Below, piece after piece: positions 1-64,000 of a stretch of DNA of 64,000 bases. Under the pieces are notes generated by a model. It ran no database searches. It had not been told where the DNA came from and worked only from the letters and a program-made list of their open reading frames with translations. This stretch comes from Cyclobacteriaceae bacterium (GTDB lineage Bacteria > Bacteroidota > Bacteroidia > Cytophagales > Cyclobacteriaceae). The position numbers and the translations under genes are program-made. The stretch spans positions 1 through 64,000 of the forward strand of contig JAEUTZ010000017.1 of NCBI GenBank assembly GCA_016787725.1. Direction: 5' to 3'. Position 1 is the stretch's first letter, and each line of letters starts with the position of its first letter.

Positions 1-75
1 TTGAACATCCTTGCCGCTATCATACTCCTTGAGCATGCCGACAATCTGGGATTCGGTGAATCGATTTCTCTTCAT
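1..75 (-). CDS. IS3-family transposase OrfA, N-terminal 25 codons only
   Basis: The reading frame begins with ATG at 75 and encodes MKRNRFTESQIVGMLKEYDS, the typical opening of IS3-family OrfA helix-turn-helix proteins. In such elements OrfA binds the terminal repeats and, after a -1 frameshift into OrfB, gives the active DDE transposase. Only 25 codons are inside the window, so whether the element is intact is unknown. Confidence 0.75.
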   Translation of the reverse strand, partial: MKRNRFTESQIVGMLKEYDSGKDVQ

Positions 76-143
76 AATTGAACCGTTTAAAGTTATACAT
101 TTGTCTACTTAAAAACGGCCCGATTTTTAGGGGTGGGTGCACA
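1..143 (-). mobile_element. IS3-family insertion sequence, end of element at window edge
   Basis: The first 75 bases encode, on the minus strand, the start of an IS3-type OrfA transposase, so an insertion sequence runs out of the window to the left. Just upstream of that start the minus strand reads TGTGCACCCACCCCTAAAAA (from 143 inward), which has the TG start and C-rich tract of an IS3-family terminal repeat, so I place the element boundary near 143. The exact edge and the target duplication cannot be confirmed because the other end lies outside the window. Confidence 0.65.
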
Positions 144-424
144 ACCGGTAAATACCATAGTGTGAGTGTTGAAATGATAATGCCAAAATGAAAATACCAT
201 GCCTTTCCTGTCCAAATACCATACAACCAGAATAACCACAGTACCCCATAGACGATAAACATCGGCCCCAACTTAAAGACATTCACACCAAGTGCAGAAA
301 AGATGTAAGCCCATGGCCCCGGCTTCTCCGGACCAATATACTTTCCATTTACGATGACATAAATCCCATCAATCAACATAAAACCACCGTTTATGAGTGC
401 AAGTATGGATAACAGTATTTTCAT
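20..424 (-). pseudogene. Small membrane protein truncated by the IS3 insertion
   Basis: The first ~93 residues (encoded from 424 down to ~144) form a plausible membrane protein. An N-terminal hydrophobic segment (residues 1-25) is followed by a GKYIGPEKPGPW loop, then two further hydrophobic segments separated by a short WTGKAWY turn. At about residue 94 the frame crosses into the insertion sequence, and the remaining ~40 residues are an out-of-frame readthrough of the IS end and of the OrfA start, overlapping OrfA by 56 bases. The native C-terminus is therefore lost. I do not recognise the family. It may still be expressed as a truncated product with an artificial tail. Confidence 0.65.
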
Positions 425-433
425 AAAGCATTC

Positions 434-943
434 TTAACCATTCCCTATATTCTTGATCATTACATAATCCTTAACCGTATACCCCTTGCCTAGCGCACTT
501 GCTTCTTCACCCATGAAGTGAAACCCCTGATGCTGATAAAATCGGATGGCGTTCTGATTTTTAACAAAGACCTTTAACATTAATGTATCATGCGCTGTTT
601 GTCTAGCCAACATTGCTAAATCATCCAGGAACATTTTGCCAACACCTTTTCCCTGAAATGAAGGCAACACATATAGTTTATGAATCATAAAGTTGGCAGG
701 AGACTTATAGTGCTTCTCGACAGAAGCGAACCCAAGTGGTTCTCCAGCATGATAGCCAATACTAAATTGATGTTGTCGCTCCATTTGTTGTTTGATAGAT
801 TCTTCGCTGTATATCAAATCAAGCATATACTCAAGTTGTCCGGCAGACAATAATTGTCCATAGGTAACAGGCCACGTTGCGTGGGCTATGGTTTGGATGA
901 TTTTCCACTCACCTGGTGCAGCTTGACTAAATTCAATATGCAT
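434..943 (-). CDS. GNAT-family N-acetyltransferase
   Basis: A 169-residue GNAT-fold protein that would transfer an acetyl group from acetyl-CoA to an amine; the substrate is unknown. The acetyl-CoA pyrophosphate loop is visible as QGKGVGKMFL near residues 95-105, preceded by the beta-4 strand HKLYVLP and followed by LKVFVKNQNAIRFYQHQGF, the usual beta-5/alpha-4 segment. I chose the ATG at 943 (MHIEFSQ) over an in-frame GTG at 958, because alignment to the fold begins there and the GTG has no clear ribosome site. It lies 17 bases downstream of the TPR gene on the same strand, so the two may be co-transcribed. Confidence 0.85.
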   Translation of the reverse strand: MHIEFSQAAPGEWKIIQTIAHATWPVTYGQLLSAGQLEYMLDLIYSEESIKQQMERQHQFSIGYHAGEPLGFASVEKHYKSPANFMIHKLYVLPSFQGKGVGKMFLDDLAMLARQTAHDTLMLKVFVKNQNAIRFYQHQGFHFMGEEASALGKGYTVKDYVMIKNIGNG

Positions 944-960
944 GGATGACTTTTGCACTA

Positions 961-1752
961 CTATTTTGAAACTCGTTCCAATCCCTTTTTTGCTCCTTCC
1001 AACTTACCATCCAACTTCAACGCTGCTTCATAGTATCGCTTGGCTTCCGCTTTATTTCCCTGCTTTTCTTTAATCTGACCTAATCGCATATTGGCACCGG
1101 CATGGGAGGGCTCTTCTTTCGTGGGCGTATGTTTCAAATAACTCAAGAGAAACGCTTCTCCTCGCTCCATATTTATACCTGTGAGGGCTGTAATTTTTCC
1201 GTACCAATATTGATGCTGAAAATTATCAGGATTGGTTTTAATTGACTCTTCCAATAAAGGCAATACTTCTTTCGCAACAGCGTTGGCTTTGCTCTCACCA
1301 CCGCCCATAAATTCAGGGGCCACGATATATGAATCCACTAACGAAACACGCGCATTAATTATTTTGGGATTCAACTCGGCAGCTTTCTCCCAGGCTCTCA
1401 GGGCTTTAGGTCCAACCGACATTTGAGTGAAAATACTTGACACACTTCCAACTCCGGAATAGGCATCTCCTAACCAATTATAGTATTCACTATTTGCAGG
1501 ACTCTTTTCCGTTGCTACTTTAAAATAATCAACCGCATCATCATATTCTTTTTTATCATAAGCAATTCTGCCCAGGTAATACTGAGCAGTGGCATAATCG
1601 CCAGAAGTATCTTCAATTGCTTTTAATGACTTAGCGGCATCGTCCAGTTTTTTGGATTGGTAGAGGGTAATACCTTTTTGAATATTATTTTGGCCGTGTG
1701 TTAAAATGGAAACAAATAATGAACAGATTAGTAGATGGAATGGTAGTCTCAT
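961..1752 (-). CDS. Secreted tetratricopeptide-repeat protein
   Basis: A 263-residue protein with an N-terminal signal peptide (MRLPFHLLICSLFVSILTHG, cleaved around residue 20) and TPR helical repeats over the rest: GITLYQSKKLDDAAKSLKAI, YYLGRIAYDKKEYDDAVDYF, YYNWLGDAY, and a C-terminal repeat MRLGQIKEKQGNKAEAKRYY. TPR units normally bind other proteins; here the location should be the periplasm. The A-x-x-x-P spacing and tandem repeats are clear, but there is no catalytic domain and no partner can be named. It precedes the GNAT gene on the same strand. Confidence 0.8.
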   Translation of the reverse strand: MRLPFHLLICSLFVSILTHGQNNIQKGITLYQSKKLDDAAKSLKAIEDTSGDYATAQYYLGRIAYDKKEYDDAVDYFKVATEKSPANSEYYNWLGDAYSGVGSVSSIFTQMSVGPKALRAWEKAAELNPKIINARVSLVDSYIVAPEFMGGGESKANAVAKEVLPLLEESIKTNPDNFQHQYWYGKITALTGINMERGEAFLLSYLKHTPTKEEPSHAGANMRLGQIKEKQGNKAEAKRYYEAALKLDGKLEGAKKGLERVSK

Positions 1753-1792
1753 AAAATTTATATAGAAATAGTTATAATGTCATAAGATTCAA

Positions 1793-2491
1793 TCACTGCG
1801 GTGTGACGAGGCTGTTTCGAGTACCCTTTATCAGGAGCCAAAGCATTAACACCAATTCACCAAACATGGCCGGCATACCAACCGTGAATACGATGTCTCT
1901 GTATTCAGGAAGCACAATACCGGCAAAACTTAGCAGGACATAAACAATTCCATTTAAGATTAGCCAGATGCCGAAAAAACGTGGAATGAAAACGGACTGA
2001 TAAATCAGTATCGATAACGGAAAGAGCCAAAGACCATAAAATAATACTAATCCTAAAATACTATACTCATTAATTTTAAGAAACGCCATGGCAATGTCTT
2101 GACGTTGTGCCAGTTCAAACGACTTTAGAATTTCTCCTTTTAGGGTAATAACAGCGGTGATGCTAAGTCCGGCATGAACAAATGCCACCGGTACCTGCAC
2201 CAATACTGAGGCCACTAAAAGTTTTGCGTACCGTTCATTAACGGACCTAAACAGCTGATAAAAGACCCACACCAGTAATACCCATATTGTATTTGTTATT
2301 AGTCCAGAAAAAATGCCCGTTCTAAACAAGGTTTCATACTTCAGAATATTTTGAGCAGAAGCTACAGGATCACCACTTACAAATATTTTGGGTGATACAT
2401 AGAACATGTCGTAAAAGCCTGAAACGATCCAAAGGAGAAATAACAGACCGGCAAGCCTTGCAGTCCTTTTGATCTCTAGATTAGTATTCAT
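1793..2491 (-). CDS. DUF4386-type membrane protein (second of a tandem pair)
   Basis: A 232-residue integral membrane protein with about six hydrophobic segments. It opens with an amphipathic stretch and the RTARLAGLLFLLWIVSGFYD first helix, which together with the charged loop after it (SGDPVASAQNILKYETLFR) is characteristic of the DUF4386 family. The function of the family is unknown. It lies 12 bases after the upstream paralogue (2504-3238), to which it is similar in length and topology, so the two arose by tandem duplication and are probably one transcript. No catalytic residues are evident. Confidence 0.75.
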   Translation of the reverse strand: MNTNLEIKRTARLAGLLFLLWIVSGFYDMFYVSPKIFVSGDPVASAQNILKYETLFRTGIFSGLITNTIWVLLVWVFYQLFRSVNERYAKLLVASVLVQVPVAFVHAGLSITAVITLKGEILKSFELAQRQDIAMAFLKINEYSILGLVLFYGLWLFPLSILIYQSVFIPRFFGIWLILNGIVYVLLSFAGIVLPEYRDIVFTVGMPAMFGELVLMLWLLIKGTRNSLVTPQ

Positions 2492-2503
2492 AAGGTTGAG
2501 AGT

Positions 2504-3238
2504 TTATGGATTGATCTGATTAACACGAGTGCTATATTTACTCCACTCGTTCTCATTCACACCTTTAAATAACAGGCTTAGTGATAATGATATTTCGCCA
2601 ATAAAGACTGGGAGAACGATGACCATAAAGACCATTCCGGAAAACTGTGGTGCCATGATTAAGATGATGCTATTGATGAGATAACCAACTCCACTAATCA
2701 TGTATAGAATACCAACGAACTTTGGAAGGTAACGTGACTTGTAAATCAAGTAACCTGTTAACAGAAAGTAAGGAGCAAACATGAGCAGGGCGATGCCAAA
2801 ACCAAACACGTGGCTTTTTGTGCTCAGGCTTATCATCGCACTAAGTTGTTCAGGCGTAAATGCCTGTAAGTAAGATGATGCACCGATCGGAAATAATGCT
2901 TCAACGAGTTGAACAATGTACACGGTCTGAATAGTGACACCTGCCAGGTTAAAGAAAGCAGCCAACATCGCCAGGTCTTTGTTAACCAGTTGGGTAAGCC
3001 GATACATGATGAGGACAAGTCCAATGCTAATAATGGAAGACATAAACTCAGCAATGATACCAAGTCGCCACAAAAATTCATTTTGCTTAAGGCTGGCCAT
3101 AGTAGCCATGGAATCTCCGGGAACCAGGATGCTATCTCTTACGATCATTTCATAAAAGATGCCTAGCACGATAATCAGGAGATACAATATACCGCCAATC
3201 CTGGCATAGGTTTGTGGTGACGTTTCATTGCAGATCAT
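2504..3238 (-). CDS. DUF4386-type membrane protein (first of a tandem pair)
   Basis: A 244-residue membrane protein of the DUF4386 type with about six hydrophobic segments. It begins SPQTYARIGGILYLLIIVLG and has the family's extracytoplasmic loop (PGDSMATMASLKQNEFLWRL) that matches the same position in its neighbour. It is the promoter-proximal gene of the pair and has a 150-base upstream region that contains the 22-bp element shared with the ABC permease gene. No function is known for this family; I infer nothing beyond membrane location. Confidence 0.75.
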   Translation of the reverse strand: MICNETSPQTYARIGGILYLLIIVLGIFYEMIVRDSILVPGDSMATMASLKQNEFLWRLGIIAEFMSSIISIGLVLIMYRLTQLVNKDLAMLAAFFNLAGVTIQTVYIVQLVEALFPIGASSYLQAFTPEQLSAMISLSTKSHVFGFGIALLMFAPYFLLTGYLIYKSRYLPKFVGILYMISGVGYLINSIILIMAPQFSGMVFMVIVLPVFIGEISLSLSLLFKGVNENEWSKYSTRVNQINP

Positions 3239-3308
3239 TCCCTATCTTATTTAAGATTTACATAATTGTTTAAACCGTCTCGGAATCAGATTAAATGAGT
3301 ATTTATAT

Positions 3309-3330
3309 TATTCGTAATTGCAGTTAAAAT
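3309..3330 (-). promoter_or_regulatory. 22-bp element shared with the ABC permease upstream region
   Basis: The minus strand reads ATTTTAACTGCAATTACGAA followed by TA, identical over 22 bases to 5863-5884. Similarity continues downstream (TATAAATACT here, TATATACT there). The element ends 70 bases from the start of the DUF4386 gene, a position that suits a promoter or a regulator-binding site. Its function is inferred from conservation and position only. Confidence 0.5.
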
Positions 3331-3389
3331 AGTTACAGTATTTTGATTCTATTTGTAGTTTTTATAAAAATTTTTGAAAAAAAGGCCTT

Positions 3390-5801
3390 TTATTCATTTC
3401 TAAGCCACTTCGTAGGGTTGGAGGTGGCGACTTTTATGGTCTGAGACCAAACAATTACTAAGCCTACACCGACAATCAATAGAATTGCCATTATTACCAT
3501 TGCGGGCGAGATTTGAATCCTGTAAGCAAAGCCTTCCAAAAATGCTTGCCCGGCAAAATAACTTACCGGTACTCCAATAAGCATGGCAATGCCTATCAAT
3601 GCCATGAACGATTTACTCAGCAACAACACAACATCCATTACGGATGCGCCCATCACCTTGCGAATGCCAACTTCCTTCACACGCACCTGTGCAGCATACA
3701 TGGCCATGCCCAACATACCCAGGCAAGAAAGTGAAATGATCAAGAATGTGATGTATCCCAAAATCACTAATACATCGCTCATACCCGATTGCCGGTAGGC
3801 ATCGTCTATCTCGTCTTCCATCATCGCATATTCCATCGGATGAACAGCATCAAAATTTTTCCAAATCGCCTGCAGGGACAGAATGATGGATTCCTTCTGC
3901 GAGGACTCAATATGGGCACTCAGGTAGTTAATCGCATGGGTATTATACCGTAATGCCAGTGGCCCGATTTTATTATTCATGGGGCGAAAGTGAAAATCTT
4001 TCACCACACCAATTATCCTTAGCACTAAGGTATCGCCTGCATAAATAGTTTCTCCAATTGCATCAAGAGGTTGCTCAAATCCAAGTTGTGTTATTGCGGT
4101 CTCGTTAAGAATAACTTCCCGCTCCCGACCGGTTTGATCCTCTTCTCGAAAATTATGACCTGCTAAAAACGTGAGAGAAAGGTTTTCGATGTAATGATTA
4201 TCAACCATAAAATGGCGAATGACGATTGTCTTTTCGTCCTTACTCCGTTTATAATCATCTGAGCCATCGGCAAAGGTTCCCAACTTATGAGATACGCCAC
4301 CCACCCGAACCACTCCCGGAATATTTCTGATTTCATTGGCAATCTTTTCGAATGGAACCCCTTTCAAACTAAGGTTGAGATTGTTCTTTTGCTGAATGCC
4401 ATAATCTGAAGAGACCATATAGTCTATTTGCTGATACACTACTGATACAACAATCACAAAAATGACTGTCAACGTAAACTGTACTACCATCAGCATCTTG
4501 CGAAAGGTAAGCCTGGCGTGTACTTTCAAATTCGGTACATCCTTTAATACTTTCGATGGTTTGAATGCGGAAAGATAGATAGCTGGTAAAACACCAGCCA
4601 GGATGCCTACAATCACTGCAAAAAATGTAAATGCCACATACAACGAAATATTTTCACGAAATGAAATAAAGAAGTCCTCCTGTAACGACAATTGAAGGAA
4701 TGCGTTCTTTAAAAATTGTAATAGAACATAGGAGAAGACCAATGCAATCATTGAAAAAACAACAGCCTCTCCGATAAATTGAAAAAACACCTGATATCGG
4801 TTAGCGCCTATCACTTTGCGCACACCGATCTCACGGGCACGGGACAATGATTTTGCGATGGTTAGATTAGTGAAATTGAAAATGGACATCAACAGCACGA
4901 CAACCCCTAACACACTGAGAAAGACAAGAAAGAATGCGGGCAACCCACGACCCATTTGGCCTGACAGCTCAGGGCCAGGAGTTATTTTATCCAATGGCTG
5001 GACATAAAACGAATATGAAATTGGCTTTCCATCCGATTGCAGCCCTACACCATACTTTTTGTTGATTTCTGAAAGTGCCTTTTCAGCTTCCGAAAGTTCT
5101 CGCCCTTCTTTCAACTTTATATAAACGTAGTTATTATAATAGGCGCTCCAATTATCAAGCGTCCTACTCAGTATTTTTCTATTCTCCAAACTTTGAAGTG
5201 CTTCTGTTGAACACAGGACTTCAAAATCAAAATGTGTTTTTCCCGGCAATTCGCTTAATACTCCTGTAACTGTGAAGGTTCCAAGCTTTCCAACAGTAAG
5301 AGTTTGCCCTATAGGATCAGTTGTGCCAAATATTTTTTCTGCACTTCGTTGGGTGAGTATCAAACTAGTTGGCCCCTGTAAAGCGTTTGCAGGATTTCCT
5401 TGCTCAAGCGGAAAATTGAACACCTCCAGAAAAGAAGGATCAACAAACAATCCACGTACCGGTACCGTACTATTTTTATATGTTACCTCACCGTATAATT
5501 CACTGTTAATTCGTACTGTGTTTTCGGCAAGTGAGTAATCATTCTTTAAAACCTCACTTAGTGGCAGTGGTGTCGAAGCAAAATCAAGGTTACCCCAATC
5601 AGGATGAAGTAATTGGGTATTAATCCTATAAACCCTGTCAGAGTCTTTATGAAAATTATCAAAAGAAAGTTGGTCTTGTATGATCATGATGATGAGCATA
5701 CCTAATGACATGCTTACAGAAAGACCGATGAGATTGATGAGTAAGAAACTTTTATTACGAAAAAAATTTCGCAGTGAAGTGATAACTATATTTTTAAGCA
5801 T
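3390..5801 (-). CDS. ABC transporter permease, FtsX/MacB type
   Basis: An 803-residue inner-membrane permease with the duplicated layout usual in Bacteroidota. It has an N-terminal helix (residues 15-45), a MacB-like periplasmic domain, a first FtsX core (about residues 285-430, with AREIGVRKVIGANRYQV in the cytoplasmic loop), a second periplasmic domain, and a second FtsX core near the C-terminus with VKEVGIRKVMGAS. Such proteins couple an ATPase to extrusion or mechanical signalling at the envelope. No ATPase gene is adjacent, so its partner must be elsewhere. Gene start ATG at 5801; length is normal for the family. The promoter region carries the 22-bp element. Confidence 0.88.
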   Translation of the reverse strand: MLKNIVITSLRNFFRNKSFLLINLIGLSVSMSLGMLIIMIIQDQLSFDNFHKDSDRVYRINTQLLHPDWGNLDFASTPLPLSEVLKNDYSLAENTVRINSELYGEVTYKNSTVPVRGLFVDPSFLEVFNFPLEQGNPANALQGPTSLILTQRSAEKIFGTTDPIGQTLTVGKLGTFTVTGVLSELPGKTHFDFEVLCSTEALQSLENRKILSRTLDNWSAYYNNYVYIKLKEGRELSEAEKALSEINKKYGVGLQSDGKPISYSFYVQPLDKITPGPELSGQMGRGLPAFFLVFLSVLGVVVLLMSIFNFTNLTIAKSLSRAREIGVRKVIGANRYQVFFQFIGEAVVFSMIALVFSYVLLQFLKNAFLQLSLQEDFFISFRENISLYVAFTFFAVIVGILAGVLPAIYLSAFKPSKVLKDVPNLKVHARLTFRKMLMVVQFTLTVIFVIVVSVVYQQIDYMVSSDYGIQQKNNLNLSLKGVPFEKIANEIRNIPGVVRVGGVSHKLGTFADGSDDYKRSKDEKTIVIRHFMVDNHYIENLSLTFLAGHNFREEDQTGREREVILNETAITQLGFEQPLDAIGETIYAGDTLVLRIIGVVKDFHFRPMNNKIGPLALRYNTHAINYLSAHIESSQKESIILSLQAIWKNFDAVHPMEYAMMEDEIDDAYRQSGMSDVLVILGYITFLIISLSCLGMLGMAMYAAQVRVKEVGIRKVMGASVMDVVLLLSKSFMALIGIAMLIGVPVSYFAGQAFLEGFAYRIQISPAMVIMAILLIVGVGLVIVWSQTIKVATSNPTKWLRNE

Positions 5802-5862
5802 GTTGAAATATAAGGTGTTTTATGAAATACAATTCTTTCCTTCAAAAGCAATCAGTATATAA

Positions 5863-5884
5863 TATTCGTAATTGCAGTTAAAAT
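5863..5884 (-). promoter_or_regulatory. Second copy of the 22-bp upstream element
   Basis: Identical over 22 bases to 3309-3330 and in the same orientation, 61 bases upstream of the ABC permease start compared with 70 bases for the DUF4386 gene. Two unrelated transcription units with the same element at a similar distance point to a common regulator or a common strong promoter. The surrounding bases diverge quickly on the upstream side. Confidence 0.5.
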
Positions 5885-6461
5885 TGTGCCAGTTCATAAA
5901 ACCCCCATTTCATGTCTAATTCAAGGAATTGCTTGAACGGAATGTTCAGCGTTGCTAATCAAATGTTCATTAACGGACGAGTTAAATCAAAAGGAGAGAA
6001 TAAGCGACAAGGCCGCACACACATGGCCTGGCCGCGGATCCAGTACGCAACCAAATCAGACAATAAGTGTATTAAGCGCAGTGTGGTTGGACAAAGTAGA
6101 AATGAAAAATGCCCACCGCGCAACTGAATAATAAGGGACGTATAACACTTAAGCAGATAAGGCTACGAAAGAAGTTTGGGCAGGGCCCTGCCAAAAAAGT
6201 TTTTGCTATGTAGGGGGTCGGTGTGGCATTTTGGTTTGTGTTTCATATCATGTATCCTCACGTTTGACAGGGTAGAACTGGTCGGGACTTGTTATGCTAC
6301 CCATTTAGCAAGCCCTCCTATACCCTGCATTCCACAAGCACCAACGTTATGGCCAAGGCGCAAGAAATATTGACTGGCACAGAAATAAAATCAATTGATT
6401 TGAGAACTACTGACATACGGTTGACAGTCAACACGGCTTAGTTTATAAAAAATTAAATCGT
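5885..6461. other. Gene-poor stretch, no convincing coding sequence
   Basis: No ORF here resembles a protein. The 60-70 codon frames at 5912-6127 and 6176-6373 have no domain, no plausible ribosome site and odd composition. The stretch contains a perfect 14-base palindrome GGCAGGGCCCTGCC (6179-6192) flanked by TTT and AAA, and the sequence CACCAACGTTATGG near 6340, of a kind often found between acquired cassettes in Bacteroidota. The promoter of the following lipoprotein gene should lie at its right end. Confidence 0.4.
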
Positions 6462-6863
6462 ATGAAAGTAAACTTGGTGACACTGACATTAGTGACAATT
6501 ATGGGACTCTCTGGCTGTGAAAGCCAAAAAACGAGAGGCAGTTTTGTAAAGGGGCAAATTATAGAGTATGCCCCAATAGTATTGAAAGAGAGCGTAACAG
6601 AAGAAATTCTCTTAAACTCATCAAATGTGCTTCAGAGAGACTTTTTGACAAAGCAACAGGGCTTCATTAAACGTATTCTAGTTAAAAAATCTGACAGGGA
6701 ATATGTAGATATAGTCATATGGGACAGTAAAGAAAATGCTGACAAAGCAGTCGAACACTCCATGCAAAGTAAGGCTTGTGAAGATTACTTTAATTGTATG
6801 AAAAATTCAGAGGCCAGTGACGTTTTACACTTTGAAGTATTAGCAGAATACGGCAATAGATAG
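6462..6863 (+). CDS. Small lipoprotein of unknown function, possible dimeric alpha-beta barrel fold
   Basis: A 133-residue protein with a lipoprotein signal peptide: MKVNLVTLTLVTIMGLSGC ends in the lipobox LSGC, so Cys19 would be lipidated. The remainder has a pattern met in antibiotic-biosynthesis-monooxygenase-like (ABM) domains: a strand, a helix with FLTKQQGFIKR, then VDIVIWDSKENADKAVEHS and a final strand. This fold assignment is tentative. The gene stands alone between noncoding stretches, consistent with a single-gene cassette. Confidence 0.6.
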   Translation: MKVNLVTLTLVTIMGLSGCESQKTRGSFVKGQIIEYAPIVLKESVTEEILLNSSNVLQRDFLTKQQGFIKRILVKKSDREYVDIVIWDSKENADKAVEHSMQSKACEDYFNCMKNSEASDVLHFEVLAEYGNR

Positions 6864-7156
6864 AACTGTAATAACGGACAGGTTAGCAAAGGACTTAGGG
6901 GAGGAAGAAGAAGAGGAGAGTTTTAAGTTGAGTGAAAGGCGCCCAACCCGCAACAAAATATTTATGCAATGCAGGATGTTAGGTAGTAAGACTTATTTCT
7001 TAATTTAGTTCAGTATCGGGGGACAGAGACGTGCAGGTCGGGCTAAACCTTTCGACTTGCATCAACAATTCTAACCTCCCCTTTATCATCATTGTAATAA
7101 TTTTCTAATTGCTTTTATTCTTTTGCAGAAGGTGTGAAATTGTGGATAAGTTAAAC
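6864..7156. other. Noncoding junction between cassette and IS110 remnant
   Basis: No gene is visible. After the lipoprotein stop there is GCCCAAC (6941-6947) and GTTAGGT (6978-6984), which fit the RYYYAAC and GTTRRRY boxes of integron attC sites, but the 44-base span is shorter than usual attC sites and the inner arms pair poorly. From roughly 7080 onward the sequence probably belongs to the left end of the IS110-family element whose RNA-like region and transposase start follow. Confidence 0.3.
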
Positions 7157-7297
7157 ACCGGCAGGGGCGTATCATGGGCTTGACCAGGTTTTCAGACCTA
7201 GGGAATGATTCGATCCCCTTCCGGTTTTTCTGAACAGGCACCGTATAGAAATGAAGGCTCAAAGCCTCTTATCAAGGTTTTGGTTGAGTTCAGAAAA
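7157..7297 (+). ncRNA. Bridge-RNA-like structured region of an IS110-family element
   Basis: Two adjacent units with the same architecture can be folded by eye. Unit 1: ACCGGcAGGGG (7157-7167) pairs with CCCCTtCCGGT (7215-7225), enclosing an 18-base left loop, hairpin AGGT/ACCT (7186-7199) and a 15-base right loop. Unit 2: TTTTCTGAAC (7226-7235) pairs perfectly with GTTCAGAAAA (7288-7297), enclosing a 19-base left loop, hairpin AGGCT/AGCCT (7255-7267) and a 20-base right loop. IS110-group elements encode a bridge RNA in the noncoding end upstream of the transposase, with a target-binding and a donor-binding loop of this kind, and an IS110-type start codon lies 50 bases downstream. Transcription is not shown. 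Confidence 0.5.
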
Positions 7298-7346
7298 TGT
7301 TTAACGAAAATCGATTCGTAAACCTAAAACAAAATGCAATAGACTC

Positions 7347-7439
7347 ATGAAATATTTCATCGGAGCGGATGTATCAAAAATGGCGCTTGACCTATGCGTG
7401 ATTGGTGGCGAAAGTCAGACAGTAAGCCGAACCGGATAG
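7347..7439 (+). pseudogene. IS110-family transposase, N-terminal remnant
   Basis: The frame encodes MKYFIGADVSKMALDLCVIG and stops after 30 codons. The MKYFIGxDVSK opening, with the first acidic residue of the DEDD RuvC-like catalytic set (Asp8), is typical of IS110-family transposases, which are normally 300-400 residues long. Homology appears to end near residue 21, after which the sequence passes directly into the upstream region of the next gene. The transposase is therefore dead, although its 5' noncoding end is retained. It is on the plus strand. Confidence 0.7.
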
Positions 7440-7448
7440 ACTGACAAT

Positions 7449-8708
7449 ATGAAAATAGTGTATACGCTTATAATGACTTTATGGATTCTTGACGGAATGG
7501 GGCAAGACCTTGACTTGAAAAAGCGTTATTCTTTTGCCAAGTCATACTTCGGAATCGACTTGAACTACTTTTATAACCTGCAATCAAGCTCATTTTTAAA
7601 CCAACAAAATGAGATTCAATCCTTTGAAAGAAGTAATTTTATTTCCCCGTCCATTAACTTTGGAGCCACCCATTTTTGGGGACACGCTGACTTTTTTGTG
7701 TCAATCGCCACTTCATCAAGGAAAGCGAAGGCTGATGAATTAGACAATTCGATTAGATTTAGAGCGATAACCGGTATGCGTATTTTTCCGATGGCAATTA
7801 AAGAAAACACGTTGCGTCCGTACCTAAGCTATAAATTTGCTCCGATAAGGCTTAACCAAAGTAATTTACAGGGGGAGAATTACAGAAAAACTGAAGTAAA
7901 ATCAATTTTCGGAGCAGGGATAGCTTACCAAACATCTAAAATTTATACGCATTTAGGCTATGAACTGATTCCAAACAATCAAACTTCTATTTATCTGTCA
8001 AGAAGTCAAACAGCTACATCAGCATTTCCGAAAGGCTTGGTTAGTTTTGGTATAAACTATACAATAGAATTTACAAACGGTTCTTATTCAAGCCCGATTC
8101 CTCAACTTGACTCTATACTGCGAAGTAAAAACACATTGGGTTGGTTCTTTGGTATCGGCCCCTCTTCGGCTTTTCCTGTAAAAAGTTCAACCTATATAAC
8201 AGAACTTTATCCCTTTTTAGACGATAAAGGAATGCCAAATGTTTTTCCAGAAATTACAGCAGGCTACCATTTTTCAAAGCACGAGTTTATAGTCTCTGCC
8301 AATTTCCGACCCATCAAACAAGAGAGAAATGCCTTTTCATTCAATCAAAAGCTTATCAGAAACAGTCTTGGTTTAGAAGCCTACAAGTTTCTATTTGACT
8401 ATCACGGGTTCGCACCTTTTGTTGGTGCAAGTATTATGTATGATAATATTAAACTTGTTGAAACAGATAATACAACCAAGTTGACGGATGAACGCTTCAC
8501 TTTCATAAGTCCGTCTTTAATTTTTGGTTGGGACATTAGGCCGGGCAAACGGGCTGACATTTGGTTATTAAGGACTAACTTAAGATACTCGCCACTCTTG
8601 GAGATTAACAAAAACTCAAAAAAAATAAGTTTACAATATTTAGAGTTCAATTTTATTCAGGCCGTAATTTATCCGCAGAGAATTAAGAAATATAAAGAAT
8701 TGCGGTAG
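7449..8708 (+). CDS. Secreted protein, probable outer-membrane beta-barrel
   Basis: A 419-residue protein with an N-terminal signal peptide (MKIVYTLIMTLWILDGMGQ). It is rich in aromatic and alternating hydrophobic segments such as FGIDLNYFYNL, FKFLFDYHGFAPFVG and NLRYSPLLEI, the pattern of transmembrane beta-strands, with two halves that look related (both contain GWxFGxG or similar glycine turns). It ends YPQRIKKYKELR rather than with an aromatic residue, so the barrel assignment is uncertain. No family is recognised. It starts only 9 bases after the IS110 remnant, so its original promoter may have been replaced. Confidence 0.6.
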   Translation: MKIVYTLIMTLWILDGMGQDLDLKKRYSFAKSYFGIDLNYFYNLQSSSFLNQQNEIQSFERSNFISPSINFGATHFWGHADFFVSIATSSRKAKADELDNSIRFRAITGMRIFPMAIKENTLRPYLSYKFAPIRLNQSNLQGENYRKTEVKSIFGAGIAYQTSKIYTHLGYELIPNNQTSIYLSRSQTATSAFPKGLVSFGINYTIEFTNGSYSSPIPQLDSILRSKNTLGWFFGIGPSSAFPVKSSTYITELYPFLDDKGMPNVFPEITAGYHFSKHEFIVSANFRPIKQERNAFSFNQKLIRNSLGLEAYKFLFDYHGFAPFVGASIMYDNIKLVETDNTTKLTDERFTFISPSLIFGWDIRPGKRADIWLLRTNLRYSPLLEINKNSKKISLQYLEFNFIQAVIYPQRIKKYKELR

Positions 8709-8791
8709 TTAACAGCGGCTTGGCGTAATGGGGGCGTACGTTCTTCAGAGGACAATAATCAGAGCGCAATTCTGGTTGAAACGTAAAAAGT

Positions 8792-8809
8792 CCCGATGTG
8801 CAAATCGGG
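8792..8809 (-). terminator. Hairpin with T-tract on the minus strand
   Basis: CCCGAT (8792-8797) and ATCGGG (8804-8809) form a 6-bp stem with a 6-base loop. On the minus strand the stem is followed by ACTTTTT, the layout of an intrinsic terminator; on the plus strand it is preceded by the A-tract and followed by TATT. No minus-strand gene ends here now, so it may be a leftover of a cassette. Confidence 0.35.
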
Positions 8810-8951
8810 GTATTAACAATAGGATTGGTTTTACTTTGCTGCTCGTTCCTGAACTTTAAGCTACTTTAATTGGGCCCCTGGTATTATTTGGATACTTTGT
8901 GGTAAATAGACATCAAAAGAATGAATCGTGGTACTTTAAAAAAAGTATTTA

Positions 8952-9392
8952 ATGGATATGAGTAAATTCATGTTTTGGCAAAAGTGGCTTACTTACGCCA
9001 ACGTACTCACCATCGGTGTGGGTTTACTTGTCGCTTTTTTCGGTAATTCAATCTTTCTTGAAATTCACAATGATTATACTGTGAATGTATTTTTCGGTGG
9101 AGTACCTCTTACCAGAGAAACACTGCAATTAAAAAACTGGCTTTTTGGAGTTGCAGGCGGAACAATTGTTGGCTTCCATTTATTAATGGTTTTCATCTCA
9201 GAGAACGCCTTCAAAAAGAGAGAGCGATGGGCTTATTTAGCTATGTGGTACGGTCTCCTTTCCTGGTTTATTATTGATAGCGGCATTTCTGTTTATTATG
9301 GAGCTGTGTATAATGTTGTTCTCATCAACTTGGTGGCTTTGGTGATAATTGGATTACCGTTACTAGTTGTCAGAAAAGCTTTTTATGAATAA
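8952..9392 (+). CDS. Small four-helix membrane protein, unknown family
   Basis: A 146-residue protein with four strong hydrophobic segments at about residues 14-32, 63-83, 93-112 and 119-140, separated by short charged loops (SENAFKKRERW). No motif of a known family is recognised. It overlaps the next gene, another membrane protein, by 8 bases, which implies translation coupling and a shared task. Its small size and the lack of conserved charged residues inside the helices fit an accessory or anchor subunit, but that is inference. Confidence 0.6.
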   Translation: MDMSKFMFWQKWLTYANVLTIGVGLLVAFFGNSIFLEIHNDYTVNVFFGGVPLTRETLQLKNWLFGVAGGTIVGFHLLMVFISENAFKKRERWAYLAMWYGLLSWFIIDSGISVYYGAVYNVVLINLVALVIIGLPLLVVRKAFYE

Positions 9393-10014
9393 TCGTATGA
9401 ATTCAAAAATAAATTGGCTTAGGAGCACCCACCATTTCTCAGGAGTTCTGTTGATTACGTTTATCGCAATACATTTAATCAACCACTTGATGCTCTTTCA
9501 TTCCGAGGAAGCACATTTGCAATTTATGTCGATCGGGAGAAAGTTTTATCGGTTTACTCCAATTGAAATATTGTTGTTTGTGGTGGTTTTGTTTCAAATA
9601 ACTTCCGGAGTATTCCTTCTGAAGGAAAAGTGGAAAGACTTAAACAACGCATGGGATAGGATTCAAAATTATTCTGGAGCTTACTTTATCTATTTTCTGA
9701 TTGCTCATCTTTCAGCCATTCTATACGGCAGGTATACACTGGAACTCGATACGAATTTGTATTTCGGAGCAGCTGTATTGAACATTTCTCCAATGCGCTA
9801 CTTTTTTTTATTTCACTATGGTTTGGCTATCATCGCATTTTTTTCGCACACAGCCTGTGTTCATCGGATAAAAATACAGGCATTTGTAAGTCGAAAAACT
9901 GCAAATGTGCAAAGTGTTTTGATAATTAGTTTTGGCGTGGCATTGGCTTTTTTTCTGATAAGGAAAATGATGGAATTAACTATTCCGAGGGAATACATTG
10001 ATCCATTTCAATAA
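9385..10014 (+). CDS. Five-helix membrane protein resembling cytochrome b subunits (SdhC/FrdC-like)
   Basis: About 209 residues from the ATG at 9385 (an in-frame ATG at 9397 is also possible; the upstream TTG is less likely). Five hydrophobic segments are visible. The first begins STHHFSGVLLITFIAIHLIN, with histidines facing the membrane in the way haem-ligating cytochrome b anchors of succinate dehydrogenase or fumarate reductase do, and further histidines occur in helices 3 and 4 (YFLIAHLSAI, LFHYGLAIIAFFSH). No flavoprotein or iron-sulphur subunit lies nearby. It overlaps the preceding membrane-protein gene by 8 bases. Haem binding is inferred. Confidence 0.5.
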   Translation: MNNRMNSKINWLRSTHHFSGVLLITFIAIHLINHLMLFHSEEAHLQFMSIGRKFYRFTPIEILLFVVVLFQITSGVFLLKEKWKDLNNAWDRIQNYSGAYFIYFLIAHLSAILYGRYTLELDTNLYFGAAVLNISPMRYFFLFHYGLAIIAFFSHTACVHRIKIQAFVSRKTANVQSVLIISFGVALAFFLIRKMMELTIPREYIDPFQ

Positions 10015-10038
10015 TGATTAGTAATTAATATTACAAAG

Positions 10039-10120
10039 ACCAACATGCCGCTTATAATAAACAGTGATTAAAGGCAAGCAGAATAATTGTTTTCTTTCAT
10101 CTACCCCAAAAGTGTGAGGG
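10039..10120 (-). repeat. 82-bp repeat, copy 1
   Basis: This stretch aligns over its full length with 14995-15076 in the same orientation, with roughly three quarters of positions identical and the last 31 bases (CTACCCCAAAAGTGTGAGGG side) almost perfectly conserved. On the minus strand the copies begin CCCTCACACTTTTGGGG, and the flanks on that side are unrelated, so that sequence marks a sharp boundary. In copy 2 the frame reads KKTIILLLFITVQCYGQ, which looks like a signal peptide, so the repeat may derive from the start of a secreted-protein gene. Confidence 0.6.
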
Positions 10121-10157
10121 TATATGAATAGATACACAGTACTGAACAGGTACCGTT

Positions 10158-10287
10158 TTATTTGCTGGCATAATTCTTTCAAATAGCCCTTCCTGGATTT
10201 AGCAGTTGCCAGTGATTGTTTCAGTAATTTATTTGCGACCGTGATCAAGGTTAGTTTTATTAATTTTCCCTTATATATATAGTTCAC
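10158..10287 (-). pseudogene. IS110-family transposase, C-terminal remnant with frameshift
   Basis: The minus-strand frame encodes KLTLITVANKLLKQSLATAK, which resembles the conserved C-terminal segment (xALxAVxNKLLKQAFAIxK) of IS110-family transposases. A shift of one frame then gives xKNYASK followed by a stop at 10158, again like the usual end of these proteins. Everything upstream, including the catalytic domains, is missing. It is on the opposite strand from the IS110 remnant at 7347, so the two come from different insertions or an inversion. Confidence 0.5.
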
Positions 10288-10656
10288 TCATATTGTGAAA
10301 TGTGGAAGGTTTAGTGCAGATAATAAAAGTATTTTCTTAATTTAGATCGGTAACATTGTACAGTTTGAAAATGGTCGCGCTAATCATTCCGTTAACCTTT
10401 ATTTTTTACCGCGCCTTTTCCGCACACTCCATAAACACCAACGATGGCAGTAATAGAGCCTGGACAATTTGGCCATCTCACTAGACACGTCACTAATAAC
10501 GATTTAGATGGGGTCAAGTGAACGGCATTTCATATAAAAACCAGCCATTAAGAGTATAAACAATTAGAAACTTCTAGTATTTTCAAACTTCTAGAATGCA
10601 TGGGTGTTAATAACCAGAGGTCCATTTTGCATGAAGAATTTGTTTTAAAAAACTGA
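10288..10656. other. Noncoding region upstream of the DUF1254 gene pair
   Basis: No gene is visible. The sequence includes TTTTCTTAATTTAG (10330-10343), which also occurs with one change near 6990-7003, and CACCAACGATGG near 10440, both of which resemble other spacers in this accessory region. The 10-base direct repeat at 10568-10594 lies at the right end, close to the start of the following lipoprotein gene. Confidence 0.35.
10568..10594 (+). promoter_or_regulatory. 10-base direct repeat upstream of the DUF1254 gene
   Basis: AAACTTCTAG occurs at 10568-10577 and again at 10585-10594, 17 bases from start to start, ending 62 bases before the ATG. Tandem half-sites at less than two helix turns are common for response-regulator or activator binding. 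No promoter consensus could be placed with confidence next to it, so the role is inference. Confidence 0.35.
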
Positions 10657-12057
10657 ATGACTATGATAAAAAAACTAGCGCTTTTTGTTATGATTTCAGG
10701 GGTGGTCGTATTGGTTAGTTGTAAAAAGACGAATGACACGTCAGCACGACTGACACCGGAAAAAGTAGAGAAGCTTGTTGAAGAAGCATACTTCCATTGT
10801 TTTCCAATTGTTGAAAACTACAAGGCCATGTATGCTTACAGTATTCTCAAATCCTCACCAATGTATTTGCCAATGAATACAGTAAAAAACAACACGTACC
10901 TGTTCTCTCCATCTGATAAAATTGTAGTAAGTCCCAATAACGACACCTACTATACAACAGCTTCTCTGGATTTGAGGGCGGAGCCGATTATTATTAAAGT
11001 GCCAGAAATTAAGGATAGATATTATTCCTTTCAGCTTACGAGCCTTGTGACCGATAATTTTGGATACATAGGCACCAATACAACAGGCACAGGCGCTGGT
11101 ATTTATGCGATTACTTCTCCAAACTTTTCGGGTTCACTGCCCGAAGGAGTGAAAGAAATAAAATCTCCGAGCGAGATTGTTGGGCTATTCGGCCGGACAG
11201 AGGTTAATGCTGATGATCCTAAAGACGTTGAAAGCGCACAAGCCGTGCAACGTCAATATCAAATTGATGTAATGCACAAATTTTATCCTGAATTTCAACC
11301 AAAAGAGGTTCCGCCTATAGATTTCCCTACTTACAGTGACAAAGACATGGCACAACCCAAATTCTTTGCTCTGTTGAATTTTTTACTGCAACACACAAAG
11401 CTGAGTGCAGATGAACAAGAAATAATAAATAGTTACAAAACAATAGGTATTGAAGCGGGACAACCCTATTCATTTTATGATTCACATCCCGAATTTCAAT
11501 CTTCCATTAAAAACGGAATTGCAAAAGGAATAGTGAAGATTGATTCATCATCCCGACACCTCGGTAGGGTAGTGAATGGATGGACCATGTTTCCGCTCGG
11601 AGAATATTTTGGTAGTAATTACATCGATAGAACCAACATAGCTAAAATGGGTATTTACGCCAATAGTCCGTTTGAGGCTTATTATCCTCTTGCATTTGTG
11701 GACAGTAACAATGAAACGCTAAATGGACAGAATAACTACACCATTCATTTTCCTGCCGACTCCCTTCCTCCAGCGAAATTCTTTTGGTCACTTACTATGT
11801 ACGAAAACAAAACACAACTCCTGGTTGAAAATGAAATTAAGCGATATTCTATTGGTGATCGTACCAAAAGTTTGAAATATAATAAAGATGGTTCATTAAC
11901 ACTATACATTGGCAATTCGCGTCCCCCGTCAGGCATCGGTAATTGGCTTCCTGCTCCTGAAGGCGATTTTAATGTCATGATGAGGCTGTATGGGCCACAA
12001 GAGATTGTGTTAAACGGAACATGGACACCTCCTCCAATTAAACGCATCAAAGAGTAA
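10657..12057 (+). CDS. DUF1254/DUF1214 domain lipoprotein (first of two)
   Basis: A 466-residue lipoprotein: the signal sequence ends VVLVSC with the lipidated cysteine at residue 22, followed by KK. The N-terminal half is the DUF1254 domain (SPNNDTYYTTASLDLRAEPI, then VPEIKDRYYSFQL), and the C-terminal half is DUF1214 (LPPAKFFWSLTMYE, LKYNKDGSLTLYI, NWLPAPEGDFNVMMRLYGP). Proteins of this pair of domains are secreted, common in Proteobacteria and Bacteroidota, and have no established reaction. It is followed 29 bases later by a paralogue, with which it probably forms an operon. Length is normal for the family. Confidence 0.85.
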   Translation: MTMIKKLALFVMISGVVVLVSCKKTNDTSARLTPEKVEKLVEEAYFHCFPIVENYKAMYAYSILKSSPMYLPMNTVKNNTYLFSPSDKIVVSPNNDTYYTTASLDLRAEPIIIKVPEIKDRYYSFQLTSLVTDNFGYIGTNTTGTGAGIYAITSPNFSGSLPEGVKEIKSPSEIVGLFGRTEVNADDPKDVESAQAVQRQYQIDVMHKFYPEFQPKEVPPIDFPTYSDKDMAQPKFFALLNFLLQHTKLSADEQEIINSYKTIGIEAGQPYSFYDSHPEFQSSIKNGIAKGIVKIDSSSRHLGRVVNGWTMFPLGEYFGSNYIDRTNIAKMGIYANSPFEAYYPLAFVDSNNETLNGQNNYTIHFPADSLPPAKFFWSLTMYENKTQLLVENEIKRYSIGDRTKSLKYNKDGSLTLYIGNSRPPSGIGNWLPAPEGDFNVMMRLYGPQEIVLNGTWTPPPIKRIKE

Positions 12058-12086
12058 CGATCAAATGTGCTAAGGTTTAATATGTT

Positions 12087-13424
12087 ATGAAAGACTTTCG
12101 ATTAGGAATATATCGTATTATTATTTTCGCCTGGTTGGTTTTTGTTTCTTGTCAACAGCCCAAAGAAGAAAATGCAATTGCCGTACCTACACCGGAGGAA
12201 ATTAATGACGCATATATCTATCTGTTATCCCGCTATTTAATTATTCAGCAAGAAAATGTCGACATCAATATCAACAAGACAAACTATAATGAATTTCGTC
12301 ATAACCCATTAGGAGACTATTCCTTTGTAAACCCGAATATGGATGTTGCCATTTCAGAAGCATGGATCGCTGTAGATGATAGTTCGGTTGTGGTTGTGAA
12401 CATTCCTAAAATTGATGGTAGATACTATACAGCGCAAATTATTGATAGCTGGGGCGAAGTGATAACAAACCTGAATGAACGAATGTATCCTGAACATCCT
12501 GATGGAGCGTTTGCATTTGTGACGAAGGGAAGTACCGTCAAGATTCCAGAGGGAGCTTTAAGAATAGAAATACCCGGGACGAAAGCTAAAGTTTTAACGA
12601 GGGTTCAATTAAAGAATGATAATGAAGGTGCTCTTGCACTTCAACGCAAGTTCACGATAGCGGCACCAGCAGGTATCAAAATATCTCAACCCATTCAGAT
12701 TCCGGACTTCAGTAATACAAATCTCATAAGTGTAGCAATTTTTGACAAGGTAAAGGAGGTTCTGAATTCACAACCCGATTTCATGCCGAATGCAGAAAAA
12801 TATCAGGCTATAGTAAACAAGGTATCAGCCTATACGAATAGTAATAAAGCTGCGAGAGAAACTACCGATTCACTCTTAGTCAACAAAGTAATTCCTAATT
12901 TTTTAGAAGGGTCGAAAGGATTTGGATCGCAAAAAGATGGATGGTCTATATCCTATGTTTTAGGGAATAGTGGTGGCGATATCGTTACGCGCGCAATATT
13001 AAACTATGGCGGCATTTGGGGAAATGTAAAATCCGAGGTTTTGTACTTCATAGGCTTGACAGACAATAACAAAGAATTACTTAGCGGTGATCATGTTTAT
13101 GAAATTAAATTTCCAAAAGGAAGTTTGCCAGAGGAAGTTGTGAATTCATACTGGGCATTAACCTTGTATAGCGTACCGGATTATCGCATAGTACCCAACA
13201 ACATAGATCGGTTTGGCCTGGGCTCTGCGTCTAATTTAAAGAAAAATAAAGACGGCTCTTTAAGTATATGGGTAGCATCTGAGAAACCAACGGGAGCAAT
13301 TCTTGATAACTGGCTTCCTTCACCAAAAGGAAAGGGATTTGCATTAACGCTTCGCATCTATGTACCAAAAGATTTAGTAAAAAATGGTGAATGGTTTCCT
13401 TCTGCTATTGTCAAGAAGAATTGA
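12087..13424 (+). CDS. DUF1254/DUF1214 domain lipoprotein (second of two)
   Basis: A 445-residue lipoprotein with a lipobox ending FVSC at residue 22. It has the same domain order as its upstream neighbour: DUF1254 with SEAWIAVDDSSVVVVNIPKI and IDGRYYTAQIIDSWGEV, then DUF1214 with VVNSYWALTLYSVPDY, LKKNKDGSLSIWV and NWLPSPKGKGFALTLRIY. Sequence similarity to the first copy is moderate, so the duplication is old or the two were acquired together. Function is unknown; a role in handling an extracellular compound is a guess from location only. Confidence 0.83.
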   Translation: MKDFRLGIYRIIIFAWLVFVSCQQPKEENAIAVPTPEEINDAYIYLLSRYLIIQQENVDININKTNYNEFRHNPLGDYSFVNPNMDVAISEAWIAVDDSSVVVVNIPKIDGRYYTAQIIDSWGEVITNLNERMYPEHPDGAFAFVTKGSTVKIPEGALRIEIPGTKAKVLTRVQLKNDNEGALALQRKFTIAAPAGIKISQPIQIPDFSNTNLISVAIFDKVKEVLNSQPDFMPNAEKYQAIVNKVSAYTNSNKAARETTDSLLVNKVIPNFLEGSKGFGSQKDGWSISYVLGNSGGDIVTRAILNYGGIWGNVKSEVLYFIGLTDNNKELLSGDHVYEIKFPKGSLPEEVVNSYWALTLYSVPDYRIVPNNIDRFGLGSASNLKKNKDGSLSIWVASEKPTGAILDNWLPSPKGKGFALTLRIYVPKDLVKNGEWFPSAIVKKN

Positions 13425-13685
13425 AGTCCGGGTAATCCGCAATAAATTGAGAAGGGAGTATAACTTTAATGTGCGACAAAGAAACATCTGGAAGTGAAAT
13501 GAGGTACAGGCCTTATTACTGCCAACAGCATGTTTCTGCAAGGTGCCGTACGAGTTGAATTAAAGTCTTATCTTCATTCAGCGTTTTTGGTTCGTGAGAA
13601 TGGATACTGCTACAGAAGAACACCACTACAGAAGAAAAATTGTGTAATAAGATTGTACGACAACTATAATACTTATTGAATAACC

Positions 13686-14945
13686 ATGAAACGAAGAGAC
13701 TTTATTATCAAAACGTCAGGCATTGCAGTTGCATCCTTATCGTATCCGCAATTGTATGCAAATGTAAATAGGCAGATTGAATCGAATTCCCATCAAGCAA
13801 ACTATGATGTTATTGTTCTGGGCGTTGGTAGCATGGGTTCTTCTGCTTGCTATCATCTAGCGAATAGCGGATATAAAGTTTTAGGATTAGAGCAGTTTGA
13901 CATTCCGCATGATCTGGGTTCACACGCTGGGCAAAGTCGAATCATTCGTAAAGCGTATGGTGAAGGTTCTGACTATGTACCTTTGTTGGAAAGAGCTTAT
14001 ACGAACTGGCAGACCTTGGAATCAGAAACCGGCTCGCAAGTTTATTACAAAACAGGGCTCACTTATTTTGGAGCGCCCGATGATCCGTTTTTAAAAACAG
14101 TGAAGGGTTCATCCAGAAAATATAAAATTCCAATTAATGATCTAACTGTAGAGGAATGCGATCGTAAATATCCGCAGTTTAAACTTCCCCCAAATTTCCA
14201 GCGATTGGAGGAGACTGAGGCTGGCTTCATCACTCCGGAACGGAGCATACTTTTGTACGTTCAGCAAGCGGTATTAAAAGGAGCAGTTATTCGGACGAAA
14301 GAGAAAGTACATGAGTGGAAACACGAAAGCTCGGGAAGTGTAACTGTAGTAACCAATAAAGGAACTTACAAGGCAGGTAAATTGATAATTACGGCTGGAC
14401 CATGGGCAGGAAAAGTGATGCCTTCGCTTATTTCCAAACTAACCATTACACGACAGGCGGTTGCATGGGTAAAGCCCAGAAATTGGGACAAATTTACACT
14501 CGGGAAATTTCCATGTTGGATTTTAGAGGATAAAGATCATGACTTTTATGGATTCCCGATCCTACCAGTCGGAACATTTGCTGGCCCATTGGGATTAAAA
14601 CTTGCTTTACACTATCCCGGAGCTGATACTACAGATCCAGATCAAGTGAATAGAAATACAAAGGAATCAGATGAAAAAATTTTGATTGATTTTCTAAACA
14701 AATTTATGCCAGATGGTTACGAGAATACATTGGTGATGAAAACATGCTTATACACCAATTCTCCAGATCATGATTTCATCATCGATTACTTATCGGGGTT
14801 TAATAAGGACATTGTTTTTGCAACTGGATTTAGTGGTCATGGTTTCAAATTCGTAAGCGTTGTAGGTGAGATTTTGGCTGACCTTGCCATGGAGGGGTCA
14901 ACGCAGCTTCCGGTCGATTTTCTAAGCGCAAAGCGATTTGGTTGA
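13686..14945 (+). CDS. Exported sarcosine oxidase / N-methyltryptophan oxidase-like flavoprotein
   Basis: A 419-residue FAD-dependent amine oxidase of the monomeric sarcosine oxidase family, which oxidises N-methyl or secondary amino acids and reduces oxygen to hydrogen peroxide. The FAD dinucleotide site GVGSMG is at residues 46-51 and the flavin-attachment region KTCLYTNSPDHDFIID places the cysteine at residue 354, equivalent to the covalent-flavin cysteine of the family. Unlike the paralogue at 23116 it has a 35-residue N-terminal extension, MKRRDFIIKTSGIAVASLSY, with RR as in Tat signals, so it should work in the periplasm. The two share long identical blocks such as LEQFDIPHD and SHAGQSRIIRKAY. 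Confidence 0.85.
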   Translation: MKRRDFIIKTSGIAVASLSYPQLYANVNRQIESNSHQANYDVIVLGVGSMGSSACYHLANSGYKVLGLEQFDIPHDLGSHAGQSRIIRKAYGEGSDYVPLLERAYTNWQTLESETGSQVYYKTGLTYFGAPDDPFLKTVKGSSRKYKIPINDLTVEECDRKYPQFKLPPNFQRLEETEAGFITPERSILLYVQQAVLKGAVIRTKEKVHEWKHESSGSVTVVTNKGTYKAGKLIITAGPWAGKVMPSLISKLTITRQAVAWVKPRNWDKFTLGKFPCWILEDKDHDFYGFPILPVGTFAGPLGLKLALHYPGADTTDPDQVNRNTKESDEKILIDFLNKFMPDGYENTLVMKTCLYTNSPDHDFIIDYLSGFNKDIVFATGFSGHGFKFVSVVGEILADLAMEGSTQLPVDFLSAKRFG

Positions 14946-14994
14946 TACCTTATTAAATGGCTTCATAGAGATAACGACTGACGTCCGGACGAAA

Positions 14995-15076
14995 ACCAAC
15001 TGTCCATAACATTGAACGGTGATAAAGAGCAAGAGAATAATGGTTTTCTTTTCATCTACCCCAAAAGTGTGAGGGG
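14995..15076 (-). repeat. 82-bp repeat, copy 2
   Basis: Diverged copy of 10039-10120 in the same orientation, with the CCCTCACACTTTTGGGG boundary on its minus-strand 5' side. The minus-strand frame after the boundary reads KKTIILLLFITVQCYGQ, a signal-peptide-like stretch with no intact gene behind it. It sits downstream of the sarcosine-oxidase-like gene, convergent with it. Confidence 0.6.
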
Positions 15077-15337
15077 CATTCTCATTCTCCACAGCGTCTC
15101 CGCCCCGGGACACTGGCAATTGGATAGGATGGACGAGCAAGGATTGGAGTGAGTATCGGATCCAGGATAATGTAGTAGGGCGCGAATGGATACGCAGAAC
15201 GACCCTGAAGCAGGAGCCGCTGCAAAGAACGGGGATCTAACCTCCTTTAAGAATGGGACAAAGTTCGGCCCGTTTATCAAACTTTTTCATCCGCCATCCG
15301 TTCGGTGTTTATCTTTCGGAAATAGTTAAACTGAGTT
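15077..15337. other. Noncoding or decayed region upstream of the TonB receptor
   Basis: A minus-strand frame of 74 codons ends exactly at the repeat boundary (MRMPLTLLG) but has no recognisable domain and unusual composition; I regard it as decayed or chance. The right end must contain the promoter of the receptor gene, and AATAGTTAAACTGAG lies just before its TTG start. Confidence 0.3.
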
Positions 15338-17749
15338 TTGAGAAAAATCATAAACATCGTCCTATTTTCATTGACCGCTATTATCGGTTTAGCCCAACCA
15401 AAGCAGGTGACTGTTTCGGGGCTGGTCCGGGATAAAGCAAGTCAGGAGCCTGTTGGTTACGTCAATGTAGTTTTGTTTTCGGAAAAGGATTCAACGTTTG
15501 TTGTTGGAACCGTAAGTGCAGAAAATGGACGATTCTCCATAGCCGGTGTTTCTCCCGGAAATTACTTCCTCGAGTTGAGTTTCGTTGGCTATGCCACTAA
15601 AAGACAATCCATGTTTGTGGGTACGTTGTCCGACTTTTTAGACCTGGGCACCTTTGAAGTGGAAGAAGACTCAAGAGTATTGGCGGAAGTAGTGGTTACC
15701 GGTGCGACAGAAGCGGTGAGCGAAGAGTTAAGTAAGCAAACCTATACACTCGCTGATAACATCAGCCAACAAGGAGGCTCTGTGCTTCAAGCCATGCAAA
15801 ACCTGCCGGGGGTAACCGTGGAGCAGGGTAAACTGCTCATCCGCGGAAATGAAAGAGTGGTTGTACTGATCGATGGAAAGCAGACCGCGCTCACCGGATT
15901 TGGAAATCAATCCGGATTGGATAACCTGCCCGCTTCGGCTATTGATCGGATTGAGATCATAAACAATCCCTCTTCAAAGTATGATGCCAACGGAAATGCC
16001 GGTATTATCAACATCAGGCTGAAAAAAGAAGATCAGTACGGACTAAACGGAAAAGCCGGGTTCGCTGCCGGATTAGGTGCATTATGGGTACGGAAGGAAA
16101 ATCTGCCAGGCATCCGTCCGCAATATCAGGCTACACCGAAGATCAATCCATCCCTCTCCCTTAACTACCGGAAAAAGAAGACCAATGTCTTTCTTCAGGC
16201 AGACAATCTGTACACGGAAACGCTAAACAAAAATGAATTTGTTACGCGAACCTACGAGGATGGCACCGTAATTAATCAGCAGTTAAAGCGTAATAGAAAT
16301 ACGAACGTTTTTAACACCAATGCGGGAATTGACTGGTTCCTGAATGATTATAATACGGTAACGGTTTCAGGACTTTTCAGTCAGGAGTCCATCAAGGACT
16401 ATGGTGACCAGCCCTTCTTTAACGGAAATACCGGGGAAAGCCTCCGGCTTTGGCAGTTTTTGGAAGATGAGGTACTCACCGCAGCGATGGCCACCGTGGC
16501 GTATGAACATAAATTTCTGCAGGCGGGTCACAAACTTAATGTGGGCGTTAATTATACTTTTGACAGGGAAGACGAAAAATATTTCTTTACGAACACAACT
16601 CCCGCCTTTATTGCGGAAGAGTCGTTCTTTCTGATTGCCGATCAAAAAGTTCTTGACTTGACTGTAGATTATACCAAGCCATTGAAACACGGCTTGCTGG
16701 AGACGGGTTTTAAGTTCAGGAACAGGACCATTCCAACCGACATGCAGTTTAACCCTGCTGCAGAAAATTCTGTTTTGGATACCGGAGCCGATGGCAAGGC
16801 CACCTATAAAGAAATCATACCTGCCCTTTACGGCAACTATATATACGAAGTCAAAAAACTGGAAGCCGAAATAGGGTTACGAGTTGAGTATGTAAATTTG
16901 GAATATGAGGTTGATCCAAACCACAATACCTATCAAAGTGACGGCTACAATTACTTTCAACCGTTCCCGAATGCCCGGATGACGTATAAAATAAACGATC
17001 GCAACAGAGTATCAGTATTTTTTAACCGAAGAGTTGACCGCCCGGATGAAGTGGATATTAGGATTTTTCCAAAGTACGATGATGCTGAAATCATCAAAGT
17101 GGGCAACCCTGCGCTTCGGCCACAATTCACAAATTCAGTGGAAGTCGGTTACAAGACAAGCTGGAGCACAGGCTCTGTTTATGTGGCCGCGTACCACCGG
17201 TTTGCCGAAGGAACCATCACCCGTATCGCAAGTACCCTTCCCGGCAGCTACCTGATCTATGCAACAACTCAAAATGCCGGTACAAGCTACAATACCGGAG
17301 TGGAGTTCACCTATAATCAGGATATTGCCAAATGGTATTCATCCAATCTTACTGCCAACGTATACCGGAATCAAATAAATGCCTTCACCGTTGAAAACAA
17401 ATACCCTGAGCCACACATCTTTTCAGCCGGGCGTCAGGAAATACTTTCGGGGAATATTAAATGGAATAATATCGTTCGCTTAAAGCAGGGGTTTGAAGCG
17501 CAAGTGAACGTGTTGTATCTGGCTAAAGACATCCTGCCGCAAGGCGAAATTGAACCCCGATACGCATTGAACATGGGGATAAAAAAGAGTATTCAAAAAG
17601 GAAATGGCGAGTTATTTTTTAATGCCACAGACCTATTCAATACGTATGTGATAAAGAAAGAAATACAAGGAACCGATTTCAGGTACACAAGCGAAGATTA
17701 CTTTGAAACACAGGTTATTCGGGTAGGGTATAGTTATAAATGGAATTGA
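15338..17749 (+). CDS. TonB-dependent outer-membrane receptor with CarboxypepD_reg-like domain
   Basis: An 803-residue outer-membrane protein. After a signal peptide (MRKIINIVLFSLTAIIGLAQ) comes a carboxypeptidase-regulatory-like beta-sandwich (VSGLVRDKASQEPVGYVNVV, residues ~25-110), then a plug domain (QAMQNLPGVTVEQGKLLIRG, NNPSSKYDANGNAGIINI) and a large beta-barrel of the outer_membrane_beta-barrel type ending in YKWN. These receptors import an unidentified ligand with energy from TonB. There is no SusD partner, so it is not a SusCD pair. The start is a TTG codon at 15338, chosen because the signal peptide begins there and no ATG is in a suitable place. Confidence 0.87.
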   Translation: MRKIINIVLFSLTAIIGLAQPKQVTVSGLVRDKASQEPVGYVNVVLFSEKDSTFVVGTVSAENGRFSIAGVSPGNYFLELSFVGYATKRQSMFVGTLSDFLDLGTFEVEEDSRVLAEVVVTGATEAVSEELSKQTYTLADNISQQGGSVLQAMQNLPGVTVEQGKLLIRGNERVVVLIDGKQTALTGFGNQSGLDNLPASAIDRIEIINNPSSKYDANGNAGIINIRLKKEDQYGLNGKAGFAAGLGALWVRKENLPGIRPQYQATPKINPSLSLNYRKKKTNVFLQADNLYTETLNKNEFVTRTYEDGTVINQQLKRNRNTNVFNTNAGIDWFLNDYNTVTVSGLFSQESIKDYGDQPFFNGNTGESLRLWQFLEDEVLTAAMATVAYEHKFLQAGHKLNVGVNYTFDREDEKYFFTNTTPAFIAEESFFLIADQKVLDLTVDYTKPLKHGLLETGFKFRNRTIPTDMQFNPAAENSVLDTGADGKATYKEIIPALYGNYIYEVKKLEAEIGLRVEYVNLEYEVDPNHNTYQSDGYNYFQPFPNARMTYKINDRNRVSVFFNRRVDRPDEVDIRIFPKYDDAEIIKVGNPALRPQFTNSVEVGYKTSWSTGSVYVAAYHRFAEGTITRIASTLPGSYLIYATTQNAGTSYNTGVEFTYNQDIAKWYSSNLTANVYRNQINAFTVENKYPEPHIFSAGRQEILSGNIKWNNIVRLKQGFEAQVNVLYLAKDILPQGEIEPRYALNMGIKKSIQKGNGELFFNATDLFNTYVIKKEIQGTDFRYTSEDYFETQVIRVGYSYKWN

Positions 17750-17860
17750 ATAAACGGGGCTGACCTTCGGCAATGGCCGGCTCTAGCCGGGGACAATGAT
17801 GGCTATTCGATATACCCGGAATTATGGGCAGGGATTTTTTACGCAAGGAGGTTTGCAAAA

Positions 17861-17890
17861 TAAAGGAAGCTGATTGTTCAGCCTCCTTTA
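17861..17890 (+). terminator. Long hairpin downstream of the TonB receptor gene
   Basis: TAAAGGAAGCTGA (17861-17873) pairs with TCAGCCTCCTTTA (17878-17890) with one mismatch and a 4-base loop. This is a strong hairpin for transcription to end on, although the following T-tract is short (TTC). A weaker hairpin CCGGCT/AGCCGG lies about 90 bases before it. Confidence 0.5.
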
Positions 17891-17926
17891 TTCAGCAACA
17901 TCAACGGGCTAATTTCCTCCGCTTAA

Positions 17927-18070
17927 TTCCGCTACGAATTCATTGAGTTCATCAAAGGTCTTGGTGCATTGAAAATTGAAAGCTACTTTTCTCCTAGAGA
18001 ACTTCGGCACACAGAAGTTTTGAACAAATTGAAACTTGAAATTGACAGCCTATGCATTTTACAAAATTAG
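17927..18070 (+). pseudogene. C-terminal gene fragment, unrecognised
   Basis: An open frame with no start codon, after a TAA at 17924, encodes EFIEFIKGLGALKIESYFSP followed by RELRHTEVLNKLKLEID and stops at 18068. The helical, charged composition looks like real protein rather than chance, and it overlaps the start of the VOC gene in another frame. I take it as the 3' remnant of a lost gene, at low confidence. Confidence 0.3.
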
Positions 18071-18414
18071 TGCCTAGTGTATTTTATACGGACCTTTCAG
18101 ACGGGCTTACCTTGTTTGTCGATTGTCTGCAATTCACGATTGTGCATATCGATTTGCATTTGCCGCAACCGTACTGTGTATTGAAAAAAGACGGACTTAG
18201 CATTATGGTTTTTCAAGATGAACCATTGGCAAAAGAGCATCATCCTGAACTTAGGCTGGTGACGGATAATATTGAAGAAGCCTATGCAGGTGTGTGTGCC
18301 ACCCATCCGCATCTGCTGCACCCGAATCTTGATAAAGTTACGGTCCGACCTTGGGGTGCAAAAGAATTTGCGATTGCAGATAGTCAACTCGGCATTCGAT
18401 TTATGCAATGGTGA
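18052..18414 (+). CDS. VOC/glyoxalase-fold protein
   Basis: A 120-residue single-domain protein of the vicinal-oxygen-chelate superfamily. It shows the paired beta-alpha-beta-beta-beta modules: LVPSVFYTDLSDGLTLFVDC and LVTDNIEEAYAGVCA with the closing strand KEFAIADSQLGIRFMQW. Members include glyoxalases, extradiol dioxygenases and metal-dependent resistance proteins; the metal ligands are not obvious here (candidate Glu in FQDEPL and His in the KEHHPE loop), so it may be a binding protein. It is followed by a cupin gene about 100 bases downstream. Confidence 0.75.
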   Translation: MHFTKLVPSVFYTDLSDGLTLFVDCLQFTIVHIDLHLPQPYCVLKKDGLSIMVFQDEPLAKEHHPELRLVTDNIEEAYAGVCATHPHLLHPNLDKVTVRPWGAKEFAIADSQLGIRFMQW

Positions 18415-18518
18415 CCATGCGGGAAAGGGTGAAAGCAACGAATCGCTAATCCGGGTTTACTAATCTACTCTGTAAAAAAGGAATGGAACGAAGTACCACA
18501 GTAATAAAATAGTCCCCC

Positions 18519-18845
18519 ATGAACAACTCAATAGAATCTTCCAAAGCATTTGTTGCTGCTGAACGTATCGCCTACGCAGCAGGGTCGGTGGTGAGCAAGA
18601 CCATCGTGAAGAAACCTTCCGGAAACATTACCTTGTTTGCCTTCGATAAAGGCGAGGGCCTGGCCGAACACAGCTCCCCGCACGATGCCCTGGTACAGGT
18701 GTTGGACGGGCAGGTTGAAATTACTATGAGTGGAATGGCACACCATCTGCAAGCAGGACAATGCATCCTCTTACCGGCCAACATTCCCCACGCACTCAAG
18801 GCTACCGGACAATTCAAGATGATGCTAACGATGATCAAGAGTTAA
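18519..18845 (+). CDS. Small cupin-domain protein
   Basis: A 108-residue single cupin. Cupin motif 1 reads GEGLAEHSSPHDALVQVLDG (histidines in the metal positions), and motif 2 reads LQAGQCILLPANIPHALKA, with a histidine after the P-x-x-x-P-H turn. Such proteins bind a metal ion and are often small-molecule sensors or isomerases of unknown substrate. The spacing between motifs is short, as in typical one-domain cupins. It is a likely neighbour in transcription of the VOC gene. Confidence 0.8.
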   Translation: MNNSIESSKAFVAAERIAYAAGSVVSKTIVKKPSGNITLFAFDKGEGLAEHSSPHDALVQVLDGQVEITMSGMAHHLQAGQCILLPANIPHALKATGQFKMMLTMIKS

Positions 18846-18921
18846 GTTTTCAAATTGTCTTTTTCAACGGCTATAAAATAATGGAACGCGAGCCGTATCT
18901 TTATTGTCAAACCCACGTACC

Positions 18922-21900
18922 ATGCGCTTGCAACGGATTCTGTTCTTACTAATTGCCATCAGCTTTTATTCGTGTGAAGAAAAACCAGATCCCAGGATCA
19001 AACAACTCCCGGCTGCTACCATCAGCTCCATGGCGCAGGCCATTGAGAAAACGGTAACGCCTCAAATTGAATCGGGCCTGGTGTTGAAACTCTGGGGTGT
19101 GGATTCCCTGGTGGCCGATCCGGTTTCCATTGACATCGATGATCAGGGCCGCCTCTATTATACCCGCACCAACCGCCAGAAGAATTCCGAGTTTGATATC
19201 CGCGGTCATGAAGACTGGGAGATCGGGTCGATCCAATTAAAAACCATCGAAGAGAAGCGGGCCTTTTTGCACAAGGTGTTGGCCCCGGAACTCAGCAAAA
19301 AGAATGAATGGCTGCGCGACCTGAATGGCGATGGCTCCCACGACTGGCGCGACATGACGATAGAGAAAGAGCACATCTACCGGATCGAAGATACGGATGG
19401 CGATGGTTTGGCCGATCGATCGCAATTGGTGGTGGATGACTTTCATGATGAAGTGACCGATGCAGCCGGGGGAATCTTAAAACACGGTGATGATCTGTTT
19501 GTCGGCATCGGTCCGGACTTGTGGCGGATAAAGGAGAACAAGTATGGTTTGGCCGATACAAAGACTTCCATCTCCAGCGGGTATGGCATTCACATCGGCT
19601 TTGGCGGGCATGGAATGTCGGGTATTGAAGTTGGCCCTGAGGGAAAGATCTACTGGCAGATTGGGGACATCGGCTTTAGTGGAGTAAGTCCGGACGGTAC
19701 GAAGTGGGAGTATCCCAACAGTGGTGTCATCGTGCGATCCAATCCGGATGGCAGCGACTTTGAAGTCTTTGCCTATGGCAACCGCAACACGCACGAGTTT
19801 GTTTTCGATGAATACGGAAATCTGATCAGTGAGGACAACGATGGCGATCATCCCGGAGAGAGTGAACGCATCGTGTATGTTGTGAATGGTGCCGACATCG
19901 GCTGGCGCTCCAATTGGCAATATGGCAAGTACCGCGATCCGGACAACAATGAATACAAAGTATGGATGGATGAGAAAATGTATGTGCCCCGCTTTGAGGG
20001 GCAGCCGGCTTATATTTTACCTACGATTAAAAACTTTGTGAATGGCCCCACCGGCATGTTGTACAACCCGGGCACGGCCTGGAATGGTCAATACAAGAAT
20101 ACCTTTTTCATTGTGGAGTTTGTTGGCAATCCAACCCGGTCTGGGTTGCATTCCTTTAAACTAAAACCCAGTGGAGCCTCGTTTGAGTTTGTGGAATCGA
20201 AGCTGCTGCTGAGTGGCGTGTTGGCCACGGGCATTGATTGGGGACCGGATGGGGCCATGTACCTGGGCGATTGGATTGAAGGCTGGGGCACGAAAGATTA
20301 TGGGCGCATCTGGAAACTTGATGTGGCCGATCCGGATGCCGAAGTGCGCAAAGAAACCGAGCAGCACATCAAAGCCGATTTTAAGAAGTACGAGCTGCAA
20401 CAACTTAGAGACTTACTGACGCATGCAGATATGCGGGTGCGGCAGAAGGCACAATTTGAATTGGCAACCCGGCAAACGGAAGGGTTGGAGGTTTTGAAGG
20501 AGGCATTGGAACAGAAAGAGCATCAGTTGGCTCGGGTGCATGCGATTTGGGGAATCAGTCAGTTTGCCCGCAAAGAGTTGACGCACGCAGCCTTGCTGGT
20601 ACCTTATTTACAAGATAGTGATCCTGAAATCCGGGCACAGGCTGCGAAGTGGATTGGCGATGTTCGGTACAAGGATGCCGGAGCGCAATTGCTTCCACTC
20701 TTAAAAGATGATAACAGCCGGGCCCGCTTTTTTGCAGCAGAAGCATTGGGCCGGATTGAATACGAACCGGCCATTGAACCCCTCATTGACATGCTCGAAG
20801 TCAACAATGATGTGGACAACTACCTGCGCCATGCCGGAAGTCTGGCCTTGGCCCGCATCGGGAAGGCGGAACCGGTACTCGCCTTGTCAACACACTCCAG
20901 CAAAGCCGTGCGCATCGCTGCCGTTGTTGCCTTGCGTAGAATGCAGCATCCCGGCATCCGGGTATTCTTAAAAGATGCGGATGAGTTTATTGTAACTGAA
21001 ACCGCCCGCGCGATCAATGATGATTTGTCAATACCCGAAGCATTACCCGACTTAGCCAATGCATTGAGTGATCATCGGTTTGCCAACGAGGCGTTCGTGC
21101 GCAGAGCCATCAATGCAAACTTGCGCCTGGGAACGGAACAAGCGCTTCAAAACCTGATCGCATATAGTAACCATGCCGGAAGTCCGGCCACCATGCGGGC
21201 CGAAGCCCTGGATGCCTTGAGTACATGGGCGAAGCCTTCGGTATTGGATCGGGTCGATGGTCGCTTTCGGGGTGAGATCACCCGCGCATTGGCACCCGTT
21301 CAAAACCTGGCCGGAGCTACCCTGATCCAGCTGTTAAGCGATAAGGAAGTATTGGTCAGACAATCTTCTGCAAAAGCATGCGGTAAGTTGATGATTGAAT
21401 CTGCGGCTCCGGCATTGATGGCGCGGTTGAAAGGGGATGCATCACCTGAAGTGAAGGTGGCTGCCTTAAGATCATTGTCGCAACTGATGGGCAGCACCAT
21501 GGATGCGGCCATCAAGTTCGCATTAGCAGACAAGGAAAAATCAGTACGCGTAGCCGGCCTTGATTTAATAAGTACCGCTAAACTGGAACCCGCACTGATG
21601 GTAACGTTGCTTACGGAGGTAATCAAGTCGCGAACTGTAGAAGAGAAGCAAACTGCAGTAACTGCCCTTGGCGGCATCCCGGTTCCTTATTCGGAGCAAG
21701 CATTTACGAAGCTGTTGGATCAACTGGAAGCTGGCAAATTACCGGTCGAAGTACAGTTTGAATTGGCGGATGCTATTGACAGCACCCATGCCCAGCCTCT
21801 GATTGATCGCTTCAAAAGCCTAATACGTAATTCCGGTCCGGATTCGTTAAAGACGATGTATGCCGGAGCGCTGGTGGGTGGCGATCCAAGGAGAGGCGCT

Positions 21901-22299
21901 GGAATTTTCTGGGGTCATCCTACCGCCCAATGTGTGCGGTGTCATGCCTTCAATGATTATGGTGGTTCGGCCGGCCCGCGCATGAATGGTGTTGGCAAAC
22001 GGTTGACCCGCGAACAGTTGCTGGAAGCTCTTGTGAATCCCAGTGCCCGAATTGCACCCGGGTATGGCATGGTAACGCTGGAACTGAACGAATCGAAACG
22101 GATCACCGGAATATTACAGGAAGAAAAACCGGAGGGCTATGTTTTGAAGATTGGAGATAAGCCCGATACGTTGATCAGTAAATCGATGGTGGCCAAAAAG
22201 ATTGATTCGCCTTCGAGCATGCCACCCATGCAGTACATCTTGTCTAAAAAGGAGTTGCGCGATGTAATCGCATTTTTAGCCGTGCTGAACGAGGAGTGA
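18922..22299 (+). CDS. HEAT-repeat, PVC-type haem-binding CxxCH lipoprotein with sugar-dehydrogenase-like N-domain
   Basis: About 1125 residues from the ATG at 18922 (an in-frame TTG lies 18 bases upstream). The N-terminus ends in SFYSC and is probably lipidated. Residues ~40-460 form a glucose/sorbosone-dehydrogenase-like beta-propeller (GGHGMSGIEVGPEGKIYW, FAYGNRNTHEFVFDEYGNL), with Ca-binding-like DLNGDGSHDW and DTDGDGLADR loops. Residues ~480-960 are HEAT repeats. The C-terminus is a cytochrome c domain with CVRCH at residue 1004 and a candidate axial Met in SMPPMQ. It would oxidise a periplasmic substrate and pass electrons to the haem. The promoter-like TATCTTTA lies at 18896-18903. Confidence 0.85.
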   Translation: MRLQRILFLLIAISFYSCEEKPDPRIKQLPAATISSMAQAIEKTVTPQIESGLVLKLWGVDSLVADPVSIDIDDQGRLYYTRTNRQKNSEFDIRGHEDWEIGSIQLKTIEEKRAFLHKVLAPELSKKNEWLRDLNGDGSHDWRDMTIEKEHIYRIEDTDGDGLADRSQLVVDDFHDEVTDAAGGILKHGDDLFVGIGPDLWRIKENKYGLADTKTSISSGYGIHIGFGGHGMSGIEVGPEGKIYWQIGDIGFSGVSPDGTKWEYPNSGVIVRSNPDGSDFEVFAYGNRNTHEFVFDEYGNLISEDNDGDHPGESERIVYVVNGADIGWRSNWQYGKYRDPDNNEYKVWMDEKMYVPRFEGQPAYILPTIKNFVNGPTGMLYNPGTAWNGQYKNTFFIVEFVGNPTRSGLHSFKLKPSGASFEFVESKLLLSGVLATGIDWGPDGAMYLGDWIEGWGTKDYGRIWKLDVADPDAEVRKETEQHIKADFKKYELQQLRDLLTHADMRVRQKAQFELATRQTEGLEVLKEALEQKEHQLARVHAIWGISQFARKELTHAALLVPYLQDSDPEIRAQAAKWIGDVRYKDAGAQLLPLLKDDNSRARFFAAEALGRIEYEPAIEPLIDMLEVNNDVDNYLRHAGSLALARIGKAEPVLALSTHSSKAVRIAAVVALRRMQHPGIRVFLKDADEFIVTETARAINDDLSIPEALPDLANALSDHRFANEAFVRRAINANLRLGTEQALQNLIAYSNHAGSPATMRAEALDALSTWAKPSVLDRVDGRFRGEITRALAPVQNLAGATLIQLLSDKEVLVRQSSAKACGKLMIESAAPALMARLKGDASPEVKVAALRSLSQLMGSTMDAAIKFALADKEKSVRVAGLDLISTAKLEPALMVTLLTEVIKSRTVEEKQTAVTALGGIPVPYSEQAFTKLLDQLEAGKLPVEVQFELADAIDSTHAQPLIDRFKSLIRNSGPDSLKTMYAGALVGGDPRRGAGIFWGHPTAQCVRCHAFNDYGGSAGPRMNGVGKRLTREQLLEALVNPSARIAPGYGMVTLELNESKRITGILQEEKPEGYVLKIGDKPDTLISKSMVAKKIDSPSSMPPMQYILSKKELRDVIAFLAVLNEE

Positions 22300-22301
22300 G
22301 G

Positions 22302-22991
22302 TTACGAAAGAGAAACGGTTACCTGGGGCTGAGGTTGTTTCAGCTTCAGGGCGGCCCGGTAGAAAACATACACCGCCACGGCCATCAGCACATGGCTGAT
22401 GTCGATGTAATTGAACCAGGGGCTGATGGAAATCTCATTCATGTAGATCACAGCAGCCACGCTGGCGATGCTTACGCCCACCATCATCATGGCGCTGCCC
22501 TGATCGCGCGATTTGAGAAATACGTAGCCGTGAAAAGGAAGCACAACAGCCAGTAATCCATAACCCGAATGAAATTCAACCCAGCCGAAGTTGAGCGTGT
22601 ATATAGTAACACTCATCACCGTGAGCAACTCGAGAATATTCAAGACAAGAAAGAAATTGCCAACAGCTGGTGCAATGCGCGACTTAGCGTGCTCGATGGA
22701 AGAGCGTTCAATCAGGGCTACACTAAACATGCTAACGATCCAGCCGGGTAATTTCCAGGCAAAGGAAAAAGCATACAGAAAACCATGACCAAGAAGGCCG
22801 CCCAGCAAGGTGGCCAATCCTAATAATCCAAAGTACCACTGCAGATACAGGAACGTGCGGCCGGTGAAGGAACGTTTGCGCAGTTGAAACAAAGCGTAGA
22901 AACAAACTGCGGATACGATCAGATCGGTGAGCATGTTCACAGGCTCATCGATGCGGAGATGAAAAAGATACAAAGACGGTTGTGCAGCCAT
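22302..22991 (-). CDS. Seven-helix membrane protein of unknown function
   Basis: A 229-residue protein with seven hydrophobic segments beginning at about residues 20, 47, 76, 108, 139, 166 and 193. It opens IDEPVNMLTDLIVSAVCFYA, which resembles the family listed as DUF6962, but I cannot confirm the assignment. Conserved-looking polar residues within helices are few (GLLGHGFLYAF, DISHVLMAVAVY). It converges with the upstream HEAT protein, with two bases between the stop codons, and diverges from the sarcosine-oxidase paralogue. Confidence 0.6.
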   Translation of the reverse strand: MAAQPSLYLFHLRIDEPVNMLTDLIVSAVCFYALFQLRKRSFTGRTFLYLQWYFGLLGLATLLGGLLGHGFLYAFSFAWKLPGWIVSMFSVALIERSSIEHAKSRIAPAVGNFFLVLNILELLTVMSVTIYTLNFGWVEFHSGYGLLAVVLPFHGYVFLKSRDQGSAMMMVGVSIASVAAVIYMNEISISPWFNYIDISHVLMAVAVYVFYRAALKLKQPQPQVTVSLS

Positions 22992-23115
22992 AACCTGATA
23001 AACTGTGGTTAAAACGAGAATGACAGGTGATTGGTTTGTATCCTGGTTTGGAATTTCGGTAAAATGATAAAAGTCATCATTTCAGAATTCGGGGTTCGTT
23101 ATATACCTTGGGTGG

Positions 23116-24270
23116 ATGAGTAAGTCATTCGATGCCATTGTGTTGGGTGTAGGGTCGATGGGCGCACCGGCCTGTTACTACCTGGCAAGTCGTGGATATA
23201 CGGTGTTGGGGTTGGAGCAGTTCGACATTCCCCATGATCAGGGTTCGCATGCAGGGCAGAGCCGGATCATCCGTAAAGCATATTTCGAGCATTCCGATTA
23301 TGTTCCGCTGTTGGAGCGGGCCTATGCCAATTGGAAGAGCTTCGAGCAATTAACCGGTTCACAACTGTATTTTCCAACGGGCTTGCTGTATGCCGGTACT
23401 TCCGATGGCCTGTTACTGAAAGGCGTTAAAGAATCGGCCGCCCGATTCAACATTCCGCTGGAAAGTATTTCAGCTATTAAAGATCGGTTTCACCAATTTA
23501 ACCTGCCCGATTCATATGAAGTAATGTTTGAGCCGGACGCGGGCTTCCTTACGCCTGAACGTGCCATTGTTACGTATGCTGAACAAGCGTTGGTAGCGGG
23601 GGCGGAACTGCATACCAAAGAACCGGTGCTGGAGTGGAAGCCGGAGGGGAGTGGAATTCAGGTGAAGACCAACCGCGGAGTGTATACCAGTCAATCGTTA
23701 GTGATAACAGCAGGCCCGTGGGCATCGAACTTCATTCCTGCACTGGCCCCGAAGTTGAAGGTAACACGCCAGGTAATCGGTTGGGTAAATCCAAAACAAC
23801 GAGCACCTTTTCAATTGGGGAACTTTCCATGCTGGATGGTTGATGATTCACAACCGGGCATGTATTATGGATTTCCTGTACTACCGGTTGGGAAGTTTGG
23901 CGGGCCGATCGGATTGAAGGTGGCCCACCATTATCCGGGAACTCCGGTTAACCCCGACCAGGTGAACCGAAACGTTTCAACTGCCGAAGAAGAACTGCTG
24001 GTAAATGCCATTAAGCGAATTCTTCCGCAAGGCTATGGATCCACCCATACACTGAAGACCTGCTTATACACCAACACACCCGATGAAAATTTTATCATTG
24101 ACTACCTGCCGGGATATGATAACCGTGTAGCGATAGCAGCAGGCTTTAGCGGGCATGGGTTCAAGTTCTCATCCGCAGTGGGCGAGGTGTTGGCTGATTT
24201 GGCTATGGGCAAGACGATCAACTTACCCATTGGCTTTTTAGGAATAAACCGGTTCATGACAAGCCATTGA
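23116..24270 (+). CDS. Cytoplasmic sarcosine oxidase / N-methyltryptophan oxidase-like flavoprotein
   Basis: A 384-residue FAD-dependent amine oxidase of the monomeric sarcosine oxidase family. The dinucleotide-binding site GVGSMG is at residues 11-16 and KTCLYTNTPDENFIID places Cys316 at the position of the covalent-flavin cysteine (Cys315 in characterised enzymes). There is no signal peptide, so the protein should act in the cytoplasm, in contrast to the close paralogue at 13686. The length is normal for the family. Substrate could be sarcosine, N-methyl-tryptophan or another secondary amine; sequence alone does not decide. It is followed by a barrel protein gene. Confidence 0.87.
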   Translation: MSKSFDAIVLGVGSMGAPACYYLASRGYTVLGLEQFDIPHDQGSHAGQSRIIRKAYFEHSDYVPLLERAYANWKSFEQLTGSQLYFPTGLLYAGTSDGLLLKGVKESAARFNIPLESISAIKDRFHQFNLPDSYEVMFEPDAGFLTPERAIVTYAEQALVAGAELHTKEPVLEWKPEGSGIQVKTNRGVYTSQSLVITAGPWASNFIPALAPKLKVTRQVIGWVNPKQRAPFQLGNFPCWMVDDSQPGMYYGFPVLPVGKFGGPIGLKVAHHYPGTPVNPDQVNRNVSTAEEELLVNAIKRILPQGYGSTHTLKTCLYTNTPDENFIIDYLPGYDNRVAIAAGFSGHGFKFSSAVGEVLADLAMGKTINLPIGFLGINRFMTSH

Positions 24271-24321
24271 AATACTTTTCGGAAATTTGAGCCCGTTATT
24301 CATTTCATCAACTCTACAATC

Positions 24322-25152
24322 ATGTCAGGAAGGATTGGTTTGATATTAGGAGCACTCTTATTCTCATCTGCCGGTCAGGTGTTTGCCCAGTTTAGAAATT
24401 CTGACGTGGACGAGTACATCGCCTCTGATCCGGCCACCATGCGCAGCCGGGTAACTGCCGATTTTGAATCTTACTTTTTTGTTGCTGAAGCCCGGCACTA
24501 TGCTATGCGATTTGGCTATGAATACGGACTCCAAAACGAAAAACATTTGTTTGGGATCTCGTTACCCTTTGTGCATGCCATTTATGCGGCTGACTTTGGT
24601 GGCTACGAAAACACCACCGGTGTGGGCGATTTGAAAATGCGGTATATGTTTGTGGCCTATCAGGATGATAACAGCCCCAGTGTGAAACGCGTGTCGGTTT
24701 ACTTTGAAGCCACGGCTCCAACTGGAGAAGCTGCTCTGGGGCGAGGAGCGGGAGCCTGGGTGTATAAGCCTGGGTTTATTTATACATTCAGGCCCAGTCC
24801 TTATGTGTCGTTTTATCCGGAGGCGAAGTATCAGTTTTCGTTACAGGATGCCAATGCCTATGCAGGCGATGCACCCGATGCTACCGATCCGGACGTGGAC
24901 GGCCGCATCCGGAATCTGGTGCTGGCCTTGCCGGTGGTGGTAACGGTGAGCGATTGGAACGGTTGGGCCGGATTAAACGCTACCTATATCCAATCTTTTA
25001 CAGAAGAAACGTATTACCTCTTCCTACGCCTTGATTTTGGGACCATGATTGGACAAAAAACATCTGCTGCACTGAACATCTCCAAATTCATCGCAGGCCA
25101 ACCGCGGCTGGACGTATTGGTACAGGCTAAGTTTCAATTCTTTTTACGTTAG
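24322..25152 (+). CDS. Outer-membrane beta-barrel transporter-like protein
   Basis: A 276-residue protein with a signal peptide (MSGRIGLILGALLFSSAGQV, cleaved near FAQ). The rest is a series of amphipathic strands ending in a C-terminal aromatic residue pattern (VLVQAKFQFFLR), with RFGYEYGLQNEKHLFGISLP and GVGDLKMRYMFVAYQDD resembling the phenol-degradation MetA-like and related transporter barrels. It most likely sits in the outer membrane. A passive channel or porin role is inferred from the fold; no substrate is indicated. It stands 51 bases after the sarcosine oxidase-like gene and could be co-transcribed. Confidence 0.7.
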   Translation: MSGRIGLILGALLFSSAGQVFAQFRNSDVDEYIASDPATMRSRVTADFESYFFVAEARHYAMRFGYEYGLQNEKHLFGISLPFVHAIYAADFGGYENTTGVGDLKMRYMFVAYQDDNSPSVKRVSVYFEATAPTGEAALGRGAGAWVYKPGFIYTFRPSPYVSFYPEAKYQFSLQDANAYAGDAPDATDPDVDGRIRNLVLALPVVVTVSDWNGWAGLNATYIQSFTEETYYLFLRLDFGTMIGQKTSAALNISKFIAGQPRLDVLVQAKFQFFLR

Positions 25153-25218
25153 GAATGCTGACGGAAGTCATAGGCATTCTGGCAATCTAAAAGTATCTTT
25201 AGGTAAATATCCTGCTGT

Positions 25219-26052
25219 ATGAAAAAAATCCTGGTACCCTGCGATTTTACCACCACCGCCCTGCAGGCCTTTCGGTTTGCCTGCGACATTGCCGCTAAAA
25301 GTAAAGGTGAAGTTTTTGTATTGAATGTGGTGGAAGTTCCCCATATGCCAAATTCTGTTTTTGTTCCCGTGAAAGGCTACGAAGCAGATTTTCTGAAGGA
25401 ACGGAAGACCAAGGTGAAGAACCATTTTGACAAGATGTGTGCGAAGTGGGGTGGGAAAGTGAAGGTTAGCCTGATCACCGATTTCGGCTCGGTAAGCAGC
25501 ACGATCTACAAGCACATTGACAAGAAACGCATTGATCTGGTGGTGATGGGTACGCACGGTGCGAGTGGGGTACGGGAGTTTACGGTAGGCTCCAATACCG
25601 AAAAAATTGTGCGGCAAGCCCCGGTGCCGGTGATCTCGGTACACACAGCATCCAAATTAGCTTCCATTAAGCATCTCATCTTCCCAACGCGACTGGATTT
25701 AACGGATACCCGGTTAGTTAAGGCCGTGAAAGAATTGCAGCAATTCTGCAAGGCCACGTTGCAAGTAGTCTACGTAAATACCCCCTCTACATTTTTACGC
25801 GATGTGGAGGTGGAAAAAAATATCCTGCAGTTTGTAGCGGAGCATCAATTGAAGAATTGTAATGTGCACATCTACAACGACTACAATGAGGAGAGCGGGA
25901 TTCAGAACTTTGCCGCCAAGTTCAAAGGCAAGATGATTGCCATGGGTACCCACGGCCGCAAAGGCATCAATCATTTTATGAGTGGCAGCATTGCCGAAGA
26001 CCTGGTCAATCACATCGATTGCCCCGTCTGGACGATGGCGGTGAAGCGTTAA
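25219..26052 (+). CDS. Two-domain universal stress protein
   Basis: A 277-residue cytoplasmic protein made of two Usp domains. Each has the ATP-binding pattern G-x2-G-x9-G-(S/T): GTHGASGVREFTVGSNTEK in the first domain (about residues 112-130) and GTHGRKGINHFMSGS in the second (near residue 240). The opening KKILVPCDFTTTALQAFRFA is typical. Such proteins appear in stress or stationary phase and bind ATP. The upstream TATCTTTA (25194-25201) is a plausible -7 element. The stop codon overlaps the 3' end of the convergent NrtR-like gene by four bases. Confidence 0.9.
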   Translation: MKKILVPCDFTTTALQAFRFACDIAAKSKGEVFVLNVVEVPHMPNSVFVPVKGYEADFLKERKTKVKNHFDKMCAKWGGKVKVSLITDFGSVSSTIYKHIDKKRIDLVVMGTHGASGVREFTVGSNTEKIVRQAPVPVISVHTASKLASIKHLIFPTRLDLTDTRLVKAVKELQQFCKATLQVVYVNTPSTFLRDVEVEKNILQFVAEHQLKNCNVHIYNDYNEESGIQNFAAKFKGKMIAMGTHGRKGINHFMSGSIAEDLVNHIDCPVWTMAVKR

Positions 26053-26747
26053 GAATTTTTGAAGCTGTAAAGATAGGGCGCCTTATGCGCCTTGCCAGAG
26101 TAGTGTTTCTCATGCCGTTCTAATAGCTCCAGACTAAGCATCCTTCGTTGAAAGGAGGTGCGCCTTAGCGGAGCACCTAAAATCGATTCATACACCCGTT
26201 GAAGTTCATTCATCGTGAATCGGGGAGGCAACAGATTTCCACTCATCAACTTGCGATCCAGATTATCCCGCAACGTTTGAAGTGCCTTCTTTACAATTTC
26301 CTGATGATCCAGAATGAGCGCAGGCAGTTTATCAATCGCATACCACCTGCACGAGTCGGAGAGGGCATCGGGTGTGGGAACTACTTCCGTGTAATTGATG
26401 AGCGCATAATAGGCCACTGAAATGAAGCGATCCAATAGCCAGTGATAATCTCCGTCAGGTTCATGTCCATTGGCGATTAATATAGTGCGCATAATTTCAG
26501 GTTGGTACCGGGCCCGGGAACCAAACGTATGAAACTGCTCCAGGAAAATGTGATCCAGACCAGTGCGTTCTTTCAATCCCCTTCGCACCGCATCTTCCAG
26601 ATCTTCCTGGATTTTTACAAACCCCCCCGGTAAGGCAAACATTCCGGTATTGTGATACTCCATAATCAGGATCTTGAGCTCACCGTCTGAGTATCCCAAA
26701 ATCACGGAGTCATAAGCAATGTGGGGTAGATAATCTGCTGCTTTCAC
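26049..26747 (-). CDS. NrtR-like transcriptional regulator with degenerate Nudix domain and winged helix
   Basis: A 232-residue protein with a Nudix-fold N-terminal domain (residues ~15-150) and a winged-helix C-terminal domain (residues ~165-225, LQRVYESILGAPLRRTSFQR). The Nudix box reads GFVKIQEDLEDAVRRGLKER: two catalytic glutamates are replaced (Gly and Arg), so hydrolysis is unlikely and ligand sensing more so. Such regulators respond to NAD-related or sugar metabolites. The start is a GTG. It diverges from the carboxylesterase gene, which it may control. A minus-strand TATTTTTG at 26761-26768 fits a -7 element. Confidence 0.85.
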   Translation of the reverse strand: MKAADYLPHIAYDSVILGYSDGELKILIMEYHNTGMFALPGGFVKIQEDLEDAVRRGLKERTGLDHIFLEQFHTFGSRARYQPEIMRTILIANGHEPDGDYHWLLDRFISVAYYALINYTEVVPTPDALSDSCRWYAIDKLPALILDHQEIVKKALQTLRDNLDRKLMSGNLLPPRFTMNELQRVYESILGAPLRRTSFQRRMLSLELLERHEKHYSGKAHKAPYLYSFKNS

Positions 26748-26760
26748 TATGTACTTTTTT

Positions 26761-26768
26761 CAAAAATA
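26761..26768 (-). promoter_or_regulatory. -7 promoter element for the NrtR-like gene
   Basis: On the minus strand the sequence reads TATTTTTG, a perfect match to the Bacteroidota TAnnTTTG -7 element, 14 bases before the GTG start. A matching TTTG at -33 is not evident, and the predicted leader would be short. The assignment rests on the consensus and position only. Confidence 0.45.
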
Positions 26769-26819
26769 AGTGGCATGTGTGGGATCTGCTAACTATTATT
26801 GTTACAAAATGAGACAATA

Positions 26820-28460
26820 ATGAAAAGAACAAATTATCTCACGCAATCATTACTCTTCATAGTAGGGATTAATGCATTGATTGTGAATGGTTTCGGCCAG
26901 GGTCAGGATGCCTTTCCCGTACAGGTTAAAATTGAGCAGGGACTAATTGAGGGCTTGTATGATACACGCAGCGGATTACAGCTGTATTTAGGAGTACCAT
27001 TTGCTAAGCCACCCGTTGGTGAATTGCGTTGGAAAGCCCCGCAACCGCTCGACAAATGGACTGGTGTGAAGGCTGTAAAAGCATTCGGTCCACGTCCCGT
27101 ACAGGCCGTAGTCTTTGGCGATATGAATTCACGTTCCAATGGTGTCAGTGAAGACTGTCTTTACTTAAATGTTTGGACCCCCGCCAAACGAAATACCACC
27201 GGCTTGCCCGTGTTGGTCTATTTTTATGGCGGAGGTTTTGTAGCAGGCGATGGCTCTGAACCGCGCTATGATGGTGCCAGCATGGCAAAGAAAGGGATCG
27301 TGGTGGTAACGGTTAATTATCGCCTGGGCTTGTTTGGCTTTTTCGCACATCCTGAACTGAGCAAGGAAGCACCCTACAAAGCTTCCGGTAATTACGGCTA
27401 TTTGGATCAGGCCTTTGCCTTGCAGTGGGTGCAAAAGAACATTGCTGCCTTCGGAGGCGATCCAAAGAAAGTAACCATCGCGGGTGAATCGGCAGGTTCG
27501 ATTTCAGTGAGTGCTCAAATGGTTTCACCTCTTTCTAAGAACCTGATTGCCGGAGCCATTGGTGAAAGTGGCTCAGGGATCAGCGCTTTAGCAGCAGTAC
27601 CTCTGGCAGAAGCAGAAAAGACGGGTGCCGACTTCGCTAAAAATGCCGGGTATACTTCCCTGGCTCAGTTGCGCGCTGCCAGCACACGCGAGTTGTATGA
27701 AGTCTATGCAGAATCCAGACGGTTTGGGTTTCCATCGGTGATCGATGGCTATTTTTTCACCAAGCGTATGGAAGACACCTTTGTTGCGAAAGAACAGGCA
27801 CAGGTTCCTTTGTTGGTGGGTTGGAACTCAGCCGAGATTCCGGGGATGGCCTTTATGCAAGGTCTACCCTATACCGAAGAGAATTTCATTAAGAAAGTAA
27901 AAGAGGCGTATCCCAACGATTGGGAAGAAGCATTGAAGTTATTACCGCACGCAAATGCAAAAGAGGTGGAGTGGTCCGCCACCAATTTAGCTTCCGATCG
28001 TTTCATCAGTTACAGCACCTGGAAATGGTTTGACCTTCATCGCAAGAATAGCAGTCAGCCTGTGTACCGGTATTTGTATAGCAAGTTGCGCCCCCCGATG
28101 GTGGACAAGTCGTTAGCACCCGGCCTGGCGGGGGGAACGACCTCAGCACAGGGAGCCCCGCAGTTTGTTCCCATTGGTGCCCCCCATGCCTGTGAGATCG
28201 AGTATTGCATGGGCAACCTCGCCTTAATCAAAGATTTTGCCTGGACGGCCGATGACTACAAAGTATCCGAGACCATGCAGAACTACTTTGCTAATTTTAT
28301 TAAAACGGGTAATCCGAATGGCGATAAATTGCCGGAATGGCCGGCTGTCAAACCAGACGACCAAAACCCACCGGTGATGGTTTTGGATACTGAATCGAAA
28401 GCTGTGAATTCAAAGGATGAAGCCCGGTATTTATTTCTCGATAAAATGACTAAGAAGTAG
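26820..28460 (+). CDS. Type B carboxylesterase, secreted
   Basis: About 546 residues from the ATG at 26820 (an upstream TTG in frame is less likely). A signal peptide (MKRTNYLTQSLLFIVGINAL) precedes the mature domain. It shows the type-B hallmarks: oxyanion-hole YFYGGGFVAG, nucleophile elbow GESAGSIS, EDCLYLNVWTP, and late GAPHACEIEY with the triad histidine. It hydrolyses carboxylic esters in the periplasm or outside. It has its own terminator at 28482-28510 and is divergent from the NrtR-like regulator, which may respond to the ester products. Length is normal for the family. Confidence 0.9.
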   Translation: MKRTNYLTQSLLFIVGINALIVNGFGQGQDAFPVQVKIEQGLIEGLYDTRSGLQLYLGVPFAKPPVGELRWKAPQPLDKWTGVKAVKAFGPRPVQAVVFGDMNSRSNGVSEDCLYLNVWTPAKRNTTGLPVLVYFYGGGFVAGDGSEPRYDGASMAKKGIVVVTVNYRLGLFGFFAHPELSKEAPYKASGNYGYLDQAFALQWVQKNIAAFGGDPKKVTIAGESAGSISVSAQMVSPLSKNLIAGAIGESGSGISALAAVPLAEAEKTGADFAKNAGYTSLAQLRAASTRELYEVYAESRRFGFPSVIDGYFFTKRMEDTFVAKEQAQVPLLVGWNSAEIPGMAFMQGLPYTEENFIKKVKEAYPNDWEEALKLLPHANAKEVEWSATNLASDRFISYSTWKWFDLHRKNSSQPVYRYLYSKLRPPMVDKSLAPGLAGGTTSAQGAPQFVPIGAPHACEIEYCMGNLALIKDFAWTADDYKVSETMQNYFANFIKTGNPNGDKLPEWPAVKPDDQNPPVMVLDTESKAVNSKDEARYLFLDKMTKK

Positions 28461-28481
28461 TTGATTACTAGCTGCTTGAAG

Positions 28482-28510
28482 AACCCGAGGAGCTTGCCTC
28501 GGGTTTTTTT
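28482..28510 (+). terminator. Intrinsic terminator after the carboxylesterase gene
   Basis: AACCCGAGG (28482-28490) pairs with CCTCGGGTT (28497-28505), nine perfect pairs with a six-base loop, followed by TTTTT. It is a textbook rho-independent terminator, 21 bases after the stop codon. Confidence 0.9.
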
Positions 28511-28520
28511 AGATCTCTTT

Positions 28521-28549
28521 TTTGCAATGCAAGAATAAGAGTAATTTTG
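28521..28549 (+). promoter_or_regulatory. Bacteroidota-type promoter of the JmjC-like gene
   Basis: TTTG at 28521-28524 and TAATTTTG at 28542-28549 are separated by 17 bases and match the -33 TTTG / -7 TAnnTTTG consensus of Bacteroidota sigma-A promoters. The -7 element ends 19 bases before the ATG of the JmjC-like gene, giving a leader of about 13 bases. It follows the upstream terminator directly. Confidence 0.65.
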
Positions 28550-28568
28550 CGGCTTAGAAGTAAGATTT

Positions 28569-29450
28569 ATGGCGCTCGATTTTCAGACTCCTGTACCCAT
28601 TGTAGACGGAACAACCATTACCCGGGAAGAATTTACAGAACAATACGCAAAACCCCAGAAGCCCGTGGTGTTGCGGGGCCTTTGGAAGCAATACCCGGCC
28701 TATACCAAGTGGACCATGGATTTTTTCAGACAAACCATGGGCAGCATTGAAGTGGGCCTATTCGGAAACCGGAAAGAAGATCTGTCCAAAACCCTGCAGG
28801 TACCCAATGCCGTGATGCGGTTTGATGAATATCTGAACCTGATTGAACGCGAACCGACTGACTTGCGGCTATTTCTGTTTCCCATCTTCAAACATCGACC
28901 TGAACTTCTGAAAGACTTTGATTATCCTAAGATCACGAGCGGTTATATCAAAGTGCCTTTCATGTTTTTCGGTCCGCCAAAATCCATTGTGAGAATGCAC
29001 CAGGACATTGACATGTGCAATGTGTACTTAACCCAATTCCACGGTCGCAAGCGGGTAGTTCTTTTCGCTCCCGATCAGTCGGATCTTCTCTATCGACTTC
29101 CCTTTAATGTTCACTCTACCGTGGATGTGGATAATCCGGATTATGAGGAATACCCGGGTCTGAAGTATGTAAAAGGTTCGAGTACCATCCTGGAGCATGG
29201 GGATACGTTGTTTATGCCCAGCGGTTACTGGCACCACATCGAATACCTGGAAGGCGGATTTGGATTGTCTGTTCGTACCCTCGCCCATACTCTGCCCATG
29301 AAGGTGCGGGGCGTTTATAATCTTACGATTCAACGCACCACGGATAACCTCATGCGCAAAATGAACGACAAGAAGTGGTTTGAGTACAAGAAGTCACTTG
29401 CGCGCGAGCGTGCGCAAAAGGCCATGAGCCGAATCGGATTACAGGCCTAA
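28569..29450 (+). CDS. JmjC/cupin-like 2-oxoglutarate-dependent oxygenase-type protein
   Basis: A 293-residue cytoplasmic protein of the cupin_8/JmjC type. The iron-binding facial triad is visible as HQD at residues 144-146 (IVRMHQDIDMCNVYL) and His222 or His223 in MPSGYWHHIEY, and the GRKRVVLFAP strand and EHGDTLFMPSGYWHH segment are characteristic of FIH-like hydroxylases. These use Fe(II), oxygen and 2-oxoglutarate to hydroxylate proteins or small molecules; the substrate is unknown. It has its own promoter and overlaps the convergent gene at 29439 by 12 bases. Confidence 0.85.
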   Translation: MALDFQTPVPIVDGTTITREEFTEQYAKPQKPVVLRGLWKQYPAYTKWTMDFFRQTMGSIEVGLFGNRKEDLSKTLQVPNAVMRFDEYLNLIEREPTDLRLFLFPIFKHRPELLKDFDYPKITSGYIKVPFMFFGPPKSIVRMHQDIDMCNVYLTQFHGRKRVVLFAPDQSDLLYRLPFNVHSTVDVDNPDYEEYPGLKYVKGSSTILEHGDTLFMPSGYWHHIEYLEGGFGLSVRTLAHTLPMKVRGVYNLTIQRTTDNLMRKMNDKKWFEYKKSLARERAQKAMSRIGLQA

Positions 29451-30056
29451 CGATTTCCAGACGCTGTGGTGAAATTCTGAAATTGCTTTAGTGTGCAAAG
29501 CAGGGTAGAGGATCGTGTCGCGAAAGCGCGAGTTACTCTTATATAAAGTTAAATGGGAGATTTCAGTTTGGCCTTCCTGAGTCTCCTTGAATCGAATCCA
29601 TTGTGAGCCCACGGAAGCACCTCCAGCCATATAACACAATTTAATTAGTTTTTCATTGTGATTTACTTCCGCTACTTCATGTGCCACAGCAATGTTTAAA
29701 ATCCCCGCCAGGATATTAAGATTTAGAATAATGATTTGCCCTCGCTCTAATTCGGAATAGGGATCGTTCAGGTAACTGACGGTTCGTTTGCGTCTGGAAA
29801 ACTGAAGTCCAAAACTAACCATGGTTCCATGCCAGGCATCGCGCGGGTGAATGGTAACGTAAGCTTTCCAAACCTGTTCAATCGGAAGGGGCACCGTAAA
29901 CGTGCGGTGATGTTTTCGGTAGGTTGACTCTTCCTCCTGAATAAAGCATACGGGACTAAACAAATCAAATCCCTCAGGAGAATTCAACTGATTTGTTTGA
30001 ATGAACTTCTTGACTTTCGGTTGCCGGACTTTATTCAAATCAATAAAAACATTCAT
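29439..30056 (-). CDS. Unrecognised 205-residue protein, possibly SRPBCC-like
   Basis: A cytoplasmic protein with mixed alpha/beta composition. The segments HRTFTVPLPIEQVWKAYVTI near residue 50 and AVAHEVAEVNHNEKLIKLCY near residue 120 have the strand-helix-strand rhythm seen in SRPBCC (START-like) ligand-binding folds and in DUF1990-type proteins, with a C-terminal helix LHTKAISEFHHSVWKSLG. That assignment is tentative and no motif decides it. Its 3' end overlaps the JmjC-like gene by 12 bases. Confidence 0.5.
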   Translation of the reverse strand: MNVFIDLNKVRQPKVKKFIQTNQLNSPEGFDLFSPVCFIQEEESTYRKHHRTFTVPLPIEQVWKAYVTIHPRDAWHGTMVSFGLQFSRRKRTVSYLNDPYSELERGQIIILNLNILAGILNIAVAHEVAEVNHNEKLIKLCYMAGGASVGSQWIRFKETQEGQTEISHLTLYKSNSRFRDTILYPALHTKAISEFHHSVWKSLGL

Positions 30057-30249
30057 AGGTCTTTCGCATTACAAAGTTAGCCATCCAGGGTATTTTTCCC
30101 GGCTCCAATTGACTAAGGTCTATGCTGGTAAAGATAATCGTTGCCGCTATCGAATCAACTTCGAAACATTGATTTTATAAGGTCCATCTAAATCGGATTT
30201 ACACATCAGAGGAAATTGAGTATCTTCGTTTAACCACTTCAATACCATT

Positions 30250-31251
30250 ATGGTTAGAATCACGTTCACCATTGGAATAATATTTCAGTTTCTCACGATT
30301 CATGAAGGATGGTCGCAAACCTGTGTTACCGGCACCCTGGCAGTACCGGCAAGTGCGTATTTGAAAACCCGGGGGCCCGAAAAATCAATTACCCAACTCC
30401 ACGCAGCTTCCATTGAATCATTACGCTCCACACCGGCAGTCCGCCCACTTCCGGCAGATAGTGTAAAGCGACTAACTACTCCCGATAAGGTCAAAATCAA
30501 TGTCTATAGGCACGCACCAGGCAACCTGCCGGTGATCATCAATTTTCATTCGGGTGGATTTGTGACGCCATTAACACCCGGCATGGAGCGGGAAGCCTGG
30601 CGGTTGGCAAGGAAACTAAATGCGGTTGTGTTTGATGTTGATTATCGCGTGGCTCCGGAATTTAAGCACCCGGCAGCGGTCAATGATGCCTATCAGGCCT
30701 TGTTATGGGTGCAAGAGCATGCCCATGAATTTGGGGGGATAAAAGATCAGATCTTCTTGGTAGGTCAGGATGCAGGCGCCACCCTGGCCGCACTGACTGT
30801 TACAAAAGCAAAGCAAGCCGGGAAGCACGAATCCATCAAAGGCATTGTCATGATCTGTCCGTTTGTTGATAATCCAATGGTCAGCTACTACGGTTCGATG
30901 GAAGATAATGCAACCGGATATGGACTCACTAAAGATCTTACGCAATTCTATTTTCAATCCTACCTCGATAAGCCGCTCTGGTTTACAGGGCATGCCGAAA
31001 TCTGGCCTATTTATAATAAGGATTTCAATGGCTGGCCACCGGCCCTCATTGTTACCACTGAGTTTGATGTGTTGCGTGATGAAGGTATCGCGTTTGGCAA
31101 AAAACTAGAACAAGGCGGCAATCGGGTTTCCATAAAATGTTATCCGCATCAACTGCATAATTTTGCCGGTCTCTCAGCTTCTTCGGAAGAAGTTTCACGC
31201 GTACATGAACTTATTCAAGAGTTGATGTCACAGGCCAGCCCCAAAAAATAA
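30250..31251 (+). CDS. HSL-type alpha/beta hydrolase with Asp in the nucleophile position
   Basis: A 333-residue protein with a signal-peptide-like start (MVRITFTIGIIFQFLTIHEG). The fold is that of hormone-sensitive-lipase-type esterases: INFHSGGF takes the place of the HGGG oxyanion loop, DVDYRVAPEFKHPA and PALIVTTEFDVLRDEG match family blocks, and the catalytic-His region is YPHQLHNFAG. The elbow normally reads GDSAGG; here it is GQDAGA, so residue 174 is Asp instead of Ser. A classic serine esterase is thus unlikely. Either it is inactive or it uses the Asp, as haloalkane dehalogenases and epoxide hydrolases do. The gene precedes the YkvI-type transporter by 22 bases. TATCTTCG at 30221-30228 is a plausible promoter element. 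Confidence 0.8.
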   Translation: MVRITFTIGIIFQFLTIHEGWSQTCVTGTLAVPASAYLKTRGPEKSITQLHAASIESLRSTPAVRPLPADSVKRLTTPDKVKINVYRHAPGNLPVIINFHSGGFVTPLTPGMEREAWRLARKLNAVVFDVDYRVAPEFKHPAAVNDAYQALLWVQEHAHEFGGIKDQIFLVGQDAGATLAALTVTKAKQAGKHESIKGIVMICPFVDNPMVSYYGSMEDNATGYGLTKDLTQFYFQSYLDKPLWFTGHAEIWPIYNKDFNGWPPALIVTTEFDVLRDEGIAFGKKLEQGGNRVSIKCYPHQLHNFAGLSASSEEVSRVHELIQELMSQASPKK

Positions 31252-31273
31252 TCGTCAATCGGTTCATCCCCTG

Positions 31274-32377
31274 ATGCACTATCTGAAGCGAATCTTTCTA
31301 CCGGGGATCATCCTGCAATCGGTATTAATTGGTGGTGGCTATGCCACCGGACGCGAAATCGTAGAATATGGCGCCCGTTTTGGAGCGGGTGGCTGGATCT
31401 GCGGATTGGCTATCTTCTTTGGGTTCTCGTTAATGTCGATGCTTTCGATTGAGGTTTGCCGGCAGTGGCATGTGTATGACTATAAATCCTTGCTCAAGAA
31501 AATGATTGGCCAAGGTTGGATCGTGTATGAAATTGTTTATCTATTGGGGGCCATACTGACAATCGCGGTGATGGCCTCGGCAGCGGGTGAAATCCTAAGT
31601 ATAACGTTGGGATTCCCCAAATGGGTGGGAGTCGTGTTGATTGTGGTGTTGGTGGGATTTTTAAATTACAAGGGCGAAGCGGTGATCGCCAAACTGGAGA
31701 CTGTGGGAACGGTCGCTCTATTCGCAGCCTATTTCGTATTCGCCTATGTGGTGATAACGAATCGTGGCAATGAAGTGATGGCTGTCTTTAATTCATGGAA
31801 TACCGACTATCAACCGACCCCTCCGGCCATGGGTATGTTGTTGTGGACCGGCATCCTCTATGTGGGCTATAATCTGGGCGTTTATCCGGCATCTTTCTTT
31901 ACGTTCAAGGGGATCCGTTCGACACGGGAGAGCATTCTGGCAGGCGCCATGGCAGGCATGTTGATGACCATTCCCTGGTTCTTAACTTATTTTGCCTTCA
32001 TGGGTTATTATCCGGATCCTTCAGTGATTGGCGCATCGGTTCCCTGGTTAGTGATCCTCAAGAATTTTCATCCGCTACTCATTGTCATTTTCGGAATCGT
32101 GGTGGGTTGGACATTGGTTGAGACCGCCACCGGAATGATTCATGCATTCATTAGCCGGATTGAAGTGGAAATTCATGCCAGACAAGGAGTACCGGTTAAA
32201 AAAATAGTTAAAGCTGGTATTTCAACGGTCGCCTTGTTATTAGCACTTCTTCTGGCCCAGGTAGGCATCATCGATCTGGTAGCCAAGGGTTACATGCTGA
32301 TGGCCTATGCCATGATTGCGGTATTTGGCATTCCGTTGCTGTATTATGGACTTCAATTTTTCAAGAGTAAGAATTGA
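31274..32377 (+). CDS. YkvI-family membrane transporter
   Basis: A 367-residue integral membrane protein with about ten helices, of the YkvI group within the amino-acid/polyamine transporter superfamily. The first helix carries the signature GGGYATGREIVEYGARFG, the family's unwound-helix region for ion and substrate binding. The loop LKNFHPLL and the C-terminal helices are also as expected. Substrates of YkvI-type proteins are unknown. It begins 22 bases after the HSL-fold gene, so they may be one operon and the transporter may handle the hydrolase's substrate or product, which is inference. Confidence 0.75.
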   Translation: MHYLKRIFLPGIILQSVLIGGGYATGREIVEYGARFGAGGWICGLAIFFGFSLMSMLSIEVCRQWHVYDYKSLLKKMIGQGWIVYEIVYLLGAILTIAVMASAAGEILSITLGFPKWVGVVLIVVLVGFLNYKGEAVIAKLETVGTVALFAAYFVFAYVVITNRGNEVMAVFNSWNTDYQPTPPAMGMLLWTGILYVGYNLGVYPASFFTFKGIRSTRESILAGAMAGMLMTIPWFLTYFAFMGYYPDPSVIGASVPWLVILKNFHPLLIVIFGIVVGWTLVETATGMIHAFISRIEVEIHARQGVPVKKIVKAGISTVALLLALLLAQVGIIDLVAKGYMLMAYAMIAVFGIPLLYYGLQFFKSKN

Positions 32378-32443
32378 AGTTTTGTAACCTTTTGCCGACA
32401 ACTATCTTATTTACTAGAAGGCTCCATGTAGTGAAAATGAAGT

Positions 32444-32472
32444 TTTGGGTATTCGATGATTTTGTATTTTAG
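32444..32472 (+). promoter_or_regulatory. Promoter of the AsmA-family gene
   Basis: TTTG (32444-32447) and TATTTTAG (32465-32472), separated by 17 bases, are a close match to the Bacteroidota -33/-7 pair (last two bases AG instead of TG). The -7 element ends 18 bases before the ATG at 32491. Confidence 0.5.
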
Positions 32473-32490
32473 AACGTTTGTTTATACACC

Positions 32491-35400
32491 ATGAAACTCC
32501 GGAAGCGCATCATTCTTATCTTCCTTTTAATACCCGTGGTATTTTTCGGTGTATTAACGGCCGGGGTATATTGGAAGCAAGATGCGATCGTACAGGAATT
32601 GTTGAACACGGCCAACGAAGACTTTAAGGGCGTTTTAGAAATTGAGGACAGCCACATTTCACCCTTCGCCAATTTCCCCTACGTCTCCATCGATCTCGAT
32701 CACCTGAAAGTTTTTGAGGACAAAATGAAGTCAAGCCAACCGTTGGTGGATATCGAGGATGTTTACCTTGGTTTTGATTTGTTTAAGTTGTTGCGGGGCG
32801 AGGTGGAGATACGAGCTATAAAATTGAATCGGGGCACAATTCACCTCATACAACATCCGGATGGATCGTTCAACATCGCCAATGCGCTTTCCACGACCCA
32901 CGAAATCGAGGATGCAGGCGAGGAGTTTCATCTCAACATCCGGTCCCTTCAGGTAACGGATATTGATTTGTTTAAACTCAATGAAGAAAATAACATTTTA
33001 ATAGAAGCCTTTATTGAGGAAGCGAAATCGCGATTTGAGACCAGCCCGCACCATGTTCTGGTAGCGCTGGACAGCCGGTTTCAGATGAATGTAATGCTGG
33101 CTGGAGATACCACGTTTGTCAAGCACAAACATTTCGAGGTTCATACACAGCTCGATTTTTTAGAAGACACCAAGGTGTTGACTATACAACCCTCTGAGTT
33201 GAAATTAGAAAACGCCCTTTTCAGGATGGAAGGAACCATTGATACCGATGATGATATGAATCTGGATCTTCAGTTTCATGGAAATAAACCCAACTTCGAC
33301 TTATTTATGGCGTTTGCTCCTGAAGAGCTTACTCCTGTTTTGGAACGATATGATAATGCCGGAAAGATCTATTTTGATGCTTCCATTAAGGGTAAGTCAA
33401 TCAATGGGAATAATCCGTTGGTTATTGCTGATTTTGGTTGCGAGGATGCTTATTTCAATAACAAGATTTCAAACAAGAAGCTGGATCAACTTTTTTTCAA
33501 AGGCCACTTTACCACCGGAGCCCAGGGAAATGCCTCTACCATGGAGTTTGTTCTGGAGGATTTTTCGGCCCGACCTGAAGCCGGAACATTTACCGGTAAT
33601 CTCCTCGTCAGGAATTTTGATTCCCCTGAAATAGATGTGAAGCTGCGGTCGGAATTTCAACTCGACTTCCTGGCACAGTTTCTCAACATCGATGACTTGC
33701 AGGATTTGAAAGGCTCGGTAGCGCTTACCATGAACTTTCATGACATCATTGATTTGGCGAATCCTGAGAAGAGCATTGAGCGGCTGAATGAATCCTATTT
33801 TACGGAGTTGGATGTAAAGGACTTATCATTTCGCTCACCCGACTTTCATCTACCGGTGCATGATCTTGACATCCGCGCTACCATGGATGGCCATGCGGCT
33901 AACATTGAATATATCACCATGAAAGTGGGTGATTCTGATTTGACCATCCAGGCTAGTATCAGTGACTTACCGGCAATTATTCACCATACTGCGGACCCCG
34001 TTACTGCAACGATGCTGATTAAGTCAACAAAACTCGATATTCATCAGTTAACCCGTGGGGATAGTGTGCGACAACCGGTGGATGAGCTGATTTCCAACCT
34101 GAGTCTTAAATTCAAATTCAACAGTTCGGCCCGGGCTTTTACCGAGTCTCCTAACCTGCCGGTAGGAGAATTCTTCATTGAAGATTTGTACGCTAAACTC
34201 AACCATTATCCGCATACCCTGCACGATTTTCATGCCGATGTTTTTGTTGACAGCCTGGATTTTCGAGTCGTGGATTTTACGGGAATGATTGATAAGAGTG
34301 ATTTCCATTTCACCGGCAGACTTAAGAATTATGATTTGTGGTTTTTAACCGATCCACTGGGAGATACCCGGGTGGAGTTTAATCTAACCTCAAATCTATT
34401 GCAACTGGAGAACCTCTTTTCTTATGGCGGTGAGAATTTCGTGCCGGAGGACTACCGGCATGAGGAATTTAGAGGGCTAAAAGTACATGGCAATGCGGAT
34501 CTTCATTTTAATAAAGGATTACGTTCGATGGATGTTTTTTTGGATCAGGTGGAAGCGCAGATGAAGGTACATCCGTTGCGGTTTGAACAATTCAGCGGAC
34601 GCGTTCATTACGAAGACGATCATCTTCAAATTACAGACTTCAGAGGAAAATTAGGCCGAAGCCAGTTTACCGCTAACCTGAACTATTATTTTGGACCGGA
34701 TTCGATCATTCGTAAACGGGATAATCATTTCTCTATTCGCGCACCCCATCTTGATTTCGATCAACTATTCAATTACAATCCATCCCCGGTTCAAACACCA
34801 CAAGACCATGAAGCCGGATTTAATATTTATGATCTTCCCTTCAGTGATATGACGTTTGATTTTGATGTGAAGCACCTGAACTACCATCGCTATCTGATCG
34901 ATAACTTCTTCGCGAAAGCCCGGACGACCAAGAATCATTATATCCATGTGGACACGTTACACCTGGAAGCGGCCGGTGGGGCCGTAAATTTGCATGGCTA
35001 TTTTAATGGATCCGATTCTAAAAAGATTTATTTCAGTCCGGTGATGAAGCTTCATCAGGTAGACCTGGATAAACTCCTGTTTAAATTTGAGAATTTTGGT
35101 CAGGACCACCTTGTTTCAGAAAACCTGCATGGCAAGCTAAGCGGCACGATTACCGGAAAGGTACATCTGCATGCTGACCTCGTTCCGATTATTGATGATT
35201 CAGAACTCCACATGGAATTTCAAGTAGTGGAGGGAAGGCTGGAGAATTATAGTGCATTGGATGCACTCTCAGACTTTTTTAAGGACAAGAATCTGGATCG
35301 GGTGCGCTTTGATACATTAAGCAATACACTTGATTTAAAGAAGGGAGTCCTTTCCATTCCTGCCATGACGATTAATTCAACCCTGGGTTACATTGAAATC

Positions 35401-35631
35401 TCGGGCAAGCAGGATGCAAACCTCAATATGGAGTATTTTGTACGGGTGCCCTGGAAACTGGTGACCCAGGTGGCCTCACAAAAATTGTTTGGTCCTAAAG
35501 ACGAGAATCCTGATGCCGAAGACGAGATTCAATATCGGGACGAAACCAAGCGCGAACGTTTCATTAACCTGAAAATTTCAGGTACACCCGATGATTATAA
35601 AATCTCCCTGGCAAAGAATAAGGATCAATAG
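32491..35631 (+). CDS. AsmA-family envelope protein
   Basis: A 1046-residue protein with one N-terminal membrane helix (RIILIFLLIPVVFFGVLTAG, residues 6-28) and a long periplasmic region made of repeating beta-strand ribbons. It matches the AsmA/TamB-like group: NTANEDFKGVLEIEDSHISP and PYVSIDLDHLKVFED at the start, and the AsmA-like C-terminal segment NLNMEYFVRVPWKLVTQVAS near residue 990. These bridge-like proteins are thought to move phospholipids between the membranes. It is convergent with the SprB-repeat gene, with six bases between stop codons. Confidence 0.85.
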   Translation: MKLRKRIILIFLLIPVVFFGVLTAGVYWKQDAIVQELLNTANEDFKGVLEIEDSHISPFANFPYVSIDLDHLKVFEDKMKSSQPLVDIEDVYLGFDLFKLLRGEVEIRAIKLNRGTIHLIQHPDGSFNIANALSTTHEIEDAGEEFHLNIRSLQVTDIDLFKLNEENNILIEAFIEEAKSRFETSPHHVLVALDSRFQMNVMLAGDTTFVKHKHFEVHTQLDFLEDTKVLTIQPSELKLENALFRMEGTIDTDDDMNLDLQFHGNKPNFDLFMAFAPEELTPVLERYDNAGKIYFDASIKGKSINGNNPLVIADFGCEDAYFNNKISNKKLDQLFFKGHFTTGAQGNASTMEFVLEDFSARPEAGTFTGNLLVRNFDSPEIDVKLRSEFQLDFLAQFLNIDDLQDLKGSVALTMNFHDIIDLANPEKSIERLNESYFTELDVKDLSFRSPDFHLPVHDLDIRATMDGHAANIEYITMKVGDSDLTIQASISDLPAIIHHTADPVTATMLIKSTKLDIHQLTRGDSVRQPVDELISNLSLKFKFNSSARAFTESPNLPVGEFFIEDLYAKLNHYPHTLHDFHADVFVDSLDFRVVDFTGMIDKSDFHFTGRLKNYDLWFLTDPLGDTRVEFNLTSNLLQLENLFSYGGENFVPEDYRHEEFRGLKVHGNADLHFNKGLRSMDVFLDQVEAQMKVHPLRFEQFSGRVHYEDDHLQITDFRGKLGRSQFTANLNYYFGPDSIIRKRDNHFSIRAPHLDFDQLFNYNPSPVQTPQDHEAGFNIYDLPFSDMTFDFDVKHLNYHRYLIDNFFAKARTTKNHYIHVDTLHLEAAGGAVNLHGYFNGSDSKKIYFSPVMKLHQVDLDKLLFKFENFGQDHLVSENLHGKLSGTITGKVHLHADLVPIIDDSELHMEFQVVEGRLENYSALDALSDFFKDKNLDRVRFDTLSNTLDLKKGVLSIPAMTINSTLGYIEISGKQDANLNMEYFVRVPWKLVTQVASQKLFGPKDENPDAEDEIQYRDETKRERFINLKISGTPDDYKISLAKNKDQ

Positions 35632-35637
35632 CGATTA

Positions 35638-38478
35638 TCACCGCTTTAATACTTTACCAAGCAGAGCATGGCCAGTGCTTCGATAGCGATAATAGTACAT
35701 CCGGTCTTCGGCATGCGTAGGTCGCCACTCAGCTGTATAGGAAGCGCCTTTCCGTACATTTCCCTGAAACACTTCACTTACGGAATTCGTATAGGGATCG
35801 ATGATTTCAAGAACTACATAATCATCCGCATCAGCAGTCCAGGTAAACTTTAATTCACGGTGGAAGGGATTCGGATAAACATCCATCTTGCACTCCACAG
35901 CCTCCTCTGACTTTTCGTAAGTGATACATTGACCTGCCTTGTAGGCAACTTTCCAATCGAAGTCACAGGTTTCGCAGATGGTGAAGGTGACAGTGAAAGA
36001 CGCTTCTTGCTTACCAAAATCCTGTATGTCGTCTACTTTTAGTCCCCTTAATCCGGTGGTCGGGTCCTTTCCAATCACCATCTTCCAGTTTTCACTGTTC
36101 GAATAGTCATCGATCTTACCGCAAGGTATGGCGAGGGTCCAATGCGAGAGGTCGTACCGGCACGTTCCATCCGCACTCACGGTGGCTTCGTACGTTTTAC
36201 AATCACCAGCTTCGCCAAGCAATCGAATCGAGGTGTCAAAACAATCACGGCAATCCTTATCATGATCATCATCCCCGTCATCGTCATCGTCTCCGTCATC
36301 GTCTTCATCATCGTCTTCATCATCGTCTCCGTCATCGTCTTCATCATCGTCTTCGTCATCGTCTCCGTCATCGTCTCCGTCATCGCCCCCGGAATTATCG
36401 GCAATACAGGTGGCAATCGTATAGGTGCAGGTTTGGCTGCAACTGCCGTTTACAATCGTCAATGTAAATGTGGCGGAAGTACCTGCAGCCCCACTGGTGA
36501 AAGTAATTCCATTGGTATTGGCTCCGTCCGTGATCATCCATGAGTTATCCGGACTCTGGACATTCCATTGATAAGAATCTCCGACAGTGGTTGTTGTTAA
36601 GGATAAACCACTAGTTCCGCAGCGTACATTGGTTTCCAATGGAGTGATTAAACATGTCCAAGAATTCGATTCTACGATAACTTCCGTTTCGAGAGTGCAG
36701 CCATTCGCATCGGTAATTACAACGGAATAGCTCCCAGCCTGAAGATTTGTAAGATCCTGTCCAGTTGCCCCGGTTGACCATCGGTAGGTAAAGGGCTGAG
36801 TGCCACCAATCACAGTTAAATCGATGCTAAAGGAATCATCATTACCGCAGTTTATTTGTTGAACAACGGTAGATGCCTGAAGAGCAAGTGGTGATGAAAT
36901 GATGTACGCAAATGCCTTTGAACAACCCGTGTCATCCGTAATGGTAACCGTATACGTTCCGGCTGGCAGGTCGGTAATCGAATTGCTGGTTGATCCGGTT
37001 GACCAGGCGTAGGTATAAGGAGCAACTCCGGTCGTTGGCGTTATCGTAATGGATCCCGTACTTACTCCATGGCATGCGGGCTGTACAATCTGCGCGCTGA
37101 CAAAGAGCGTCTTTTTTGGTACGTTGATAGTTGCGCTGCGGGTGCAACCTTGCCCGTCAGTAATTGTGACTGTATACGATCCGTTCGTTAAGCTTTCAAG
37201 GTCTTCCGTAGTTGCACCATTGCTCCAGGCATAAGTGTAAGGCGCTTCTCCACCCAACACGTTCAATTCAATTTTACCTGTGCCATCGTCATTGCAACTG
37301 GTAGGGGTTACCGTTGATTGAATAACGAGTGTATTGTTTTCCCGAACATTAAACGTATTGGAAAGCGAGCAGCCGTTTCCATCGGTAACGGTAACCAGGT
37401 ACACACCCGCCCCAATCGATTGAAGATCTTCCGTTGTTTGACCATTATTCCAAAGGTAGGTGTAAGGCTCAACACCACCTGCAACGGTAATATCCAGCGC
37501 GCCATTGGCTTGCGTACAAGCAGGTTGGGCTATTGTGACTCCAATAGAAAGTTGTACTGAATTGACCAGTGTAAAAGTTTTGGTTTGACTGCATTGTCTG
37601 GCATCCTGAATGGTAACCATGTAAGTACCTGCCTGAAGCTCGCTTGCATTTTGAGTAGTCGCTCCCGTATTCCACAAATACGTATAAGGCGCAGTACCTC
37701 CACTGACGGTTAATTCAATGGAGCCTGTTGAGGAACCGATGCAAAGCGGTTGCGCAAGGGTGCCATCAATCAAAATCTCTGCAGGTTGCTGGAGTGTTTC
37801 TTCCAAAACGATTTCGTTGTCATCGGCATCGCGAATGGTAACGGAATAATCGCCCGCGGTTATATTGGTAATGGCAGCAGTGGTTTGACCTGTAGACCAG
37901 GCGTAGGTGATCGGTTCAGTTCCGGATTCAACGATCACTGATAGGGCTCCATCACTAGCATTGAAGCAGGATGGATTCTTCTTTTGAAGGGAGGCTTTGA
38001 GCGTGGAACAGAGAATGGAGACAACTTCATAGTCAATACAGGTTGCAGCTTTATACGCCACTTTCGGTTGCCAGCACCCAAGGGCATCGGCACAAGCTTG
38101 ATTAGGGCAATGCGTAAATGAAACTGTGAAACTATCCGTTGCTTCTTTCCCGCAATTTGAGATGTCATCAATCTTGAAGCCTGTTAATCCGGTTTTAGGA
38201 TCTTTCCCAAAAACTTGTTTCCAGTTTTGTGAGTTAGTCAGGTTCTTGATTTCACCACAGGGTACTTCCACGGTATAATGGGATAGATCGTACCGACAGG
38301 TTCCATCATTGGAAATCTTCAGTGTATACTCGGTGCATCCGTTGACATTTTTTTCTGCTTTCAATACCTCGGTTTTGAAACAGTTGCCGGCACAATTATT
38401 TCCATCGGCAACTACCGGGATGTAAGAACCGAGTAAGGCCAACACAAATAATGACAATGTGGGTAGACATTTTTTCAT
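35638..38478 (-). CDS. SprB-repeat surface protein secreted by the type IX system
   Basis: A 946-residue secreted protein. After the signal peptide (MKKCLPTLSLFVLALLGSYI) comes a ~120-residue cysteine-containing domain (TCRYDLSHYTVEVPCGEIKN), then six or seven ~75-residue SprB repeats (pattern GGxxPYTYxWSNGxTTxDLxxLxxGxYxVTITD), an acidic linker of nearly 50 Asp/Glu/Gly residues, a second copy of the N-terminal domain (TCRYDLSHWTLAIPCGKIDD), and a C-terminal sorting domain starting MDVYPNPF. SprB-type repeats occur in gliding-motility adhesins. The duplicated domain flanking the repeats is unusual. It is convergent with the AsmA gene. Confidence 0.87.
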   Translation of the reverse strand: MKKCLPTLSLFVLALLGSYIPVVADGNNCAGNCFKTEVLKAEKNVNGCTEYTLKISNDGTCRYDLSHYTVEVPCGEIKNLTNSQNWKQVFGKDPKTGLTGFKIDDISNCGKEATDSFTVSFTHCPNQACADALGCWQPKVAYKAATCIDYEVVSILCSTLKASLQKKNPSCFNASDGALSVIVESGTEPITYAWSTGQTTAAITNITAGDYSVTIRDADDNEIVLEETLQQPAEILIDGTLAQPLCIGSSTGSIELTVSGGTAPYTYLWNTGATTQNASELQAGTYMVTIQDARQCSQTKTFTLVNSVQLSIGVTIAQPACTQANGALDITVAGGVEPYTYLWNNGQTTEDLQSIGAGVYLVTVTDGNGCSLSNTFNVRENNTLVIQSTVTPTSCNDDGTGKIELNVLGGEAPYTYAWSNGATTEDLESLTNGSYTVTITDGQGCTRSATINVPKKTLFVSAQIVQPACHGVSTGSITITPTTGVAPYTYAWSTGSTSNSITDLPAGTYTVTITDDTGCSKAFAYIISSPLALQASTVVQQINCGNDDSFSIDLTVIGGTQPFTYRWSTGATGQDLTNLQAGSYSVVITDANGCTLETEVIVESNSWTCLITPLETNVRCGTSGLSLTTTTVGDSYQWNVQSPDNSWMITDGANTNGITFTSGAAGTSATFTLTIVNGSCSQTCTYTIATCIADNSGGDDGDDDGDDDEDDDEDDDGDDDEDDDEDDDGDDDDDGDDDHDKDCRDCFDTSIRLLGEAGDCKTYEATVSADGTCRYDLSHWTLAIPCGKIDDYSNSENWKMVIGKDPTTGLRGLKVDDIQDFGKQEASFTVTFTICETCDFDWKVAYKAGQCITYEKSEEAVECKMDVYPNPFHRELKFTWTADADDYVVLEIIDPYTNSVSEVFQGNVRKGASYTAEWRPTHAEDRMYYYRYRSTGHALLGKVLKR
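36262..36393 (-). repeat. Low-complexity Asp-rich tract in the SprB-repeat gene
   Basis: Simple-sequence DNA on the plus strand (repeated TCATCG and TCGTCT units) encodes the protein's GDDDGDDDEDDDEDDDGDDD run. Such tracts can expand or contract by replication slippage, and the acidic linker is likely to bind calcium. It lies between the SprB repeats and the second copy of the N-terminal domain. Confidence 0.85.
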
Positions 38479-38740
38479 AGATGATCGTATCGCTTGTGTA
38501 TAGATACACTACCGCGGAGGGAATGGAGTTTGATTTGACACGATTGGATGCAAGCTCCGGTGAAATTCAATTATCAGTCGGTAGATTGAAAATCAGAGGG
38601 GTTACTGTAAAATGATGCGCGCTTGGTAATCATGAACCCCACCGTTGCTCATCGTTCCAGTTGACTGTTGGTCTGCGTTTTCGGCTACTTGGACTGGAAG
38701 AGATTTATAAATCAAATATAAATTCAATATTGTACTGACA

Positions 38741-40471
38741 ATGAGCGAATTGAAGTTAAATTTTGAACTGCCACTTAAGTATCTTAAGGATATTAAAATT
38801 GTTACCGTGGCCGGGCTCTATTTTGGTGCTGCCTGGGTGGGTTATTTCCTGGCTTTTCCGGCTTCCATTGCACTGCCGGTTTGGCCTGCCTCCGGTGTTG
38901 CGTTTGCATTGATCATTCTTCTTGGCCGAGAGGCGTGGCCGGGCATAACCTTGGGTGCATTATTGGCCAACTTGCTCGCCTATTGGAATCATGCAGACGT
39001 TTCACAAACCACCTTAATTCTTGTTTCCACCTTTATTGCAATCGGTCAAACGATCGAACTGTTAATGGGCAATTGGCTGATTAAACGCTGGATAAAGGAT
39101 TACTATCCATTCCGAAGAACAATGGATTCGTTTCGCTTTTTATTTGTTGTATTGGCGATTAGTCTCGTGGGCTCCTGGATCAGTACAGTTAGTTTATATT
39201 GGAATGGTATTCTTTCAACAGGGGTAGTATCCATCACGGCCTGGCGCAGTTGGGCCAGTGATGTGGTGGGCATACTTTTGTTTACGCCTCTGATTTTATC
39301 TTTCTCTCAACTGCGCAAGTCGCGGATCCAGGGCATTAACCTCATGGAAGGTACGGTCTTTGTCTTGGTTTTGGTAAGTATTTACACCCTGATTCAGGGC
39401 GGTTATTATAATGCCACCGTCATTGATTCCTTGCCTTTCTTGTTTATTCCACTTCTGCTTTGGTTGGCGTTTCGATTTAATTTGTCGGCTGCCATGGTGT
39501 TGACCATGACCGCTTCCCTGGTGGCTGTTTATTTTACCAGCCGCCAACAAGGTCCGTTTATTCAGGCCGATGTTCACCACTCCATGTTGCTGTTACAGAT
39601 CTTCATTTCGGTAGTGAGTGTATCCACCATTATACTTTCGGCAACCGTTTCAGAACGCGCTGCTGCTCAGGAAGAATTGAAACGCTTCAATCACAATCTG
39701 GAATTCTTGGTGAGAGAACGAACGCATGCGCTTAAAGAAGAAATTGAAACCCGGAAGAATACCGAAGGTAAACTCATCCAAACCAACCAGGAGTTAAGCA
39801 AACGCAATACGGAATTGGATAATTTCGTGTACAGTGTTTCCCATGATCTGCGCGCACCCATTGCTTCGGTATTAGGCTTGATCAACCTGGCCCGAAAGGA
39901 CAAAGTGCCGGCCATGAAGGATGTTTACCTGGAGAAGATCTACCACAGTGCCTTACAGCAAGACAATTTTATCCGAGAGATTTTGGATCAATCTCGTAAC
40001 TCAAGGTTGGAAGTAAAGAAAGATGAAATTCAATTTGAATCGTTGATTGATGAAACCTTCAATCAATTAAAGTTTGCTACGGCCACCGGTACCGCAGTTG
40101 AAAAAATAGTGATTGTTAAGCAACCACAGACTTTCTATAGCGATCGGTGGCGATTGAAAGTCATACTCAACAATATTATATCCAATGCCATCCGGTATCG
40201 CAATGGCCACGATCCGGTCATTAAAGTGAATGTAGTGATCAACGATCACAAAGCGGTGGTTGAAATTGAAGACAATGGCCGAGGCATTCCTAAAGAACAT
40301 TTACATAAAGTTTGCCAAATGTTCTATCGGGCCACCGATGACGGTGCCGGCTCGGGGTTGGGCTTGTACATCGTAAAGGAAACCATGGACAAACTGCATG
40401 GAATGATTGACATCGAGTCTGAAGTGGGTAAAGGCACCAAGGTAAAATTGGAAATTCCCGAATTACATTAA
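38741..40471 (+). CDS. MASE1-domain sensor histidine kinase
   Basis: A 576-residue membrane-bound kinase. Residues ~15-300 form the MASE1 sensor of about eight helices (ALPVWPASGVAFALIILLGR), followed by a coiled-coil (EELKRFNHNLEFLVRERTHA), the dimerisation-phosphoacceptor domain with SVSHDLRAP (His368), and the ATPase domain with N-box NNIISNAIRYRNG, G1 EDNGRGIPKEH and GSGLGLYIVKE. It would sense an unknown signal and phosphorylate a response regulator, none of which is adjacent. The 262-base region before it has no obvious promoter. It is divergent from the SprB-repeat gene. Confidence 0.9.
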   Translation: MSELKLNFELPLKYLKDIKIVTVAGLYFGAAWVGYFLAFPASIALPVWPASGVAFALIILLGREAWPGITLGALLANLLAYWNHADVSQTTLILVSTFIAIGQTIELLMGNWLIKRWIKDYYPFRRTMDSFRFLFVVLAISLVGSWISTVSLYWNGILSTGVVSITAWRSWASDVVGILLFTPLILSFSQLRKSRIQGINLMEGTVFVLVLVSIYTLIQGGYYNATVIDSLPFLFIPLLLWLAFRFNLSAAMVLTMTASLVAVYFTSRQQGPFIQADVHHSMLLLQIFISVVSVSTIILSATVSERAAAQEELKRFNHNLEFLVRERTHALKEEIETRKNTEGKLIQTNQELSKRNTELDNFVYSVSHDLRAPIASVLGLINLARKDKVPAMKDVYLEKIYHSALQQDNFIREILDQSRNSRLEVKKDEIQFESLIDETFNQLKFATATGTAVEKIVIVKQPQTFYSDRWRLKVILNNIISNAIRYRNGHDPVIKVNVVINDHKAVVEIEDNGRGIPKEHLHKVCQMFYRATDDGAGSGLGLYIVKETMDKLHGMIDIESEVGKGTKVKLEIPELH

Positions 40472-40494
40472 CCTGACAATGCAGGTTCGATCAT

Positions 40495-40502
40495 TATCTT
40501 TG
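40495..40502 (+). promoter_or_regulatory. -7 promoter element for pdxH
   Basis: TATCTTTG is a perfect match to TAnnTTTG and ends 17 bases before the ATG of pdxH, a typical short-leader arrangement. A TTTG at the -33 spacing is not present, so the assignment is from the -7 element only. Confidence 0.55.
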
Positions 40503-40519
40503 GGCACATTCTTGCCCGC

Positions 40520-41185
40520 ATGAATCCCTTCAAAAAAAAATCGTTACGGCAGCTGGTTGCCAATTTCAGGAACGAGTATCTGGTTCATGGAATTGATGAA
40601 AGTACCTTAAAGGATAATCCAATTGATCAGTTTGAAGTCTGGTTTCAGGAAGCTGTAAAGAGCAAGGTACCGGAGCCCAATGCCATGCACCTGGCGACCG
40701 CCACACGCGATGGAAAACCATCCGGTCGGGTAATGCTATTGAAGGGCTTTGACGATTCGGGCTTCGTATTCTATACAAATTATGAAAGCAGAAAGGGGGA
40801 GGAGTTAGCAAGCAATAGCCAGGCAGCCATAACCTTTCTTTGGTTGGAGTTGTTTCGCCAGGTTCGAATTGAAGGTACGGTTACGAAGGTATCGGAGACG
40901 GAGTCCAACACCTATTTTCACAGCCGCCCTCGTACCAGTCAGTTGGGGGCACTGGTTTCCAGGCAAAGCAAACCCCTTTCCAGTCGTAAAGAGCTCGAGG
41001 CTCATTTTGCTGCGGCTGAGAAAGAATATTCCGGGAAAGAAATTCCAAGGCCCGAAGGCTGGGGTGGATTTTGTTTAAAGCCGGTAATGGTTGAGTTCTG
41101 GCAAGGACGTGCCAGCCGCTTGCACGACCGGATTGTTTACAGCCTGCAACAAGAGACCTGGATCAAGCAACGACTTTTTCCTTAA
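40520..41185 (+). CDS. pdxH: Pyridoxamine 5'-phosphate oxidase
   Basis: A 221-residue FMN enzyme that oxidises pyridoxine or pyridoxamine 5'-phosphate to pyridoxal 5'-phosphate, the last salvage step for PLP. The conserved blocks are all visible: PNAMHLATATRDGKPSGRVM, KGFDDSGFVFYTNYESRKG, RQVRIEGTVTKVSETESNTY, and the C-terminal WQGRASRLHDRIVY with the FMN- and PLP-contacting residues and the final RLFP. The length is normal. It supplies the cofactor of the PLP aminotransferases elsewhere in the window. Confidence 0.97.
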   Translation: MNPFKKKSLRQLVANFRNEYLVHGIDESTLKDNPIDQFEVWFQEAVKSKVPEPNAMHLATATRDGKPSGRVMLLKGFDDSGFVFYTNYESRKGEELASNSQAAITFLWLELFRQVRIEGTVTKVSETESNTYFHSRPRTSQLGALVSRQSKPLSSRKELEAHFAAAEKEYSGKEIPRPEGWGGFCLKPVMVEFWQGRASRLHDRIVYSLQQETWIKQRLFP

Positions 41186-41258
41186 ATGTGCTCCCGTACC
41201 TGGTAGTATTTTTGCGGGTATTCGAAAATCCTCTCCGGAAATTACCCGACCTTCCATC

Positions 41259-41924
41259 ATGGTTAATCGGATTATGTACATGGGATTCCTTTTCGGTTTA
41301 CTGTTCCTTACCTGCTGCGAGGGAAGTTCGAATGAGATTCAGCTCCTTCCGGAATTTGCTCCGACTGTTGAACGAGCATGCAACCCTGCTCCGCGAAAGA
41401 TTCTTTTTGTTGGCAACAGCCTGACGTTCACGAACGATCTTCCCTTGATGGTAGAGAAGCGTGCTTCCGCCTGGGGCATTCCGATTGGTACGGATATGTT
41501 GGCATTCCCCAACTATGCATTAGAAGATCATTGGTTTGATGGTGAAATGGAAAAGCTGATACGCACTTGCAGATATGAATTTGTGATCGTGCAACAAGGT
41601 CCTTCCAGCCAGGGGGATGGATTGGAGATGCTCTTGAATTATGGAAGTAAGATCAAAAACCTTTGTGACCAATATGATACGAAATTGGTATTCTTTATGG
41701 TGTGGCCAGCCAAAATCAACTACCACACTTTTCCAGGCGTAATCCGTAACTATACCGAAGCAGCCGGTACTACTTCTTCACTTCTGTGTCCTGTCGGAAA
41801 AGCATGGAAGCAACATATGGACGCTACCGGTGACTTCTCCTATTATGGCCCGGATGGATTTCATCCTTCCATCAAAGGCAGTGAACTCGCAGCCCGGATG
41901 TTGGTGGAAACGATGTATCCGTAG
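41259..41924 (+). CDS. SGNH/GDSL-family lipoprotein hydrolase
   Basis: A 221-residue protein from the ATG at 41259, which follows the pdxH stop; the upstream frame overlaps pdxH and is not used. The signal sequence ends LTCC, so it is likely a lipoprotein. Block I is ILFVGNSLTF (GDSL-type serine in GNSLT), block V is YGPDGFHPSIKGSELAA with the catalytic Asp-x-x-His, and VIVQQGPSSQGDG provides the other oxyanion residue. SGNH enzymes hydrolyse esters, often acetyl groups on sugars. The substrate is unknown. It abuts the convergent DUF3137 gene with no spacer. Confidence 0.87.
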   Translation: MVNRIMYMGFLFGLLFLTCCEGSSNEIQLLPEFAPTVERACNPAPRKILFVGNSLTFTNDLPLMVEKRASAWGIPIGTDMLAFPNYALEDHWFDGEMEKLIRTCRYEFVIVQQGPSSQGDGLEMLLNYGSKIKNLCDQYDTKLVFFMVWPAKINYHTFPGVIRNYTEAAGTTSSLLCPVGKAWKQHMDATGDFSYYGPDGFHPSIKGSELAARMLVETMYP

Positions 41925-42854
41925 TTACTCTTTCGTCCAGATTCGGGTGTTCAAATCGAGTTCCTCCACAATCCCTACACACATTTGTATATAGCCGTGG
42001 TAGGTAACTAATTGTGAATAGTTGTCGATGGACTGAAAGAGGGAGGGGGGTTCGAACAGGTTTTTATTGATGGAAATGGCAATGTACACGTGCGAATTAA
42101 TAAAGGACAAGGCAATACGGGTTTGTACCTTGGTTTTGAAATTGAGTATTCGTTGCATGAGGGCGGTAGAAAGAATGTACCGGGCTTCCACCTGATCGGT
42201 GCTGTAGACAACAAATTGCTTTTCGAATTCTACATCTTCCAGCTTCACCAATTGTGGGCGCGAGAAATTGAGTCCTTGTAAAAAACTTCCAAAAGTCCCC
42301 ATTAAATTTTCAGAGACATCGGGTAAAACCATCGTCTCTCCAATAAACTTTTTGTTGAAATCTGCTATGAATAAGATTCCACGAAAGATGGTCTGCAGCT
42401 GTTTGTTCTTCCCGCTACCCGATTCATATTGCGTAAATAGTTCTGAGAACCGGATGTTGGTTTTACCAACCTGGCCACTGACATGATCATCGCCATAATA
42501 CCGGTTGATCCTCTGCAAAAAGAGTTTACTCTTTTCATAGTCAGCCTGGGCAATGCTTCTTCCGGCATCATACTCAAGTCCTTCGGCTGTAACCATGGTG
42601 CGAATCACTTCATGCTTGTAACGCGAGCGAAAGCCCTTGGCATGGTGTTGATAGAAGAAATAAAGACCTACGCCCGTGATTATAAAAGGAAAAATTCCGG
42701 CCTTTAAAAAGAGCAAAAGAAAACAAACTCCAAATCCAATCGCGCCATAGAGCTTCAGTTTATCGGCTACCTGTTTGCGTTCCGTTTCCAGGGCAGCAAA
42801 ACGCGGGCGAAGTGCAGTCTCATAAAGGGCCTGAAAGCTTTCAATCTTCTGCAT
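41925..42854 (-). CDS. DUF3137 membrane protein
   Basis: A 309-residue protein from the ATG at 42854 (a TTG lies three bases upstream). Two hydrophobic segments (about residues 33-50 and 55-72) precede a C-terminal domain with FNKKFIGETMVLPDVSENL and the late strand SHVYIAISINKNLFEP, the features of DUF3137. The family is regularly found next to LemA proteins, as here (5 bases after it), and probably works with it at the membrane. The reaction is unknown. It has a clear length match to the family. Confidence 0.8.
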   Translation of the reverse strand: MQKIESFQALYETALRPRFAALETERKQVADKLKLYGAIGFGVCFLLLFLKAGIFPFIITGVGLYFFYQHHAKGFRSRYKHEVIRTMVTAEGLEYDAGRSIAQADYEKSKLFLQRINRYYGDDHVSGQVGKTNIRFSELFTQYESGSGKNKQLQTIFRGILFIADFNKKFIGETMVLPDVSENLMGTFGSFLQGLNFSRPQLVKLEDVEFEKQFVVYSTDQVEARYILSTALMQRILNFKTKVQTRIALSFINSHVYIAISINKNLFEPPSLFQSIDNYSQLVTYHGYIQMCVGIVEELDLNTRIWTKE

Positions 42855-42859
42855 CAACT

Positions 42860-43417
42860 TCAGCTGTTGAAGAGCGCTTTGGCATTAATGTTCTGTCTTT
42901 CTGTTTCGGCAATAACAAATACTTCCTTCCGCTTAAAGTTGAACATGGATGCAAAGAGATTGGACGGAAATTTATCAACGGCATTGTTGTATTGGGTAAC
43001 CGCGGCATTAAAAGCTCTGCGAGCCGCTGAAATCTGTTCTTCAGTTTCATTCCAGCTGCGCTGTAGCATCACGAACTGCTCGCTTGCTTTCAACTCCGGA
43101 TAGTTTTCTACAGAAACCATCAGGTTTTTCATTAATCCGGAGATCTGATTCTCCAGATGTACTTTTTGATCGGAAGAAATAGCAGCGGTTGTGGCCTGAG
43201 CCCGAAGACTGGCCAGGTCGGTAAAAATTTGCTGTTCATGTTTCATGTACCGTTTCGCTACTTCAACTAAGTTAGGGAGCAGATCATACCGCTTCTTCAA
43301 CATCACATCAATGGTACCAAATGCATTTTCTACCGCATTGCGGGCACCTACCAGGTTGTTGTAGGTGAGTGCAACGGCCAATACAACGAATACGATAAAG
43401 CCAATAATAAAAAACAT
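42860..43417 (-). CDS. lemA: LemA-family membrane protein
   Basis: A 185-residue protein with one N-terminal helix (MFFIIGFIVFVVLAVALTYN) and the LemA helical bundle: NLVGARNAVENAFGTIDVML, KRYDLLPNLVEVAKRYMKHE, and QFVMLQRSWNETEEQISAAR. The family is widespread and its role uncertain; it often pairs with DUF3137 proteins, which follow here on the same strand. Likely regulated together with it; the intergenic distance to crcB upstream is 113 bases. Confidence 0.92.
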   Translation of the reverse strand: MFFIIGFIVFVVLAVALTYNNLVGARNAVENAFGTIDVMLKKRYDLLPNLVEVAKRYMKHEQQIFTDLASLRAQATTAAISSDQKVHLENQISGLMKNLMVSVENYPELKASEQFVMLQRSWNETEEQISAARRAFNAAVTQYNNAVDKFPSNLFASMFNFKRKEVFVIAETERQNINAKALFNS

Positions 43418-43530
43418 AGGAAGGAAGTTAGGTTTATGGTAGCAAGTACGAAAGTTAAAGATTTGAAGAGATACCTCAAATGGGTCGAAGGTTTAACCAG
43501 TTGGATTTGCTGATATGAGTTTCCTTGCGG

Positions 43531-43905
43531 TTATATGGATCGAACCAGGGAAATGGCCAGGAAGGTGGCAAGGATGCTTAAGGTAAGACTTAGCCCGATG
43601 TACAGCGAAAAGTAGAAGGTATGATCTAATTTCCACAGCGTATACACTTCGTAGGAGAATGTTGAAAAGGTAGTAAACCCACCACAGAATCCGGTAGTAA
43701 GAAAGAATTTCCATTCCGGGCTTTGCATGTTTCCACGGTCCGCAAGGCCGTAGAAAATGCCAATGAGAAAACAACCAACCACATTTACGATCAAGGTTCC
43801 GTATGGAAATGCGAGCGGGAGCCATTTTACGGTAATGAGTTGCATTAAATAGCGGGCGATGGCCCCCAGAAAGCCGCCTGCACCAATAGCCAACAGAATC
43901 CGCAT
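43531..43905 (-). CDS. crcB: Fluoride efflux channel (Fluc)
   Basis: A 124-residue four-helix membrane protein that lets fluoride leave the cell as a dual-topology dimer. It shows the family signatures GGFLGAIARY at the start, PYGTLIVNVVGCFLIG with the pore Asn, and the pore segment TTGFCGGFTTFSTFS with the phenylalanine-box residues. The length is normal. No fluoride riboswitch is recognisable upstream: only 14 bases separate it from the dienelactone hydrolase gene, so it is probably expressed from that gene's promoter. Confidence 0.93.
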   Translation of the reverse strand: MRILLAIGAGGFLGAIARYLMQLITVKWLPLAFPYGTLIVNVVGCFLIGIFYGLADRGNMQSPEWKFFLTTGFCGGFTTFSTFSYEVYTLWKLDHTFYFSLYIGLSLTLSILATFLAISLVRSI

Positions 43906-43919
43906 AGATTGCCGTTACT

Positions 43920-44804
43920 CTATTTGAGATTCGCTTTAAAAAAGTCAACCGTGCGTTGCCAGGCCAGTTCAGCTGCTGCTTTGTCAAAGCGTGGTGTTGT
44001 GTCGTTATGAAACCCGTGATTTACATTCGGGTACATATAAGCCTCGTACTTTTTATTGTTTTCCTTTAGCGCTTTTTCATAGGCAGGCCAACCCTCATTC
44101 ACTCGGGTATCAAGAGCCGCATAGTGAAGTTGCAACGGAGCATTGATCTTTGGCACATCTTCCAATGGCGGCTGACCGCCATAGTAGGGGACCGCAGCTT
44201 TTAAGTCTGGAATGCGAACAGCCATCATGTTGGAGATCCAGCCACCAAAACAAAAGCCTACCACTCCAATCTTTCCATTGCATTGGGCATGTGCCTTGAG
44301 ATGATCGAAGGCCGCTATAAAATCGGTAAGCATTTCATTTCGATCGCGTTTGCTTTGCATGGTCCGGCCTTCATCATCATTTCCGGGATACCCGCCCAGG
44401 GGGCTTAACATATCGGGAGCCAGGGAGATGAACCCAGCCAGTGCTGCCCTGCGGCCAACATCTGCTATGTAGGGATTGAGCCCCCGGTTTTCATGCACCA
44501 CCACAATCCCCGGTAACTTTTTCTTGCCTTTCACCGGCCGTGATAACAATCCTTTCAGCGTGCCTCCTCCATTCGGTGATTGATAGTTAATATAATCTGA
44601 CTTTAACCGCGGGTCGTTCGGTTCGATTTGAAGGATCTGATAATTGGGACTGATAAAACTCAGGAGAGAAGCAACCGTAATGCCGCCCACGGCATAAGTA
44701 GAAAGTTTGTCAAGGAAAACGCGCCTCTCAATACGATTATGGGCATAATCATCATACAAATCAAATACTTCTTGTTTAATGTCTTCTTTCGTGATTGCTT
44801 TCAT
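43920..44804 (-). CDS. Dienelactone hydrolase family protein
   Basis: A 294-residue alpha/beta hydrolase of the dienelactone hydrolase (DLH) type. The catalytic triad is visible as Cys in GVVGFCFGGWIS, Asp in ALDTRVNEG and His in PNVNHGFHND. The first ~65 residues are extra relative to the minimal DLH fold and include a hydrophobic stretch (YAVGGITVASLLSF) preceded by ERRVFL, perhaps a Tat-like signal or an anchor. Such enzymes open lactones or cleave esters. It is the first gene of the minus-strand set (crcB, lemA, DUF3137), although those look functionally unrelated. Confidence 0.87.
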   Translation of the reverse strand: MKAITKEDIKQEVFDLYDDYAHNRIERRVFLDKLSTYAVGGITVASLLSFISPNYQILQIEPNDPRLKSDYINYQSPNGGGTLKGLLSRPVKGKKKLPGIVVVHENRGLNPYIADVGRRAALAGFISLAPDMLSPLGGYPGNDDEGRTMQSKRDRNEMLTDFIAAFDHLKAHAQCNGKIGVVGFCFGGWISNMMAVRIPDLKAAVPYYGGQPPLEDVPKINAPLQLHYAALDTRVNEGWPAYEKALKENNKKYEAYMYPNVNHGFHNDTTPRFDKAAAELAWQRTVDFFKANLK

Positions 44805-44989
44805 AGGATACTTTCAATTATGGTTGGCCATTTTTATAATATCAAAAATAGACATTTACACCAATTAAGTTTCTGAATTGGGATGATTGGTGCAGAGCTC
44901 GGATGTCTGATCGTTAGAAATTACCGCTGGTTGATTTCCACTTGTAGACAACCTCATTATTGGCTACATTATCCTACAAAATCGATTCC

Positions 44990-45439
44990 ATGCAATTGCG
45001 GGTAAACAATCAGGATTATGAAATTGATGTGAATGGTAATACACCCTTGTTAAACACACTGCGCGAGCATTTGAAATTAACAGGGAGCAAATACGGCTGT
45101 GGTGAGGGGGTGTGTGGCGCCTGTACCGTGTTGATAAACGGTGTGCCGGTGCGTTCTTGCATCACTCCGGTAGGCAGTACTCAAAATAAAGAAATAACCA
45201 CGATTGAAGGCCTTGAGCAGGAGGGTAAGTTGCATTCTGTTCAAGCCGCATTTCTGGAGACCGATCCGTTTCAATGTGCCTACTGTGCTTCCGGTATGAT
45301 CCTGTCAACAGTGGCCTTGCTAAAGCGCAATCCAACACCTTCGCGACAAGAGATTGTTGAGGCGATGCAGGGGAATATATGCCGGTGTGGAACTTACCCG
45401 GCTCTACTGGAGGCAATTCAAGTGGCCGTAAAGAAATAA
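44990..45439 (+). CDS. Small (2Fe-2S) subunit of an IorA-type molybdenum hydroxylase
   Basis: A 149-residue protein from the ATG at 44990 (a TTG in frame 30 bases earlier is less likely). It carries two [2Fe-2S] clusters: GCGEGVCGACTVLINGVPVR with a downstream Cys (plant-ferredoxin type), and QCAYCASGM followed by GNICRCGTYP (xanthine-dehydrogenase type). Electrons from the molybdenum subunit encoded 3 bases downstream would pass through it. This is the isoquinoline-1-oxidoreductase or aldehyde-oxidase kind; the substrate is unknown. It lies in a two-gene operon with its own promoter region after 44804. Confidence 0.92.
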   Translation: MQLRVNNQDYEIDVNGNTPLLNTLREHLKLTGSKYGCGEGVCGACTVLINGVPVRSCITPVGSTQNKEITTIEGLEQEGKLHSVQAAFLETDPFQCAYCASGMILSTVALLKRNPTPSRQEIVEAMQGNICRCGTYPALLEAIQVAVKK

Positions 45440-45442
45440 ACT

Positions 45443-47500
45443 ATGGAGGATTCACTTACAATTACACGTCCTGTTACCAGACGCAGTTTCTTTAAACTGA
45501 TGGGCAGCGGTTTGGCTGTGATAGTGAGTGCAAAAGATGTATTCTCTTCAAGTTTCATTTCGGATGCAACGCTGGCCGAAGATTCGATTGCAGCCTGGAT
45601 TCATGTGGATGAAGCTGGGCTAATTCAAGTGTATACTGGCAAAGTGGAAGTGGGTCAAAATATCAGAACTTCCCTAACGCAGATTGTTGCAGAAGAACTC
45701 CGGGTTTCCATGGATGCCATCCGGATAACCATGGGCGATACACAACTTACACCCTACGATCGCGGAACTTTTGGAAGTCTCACCACACCCAACATGTCCC
45801 CCATCCTGCGCAAAGCGGCAGCCTCATTACGGGAAATGTTAATCGAGATGGCCGCTGATTCCTGGAAGACAAACGTAACCTCCTTGACGGCAAAAGAAGG
45901 AAAAGTATCTCACCCGAATGGAACAACAATAACGTATCGCGAATTAACAAAGGGCAAGAAGATACTAAAAGCGGTGAATCAGAATGTGACACTGACTCCG
46001 CCTGAACAATGGAAAGTAGCCGGTCAATCTCTTCCAAAAGTAAATGGCCGCGATTTTGTTACCGGCAAACATCAGTATGCTTCGGATCTTCAGTTGCCGG
46101 GAATGCTGGTTGGTAAGATTTTGCGGGCGCCTGCTTATGGCGCTACTTTGACATCCGTAGATACCAGCAAAGCGAAATCAATGGCGGGTGTAACCGTGGT
46201 AGAAGATCAAAATTTTGTGGGCGTAGTAGGACCGGATACACAGGCTGTAGAAACTGCGTTGTGGGAGATCAAAGCCCAATGGAAAATGAAACCCCAACCT
46301 TCGCGGGCAACAATTTTCAATTTTTTTAGAGAACAGGCACAAACACCACGGTCTGAAGCGAATGTGGGTAATGTGGATTCAGTTTTTCAATCGGCCACGC
46401 ATGTATTGAGTCAAACTTTTCAGTTGGATTACATTGCGCATGTTCCGTTGGAGCCCCGTGCAGCGGTAGCGCAATGGACAGGGAATAATCTGACTGTGTG
46501 GACCGGAACGCAACGTCCGTTTGGTGTCCAGGAAGAACTTTCGGAATTATTTAAACTTCCCAAAGAACAAATCCGGGTAGTGATGCCGGATACAGGTTCT
46601 GGATATGGTGGTAAACACTCCGGTGATGCTGCTCTGGAAGCTGCTCGGCTCGCGAAATCAACCGGTAAACCGGTTAAAGTGATGTGGACACGTGAAGAGG
46701 AATTCAAGTGGGCCTACTTCCGCCCGGCTGGTGTTATCGATGTTAAAAGTGCAGTGAGCGAAGCTGGTTTACTCACCGCGTGGGAGTTTCATAACTACAA
46801 TTCAGGACCGGCAGGATTGCGCACTCCCTACGAAGTACCAAATCAGAAGATCGAGTTTCATCCTGTGGATTCCCCATTGCGTCAGGGATCTTACCGGGCC
46901 CTTGCGGCTACGGCCAACGTATTTGCACGCGAGAGTCAGATCAATGATCATGCTCACATGCTCAAGCAGGATGCAGTCGCATTTCGCATGCAGAATTTGA
47001 AAGACCCACGTTTGAAAAATGTTTTATCAGCAACGGCCGAAAAATTTGGATGGAATAAATCAGCAGCTGATAGCGGACAAGGCATTGCGTGTGCATATGA
47101 AAAGGGTGGCTACATTGGCACAGCTGTTGAAGTTCGGGTTGTAAATGGTGTAGCAGTCATCCAACGGATTGTAGCCGCATTTGAATGTGGTAAGATTATC
47201 AATCCACGGCATTTAAAGAGTCAGATCAGTGGCAGTCTGGTGCAGGGATTGGGTGGTGCTTTGTTTGAGTCCATCGATTTTACAGAAGGGAAAATCATCA
47301 ACGCATCGCTGGCGAATTATCGGGTGCCTCGCTTTAAGGATGTGCCTGAAATTGAAATTGTATTACTGGATCGACCTGATATCAACTCAACCGGAGCGGG
47401 TGAAGCACCTTTGGTGGCCTTAGCACCCGCGATCCGGCAAGCCCTCTATCAAGCCACAGGCAACAGACAGAATCAACTCCCGATGTTGCCTAATGGCTAG
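45443..47500 (+). CDS. Large molybdopterin subunit of an IorB-type hydroxylase, exported
   Basis: A 685-residue molybdenum-pterin enzyme of the xanthine oxidase superfamily, in the IorB/aldehyde-dehydrogenase branch. A Tat-type signal (TRRSFFKLMGSGLAVIVSAK) places the mature protein in the periplasm. Family blocks include VYTGKVEVGQNIRTSLTQIV, DTGSGYGGKHSGDAALEAAR, and the active-site Glu region STGAGEAPLVALAPAI. IorB-type proteins are usually a little longer (about 730 residues), so this is at the short end. It oxidises an N-heterocycle or aldehyde using water, with electrons leaving through the neighbouring 2Fe-2S subunit. Confidence 0.9.
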   Translation: MEDSLTITRPVTRRSFFKLMGSGLAVIVSAKDVFSSSFISDATLAEDSIAAWIHVDEAGLIQVYTGKVEVGQNIRTSLTQIVAEELRVSMDAIRITMGDTQLTPYDRGTFGSLTTPNMSPILRKAAASLREMLIEMAADSWKTNVTSLTAKEGKVSHPNGTTITYRELTKGKKILKAVNQNVTLTPPEQWKVAGQSLPKVNGRDFVTGKHQYASDLQLPGMLVGKILRAPAYGATLTSVDTSKAKSMAGVTVVEDQNFVGVVGPDTQAVETALWEIKAQWKMKPQPSRATIFNFFREQAQTPRSEANVGNVDSVFQSATHVLSQTFQLDYIAHVPLEPRAAVAQWTGNNLTVWTGTQRPFGVQEELSELFKLPKEQIRVVMPDTGSGYGGKHSGDAALEAARLAKSTGKPVKVMWTREEEFKWAYFRPAGVIDVKSAVSEAGLLTAWEFHNYNSGPAGLRTPYEVPNQKIEFHPVDSPLRQGSYRALAATANVFARESQINDHAHMLKQDAVAFRMQNLKDPRLKNVLSATAEKFGWNKSAADSGQGIACAYEKGGYIGTAVEVRVVNGVAVIQRIVAAFECGKIINPRHLKSQISGSLVQGLGGALFESIDFTEGKIINASLANYRVPRFKDVPEIEIVLLDRPDINSTGAGEAPLVALAPAIRQALYQATGNRQNQLPMLPNG

Positions 47501-47566
47501 AGTTCATCCCCACCAATGGAATAGGGAGCTTGTAGTTGTTAACCCGGAGATTTACCAATCGGTTGT

Positions 47567-48904
47567 TTATCCGATAGTAATCACGAGGACAAGCACTACC
47601 GCACAGAAGGCATAAAGGAGAATCATCTTTTTTAAGACAAATCGCACCCAATCGTCAAACGACACTTGTGCTATTGCCAGGATGGCCATGAGCGCTCCAT
47701 TGGTAGGGATAATCATATCCATGAAGATCGCTCCGTATTGATAAGCCATAACGCAAACATCGCGCGAAAGCCCGAGCAAATCCGATAACGGAGCAAGAAT
47801 AGGCATGGTTAATACCGCTTGCCCCGAATACGAGGGTACAAATAGATGCAACGCAGCCTGTGAACCCATCATGCCGATAGCGGATAAAAATGGTGGTATA
47901 TTCTGGAGCGGGGTGAAAAATGAATAGATGATGGTATCAATAATAATTCCCTCCTTCAACACCAGCGAGATTCCATACGCTAACCCAACAATCATAGCAG
48001 CATAAGTCATTTCTTTGAAACCTTCCCCAAAGGCAATAAAGGTATTGTTGATGCCCATTCTGCCGATCAAACCAATAACAATGCCCAGGACAAAGAATTC
48101 GGTAGAAATTTCGTTGAACCCCCAGCCCCTCATTAGCATTCCGTAAATCACCAACATAAATGCGATCATGATCAGGAAAAGGATTACAGCATGGGTAGTG
48201 CTGATTCGAACGGCTGAGGTCTCCGTTTCCAGTTCTTTTGTCAGCCGGTTTTTGTTTCCGTAACGAATGAGCATACCCATCCACAAGGCAAATGCGAAAC
48301 AAAGGATTATCAGCCTGAAGATGACAGCCGTCAGAAACGGCACCTCCGCTACTTTTTGGGCAATCACTACCCCAAAGGGATTTATCGGACTGAAGGTAGA
48401 ACCGATCACGGCCGCTCCATAGCTCATACCAATAGTAATGAATGGGGGATATCCGATTTTTCGGGTTAATACCAACAATATTGGAAATAGTGGAATGATC
48501 TCTTCTTGTAAGCCTTGTGTTGCCCCGCCAGCAGCGAACAAAAACCCCACCATAACCAGCGTTAATTCTTCCTTGCCTTTCATTTTTGAAACGAGTCGGG
48601 AAACACCAGCTTTCATAGCGCCTGTCTTATCAACAATGTAAAAGCAACCACCTACCATAAAAATTAACACCACCACTTCACCACCATTGATGATCCCCCG
48701 CGGAATACAAACAAGAATTTCAAAGGGTGTTAAGTGTTCACGGTCTACTTGCTTGTAAGAACCCGCGACTACTACTTCGCGTTGCGTTTCTGGATCAATA
48801 ACCCGCTCGTACTGCCCTTTCGGTATCAGGTAGGTTAAGATCCCCGCGGCCAGTATGAAAGCGACAACAATGGTTAATGCGTTGGGAAAGGATTTGAATT
48901 TCAT
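47567..48904 (-). CDS. YfcC/DcuC-type transporter
   Basis: A 445-residue membrane protein from the ATG at 48904; the longer upstream frame is not used because the family begins MKFKSFPNALTIVVAF. About eleven helices are present. The opening segment YLIPKGQYERVIDPET, the GGCFYIVDKTGAMKAGVSRL and the C-terminal SGQAVLTMPILAPLSDLLGL are characteristic of the YfcC group of the DcuC family, which includes amino-acid and peptide-related transporters. It diverges from the aminotransferase operon at 48990 with 85 bases between, so it may share a promoter region with it and import the compound degraded by that operon. Confidence 0.85.
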   Translation of the reverse strand: MKFKSFPNALTIVVAFILAAGILTYLIPKGQYERVIDPETQREVVVAGSYKQVDREHLTPFEILVCIPRGIINGGEVVVLIFMVGGCFYIVDKTGAMKAGVSRLVSKMKGKEELTLVMVGFLFAAGGATQGLQEEIIPLFPILLVLTRKIGYPPFITIGMSYGAAVIGSTFSPINPFGVVIAQKVAEVPFLTAVIFRLIILCFAFALWMGMLIRYGNKNRLTKELETETSAVRISTTHAVILFLIMIAFMLVIYGMLMRGWGFNEISTEFFVLGIVIGLIGRMGINNTFIAFGEGFKEMTYAAMIVGLAYGISLVLKEGIIIDTIIYSFFTPLQNIPPFLSAIGMMGSQAALHLFVPSYSGQAVLTMPILAPLSDLLGLSRDVCVMAYQYGAIFMDMIIPTNGALMAILAIAQVSFDDWVRFVLKKMILLYAFCAVVLVLVITIG

Positions 48905-48960
48905 GTATCTAAAAGTATTAAATATTCCATACCTAATTTTATTACAACCATAAATCACAT

Positions 48961-48968
48961 TATCTTTC
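48961..48968 (+). promoter_or_regulatory. Candidate -7 element for the aminotransferase operon
   Basis: TATCTTTC matches TAnnTTTG in seven of eight positions and ends 21 bases before the GTG start of the operon. It lies within the 85-base divergent region that also serves the YfcC-type transporter gene. No -33 TTTG is evident at the usual spacing. Confidence 0.4.
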
Positions 48969-48989
48969 CCGTGATTTGATTCACCCTCT

Positions 48990-50255
48990 GTGCATAACAT
49001 TCAACCGCTGTTAAGCAAATCTTACCTGAAGGCTAAATCAGCTAATGGTGTTTATATCTTCGATGAAGACGGCAAACCTTACCTGGACGGATCCTCCGGA
49101 GCAGTGACATGCTCACTGGGTCATTCGCATCCAAAAGTCTTATCGGCTATCAAAAGTCAGCTCGATAAACTTCAGTTTGTATACCGCTCGCAATTTGGTT
49201 CGGAAGAAGCCGAGCAACTCGCTCAGAAATTATTTGAGTTGTCGGTGCAACAGAAACATACACATTCCTTTTTCGTCAATAGCGGAACGGAGGCCATTGA
49301 AACTGCGATGAAAGTAGCGCTGCAGTATTGGCAGGAGCAAGGCAAGTCCGAGAAAAAACAGTTTATTTCAAGGTGGAAGAGTTATCACGGGATAACGGTA
49401 GGGGCGCTTTCACTTTCCGGTCATCCCATTAGGCGACAGCGTTTTGAGAATTCATTGGAGAAATACCCATTACTTCATGCAGACCTGGAAACGGATTCAC
49501 TGGAAAGACAATACCAGGAATTTACAGAGGTAATTGAAAAGATCGGGGCCAGGCACATTGCTGCTTTTGTGGCCGAACCCATAGTAGGTGCTGCCGGTAC
49601 CGCGCTAACGCCTTCTTCCGATTATTATCAGACTTTCAGAAAAATCTGCGATGAGTATGAGATCTTGTTCATTGCCGATGAAGTCATGACCGGCCTGGGA
49701 AGAACCGGAAAATGGTTCGCGATGGAATATTGGAATACGGTGGCTGATATAGTTGCTGTGGGCAAGAGCCTGGGAGCCGGATATGCACCCATTGCGGCCA
49801 CGTTAATGACCGAAAAGATTCTGACTCCAATTAAATACGGGAGTGGACTCATCATGAGTGGTCATACCTACAGCGGTCATCCTCTTTCTTGTGCTACCGC
49901 ACTCAAGGTATTACAGGTAGTGGAAGAAGACAACCTGCTGGCGAATGCAAACAGCCAGGGTGGAGTCATTAAGAGCAAGTTAACCGAACTCAAATCGGAG
50001 TATTCTTTCATTACTAAAGTACGAGGCAAAGGCTTGATGATGGGAGTGGAGTTTGATCCTGAAATAAAGGGTATGCAGGCTGCATTTATTGAACGGTGTT
50101 TTAAGAATGGACTATTGGTTTATCCGGCAGTAGGTGGATCTTACGGCAAAGATGAAAACGGTATTTTAATAGCCCCACCCCTTATCATAAACTCCCAGGA
50201 GACCGAGGAGTTGTTACTAAAATTAGAACAGTCTTTAGAGGAAGTCCAGCCATGA
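48990..50255 (+). CDS. Class III PLP aminotransferase, YodT-like
   Basis: A 421-residue cytoplasmic PLP enzyme of the omega-aminotransferase group, GTG start. Seen: the PLP-phosphate motif NSGTEAIETAMK, the FIADEVMTGLGRTGKW block with the PLP-ring Asp, and the Schiff-base lysine in VAVGKSLGAGYAP. It is the first gene of a tightly overlapping operon that matches yodT-yodS-yodR-yodQ-yodP of Bacillus subtilis in content and order. In that context it is likely to transaminate a beta-amino acid such as N-acetyl-beta-lysine, or its CoA thioester. The next gene overlaps by four bases (ATGA). Confidence 0.88.
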   Translation: MHNIQPLLSKSYLKAKSANGVYIFDEDGKPYLDGSSGAVTCSLGHSHPKVLSAIKSQLDKLQFVYRSQFGSEEAEQLAQKLFELSVQQKHTHSFFVNSGTEAIETAMKVALQYWQEQGKSEKKQFISRWKSYHGITVGALSLSGHPIRRQRFENSLEKYPLLHADLETDSLERQYQEFTEVIEKIGARHIAAFVAEPIVGAAGTALTPSSDYYQTFRKICDEYEILFIADEVMTGLGRTGKWFAMEYWNTVADIVAVGKSLGAGYAPIAATLMTEKILTPIKYGSGLIMSGHTYSGHPLSCATALKVLQVVEEDNLLANANSQGGVIKSKLTELKSEYSFITKVRGKGLMMGVEFDPEIKGMQAAFIERCFKNGLLVYPAVGGSYGKDENGILIAPPLIINSQETEELLLKLEQSLEEVQP

Positions 50256-50953
50256 GTTTGTTTAATAAAATTACCGACTATGATACCGTGAAGTCGGTAT
50301 TTTTTGATGGCATGACGTTGCTCTTCGGGGGTTTTGGTGGTGTGGGCACACCTCCAGGTTTAATCGACTGCCTAATTGATTCTGGTGTGAAGAATGTTAA
50401 CCTGATCGGCAACGATGCCGGATTTCCATGGATTGGTATGGGAAAATTCATCTGTATGGAGCGGGCTCAAACGTTGTTGGCTTCACATATTGGTTCGAAT
50501 CCGGTAGCGGGGGATCTGATGAACCAGGGAAAATTAAAAGTGGAGTTCTCCCCCCAGGGAATATTGGTAGAGCGCATTCGCGCGGGGGGAGTAGGCTTGG
50601 ATGGATTCCTGACGGAGATCGGAAAAGGAACTAAACTTGCTTATGATAAGCCTCTGGTAAAAATTGGCAATAAAGAATTTTTATACGAAGCGCCAATAAC
50701 CGGAGATGTTTCCATCGTATATGCAAAAAAAGCTGACACTTTTGGTAATTTACTATTTGACAAAACTGCTCGCAACACGAATCCCTATGTAGCGATGGCC
50801 AGCAAGATTACGGTGGTGGAAGCCGATGAAATTGTTCCGATGGGAAGCCTGGATCCTGAAGAAATTATTGTTCCTGGCATTTATGTTAAGCACATCGTGC
50901 AATCGAAAGGATATAATTGGAAATGGAAATGGGAGATGACCGACAACGCATAG
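50252..50953 (+). CDS. CoA-transferase subunit A, YodS-like
   Basis: A 233-residue subunit of a heteromeric 3-oxoacid / acetate CoA-transferase. It opens with the glycine-rich GGFGGVGTPPGLIDCLIDSG motif (residues ~27-45) that binds CoA, and continues with the usual NLIGNDAGF and GTKLAYDKPLVKIGNKEF blocks. With subunit B it moves CoA between carboxylic acids by way of a glutamyl-CoA thioester. Its start overlaps the aminotransferase stop and its end overlaps subunit B, so the three are translated together. In the yod-type operon it would activate the deaminated product. Confidence 0.92.
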   Translation: MSLFNKITDYDTVKSVFFDGMTLLFGGFGGVGTPPGLIDCLIDSGVKNVNLIGNDAGFPWIGMGKFICMERAQTLLASHIGSNPVAGDLMNQGKLKVEFSPQGILVERIRAGGVGLDGFLTEIGKGTKLAYDKPLVKIGNKEFLYEAPITGDVSIVYAKKADTFGNLLFDKTARNTNPYVAMASKITVVEADEIVPMGSLDPEEIIVPGIYVKHIVQSKGYNWKWKWEMTDNA

Positions 50954-51582
50954 CACAACGCGCTGCCCGCGAAGTGAAAGACGGAATGATTGTCAACCTA
51001 GGAATCGGAATTCCGTCTCTGGTTCCGGATTTTCTCGATCCGTCCATTCAGGTATTCTTTCAAGCTGAAAACGGCATATTGGGAATGGGCCCAACACCGG
51101 CAAGCCAGGCCGATGGTAATCTGAGCAATGCTGCCGGCCTTCCTGTTACCATTGTACCTGGAGCAAGTTATTTTGATAGCGCCCTTGCCTTCGGTATGAT
51201 TCGAAGGGGCTGTATTGATGTCTCTATCTTGGGAGCATTGCAAGTGAGTGTTCGAGGCGATCTGGCGAATTGGATTGTACCGGGCAAACGCGTTCCCGGA
51301 GTGGGCGGTGCCATGGAGTTAGCGTATGGAGCAAAAAATTTAATTGCATTAATGACTCACTGTGAAAAAGATGGTCGACCAAAAATTCTGCAACAATGTT
51401 CGCTTCCAATTACAGCATTTCACTGTGTTAAGAAGATCATTACAGAACGGGCAGTTTTCTCCATCCAGGACAAGGAAATGATATTGGATGAAATCACGCC
51501 TGAATTTACCATGCGTGACATTCAGAATTATACAGAAGCAGATTTCACAATTTCTCCGCACCTGCAACCAACCACCTCATGA
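50929..51582 (+). CDS. CoA-transferase subunit B, YodR-like
   Basis: About 217 residues; ATG codons at 50923 and 50929 are both possible starts, in an overlap with subunit A. It has the catalytic-glutamate motif QAENGILGMGP near residue 48, the leading segment GMIVNLGIGIPSLVPDFL, and the ALAFGMIRRGCIDVSILGAL block, so it is the catalytic subunit. The gene ends in an ATGA overlap with the deacylase. Together with subunit A it forms the CoA-transferase of the operon; the acceptor acid is inferred to be a 3-oxo-acetamido acid. Confidence 0.92.
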   Translation: MGDDRQRIAQRAAREVKDGMIVNLGIGIPSLVPDFLDPSIQVFFQAENGILGMGPTPASQADGNLSNAAGLPVTIVPGASYFDSALAFGMIRRGCIDVSILGALQVSVRGDLANWIVPGKRVPGVGGAMELAYGAKNLIALMTHCEKDGRPKILQQCSLPITAFHCVKKIITERAVFSIQDKEMILDEITPEFTMRDIQNYTEADFTISPHLQPTTS

Positions 51583-52844
51583 AGGAGAAGCAACAACTAC
51601 TGGCATCTTATATCGATCGTCATACAAATGAGGCGACCTCATTTCTACAACAATTGGTGCAACAGCCCAGTGTACAGGGAAATGAGCGTGGAGTGCAAGA
51701 CTTGGTGATACAAAAATTAAGCGAGCTGCAATTGCAGGTGGATGTTTGGGATCCCGGCATGGAAGAGTTGATGAAGCATCCGTACTTTGTTGCCTCCAGA
51801 GTCAATTATATAGGTAGTCCGAATGTGGTGGGGGTGTTGCGCGGACAAGGCGGAGGCAAGTCGATTATATTAAATGGTCATATTGACGTGGTGCCTGAAG
51901 GTGATGCGACCAAATGGAATCAACATCCATTTTCAGGATACATAGAAGGAAACAAAATGTATGGTAGAGGCACCACGGACATGAAAGGCGGCAACGTGGC
52001 GCTTCTCCTGGCGATGGAAGCCATCATAAAAACTGGGATCAAATTGAAGGGGGATGTAATTTTTGAGTCCGTGATTGAGGAAGAATCCGGTGGGGTGGGA
52101 ACATTGGCTACGCTCATACGCGGCTATAAAGCTGATGCAGCCATCATTCCGGAACCAACGAATATGAAACTCTTCATCAAACAGCAAGGCTCGATGTGGT
52201 TCAGGGTTGTTGTAGAAGGCCGTTCAGCACATGGTGGCACGCGCTACGAGGGGGTCTCTGCCATCGATAAGGCTTGGAAAATTTATGAGGCCATTATGAA
52301 ACTGGAAGCCACCCGAAATGCGGCCATCAAGGATCCGCTCTATAAACATGTCTCGATTCCACTCCCCATCAATGTCGGGAAAATTCAAGGTGGATCATGG
52401 CCTTCCTCAGTTCCGGATCTCGTAACATTGGAGGGCCGTATAGGTGTAGGGCCACACGAGGCTATGAATGAAGTTAAACAGCAGCTCTTCGCATGTATTA
52501 AGAAAGCAAATGACCAGGATGATTGGTTACGTGAACACCCTGCCCAACTGGAATTCTTTGGAGCACAATGGGTACCGAATTATATGGAACGCGATCATCC
52601 TTTTGTAACAGAGTTGATCAATAATTTTCAATCCGTATACAATAGGGAGATCGCCATCGAGGCATCCCCCTGGGGTACGGATGGTGGTTTGTTGGGAACA
52701 GTCGGGGGCATCCCCACGTTGATAATTGGTCCGGGTGAAACTAAAGTGGCACATTATCCTAATGAATTTATTGACTTAAATGAGGTAATGAAAGCTGCCA
52801 AATTGTTTGCGAATACAATTTTATCATGGTGCGAACCTGCCTAG
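51579..52844 (+). CDS. M20-family deacylase, YodQ-like
   Basis: A 421-residue zinc-dependent amidohydrolase of the ArgE/DapE/ACY1 type. Metal ligands are visible in NGHIDVVPEGDATKW (His), GRGTTDMKGG (bridging Asp), IEEESGGVGT (catalytic and ligand Glu pair) and VAHYPNEFID (C-terminal His), with a dimerisation domain between about residues 200 and 320. It removes an acyl group from an amino acid. In a yod-type operon the expected reaction is removal of the acetyl group put on by the next gene's product. It starts in an ATGA overlap with subunit B. Confidence 0.92.
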   Translation: MKEKQQLLASYIDRHTNEATSFLQQLVQQPSVQGNERGVQDLVIQKLSELQLQVDVWDPGMEELMKHPYFVASRVNYIGSPNVVGVLRGQGGGKSIILNGHIDVVPEGDATKWNQHPFSGYIEGNKMYGRGTTDMKGGNVALLLAMEAIIKTGIKLKGDVIFESVIEEESGGVGTLATLIRGYKADAAIIPEPTNMKLFIKQQGSMWFRVVVEGRSAHGGTRYEGVSAIDKAWKIYEAIMKLEATRNAAIKDPLYKHVSIPLPINVGKIQGGSWPSSVPDLVTLEGRIGVGPHEAMNEVKQQLFACIKKANDQDDWLREHPAQLEFFGAQWVPNYMERDHPFVTELINNFQSVYNREIAIEASPWGTDGGLLGTVGGIPTLIIGPGETKVAHYPNEFIDLNEVMKAAKLFANTILSWCEPA

Positions 52845-52848
52845 TAAT

Positions 52849-53667
52849 GTGACCACCGAAGTAAACACCGATAGCGCTGGTATTACGGTTTATACGGATC
52901 CCTTCAATAAGCGGATTCGCATAGACGATTATCATGGTGAATTGAGCTCAGTTCTCAAGCTGTTGAACCGCCAGATTGTGGAGTGGGTTGAGAAATTGAT
53001 TGTAAAGTCGCGAGTGGAAGATGTGCCCTGGTTCCTATCCCAAGGATTTACCTGCGAAGCCTTCATCAAGAATTATTATGCAGGCGCTGATATGTATTTC
53101 GTGACGCGGTATTTCACGGCCGGTCGCGACCGAAGTGATAAATGGTATGAAGAGCAGTTGATCTTACAGCGAATCATCTCAGAGCCGGTAGTTCTTGAGA
53201 TTCCTTCGATATTGGATATAAAAATAGCCACCCCTGCACAAGCCCGTGAACTGTCCCAATTATACCATACGGTATTCAAGGTCTATCCTACACCGGTGCA
53301 GGAGGAGACTTACATTCTAAAAACCATTCAGGAAGGAACAATGTATGTCTATGCAGAATTTGAAGGTACCTTGGTGAGTGCCACGTCAGCCGAAGTGAAT
53401 CGGAAGTATCGAAATGCAGAACTCACTGACTGTGCATCGCATCCTTCGGCAGAAGGCAAAGGTTATATGAAACGGTTGTTATTCTTTCTGGAACAGAAAC
53501 TAATGCAAGAAGGAGTCACCTGCCTTTATACAATCGCTCGTTCGCAGTCGTATTCGATGAACAAAGCATTTGCCCAACTCGGCTATACCTACGGAGGCCG
53601 GTTGGTGAATAATTGTTTTATTTATTCGGGAATCGAGGATATGAATGTTTGGTATAAATCAGTGTAA
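52849..53667 (+). CDS. ablB: Beta-lysine N6-acetyltransferase-like protein (AblB/YodP type)
   Basis: A 272-residue GNAT enzyme from GTG at 52849, 5 bases after the deacylase stop (the upstream TTG is unlikely). The AblB pattern is visible: GITVYTDPFNKRIRIDDYHG at the start, NYYAGADMYFVTRYF, the acetyl-CoA segment AEGKGYMKRLLFFLE, TIARSQSYSMNKAFAQLGY and the C-terminal NNCFIYSGIEDMNVWYKS. In methanogens AblB acetylates beta-lysine made by the aminomutase AblA/KamA; in Bacillus, YodP is the homologue. The aminomutase gene that normally accompanies it is absent here, which suggests external beta-lysine. Confidence 0.87.
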   Translation: MTTEVNTDSAGITVYTDPFNKRIRIDDYHGELSSVLKLLNRQIVEWVEKLIVKSRVEDVPWFLSQGFTCEAFIKNYYAGADMYFVTRYFTAGRDRSDKWYEEQLILQRIISEPVVLEIPSILDIKIATPAQARELSQLYHTVFKVYPTPVQEETYILKTIQEGTMYVYAEFEGTLVSATSAEVNRKYRNAELTDCASHPSAEGKGYMKRLLFFLEQKLMQEGVTCLYTIARSQSYSMNKAFAQLGYTYGGRLVNNCFIYSGIEDMNVWYKSV

Positions 53668-53689
53668 TTAATTTGGTTGATGTAAAACT

Positions 53690-56215
53690 ATGAATTACGG
53701 CAGGATAGTATTCATAACAGGGTTGTTTCTTAGGGTAGCAATCACCACTACCGTTGCGCAGCGAATCCCGGTTCTCAACCAGATTGATCTTCCGCACAAT
53801 TATTATTTCCGTGAGCTTTATTTGCCTCAGTTAACAAGTGGCCCTTCTTCCGTTGCCTGGATGCCGGACGGGAAGTCATTGGTGTACTCGATGGCCGGAA
53901 GTTTATGGAAACAGGAACTTGATAGTGAGGTGGCAGAACAGTTGACAGACGGAGAGGGCTATGATTACCAACCTGATGTTTCACCGGATGGAAAGAAAAT
54001 CATCTTTGTCCGATACAATGGAAGTTCAATTGAATTGATGTTGTTGGATCTGGAAACCAGGCAGACGTTCCCACTTACAAATAATAAAAGTGTGAACCTG
54101 GAACCGAGATGGTCGCCTGATGGAACTCAGGTAGCATTTGTTTCCACACTCAACTCGGGTCACTTCTTGTTGTATGTAAGTAACCTGAGCGTCAATATGC
54201 TAACTGAAATAAGGTGCCTTACACCAGATCGGAAAAGTTCAGTTAAGCGCTATTACTACAGTGCCTATGATCACGCCATCAACCCGACATGGTCGCGGGA
54301 TGGAAAAGCAATCTATTTTATTTCCAACCGTGAAGTAGCGCATGGAACCGGTGATTTGACAAAGCTCAATATGTTAACCGGGGAATTGACAACCATCCAC
54401 CATGAAGAGACCTCTTGGCGCGCAAAACCGGATCTTTCACCCGATGGAACCCGGTTCGTGTATAGTAGTTATTTGGGCCGTAACTGGCAACAACTTTGGA
54501 TGCTGCCCGCAACGGGTGGTTATCCCATTCCGCTTACTTATGGCGAGTATGACAATACTGCTCCGCGTTGGTCACCAGATGGTGAGCGTATTGCTTTCAT
54601 ATCCAATCGGCTTGGCAACACTTCGCTTTGGGTCGTAAATGTTTTTAATGGCATGCAACAACGTATAACAGCTCGCACCTTTCAACATCTGCGACCTCAT
54701 ACACCCGTTCAACTGCTCATTCAAACTGAACATGGCAACCAAATACATGCCCGCATCAGCATTGCCGATCATCGGGGTAAATTCTACGCACCGGAAGAAG
54801 CGTGGATCCATGCAGATGATTCCAAGTACCCTACGCATCATCAATTTGAATCACATTACTTTCATACTAATGGGAGTGAGGTTGTAAAGGTACCTATGGG
54901 TAAGCTCCGGATTCAAGTATCGCATGGGCCACAATATGAAATACAGAAACTGGAAATCGATGCCAGCAACGGAATGCATGAACCGGTTGTGATCCGGTTA
55001 AAGAAGCTTTCTTTTCCTGCCGGTTTAGATAACGGGTGGAGTGGCGATGTGCATGTACACATGAACTATGCCGGGCACTATCAAAATAACCCTGATCGAC
55101 TGGTGCAGCAGGCCAAAGCGGAGGATTTGAATTTTGTTTATAACCTGATTGTTAACAAAGAGCAACGCATTCCGGACATCGGATATTTTTCAACCACACC
55201 GGATAAGGCATCCGATACTGAGACGATGGTATTGCATGGAGAGGAATTTCACACCAGTTTTTGGGGACACCTTGGCTTACTCAATCTGAAGAATCATTTA
55301 CTACTTCCGGTTTATGCTGGATATCCGCAAACGGCAGCCGAGAGTGTCTTCCCTCATAATTCATTTATCGCGGATCAGGCGCATGAACAAGTGGCTCTGG
55401 TTGGGTATGTTCATCCCTTCGAACAATCAGAGTTGTTTCCGGATCAGGCAACCACGCTCGTTAATGAATTGCCGGTGGATGCAGCGTTAGGGAAGATTGA
55501 TTATTACGAACTTATTGGTTTCGCGGATCACAAAGCTTCTGAGCACGTATGGTATAAATTGCTGAATTGTGGTATGAAGATTCCAGCGGCAGCCGGCACC
55601 GATGCGATGACTAACTATGCCAGTCTTCGCGGTCCGGTAGGATTAAACCGGGTCTATGTGAAAGCAGAAGGGTCGCTGGACGTCAATGTATTTCAATCGG
55701 AGCTAAAGGCGGGAAAGAGTTTTGTCACGAATGGGCCCCTGGTAGGATTAAAAGTTGAATCTGCTACTCCGGGGGATAGCATTATGATCAATCCGAAAGG
55801 GCAGACACTATCGTATTCGGGCTTTATGCGGAGTAATGTGCCTGTTGAGAAAGTAGAAATTATCTGGAATGGAGAAATCGTGGCAACACACTCCTTAAAA
55901 GCATCAATCCAAAGTGTGGATTTTAAGGGGACGATTAAGGTCAAAGGTACCGGCTGGCTGCTCCTGCGCGCCTGGAGTGAAAACGCACATCCAGATCTTC
56001 CTGATTTATATCCTTATGCGAGTACAAACCCCATTTACATTCAGAGTAACATGAAAAATGCTCAACAAAAACAGGCGGCTGAATATTTTCTGAAATGGGT
56101 AACCCGTATAGAAAGTAAGATCAATGACCTTGTCTTTCGTTCGGACGTTGAAAAAAATTCCGTAGTAAGCGATATCAAAAACGCAAAGGCATTTTACCAA
56201 AAGCTGTGCAACTAG
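53690..56215 (+). CDS. Beta-propeller plus CehA/McbA-type metallohydrolase fusion
   Basis: An 841-residue secreted protein with a signal peptide (MNYGRIVFITGLFLRVAITT). Residues ~45-350 are TolB-like (PD40) propeller blades (YQPDVSPDGKKIIFVRY, EPRWSPDGTQVAFV, LSPDGTRFVYSSY). The C-terminal ~400 residues look like a CehA/McbA-family metal-dependent hydrolase: WSGDVHVHMNYAGHY supplies the first metal-binding histidines, GYVHPFEQSELF another, and AAAGTDAMTNYASLRG a later Asp. It starts 22 bases after the AblB gene and the next gene lies directly after it, so it seems to be part of the same operon. The substrate is unknown. Confidence 0.75.
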   Translation: MNYGRIVFITGLFLRVAITTTVAQRIPVLNQIDLPHNYYFRELYLPQLTSGPSSVAWMPDGKSLVYSMAGSLWKQELDSEVAEQLTDGEGYDYQPDVSPDGKKIIFVRYNGSSIELMLLDLETRQTFPLTNNKSVNLEPRWSPDGTQVAFVSTLNSGHFLLYVSNLSVNMLTEIRCLTPDRKSSVKRYYYSAYDHAINPTWSRDGKAIYFISNREVAHGTGDLTKLNMLTGELTTIHHEETSWRAKPDLSPDGTRFVYSSYLGRNWQQLWMLPATGGYPIPLTYGEYDNTAPRWSPDGERIAFISNRLGNTSLWVVNVFNGMQQRITARTFQHLRPHTPVQLLIQTEHGNQIHARISIADHRGKFYAPEEAWIHADDSKYPTHHQFESHYFHTNGSEVVKVPMGKLRIQVSHGPQYEIQKLEIDASNGMHEPVVIRLKKLSFPAGLDNGWSGDVHVHMNYAGHYQNNPDRLVQQAKAEDLNFVYNLIVNKEQRIPDIGYFSTTPDKASDTETMVLHGEEFHTSFWGHLGLLNLKNHLLLPVYAGYPQTAAESVFPHNSFIADQAHEQVALVGYVHPFEQSELFPDQATTLVNELPVDAALGKIDYYELIGFADHKASEHVWYKLLNCGMKIPAAAGTDAMTNYASLRGPVGLNRVYVKAEGSLDVNVFQSELKAGKSFVTNGPLVGLKVESATPGDSIMINPKGQTLSYSGFMRSNVPVEKVEIIWNGEIVATHSLKASIQSVDFKGTIKVKGTGWLLLRAWSENAHPDLPDLYPYASTNPIYIQSNMKNAQQKQAAEYFLKWVTRIESKINDLVFRSDVEKNSVVSDIKNAKAFYQKLCN

Positions 56216-56223
56216 GATTTGAC

Positions 56224-57987
56224 ATGTGTAAACTCATTTTAACCGTAGTATTTTGTTGGCAAACGGTTTTCTCGTTTGGGCAACATCCGTTGAATATGGT
56301 TCGTGAAGAAGTGATGATTCCCATGCGCGATGGTGTCAAATTAGGCGCCATCGTATATCGTCCAGAACAAGAAGGAAGATATCCGGCCCTTGTTTACCGC
56401 ACTCCTTATGGTGTTGATGATTATGACAGCTATGCAGAGTTTCCGTTAAAAGCCGCCAAGCAGGGTTACGTAGTTTTTCTCGTTGACGTACGCGGTCGCT
56501 TGCGCAGTGAAGGAGAGTTTGAAGCCTATCGAAATGAGAAGAAAGATGGCTACGATGTAATTGAATGGGTGGCGCAACAGCCCTATTGCAATGGAAAAAT
56601 TGGCACCTATGGAGGATCGTATCCCGGGATTGTTCAATGGCAGGCCATGTCGGAAGTACCACCGCATCTGGTTGCTGCGGCTCCCGAAATGACACCCATC
56701 GGCAGCCATCACTTCATTTATTACGGGGGTGCATTTTCACATCCGTGGATTGATTGGTTCATGCCTTACATCCTGGCAGATAAACGCAAGCGCGCAAACG
56801 ACCCCTCCGGCCCGTGGGATGATGAGCCTGCAACTGAAGCGTGGGAGAAAAGCGACCGCAAACAATGGTACCAATATCGCCCGTTGATTGACTTGCCTTT
56901 AATGAAACGGTATGCACCGGAATATTATGAGTGGCTCAACCATCCCGACTATTCTTCCTGGTGGGATTTTGTGAACATGGAAAAGGATTTTGCAAGGTTC
57001 AGGAATCCGGTTTTTCTTGAGAGTGGTTGGTACGATGCTGCCTATGGTCCGGAAGGAGCAACACGCGGATTTAATAAAATGCGAAAGGAAGCGGCTACCG
57101 AAATAGCCAGAGAAGAAACAATTTTGATGCTCGGCCCCTGGAATCATACTTCCTTAAATACACGAAAAACTACTTTTGGTGAAGTGAACTTTGGCACCAA
57201 TGCCGGCATTGATTATGATGCTGCTTTGTTGCAATGGTTTGATGTACTTTTAAAAGGGGAGGCGAAAAGGAATCTCCTTCCAAGGGTAAGTATTTTTACG
57301 ATGGGTGAAAATAAATGGCATGTCTTTACGGAGTGGCCGCCATCCGCTGCAATTCCAACTTCATTCTATTTGAAGCAGGAAGGAAAGAAAAACGTTGCTG
57401 GCATCTTGACAAATGAAATTTCACCGATTGCCACCAGTACGAGTTATGTTTTTGATCCAAACGTTCCTTTCTGGGATAAGTCCTATGAAAAATCTTATCC
57501 GTATGATCAGCGCGGGAATGAATCGCGGAACGATGTAATTGTTTACACTTCGGCACCCCTGGAAAGCGATCTGGAAGTGACCGGTGAAATTGTAGCCGAA
57601 CTTTTTGTCAGCTCAACAGCGAAAGATACCGACTTTTCCTTTACCCTGTGCGATGTGCTCCTCGATGGAAAATCCATCAACGTGCATGGATTGGATGCAG
57701 GCTACCTTCGAATGCGCTATCGAAATGGATATGAAAGGCAGGAGCTGATGCAGCCGAAGGAAGTTTATAAGATCCGGATCGGACAGGTGTATACCTCGAA
57801 TTTATTTAAGAAGGGTCATCGCATGCGGGTTTATATCACCAGCAGCAAGGCACCGCACTATGACCCTAATCCCAATACCGGAACAGAGATAGCAACCGAG
57901 AAAAAGTTAGTACCCGCAACAAACACAATTCATCACACCCAAAAGTACGCATCCCGGATTATCCTTCCGGTCATGCCAAGAGACTAA
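56224..57987 (+). CDS. Secreted CocE/NonD-family hydrolase (S15-type)
   Basis: About 587 residues from ATG at 56224 (a GTG 18 bases upstream overlaps the previous gene). A signal peptide (MCKLILTVVFCWQTVFSFGQ) is followed by MIPMRDGVKLGAIVYRPE, the X-Pro-dipeptidyl-peptidase/CocE N-terminal block. The nucleophile elbow is GTYGGSYPGIVQW, and ILMLGPWNHTSLNT carries the catalytic histidine. A C-terminal jelly-roll domain (APLESDLEVTGEIVAELFVS) completes the S15 fold. Members cleave dipeptides, esters or acyl-amides. In this operon it would release amino acids or acyl groups outside the cytoplasm. Confidence 0.9.
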   Translation: MCKLILTVVFCWQTVFSFGQHPLNMVREEVMIPMRDGVKLGAIVYRPEQEGRYPALVYRTPYGVDDYDSYAEFPLKAAKQGYVVFLVDVRGRLRSEGEFEAYRNEKKDGYDVIEWVAQQPYCNGKIGTYGGSYPGIVQWQAMSEVPPHLVAAAPEMTPIGSHHFIYYGGAFSHPWIDWFMPYILADKRKRANDPSGPWDDEPATEAWEKSDRKQWYQYRPLIDLPLMKRYAPEYYEWLNHPDYSSWWDFVNMEKDFARFRNPVFLESGWYDAAYGPEGATRGFNKMRKEAATEIAREETILMLGPWNHTSLNTRKTTFGEVNFGTNAGIDYDAALLQWFDVLLKGEAKRNLLPRVSIFTMGENKWHVFTEWPPSAAIPTSFYLKQEGKKNVAGILTNEISPIATSTSYVFDPNVPFWDKSYEKSYPYDQRGNESRNDVIVYTSAPLESDLEVTGEIVAELFVSSTAKDTDFSFTLCDVLLDGKSINVHGLDAGYLRMRYRNGYERQELMQPKEVYKIRIGQVYTSNLFKKGHRMRVYITSSKAPHYDPNPNTGTEIATEKKLVPATNTIHHTQKYASRIILPVMPRD

Positions 57988-58006
57988 ACCGATACGCTGT
58001 AACATT

Positions 58007-59176
58007 CTATTTGATCCGGTTGTACTTTTTCAATACCTGTATCAATCGATCGTGCGGGATGGCATATACTTTATTTCCATTCACACCTTCCATTGTTTCT
58101 GCAGCGATCAGGGCATTGACAATAGCTTCTTCGGTCGCGGCAGCAGCAGCTTCAAAAATAGGATTGATCTTTTCATTCGGCAGCATCTTCACCTGTGCAA
58201 GGCCTTCGTCTTTCGACACTTCCGGATTGGCGGTAGAAAAAGCGATAAAAATATCTCCCGAGGAGTTTCCTCCGCGGCCACCCATCACCCCAATCCCCAA
58301 CGCAACCCGTTTTACCACCCGTTCAAGCTGATGAGGTAAAAGCGGAGCATCGGTGGCTACCACAACGATGATCGAACCCTGATCGGTGTCCGGCTTGTTT
58401 TCTGATGGGCGCAAATCAGTAATTTCTTTACCTACCGGTACCCCGGCAATCGTTAACAAGGCACGACTTCCATAGTTAGCTTGCACCAGTACACCCACCG
58501 AATAACTCCCTTCCTTCAGTTCGAGCTTTCGAGATGCTGTACCTGTACCGGCTTTGAATCCATGGGCCATCATGCCGGTTCCACCACCTACATTTCCTTC
58601 CTGTACCGGCCCACTTGCTGCATTCTCCATCGCTTCAAAAACATGTTCTTTCTTAACATGAAACCCATTAATGTCATTAAGAAACCCATCCCACGTTTCC
58701 GCTACCACCGGTAGGCTGATGTCTCCGGAGTATTCAGTGCCTCTAATTTTTTGTGTGTACCATTCAATCACGGCATCGCGTACAATGCCTACGCTGTGTG
58801 TGTTCGTGATCAGCACCGGTGAACCCAACCCACCGGATTCATCCACCCAGGTTGTACCGGTCATCTCCCCATTCCCATTCAATGTAAACCATGCGGCAAA
58901 AACACGGTCGAGTGAACCTTTTCCTTTAGGAAAGATCGCAGTTACTCCTGTACGCACGGGGCCTTTCCCTACCACGAGTTTGCCACTTCCTTCGATCAAT
59001 GTTTTATAGCCTACTTCAACTCCGGCCACATCGGTGATGGCATTGTGTTTACCCGGAGTTCCTTCAAAAGGAATTCCCAAATCCCGCGCTCGGGGCTTGG
59101 TTTGCGAAAACGAAGTATAGGTTAGGAGCAGTATTCCAACGAGAAGGATAGTAGACCTTTTTTTCATTCGATTCAT
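58007..59176 (-). CDS. P1-family peptidase (DmpA/BapA, beta-aminopeptidase type)
   Basis: A 389-residue enzyme with a signal peptide (MNRMKKRSTILLVGILLLTY). It belongs to the self-cleaving N-terminal-nucleophile P1 family: ARDLGIPFEGTPGKHNAITD at the start, TWVDESGGLGSPVLITNTHS, NVGGGTGMMAHGFKAGTGTA, and GGRGGNSSGDIFIAFS, in which the chain is expected to break before the catalytic Ser. DmpA releases D- or L-amino acids, and the BapA subgroup releases beta-amino acids from peptide N-termini. Its start overlaps the end of the GabT-type gene by four bases (ATGA), so the two are one operon. Confidence 0.88.
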   Translation of the reverse strand: MNRMKKRSTILLVGILLLTYTSFSQTKPRARDLGIPFEGTPGKHNAITDVAGVEVGYKTLIEGSGKLVVGKGPVRTGVTAIFPKGKGSLDRVFAAWFTLNGNGEMTGTTWVDESGGLGSPVLITNTHSVGIVRDAVIEWYTQKIRGTEYSGDISLPVVAETWDGFLNDINGFHVKKEHVFEAMENAASGPVQEGNVGGGTGMMAHGFKAGTGTASRKLELKEGSYSVGVLVQANYGSRALLTIAGVPVGKEITDLRPSENKPDTDQGSIIVVVATDAPLLPHQLERVVKRVALGIGVMGGRGGNSSGDIFIAFSTANPEVSKDEGLAQVKMLPNEKINPIFEAAAAATEEAIVNALIAAETMEGVNGNKVYAIPHDRLIQVLKKYNRIK

Positions 59177-60474
59177 TTTTTAGTGAGTCGTAACAATTCA
59201 GTGCGTAGGATGCCAAGCCCTTTCATTAATTGAGCATTGGAAATGATCAACGGACTTAATACGCGAACAACATTTCCCGAAACTCCGGCACTGATGATCA
59301 GCAATCCCTTTGATGCACAGGCAGCCAGTAAGGCTTTGCATAATTCTGCATCGGGTTTGTTGGGATCTTTTTCTTTCACCAACTCAAAAGCCACCATGGC
59401 CCCTAATCCGCGTACATCTCCGATTGCATTACATTCCTGTTGAAGCTTCTTGAAATAATCCATCACTTTCCTACCGATTTTTTCAGCTTTGCCATTCAGG
59501 TTAATGTCTTTCATGTGTTGAATAGTGGCCAGCGATGCTGCACAAGCTACTGGATTGCCTGGGTAGGTGCCCCCCAAAGTTCCTTTCGTTGTCTTGTCCA
59601 TCACATCCGCACGACCGATCACAGCACCAATCGGCATACCGCTGCCCATCGATTTGGCCCAGGTGGAAAGATCGGGGATAACGTTGTAATGTTCATAGGC
59701 ACACCATTTACCTGTACGACCAAACCCGGTCTGCACTTCATCAAAAATGAGCAAGATGCCCTTGGCTTTACAAATACGGTGGAGCCCTTGAACGTAGGCG
59801 TTGGGGGCTACCACAAAACCACCTTCACCTTGCACCAGTTCCATAATCACCGCGGCTACTTGGGTTGCATCCACAACTGTGTTTAAATAATGTTCAAAAG
59901 CTTTTAACTCCCGCGCTACAAATTGATCCATCGACAGACCGTCATGTCTTCTGTAATAATCGGGGAATGGCACTCGGTACACTTCGGGAGCAAAGGGTCC
60001 GCAGCCAATCTTATATCCTGTTTTGGAAGTAAGGGTCATCCCTAAAAGGGTGCGTCCATGAAAACCTCCGGTAAAACAGATAATACCTTGTTTACCGGTA
60101 GCCTGACGGGCTATTTTTATTGCATTCTCAACCGCTTCGGCACCGGTGTTGGTAAGCATGACTTTGGTCGATTTTCCATGCGGAAAGAGATCAGCTAACG
60201 TTTCACATAGCGCTACATAAGATTCGTAGATCGCTACCGGAAAGCATGCGTGAATCAGTTGTTTGGATTGTTTGATAATGGCGTCCACAACGGGCTTCGG
60301 ACAATGTCCTGCATTAAGTACGCCAATGCCTCCGGCAAAGTCGATGTATTCTTTTCCATCCACATCCTGGGTGATAGCGCCTTTACCCGAAGCAATCGTA
60401 AGCGGACTAAACATGCCCATCCCTTCCGGTACAATGGCATTTCTGCGGGCAATCAATTTTTCAGATAGCTTCAT
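59173..60474 (-). CDS. gabT: 4-aminobutyrate aminotransferase (GabT-like)
   Basis: A 433-residue class III PLP aminotransferase, start ATG at 60474 (a TTG lies 6 bases upstream). It shows TNTGAEAVENAIKIARQAT, CFTGGFHGRTLLGMTLTSK, LIFDEVQTGFGRTGKW, and the Schiff-base Lys in TWAKSMGSGMPIG, with the FHGRT and GTYPGNPVACAASLA blocks typical of GabT rather than of ornithine or acetylornithine enzymes. It transfers the amino group of 4-aminobutyrate to 2-oxoglutarate, giving succinate semialdehyde. Its neighbour is the P1 peptidase. It could take the 4-aminobutyrate expected from beta-lysine breakdown. Confidence 0.87.
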   Translation of the reverse strand: MKLSEKLIARRNAIVPEGMGMFSPLTIASGKGAITQDVDGKEYIDFAGGIGVLNAGHCPKPVVDAIIKQSKQLIHACFPVAIYESYVALCETLADLFPHGKSTKVMLTNTGAEAVENAIKIARQATGKQGIICFTGGFHGRTLLGMTLTSKTGYKIGCGPFAPEVYRVPFPDYYRRHDGLSMDQFVARELKAFEHYLNTVVDATQVAAVIMELVQGEGGFVVAPNAYVQGLHRICKAKGILLIFDEVQTGFGRTGKWCAYEHYNVIPDLSTWAKSMGSGMPIGAVIGRADVMDKTTKGTLGGTYPGNPVACAASLATIQHMKDINLNGKAEKIGRKVMDYFKKLQQECNAIGDVRGLGAMVAFELVKEKDPNKPDAELCKALLAACASKGLLIISAGVSGNVVRVLSPLIISNAQLMKGLGILRTELLRLTKK

Positions 60475-60480
60475 GAGCAA

Positions 60481-60779
60481 GAATCTTGAACTGAAATTTA
60501 CCTTGTTTTAGCATGTCTACACTATGAAGAGCCGATAATTTCTATTGCCGAGAAAGCAGATTTATTTTTTGACGTAACACAAAATCACGCAAGTCTTTTT
60601 ATGACGATTGACAGCAAAGAGTAGCCTTACATCAAGGATGAAATCGAAATTGTGATGTTCTTTTTAAAATGAGTAATCCCGCTTTTTGGATGAGTGATTC
60701 CCAAAATAAATCCAACCAAATGCTGTATACTTTCTCACCGGGCATTACCGCAACTTGTAAAAAGATTAAATGCAATCCT
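60481..60779. other. Divergent promoter region of gabT and the SusC-like gene
   Basis: About 300 bases between the two divergent transcription units. No gene is visible: an in-frame extension of the SusC-like gene to 60669 has no signal peptide and is not used. The sequence is AT-rich, with TTTTTTGACGTAACACAAAATC near 60560-60580, but I could not place a confident -33/-7 pair. Confidence 0.35.
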
Positions 60780-63700
60780 ATGAAAAAAACTTTACTCATT
60801 TTTTACTTGCTGCTTTCCGCGTGGATGGGGTATGCCCAGGAGAGGCGAATCACGGGGACAGTGGTTTCCGGTGAAGATGGTACGCCTTTACCCGGAGTGA
60901 ACGTATTGGTGAAGGGAACCACACAGGGTTCCGTTACCGATGCAGATGGCCGCTATACCCTGGATGTTCCAGCTTCGGGAACCGTCCTTGTTTTTTCTTT
61001 CATTGGAATGATTACCCAGGAAGTGGTAATCGATCAACGCTCGGTAATTGATGTTCAACTCCAATCGGATGTGCAACAATTGTCGGAAGTAGTAGTCGTG
61101 GGGTATGGAACTCAACTTAAACAGGACCTCACCGGCAACATTGCCAAGGTCAGTGGCGAGGTGATCCAGAATATTCCCGTTACTACCGTAGAACAAGCCT
61201 TGCAAGGTCGTGCTGCGGGTGTCCTGGTTACGTCTCAGAATGGCAAACTTGGTCAGGGTATGAACATCCGCATCCGAGGTTCCTCTTCCATTTCTGCCAG
61301 CAACGAACCGCTGTATGTTATTGACGGTCTCATCGTTACCACCGATAACCTGTCCAGCAATGCAGCCGCTACCAATCCGTTGGCCGATTTAAACTACAAT
61401 GACATTCAATCAATAGAAATTCTGAAAGATGCCTCGGCTTCAGCCATCTACGGCAGCCGGGCGGCCAATGGGGTAGTGCTGATTACCACCAAACGCGGTA
61501 AGGCAGGTAAAACCAATTTCTCGGCCAACATTCAGATGGGAACAAGCAAGCCAACGCGCCATCGCGAATTTCTGAACTCCGAACAGTATGTGGAATTAAT
61601 GCGTGAGTCGGCCTACAACAACGACTTACGGGACGGTATTGACCCAATCAACAATCCAGCCGACTATTCCGGCTCCTGGCTTGAATTCTGGGAGGGATAT
61701 ATGGATTACCTGGGGGGTGATACAGATTGGAAAAAGCTGGAAACCAATACGGATTGGGAGAAGGAAGCGTATCAAAAGGCCACTTTTGCTTCTTATGATT
61801 TAACCGCCCAGGGTGGAAATGAAAAGACATCATTCTTTTTTGGAGGAGGCTTTACTGACCAGGATGGAATCCTGATCGGCAATTCCTTCAAGCGAATCTC
61901 CGGTCGTTTGAATCTTGATCATCAGGCTTCGGATAAACTTAGTTTCGGAATGAACTTATCCATTTCCAATTCCGTCAACAACCGGCTCTCGGCTGATAAT
62001 GCTTTTTCCACGCCTTTGCAGTTGGTTGCCCAGTCACCCATCACTCCGGTGCGCGACAAGGATGGCAAATTGTATGACAATGCCTTGAACCCGGCTATGA
62101 GCTACTATCCCGCAACGGTGGAGTTGGAAAATTCATCGTTCGTAACAACGGTGTTTCGGAACATTGCCGCGTTAAATGCCGCGTATAAAATTACTCCGGA
62201 GCTTAAGCTGGTGGGTGAGTATGGATTTGATTTGCTTACCCAAAATGATGATCGGTATCAAAACGAATTCACCGAAACCGGGTTAGGAATTGGCGGATAC
62301 GGTCAGTCACGGTGGTCACAAGTCTTTAACCAAACAGGCCGTGTCAGCTTTGTGTTCGACAAGCAGTTGCAACAGCATGCCATCTCGTTTAATGTCGGTA
62401 CTGAAACACAGCGCAAGTCGATCAGCATCACCGATGCACAGGCACAAGGATTTCCGTTACCCGAATTATCGAAATTGATTTCTGCCGGTGAACCCGTGGT
62501 AACGACCTCGAATCTGAATGAGGAGACCTTCATTTCGTTTTTTGCCCGGGTCAACTATAAGTTACGGGACAAGTACCTGCTCTCCTTAAGCGGGCGGGGA
62601 GATGGGTCCTCCAAATTTGGACCTGATTATAAGTATGGTTTCTTCCCGGCTGCTTCAGCCGGCTGGATTCTTTCTCAGGAAAACTTTCTGCAAGGATCTG
62701 CGACCTTAAGCTTTTTGAAGTTCCGCGCCAGCTATGGGATTACGGGCAATGCGGGAATCCCCAATTACCGATACCTCGCTCAGTATACAGGAGTTGCTTA
62801 TGGTGGCGAACCGGGCCTGGCACCAAGTCAGATTCCGAATCCGGAATTGCGTTGGGAAAAGACAGCCCAGTGGGATGTTGGGTTCGACTTTGGATTATTT
62901 AAAGATCGGGTAACAGGCGAGATAGACTATTATAACAAGCAAACCTCGGACTTGTTGCTGAATACTCCGGTGCCCGGCACCAGCGGGCTTGCAACCCAAT
63001 TCAAAAACGTGGGTGATCTTGAAAATAAAGGCTTCGAGTTTGTGGTGAATTATTCGGTTATCAAGACCAATGATTTTTCGCTGACTATTGGGGGTAACTA
63101 TGCCGCGAACCAAAACAAGATTTTAAAGTTGGATGGCTCTCAAACGCAAATCGGACCGACTGGTTCGCGGTTTTTGAATGTGGTTAAAACCGGTGAACCG
63201 ATTGGGGCATTTTTCGGGCGAGAGTTTGCCGGGGCGGATCCTGCCAATGGCGATGCACTGTTTTATTTAAACCGTCAACCTACCACCGATGAACTGGATG
63301 ATGGTGTGGCATTCATTGTGCCGGACGAGGTGTATGGCGACCGGTATGTGACCAACAACTTCAATTCGGCCGAAGCCATCATTTTGGGTAACCCTACACC
63401 AAAGGCCATCTATGGCTTTAATGTAAATGCCAGTTACCGGGGATTTGAGTTGGCCGTTTTATTCCAGGGTGTGTATGGCAACGAAGTGTTTGATGGTGCC
63501 GGAAGTTTCTTGTCGGCCAACGGCCGCTATGAAGATAACTCCACCGTTGATCAATTGGCCCGCTGGCGTAATCCGGGCGATATTACCAGCATTCCGCAAG
63601 CGCGACTCTATCAGAACAACGGAGCACAATCTTCCAGCCGTTTCTTATACGATGGTTCTTACTTGCGGTTGAAGACGCTCACAGTCGCCTACAATTTTCC

Positions 63701-63902
63701 TTCCAGCCTGGTGAGCAGATGGTCCATCACTAATCTGCGCTTGTATGTTACCGGTCAGAACCTGTTGACTTTTACAGATTATAAAGGTTGGGACCCGGAA
63801 GTAAATACCGACTTCAATGCAGGTAATGTGAATCTGGGGAACGACTTCTATGCGGCCCCGCAACCGAAAAACCTGACGGTAGGAGTGAAGGTTGGATTTT
63901 GA
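60780..63902 (+). CDS. SusC/RagA-family TonB-linked outer-membrane transporter
   Basis: A 1040-residue protein from the ATG at 60780, with the signal peptide MKKTLLIFYLLLSAWMGYAQ. It has the SusC layout: CarboxypepD_reg-like domain (ITGTVVSGEDGTPLPGVNVL), the TonB-box-like LSEVVVVGYGTQ, plug domain (RGSSSISASNEPLYVIDGLI, ASASAIYGSRAANGVVLITT) and a 22-strand barrel ending in VGVKVGF. With the SusD-like lipoprotein encoded 21 bases later it imports oligosaccharides or peptides across the outer membrane. It faces away from the gabT/P1 operon. Length is normal. Confidence 0.95.
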   Translation: MKKTLLIFYLLLSAWMGYAQERRITGTVVSGEDGTPLPGVNVLVKGTTQGSVTDADGRYTLDVPASGTVLVFSFIGMITQEVVIDQRSVIDVQLQSDVQQLSEVVVVGYGTQLKQDLTGNIAKVSGEVIQNIPVTTVEQALQGRAAGVLVTSQNGKLGQGMNIRIRGSSSISASNEPLYVIDGLIVTTDNLSSNAAATNPLADLNYNDIQSIEILKDASASAIYGSRAANGVVLITTKRGKAGKTNFSANIQMGTSKPTRHREFLNSEQYVELMRESAYNNDLRDGIDPINNPADYSGSWLEFWEGYMDYLGGDTDWKKLETNTDWEKEAYQKATFASYDLTAQGGNEKTSFFFGGGFTDQDGILIGNSFKRISGRLNLDHQASDKLSFGMNLSISNSVNNRLSADNAFSTPLQLVAQSPITPVRDKDGKLYDNALNPAMSYYPATVELENSSFVTTVFRNIAALNAAYKITPELKLVGEYGFDLLTQNDDRYQNEFTETGLGIGGYGQSRWSQVFNQTGRVSFVFDKQLQQHAISFNVGTETQRKSISITDAQAQGFPLPELSKLISAGEPVVTTSNLNEETFISFFARVNYKLRDKYLLSLSGRGDGSSKFGPDYKYGFFPAASAGWILSQENFLQGSATLSFLKFRASYGITGNAGIPNYRYLAQYTGVAYGGEPGLAPSQIPNPELRWEKTAQWDVGFDFGLFKDRVTGEIDYYNKQTSDLLLNTPVPGTSGLATQFKNVGDLENKGFEFVVNYSVIKTNDFSLTIGGNYAANQNKILKLDGSQTQIGPTGSRFLNVVKTGEPIGAFFGREFAGADPANGDALFYLNRQPTTDELDDGVAFIVPDEVYGDRYVTNNFNSAEAIILGNPTPKAIYGFNVNASYRGFELAVLFQGVYGNEVFDGAGSFLSANGRYEDNSTVDQLARWRNPGDITSIPQARLYQNNGAQSSSRFLYDGSYLRLKTLTVAYNFPSSLVSRWSITNLRLYVTGQNLLTFTDYKGWDPEVNTDFNAGNVNLGNDFYAAPQPKNLTVGVKVGF

Positions 63903-63923
63903 CACTACAAATAATTTGAAACT

Positions 63924-64000
63924 ATGAAAAAGGCATTTATCCTTCTTTTTTTACTGGCACTTCTGGTGGGCAATTTCGCGTGCGAAGATGCCCTGGAATT
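63924..64000 (+). CDS. SusD/RagB-family lipoprotein, N-terminus only (runs off the window)
   Basis: The ATG at 63924 starts MKKAFILLFLLALLVGNFAC, a lipoprotein signal ending in FAC, then EDALE. Position immediately after the SusC-like gene and the lipobox make it the SusD-type surface lipoprotein that caps the SusC barrel. Only 25 codons are in the window. Confidence 0.8.
   Translation, partial: MKKAFILLFLLALLVGNFACEDALE

What the first reader, a model, noticed from the sequence alone, without database searches (positions are those of the whole stretch)
7140..7446. Orphan bridge-RNA-like element at the end of a broken IS110 transposon
Seen: upstream of an IS110-type start (MKYFIGADVSK) that breaks off within 30 codons there are two back-to-back RNA-like units. 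Unit 1 closes with ACCGGcAGGGG / CCCCTtCCGGT and unit 2 with a perfect 10-bp stem TTTTCTGAAC / GTTCAGAAAA. Each holds a left loop, a small apical hairpin and a right loop of 15-20 bases. Established: IS110-group elements encode a bridge RNA in the noncoding end before the transposase, with a target-binding and a donor-binding loop of this architecture. Inference: the RNA survived while the transposase was lost, leaving an orphan guide that an IS110 transposase elsewhere could use. The pentamer CGTAT occurs in the left loops of both units.
Basis: partly seen in the sequence, partly recalled or inferred. Interest (0 to 1): 0.82.

Follow-up and report, generated by a model that had tools for sequence, protein, structure and literature searches.

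The report
Bridge-RNA remnant in an integron site
A genuine guide RNA left over from a broken jumping gene sits inside a gene-capture site of a Bacteroidota bacterium, and the guide still spells the sequence of that site; the jumping enzyme was not found in this genome, so the remnant is probably inactive.

Summary
A covariance model from 12 IS110 left ends of other bacteria, none known to be of the window's genus, finds 7156-7300 and nothing else in the window: 116.4 bits, E = 8.4e-23. In those 12, 25 of 29 pairs show changes on both sides. Unit 1 is the target-binding loop, unit 2 the donor-binding loop.

The element is a truncated IS110 (IS621-like, RNA upstream of the gene): left end from about 7049, break near 7440, start codon lost, frame broken, right end gone. 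G962 of the same genus has an intact copy; a copy in G961 has one frame break.

The new part is the target: the middle of an integron attC site (left half kept, 6926-7048). Guide 7176-7185 matches flank 7040-7049 at 8 of 10. All six copies of this lineage with a readable left end join the same attC position. Two other IS110 groups of the genus sit at two other attC positions with matching guides.

The orphan-guide inference is weak here: no IS110 recombinase domain and no second bridge RNA were found in the 27-contig assembly. Most likely a decaying remnant.

The parts
6190..6349 (+). attC-like site 1 of a small cassette array (decayed)
   Evidence: nhmmer profile of relatives' sites without the window, 61.2 bits, E = 2.1e-18
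6462..6863 (+). cassette gene between two attC-like sites, 133-aa putative lipoprotein
   Evidence: ORF; no Pfam match over cut-off; lipoprotein reading by eye
6926..7048 (+). left half of attC-like site 2, cut by the IS110 insertion
   Evidence: 85.6 bits, E = 7.5e-26 (hit 6926-7060); the same boundary in the insertions of L142 and L172
7040..7049 (+). left target (LT) GGGCTAAACC at the insertion point
   Evidence: 8 of 10 identical to guide 7176-7185; most empty sites of relatives read like GGGCTWAAC|ATTYCGC
7049..7346 (+). IS110 left end (LE), non-coding
   Evidence: alignment to L075 starts at 7048; 82-86% identical to G961/G962 copies
7156..7300 (+). bridge RNA core (both units)
   Evidence: cmsearch 113.7 bits, E = 1.1e-24; 116.4 bits, E = 8.4e-23 with a model free of sequences known to be of the genus
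7157..7225 (+). unit 1, target-binding loop
   Evidence: position and covariation; guides match attC
7176..7185 (+). left target guide (LTG) GGGCTTGACC
7202..7211 (+). right target guide region GGAATGATTC; its reverse complement GAATCATTCC fits the right junctions AAATC|ATTTCGC (L142) and AAATC|ATTCCGC (L172)
   Evidence: the right half of the site is lost in the window, so not testable there
7226..7297 (+). unit 2, donor-binding loop
   Evidence: perfect 10-bp closing stem; helices 4-5
7241..7252 (+). left donor guide CCGTATAGAAAT, shares ATAGAAAT with the right end of the G961/G962 copies
   Evidence: L142 and L172 right ends read GTCATAGAAATC
7269..7277 (+). right donor guide region TTATCAAGG (assigned by analogy to IS621)
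   Evidence: conserved in homologues; pairing to CCTTTAG inferred by eye
7347..7440 (+). 5' fragment of the IS110 recombinase gene, start codon lost and frame broken; homology to other copies ends about here
7449..8708 (+). 419-aa ORF that begins about 10 bp after the break
   Evidence: ORF; no Pfam match at E <= 0.1
10294..10447 (+). attC-like site 3
   Evidence: 84.7 bits, E = 1.3e-25

Best explanation
Remnant of an IS110-group insertion sequence whose bridge RNA is programmed for the middle of an integron attC site. Shown by sequence: the RNA, its guides, the attC-like target, the loss of the right end and of most of the recombinase gene. Inferred: an intact ancestor, as a circle, was brought by its bridge RNA to GGTCGGGCT(W)AAC|ATTYCGC in an attC of a cassette array, recombined there, and later everything right of about 7440 was lost together with the right half of the attC. 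Two things follow, both inferred: that attC can no longer work as a folded recombination site, and the RNA left behind has no recombinase to load it in this genome, so it is decaying rather than working.
For: CM hits: E = 1.1e-24 with 13 training sequences, one of which (L075) turned out to lie in the same genus; E = 8.4e-23 with the 12 others. Covariation: 28 of 30 pairs with changes on both sides in 15 homologues, two or three of them same-genus (0 of 500 shuffles reach this, 1 of 500 for the pair-type measure; lost when slid by 1 column); 25 of 29 pairs in the 12. Same element at 80-86% identity in G961/G962, with a full-length ORF in L142 that matches PF01548 and PF02371. All 6 copies of this lineage with a readable left end (window, L142, L143, L169, L170, L171) join the same attC position. 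LTG vs LT 8/10; 23 of 63,990 window 10-mers match the guide that well, the guide and LT included. Across 38 elements LTG-LT identity averages 5.9/10 against 3.4 shuffled, 0 of 20,000. attC identity: cassette-end rule, 21 of 25 consecutive pairs at 8-9 of 9, mean 8.04 against 6.14 within a site, 0 of 20,000 permutations. No IS110 domain found in the genome.
Against: In the window only the left junction can be tested: right end and right target are gone. Two of ten LTG positions differ from LT (guide T for flank A, guide G for flank A; the second would be a G-T wobble). The bridge RNA is closer to the relatives (131 of 145 to L142) than the coding fragment is (65 of 81); that may reflect time before truncation or some remaining constraint. 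The window's three main attC-like sites are decayed, and its one testable cassette pair fails the cassette-end rule (5 of 9). Integrase-like genes that would go with the arrays score below the family cut-off.
Confidence: 0.9

Rival explanations
1. A working orphan guide: the RNA is still made and a related IS110 recombinase arriving from outside uses it in trans on attC sites.
For: Most modelled pairs still form in the window. Cis and trans supply of the RNA both work experimentally for IS621 (PMC11208160, passages) and ISEc21 (PMC11187229, passages). Copies of the lineage exist in the genus.
Against: No recombinase domain found in the genome. For IS621 the promoter forms across the joined ends of the circle, and the right end is lost here; promoter-like matches are near chance level (2 found, 1.7 expected).
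Confidence: 0.06
2. A small non-autonomous (MITE-like) element that kept both ends and the guide RNA and lost only the enzyme.
For: CCGGATAGA at 7432-7440 resembles the left donor guide CCGTATAGAAAT and lies at the break.
Against: In L142 the aligned stretch is coding sequence, and right ends of L142 and L172 read GTCATAGAAATC followed by ATTYCGC, which does not follow here. A search for ATAGAAATCATTCCC with up to 3 mismatches in the window gave 4 hits, 3.2 expected, none near the element.
Confidence: 0.01
3. The hairpins are chance or belong to the attC fold, not to a bridge RNA.
For: Single-sequence folding z-scores are modest.
Against: CM E = 1.1e-24 and 8.4e-23; covariation; the hairpins lie outside the attC profile match.
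Confidence: 0.005
4. The truncation is an assembly artefact and the strain carries a whole element.
For: 27-contig draft; multi-copy IS often break assemblies.
Against: The fragment lies inside a 247,722-base contig, about 7 kb from its start; no other piece of 7100-7460 is found in the genome; two other right-truncated copies with different breakpoints exist in G961 (L170, L171).
Confidence: 0.03

Closest known systems
IS621 and IS110-group bridge RNAs (Durrant et al. 2024, PMC11208160; abstract, sections 5, 6, 7, 12, 20, first part of section 43 and passages read)
   Same: RNA in the left end before a DEDD recombinase gene; two hairpins with internal loops; left guide written like the top strand of the left target, right guide complementary to the right top strand.
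   Different: Target is an integron attC; the shared core appears, by eye, to be a single C (left AAC|CTTTAG, right AAATC|ATTYCGC) and not CT; the recombinase gene is truncated in the window.
IS1111 elements that target attC (ISKpn4, ISPst6, ISPa25; passages of PMC11187229 read; Tetu and Holmes 2008 and Post and Hall 2009 seen only as references)
   Same: A guide RNA directs a DEDD recombinase to attC sites of gene cassettes.
   Different: Those carry the RNA downstream of the gene and target one end of attC. Here the RNA is upstream and the window's lineage targets the middle; only the group L194, L199, L202 targets an attC end.
Integron attC sites and cassette arrays (definition recalled)
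   Same: Head-to-tail sites separated by genes; imperfect inverted repeat; cassette-end rule met in relatives.
   Different: About 180 bp long; the recombinases near some arrays score below the TIGR02249 cut-off and skip its profile positions about 180-240.

Membership tests
IS110-group bridge RNA | lies upstream of a DEDD IS110 recombinase gene | tested here: met
   followed by the N-terminal codons of an IS110 gene; the intact relative L142 matches PF01548 and PF02371; the 30-aa fragment itself has no Pfam match
IS110-group bridge RNA | two hairpins with internal guide loops, conserved by covariation | tested here: met
IS110-group bridge RNA | target guides match the insertion site | tested here: met
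   left 8/10 in the window; both sides in L142 and L172; right side untestable in the window
IS110-group bridge RNA | donor guides match the element ends | tested here: inconclusive
   left donor guide shares 8 nt with the right end of L142 and L172; the window has no right end; right donor guide only by eye
IS110-group bridge RNA | RNA is transcribed and bound by the recombinase | not testable with these tools
   needs RNA-seq and a binding assay
complete IS110 element | intact recombinase and both ends | tested here: not met
IS1111-attC elements | guide RNA downstream of the gene and target at one attC end | tested here: not met
   RNA upstream; insertion between attC profile positions 135 and 136 of 201 (L143)
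integron attC | head-to-tail array of alike sites | tested here: met
   8 sites in L173 and 7 in L172, one site of each split by the IS; 3 in the window plus one weak match
integron attC | right end of site n complementary to left end of site n+1 (same cassette) | tested here: met
   21 of 25 pairs in relatives and window together; not met for the one testable pair of the window
integron attC | integron integrase beside an array | tested here: inconclusive
   an integrase-like gene lies near sites in L177, L180 and G164:C1, none near it in L161, L178, L179, L181, L182; all below the TIGR02249 cut-off, and the same search also rings weakly in 14 of 14 control genomes

The most novel reading that the evidence does not exclude
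The attC sites of the integrons of this Bacteroidota genus are a standing niche for IS110 elements: at least three groups with different bridge RNAs have each been written for a different segment of the same attC (middle; crossover end; right arm), and truncation repeatedly leaves orphan bridge RNAs in the arrays that a passing relative's recombinase could use in trans on many attC targets.
Probability: 0.5. Interest if true: 0.65.

Novelty: new variant of a known kind. Interest (0 to 1): 0.5.

Why it matters
It shows a natural bridge RNA addressed to integron attC sites from the IS110 side, with the RNA upstream of the gene, next to the known IS1111 elements that target attC ends. Three groups that picked different stretches of one repeat give a natural series for learning how bridge-RNA guides change target. 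An IS in the middle of attC should also stop the cassette from moving (inference), so these elements may shape integron arrays. The orphan itself is an ordinary remnant.

Tried and rejected
Rejected: (1) internal deletion keeping the right end (CCGGATAGA near 7432), because relatives show coding sequence there. (2) A first guess that the left end starts at 7080; the alignment with L075 and the G961/G962 copies put it at 7048/7049. (3) Short DNA hits L003, L004, L036, L037: 33-59 bp of the query; L003 and L004 were read and judged by eye to be unrelated; L036 and L037 were not read. (4) The CGTAT pentamer as a shared signal.

Led nowhere: plasmid collection, no match; phage collection, one 25-bp match at E = 7e-3; tblastn of the 30-aa fragment on plasmids, 28 records at E of about 1 or more; degenerate pattern in genome contigs, 0; promoter scan near chance.

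Limits: searches in family, order and class were even samples and missed G961, G962 and G983, which came with the genus sample. The search for related loci kept the best 80 of 417 relatives. One search used 50 of the 77 aligned rows (those typed into the script); 12 of the 50 were dropped for lack of a usable left-end motif, and several of the 38 kept probably use a wrong motif; L142, L143, L170 and the window are not among the 38. In one search only pairs with both ends readable were counted (25 pairs among 52 sites). In one search the gene motif could miss divergent genes (L196). The pattern search for empty targets in the own genome is near its control (5 places against 3 for the reversed pattern). 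No tree was built; the three IS110 groups are told apart by their protein starts, guides and sites.

Full report
WHAT IS THERE. Window 7049 to about 7440 is the left part of an IS110 insertion sequence. Single-sequence folding supports them only modestly (z -1.8 for the whole, -2.0 and -2.4 for the units), so I collected homologues. IS110 genes were found in 102 of 246 same-family genomes (E <= 0.001), three more came from a class search of 395 genomes, and 80 loci (the best of 417) from GTDB contigs. Of 10 upstream regions folded, at least 7 show, by eye, the same two-unit RNA just before the gene.

THE RNA. From 15 homologous RNAs, window excluded, RNAalifold predicts 30 pairs, 28 of them with changes on both sides. 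Counted on the MAFFT alignment, 92.4% of cells pair against 74.0% in shuffles, the covariation score is 0.583 against 0.241, and the signal collapses when partners are slid by one column. A covariance model from 13 of these (L142 and L143 left out) finds exactly one place in the window: 7156-7300, 113.7 bits, E = 1.1e-24. The 13-sequence model matches in 72 of 79 sources that I chose from the loci held, its 13 training loci among them (77 matches at E <= 0.01). Rfam release 15 gives no match at its cut-offs.

THE SOURCE ELEMENT. In a genus sample of 59 genomes the same left end occurs in G962 and G961 at about 80-86% identity. L142 (G962) is whole: a recombinase ORF with PF01548 and PF02371, left junction GGGCTTAAC|CTTTAGACTTG, right junction GTCATAGAAATC|ATTTCGCTGCGC. 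L172 (G961) is whole in DNA, but its gene is in two frames. L170 and L171 (G961) are cut on the right at other points, and L171 keeps only unit 1; L169 (G962) ends with its contig. The window copy has lost the start codon used by its relatives, has its frame broken, and has lost everything right of about 7440. Same-genus G983 contig 72 has the length and match of DEIA01000016.1, Flammeovirgaceae bacterium UBA2786, so I infer that the host is a relative of that Bacteroidota; no call names it.

THE TARGET IS attC. A repeat of about 180 bp, of which window 6926-7048 is the left half, occurs across the genus: 26 of 59 genomes, the own one included, match the query 6400-8750, mostly in this stretch. 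In most uninterrupted copies aligned, the place where the window is cut reads like GGGCTWAAC|ATTYCGC. The repeats stand head to tail, 8 in L173 and 7 in L172, counting each IS-split site once. The end of one site is complementary to the start of the next rather than to its own start: 21 of 25 consecutive pairs match at 8 or 9 of 9 positions (15 at 9, 6 at 8, 4 at 5 or fewer), mean 8.04, against 6.14 within sites (35 sites) and 5.66 for all against all; 0 of 20,000 permutations. This is what integron cassettes predict. In the window, sites lie at 6190-6349, 6926-7048 (cut) and 10294-10447, with a weak one at 13496-13579; its one testable pair fails the rule (5 of 9). One more full site lies at about C4:64.9 kb of the same genome (120.6 bits), found through a pattern search that is otherwise near its control (5 places against 3). 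Integrase-like genes lie near sites in 3 of 8 places looked at (L177, L180, G164:C1; not L161, L178, L179, L181, L182), all below the TIGR02249 cut-off, and that search rings weakly in all 59 genomes and all 14 controls.

GUIDES. The left target guide GGGCTTGACC (7176-7185) matches flank GGGCTAAACC (7040-7049) at 8 of 10; 23 of 63,990 10-mers of the window match as well or better, guide and flank included. The right guide reads GAATCATTCC in reverse complement, and L142 and L172 continue AAATC|ATTTCGC and AAATC|ATTCCGC. Over 38 elements with a recognisable left end the guide-flank identity is 5.9 of 10 against 3.4 when shuffled. Left guide against left flank in the other copies, read by eye: L142 10/10, L143 9/10, L170 9/10, L171 8/10.

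OTHER GROUPS. The 13-sequence model finds 15 bridge RNAs in 10 of 59 genus genomes, one of them the window, which is the only one in its genome (stricter filters that lose weak matches). Nine are followed by an IS110 frame of 297 or more residues after the motif; six are not (window 25, L198 37, L200 74, L189 262, and L196 and L201 without the motif). L194, L199 and L202 are another group, inserted at CCGCCAAC|GTTT next to the attC crossover end and in the opposite orientation; left guide GCCGCCAAC against flanks ACCGCCAAC (L194, L199) and GCCGCCAAC (L202), right guide rc ATCGTTTG against ATCGTTTA (L194) and ATCGTTTG (L199, L202). L197 is a third, in the right arm: guide CGCCACTGCC against flank CGCCACTGCT, right guide rc TTCTTATG against TTCTTATG (all by eye). 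So three groups use three parts of attC. L193 has attC-like matches nearby that I did not examine; L188, L192, L195, L196 and L200 showed none at E <= 0.01.

MECHANISM. Shown by sequence: RNA, guides, target, loss of right end and most of the gene. Inferred from IS621 (PMC11208160): a circular element, loaded with this RNA, recombined with attC. Inferred: later deletion took the right part of the IS and the right half of attC. In this genome PF01548 and PF02371 have no match, so the orphan has no partner in the assembly held.

LITERATURE. IS1111 elements that target one end of attC through their guide RNA are known (PMC11187229, passages). 'bridge RNA' with 'attC' gave one paper, PMC11208160, where the passages shown have attC only in a reference entry. 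'IS110' with 'attC sites' and 'integron' gave 11 papers, of which I read passages of PMC11187229 only. 'bridge RNA', 'IS110' and 'non-autonomous' gave none. This is a partial library, so absence is weak evidence.

VERDICT. The attC target and the three groups are the part of interest.

Noticed in passing
L161:1156-2352 (own genome C4:295.6-296.4 kb); L177, L180, L181: Integrase-like tyrosine recombinases of about 390-450 aa (stop to stop) score 193-231 bits to TIGR02249 (cut-off 265) and skip profile positions about 180-240; L177 and L180 (and G164:C1) lie near attC-like sites. The skipped part may hold the patch typical of IntI (recalled).
   Followed up: partly
L194, L199, L202: A second IS110 group sits at the crossover end of attC with near-perfect guides, an IS110-side analogue of the attC-targeting IS1111 elements.
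   Followed up: partly
L197 (G987:C20): A third IS110 group sits in the right arm of attC with matching guides.
   Followed up: partly
L171:2526-2760 (G961:C7): A left end cut right after unit 1 and followed by a strong hairpin, with genes on the other strand beyond it; looks like the end of a cassette array.
   Followed up: no
window 7437-7449: The break lies just before the start of the 419-aa gene, and GACAATATG resembles the cassette leaders (..RCAAT..) seen after attC ends in relatives, without the GTT; the junction might be a former cassette boundary.
   Followed up: no
G000:C4:64.9 kb (L183): A full attC-like site (120.6 bits) with a near-intact empty target elsewhere in the same genome.
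   Followed up: partly
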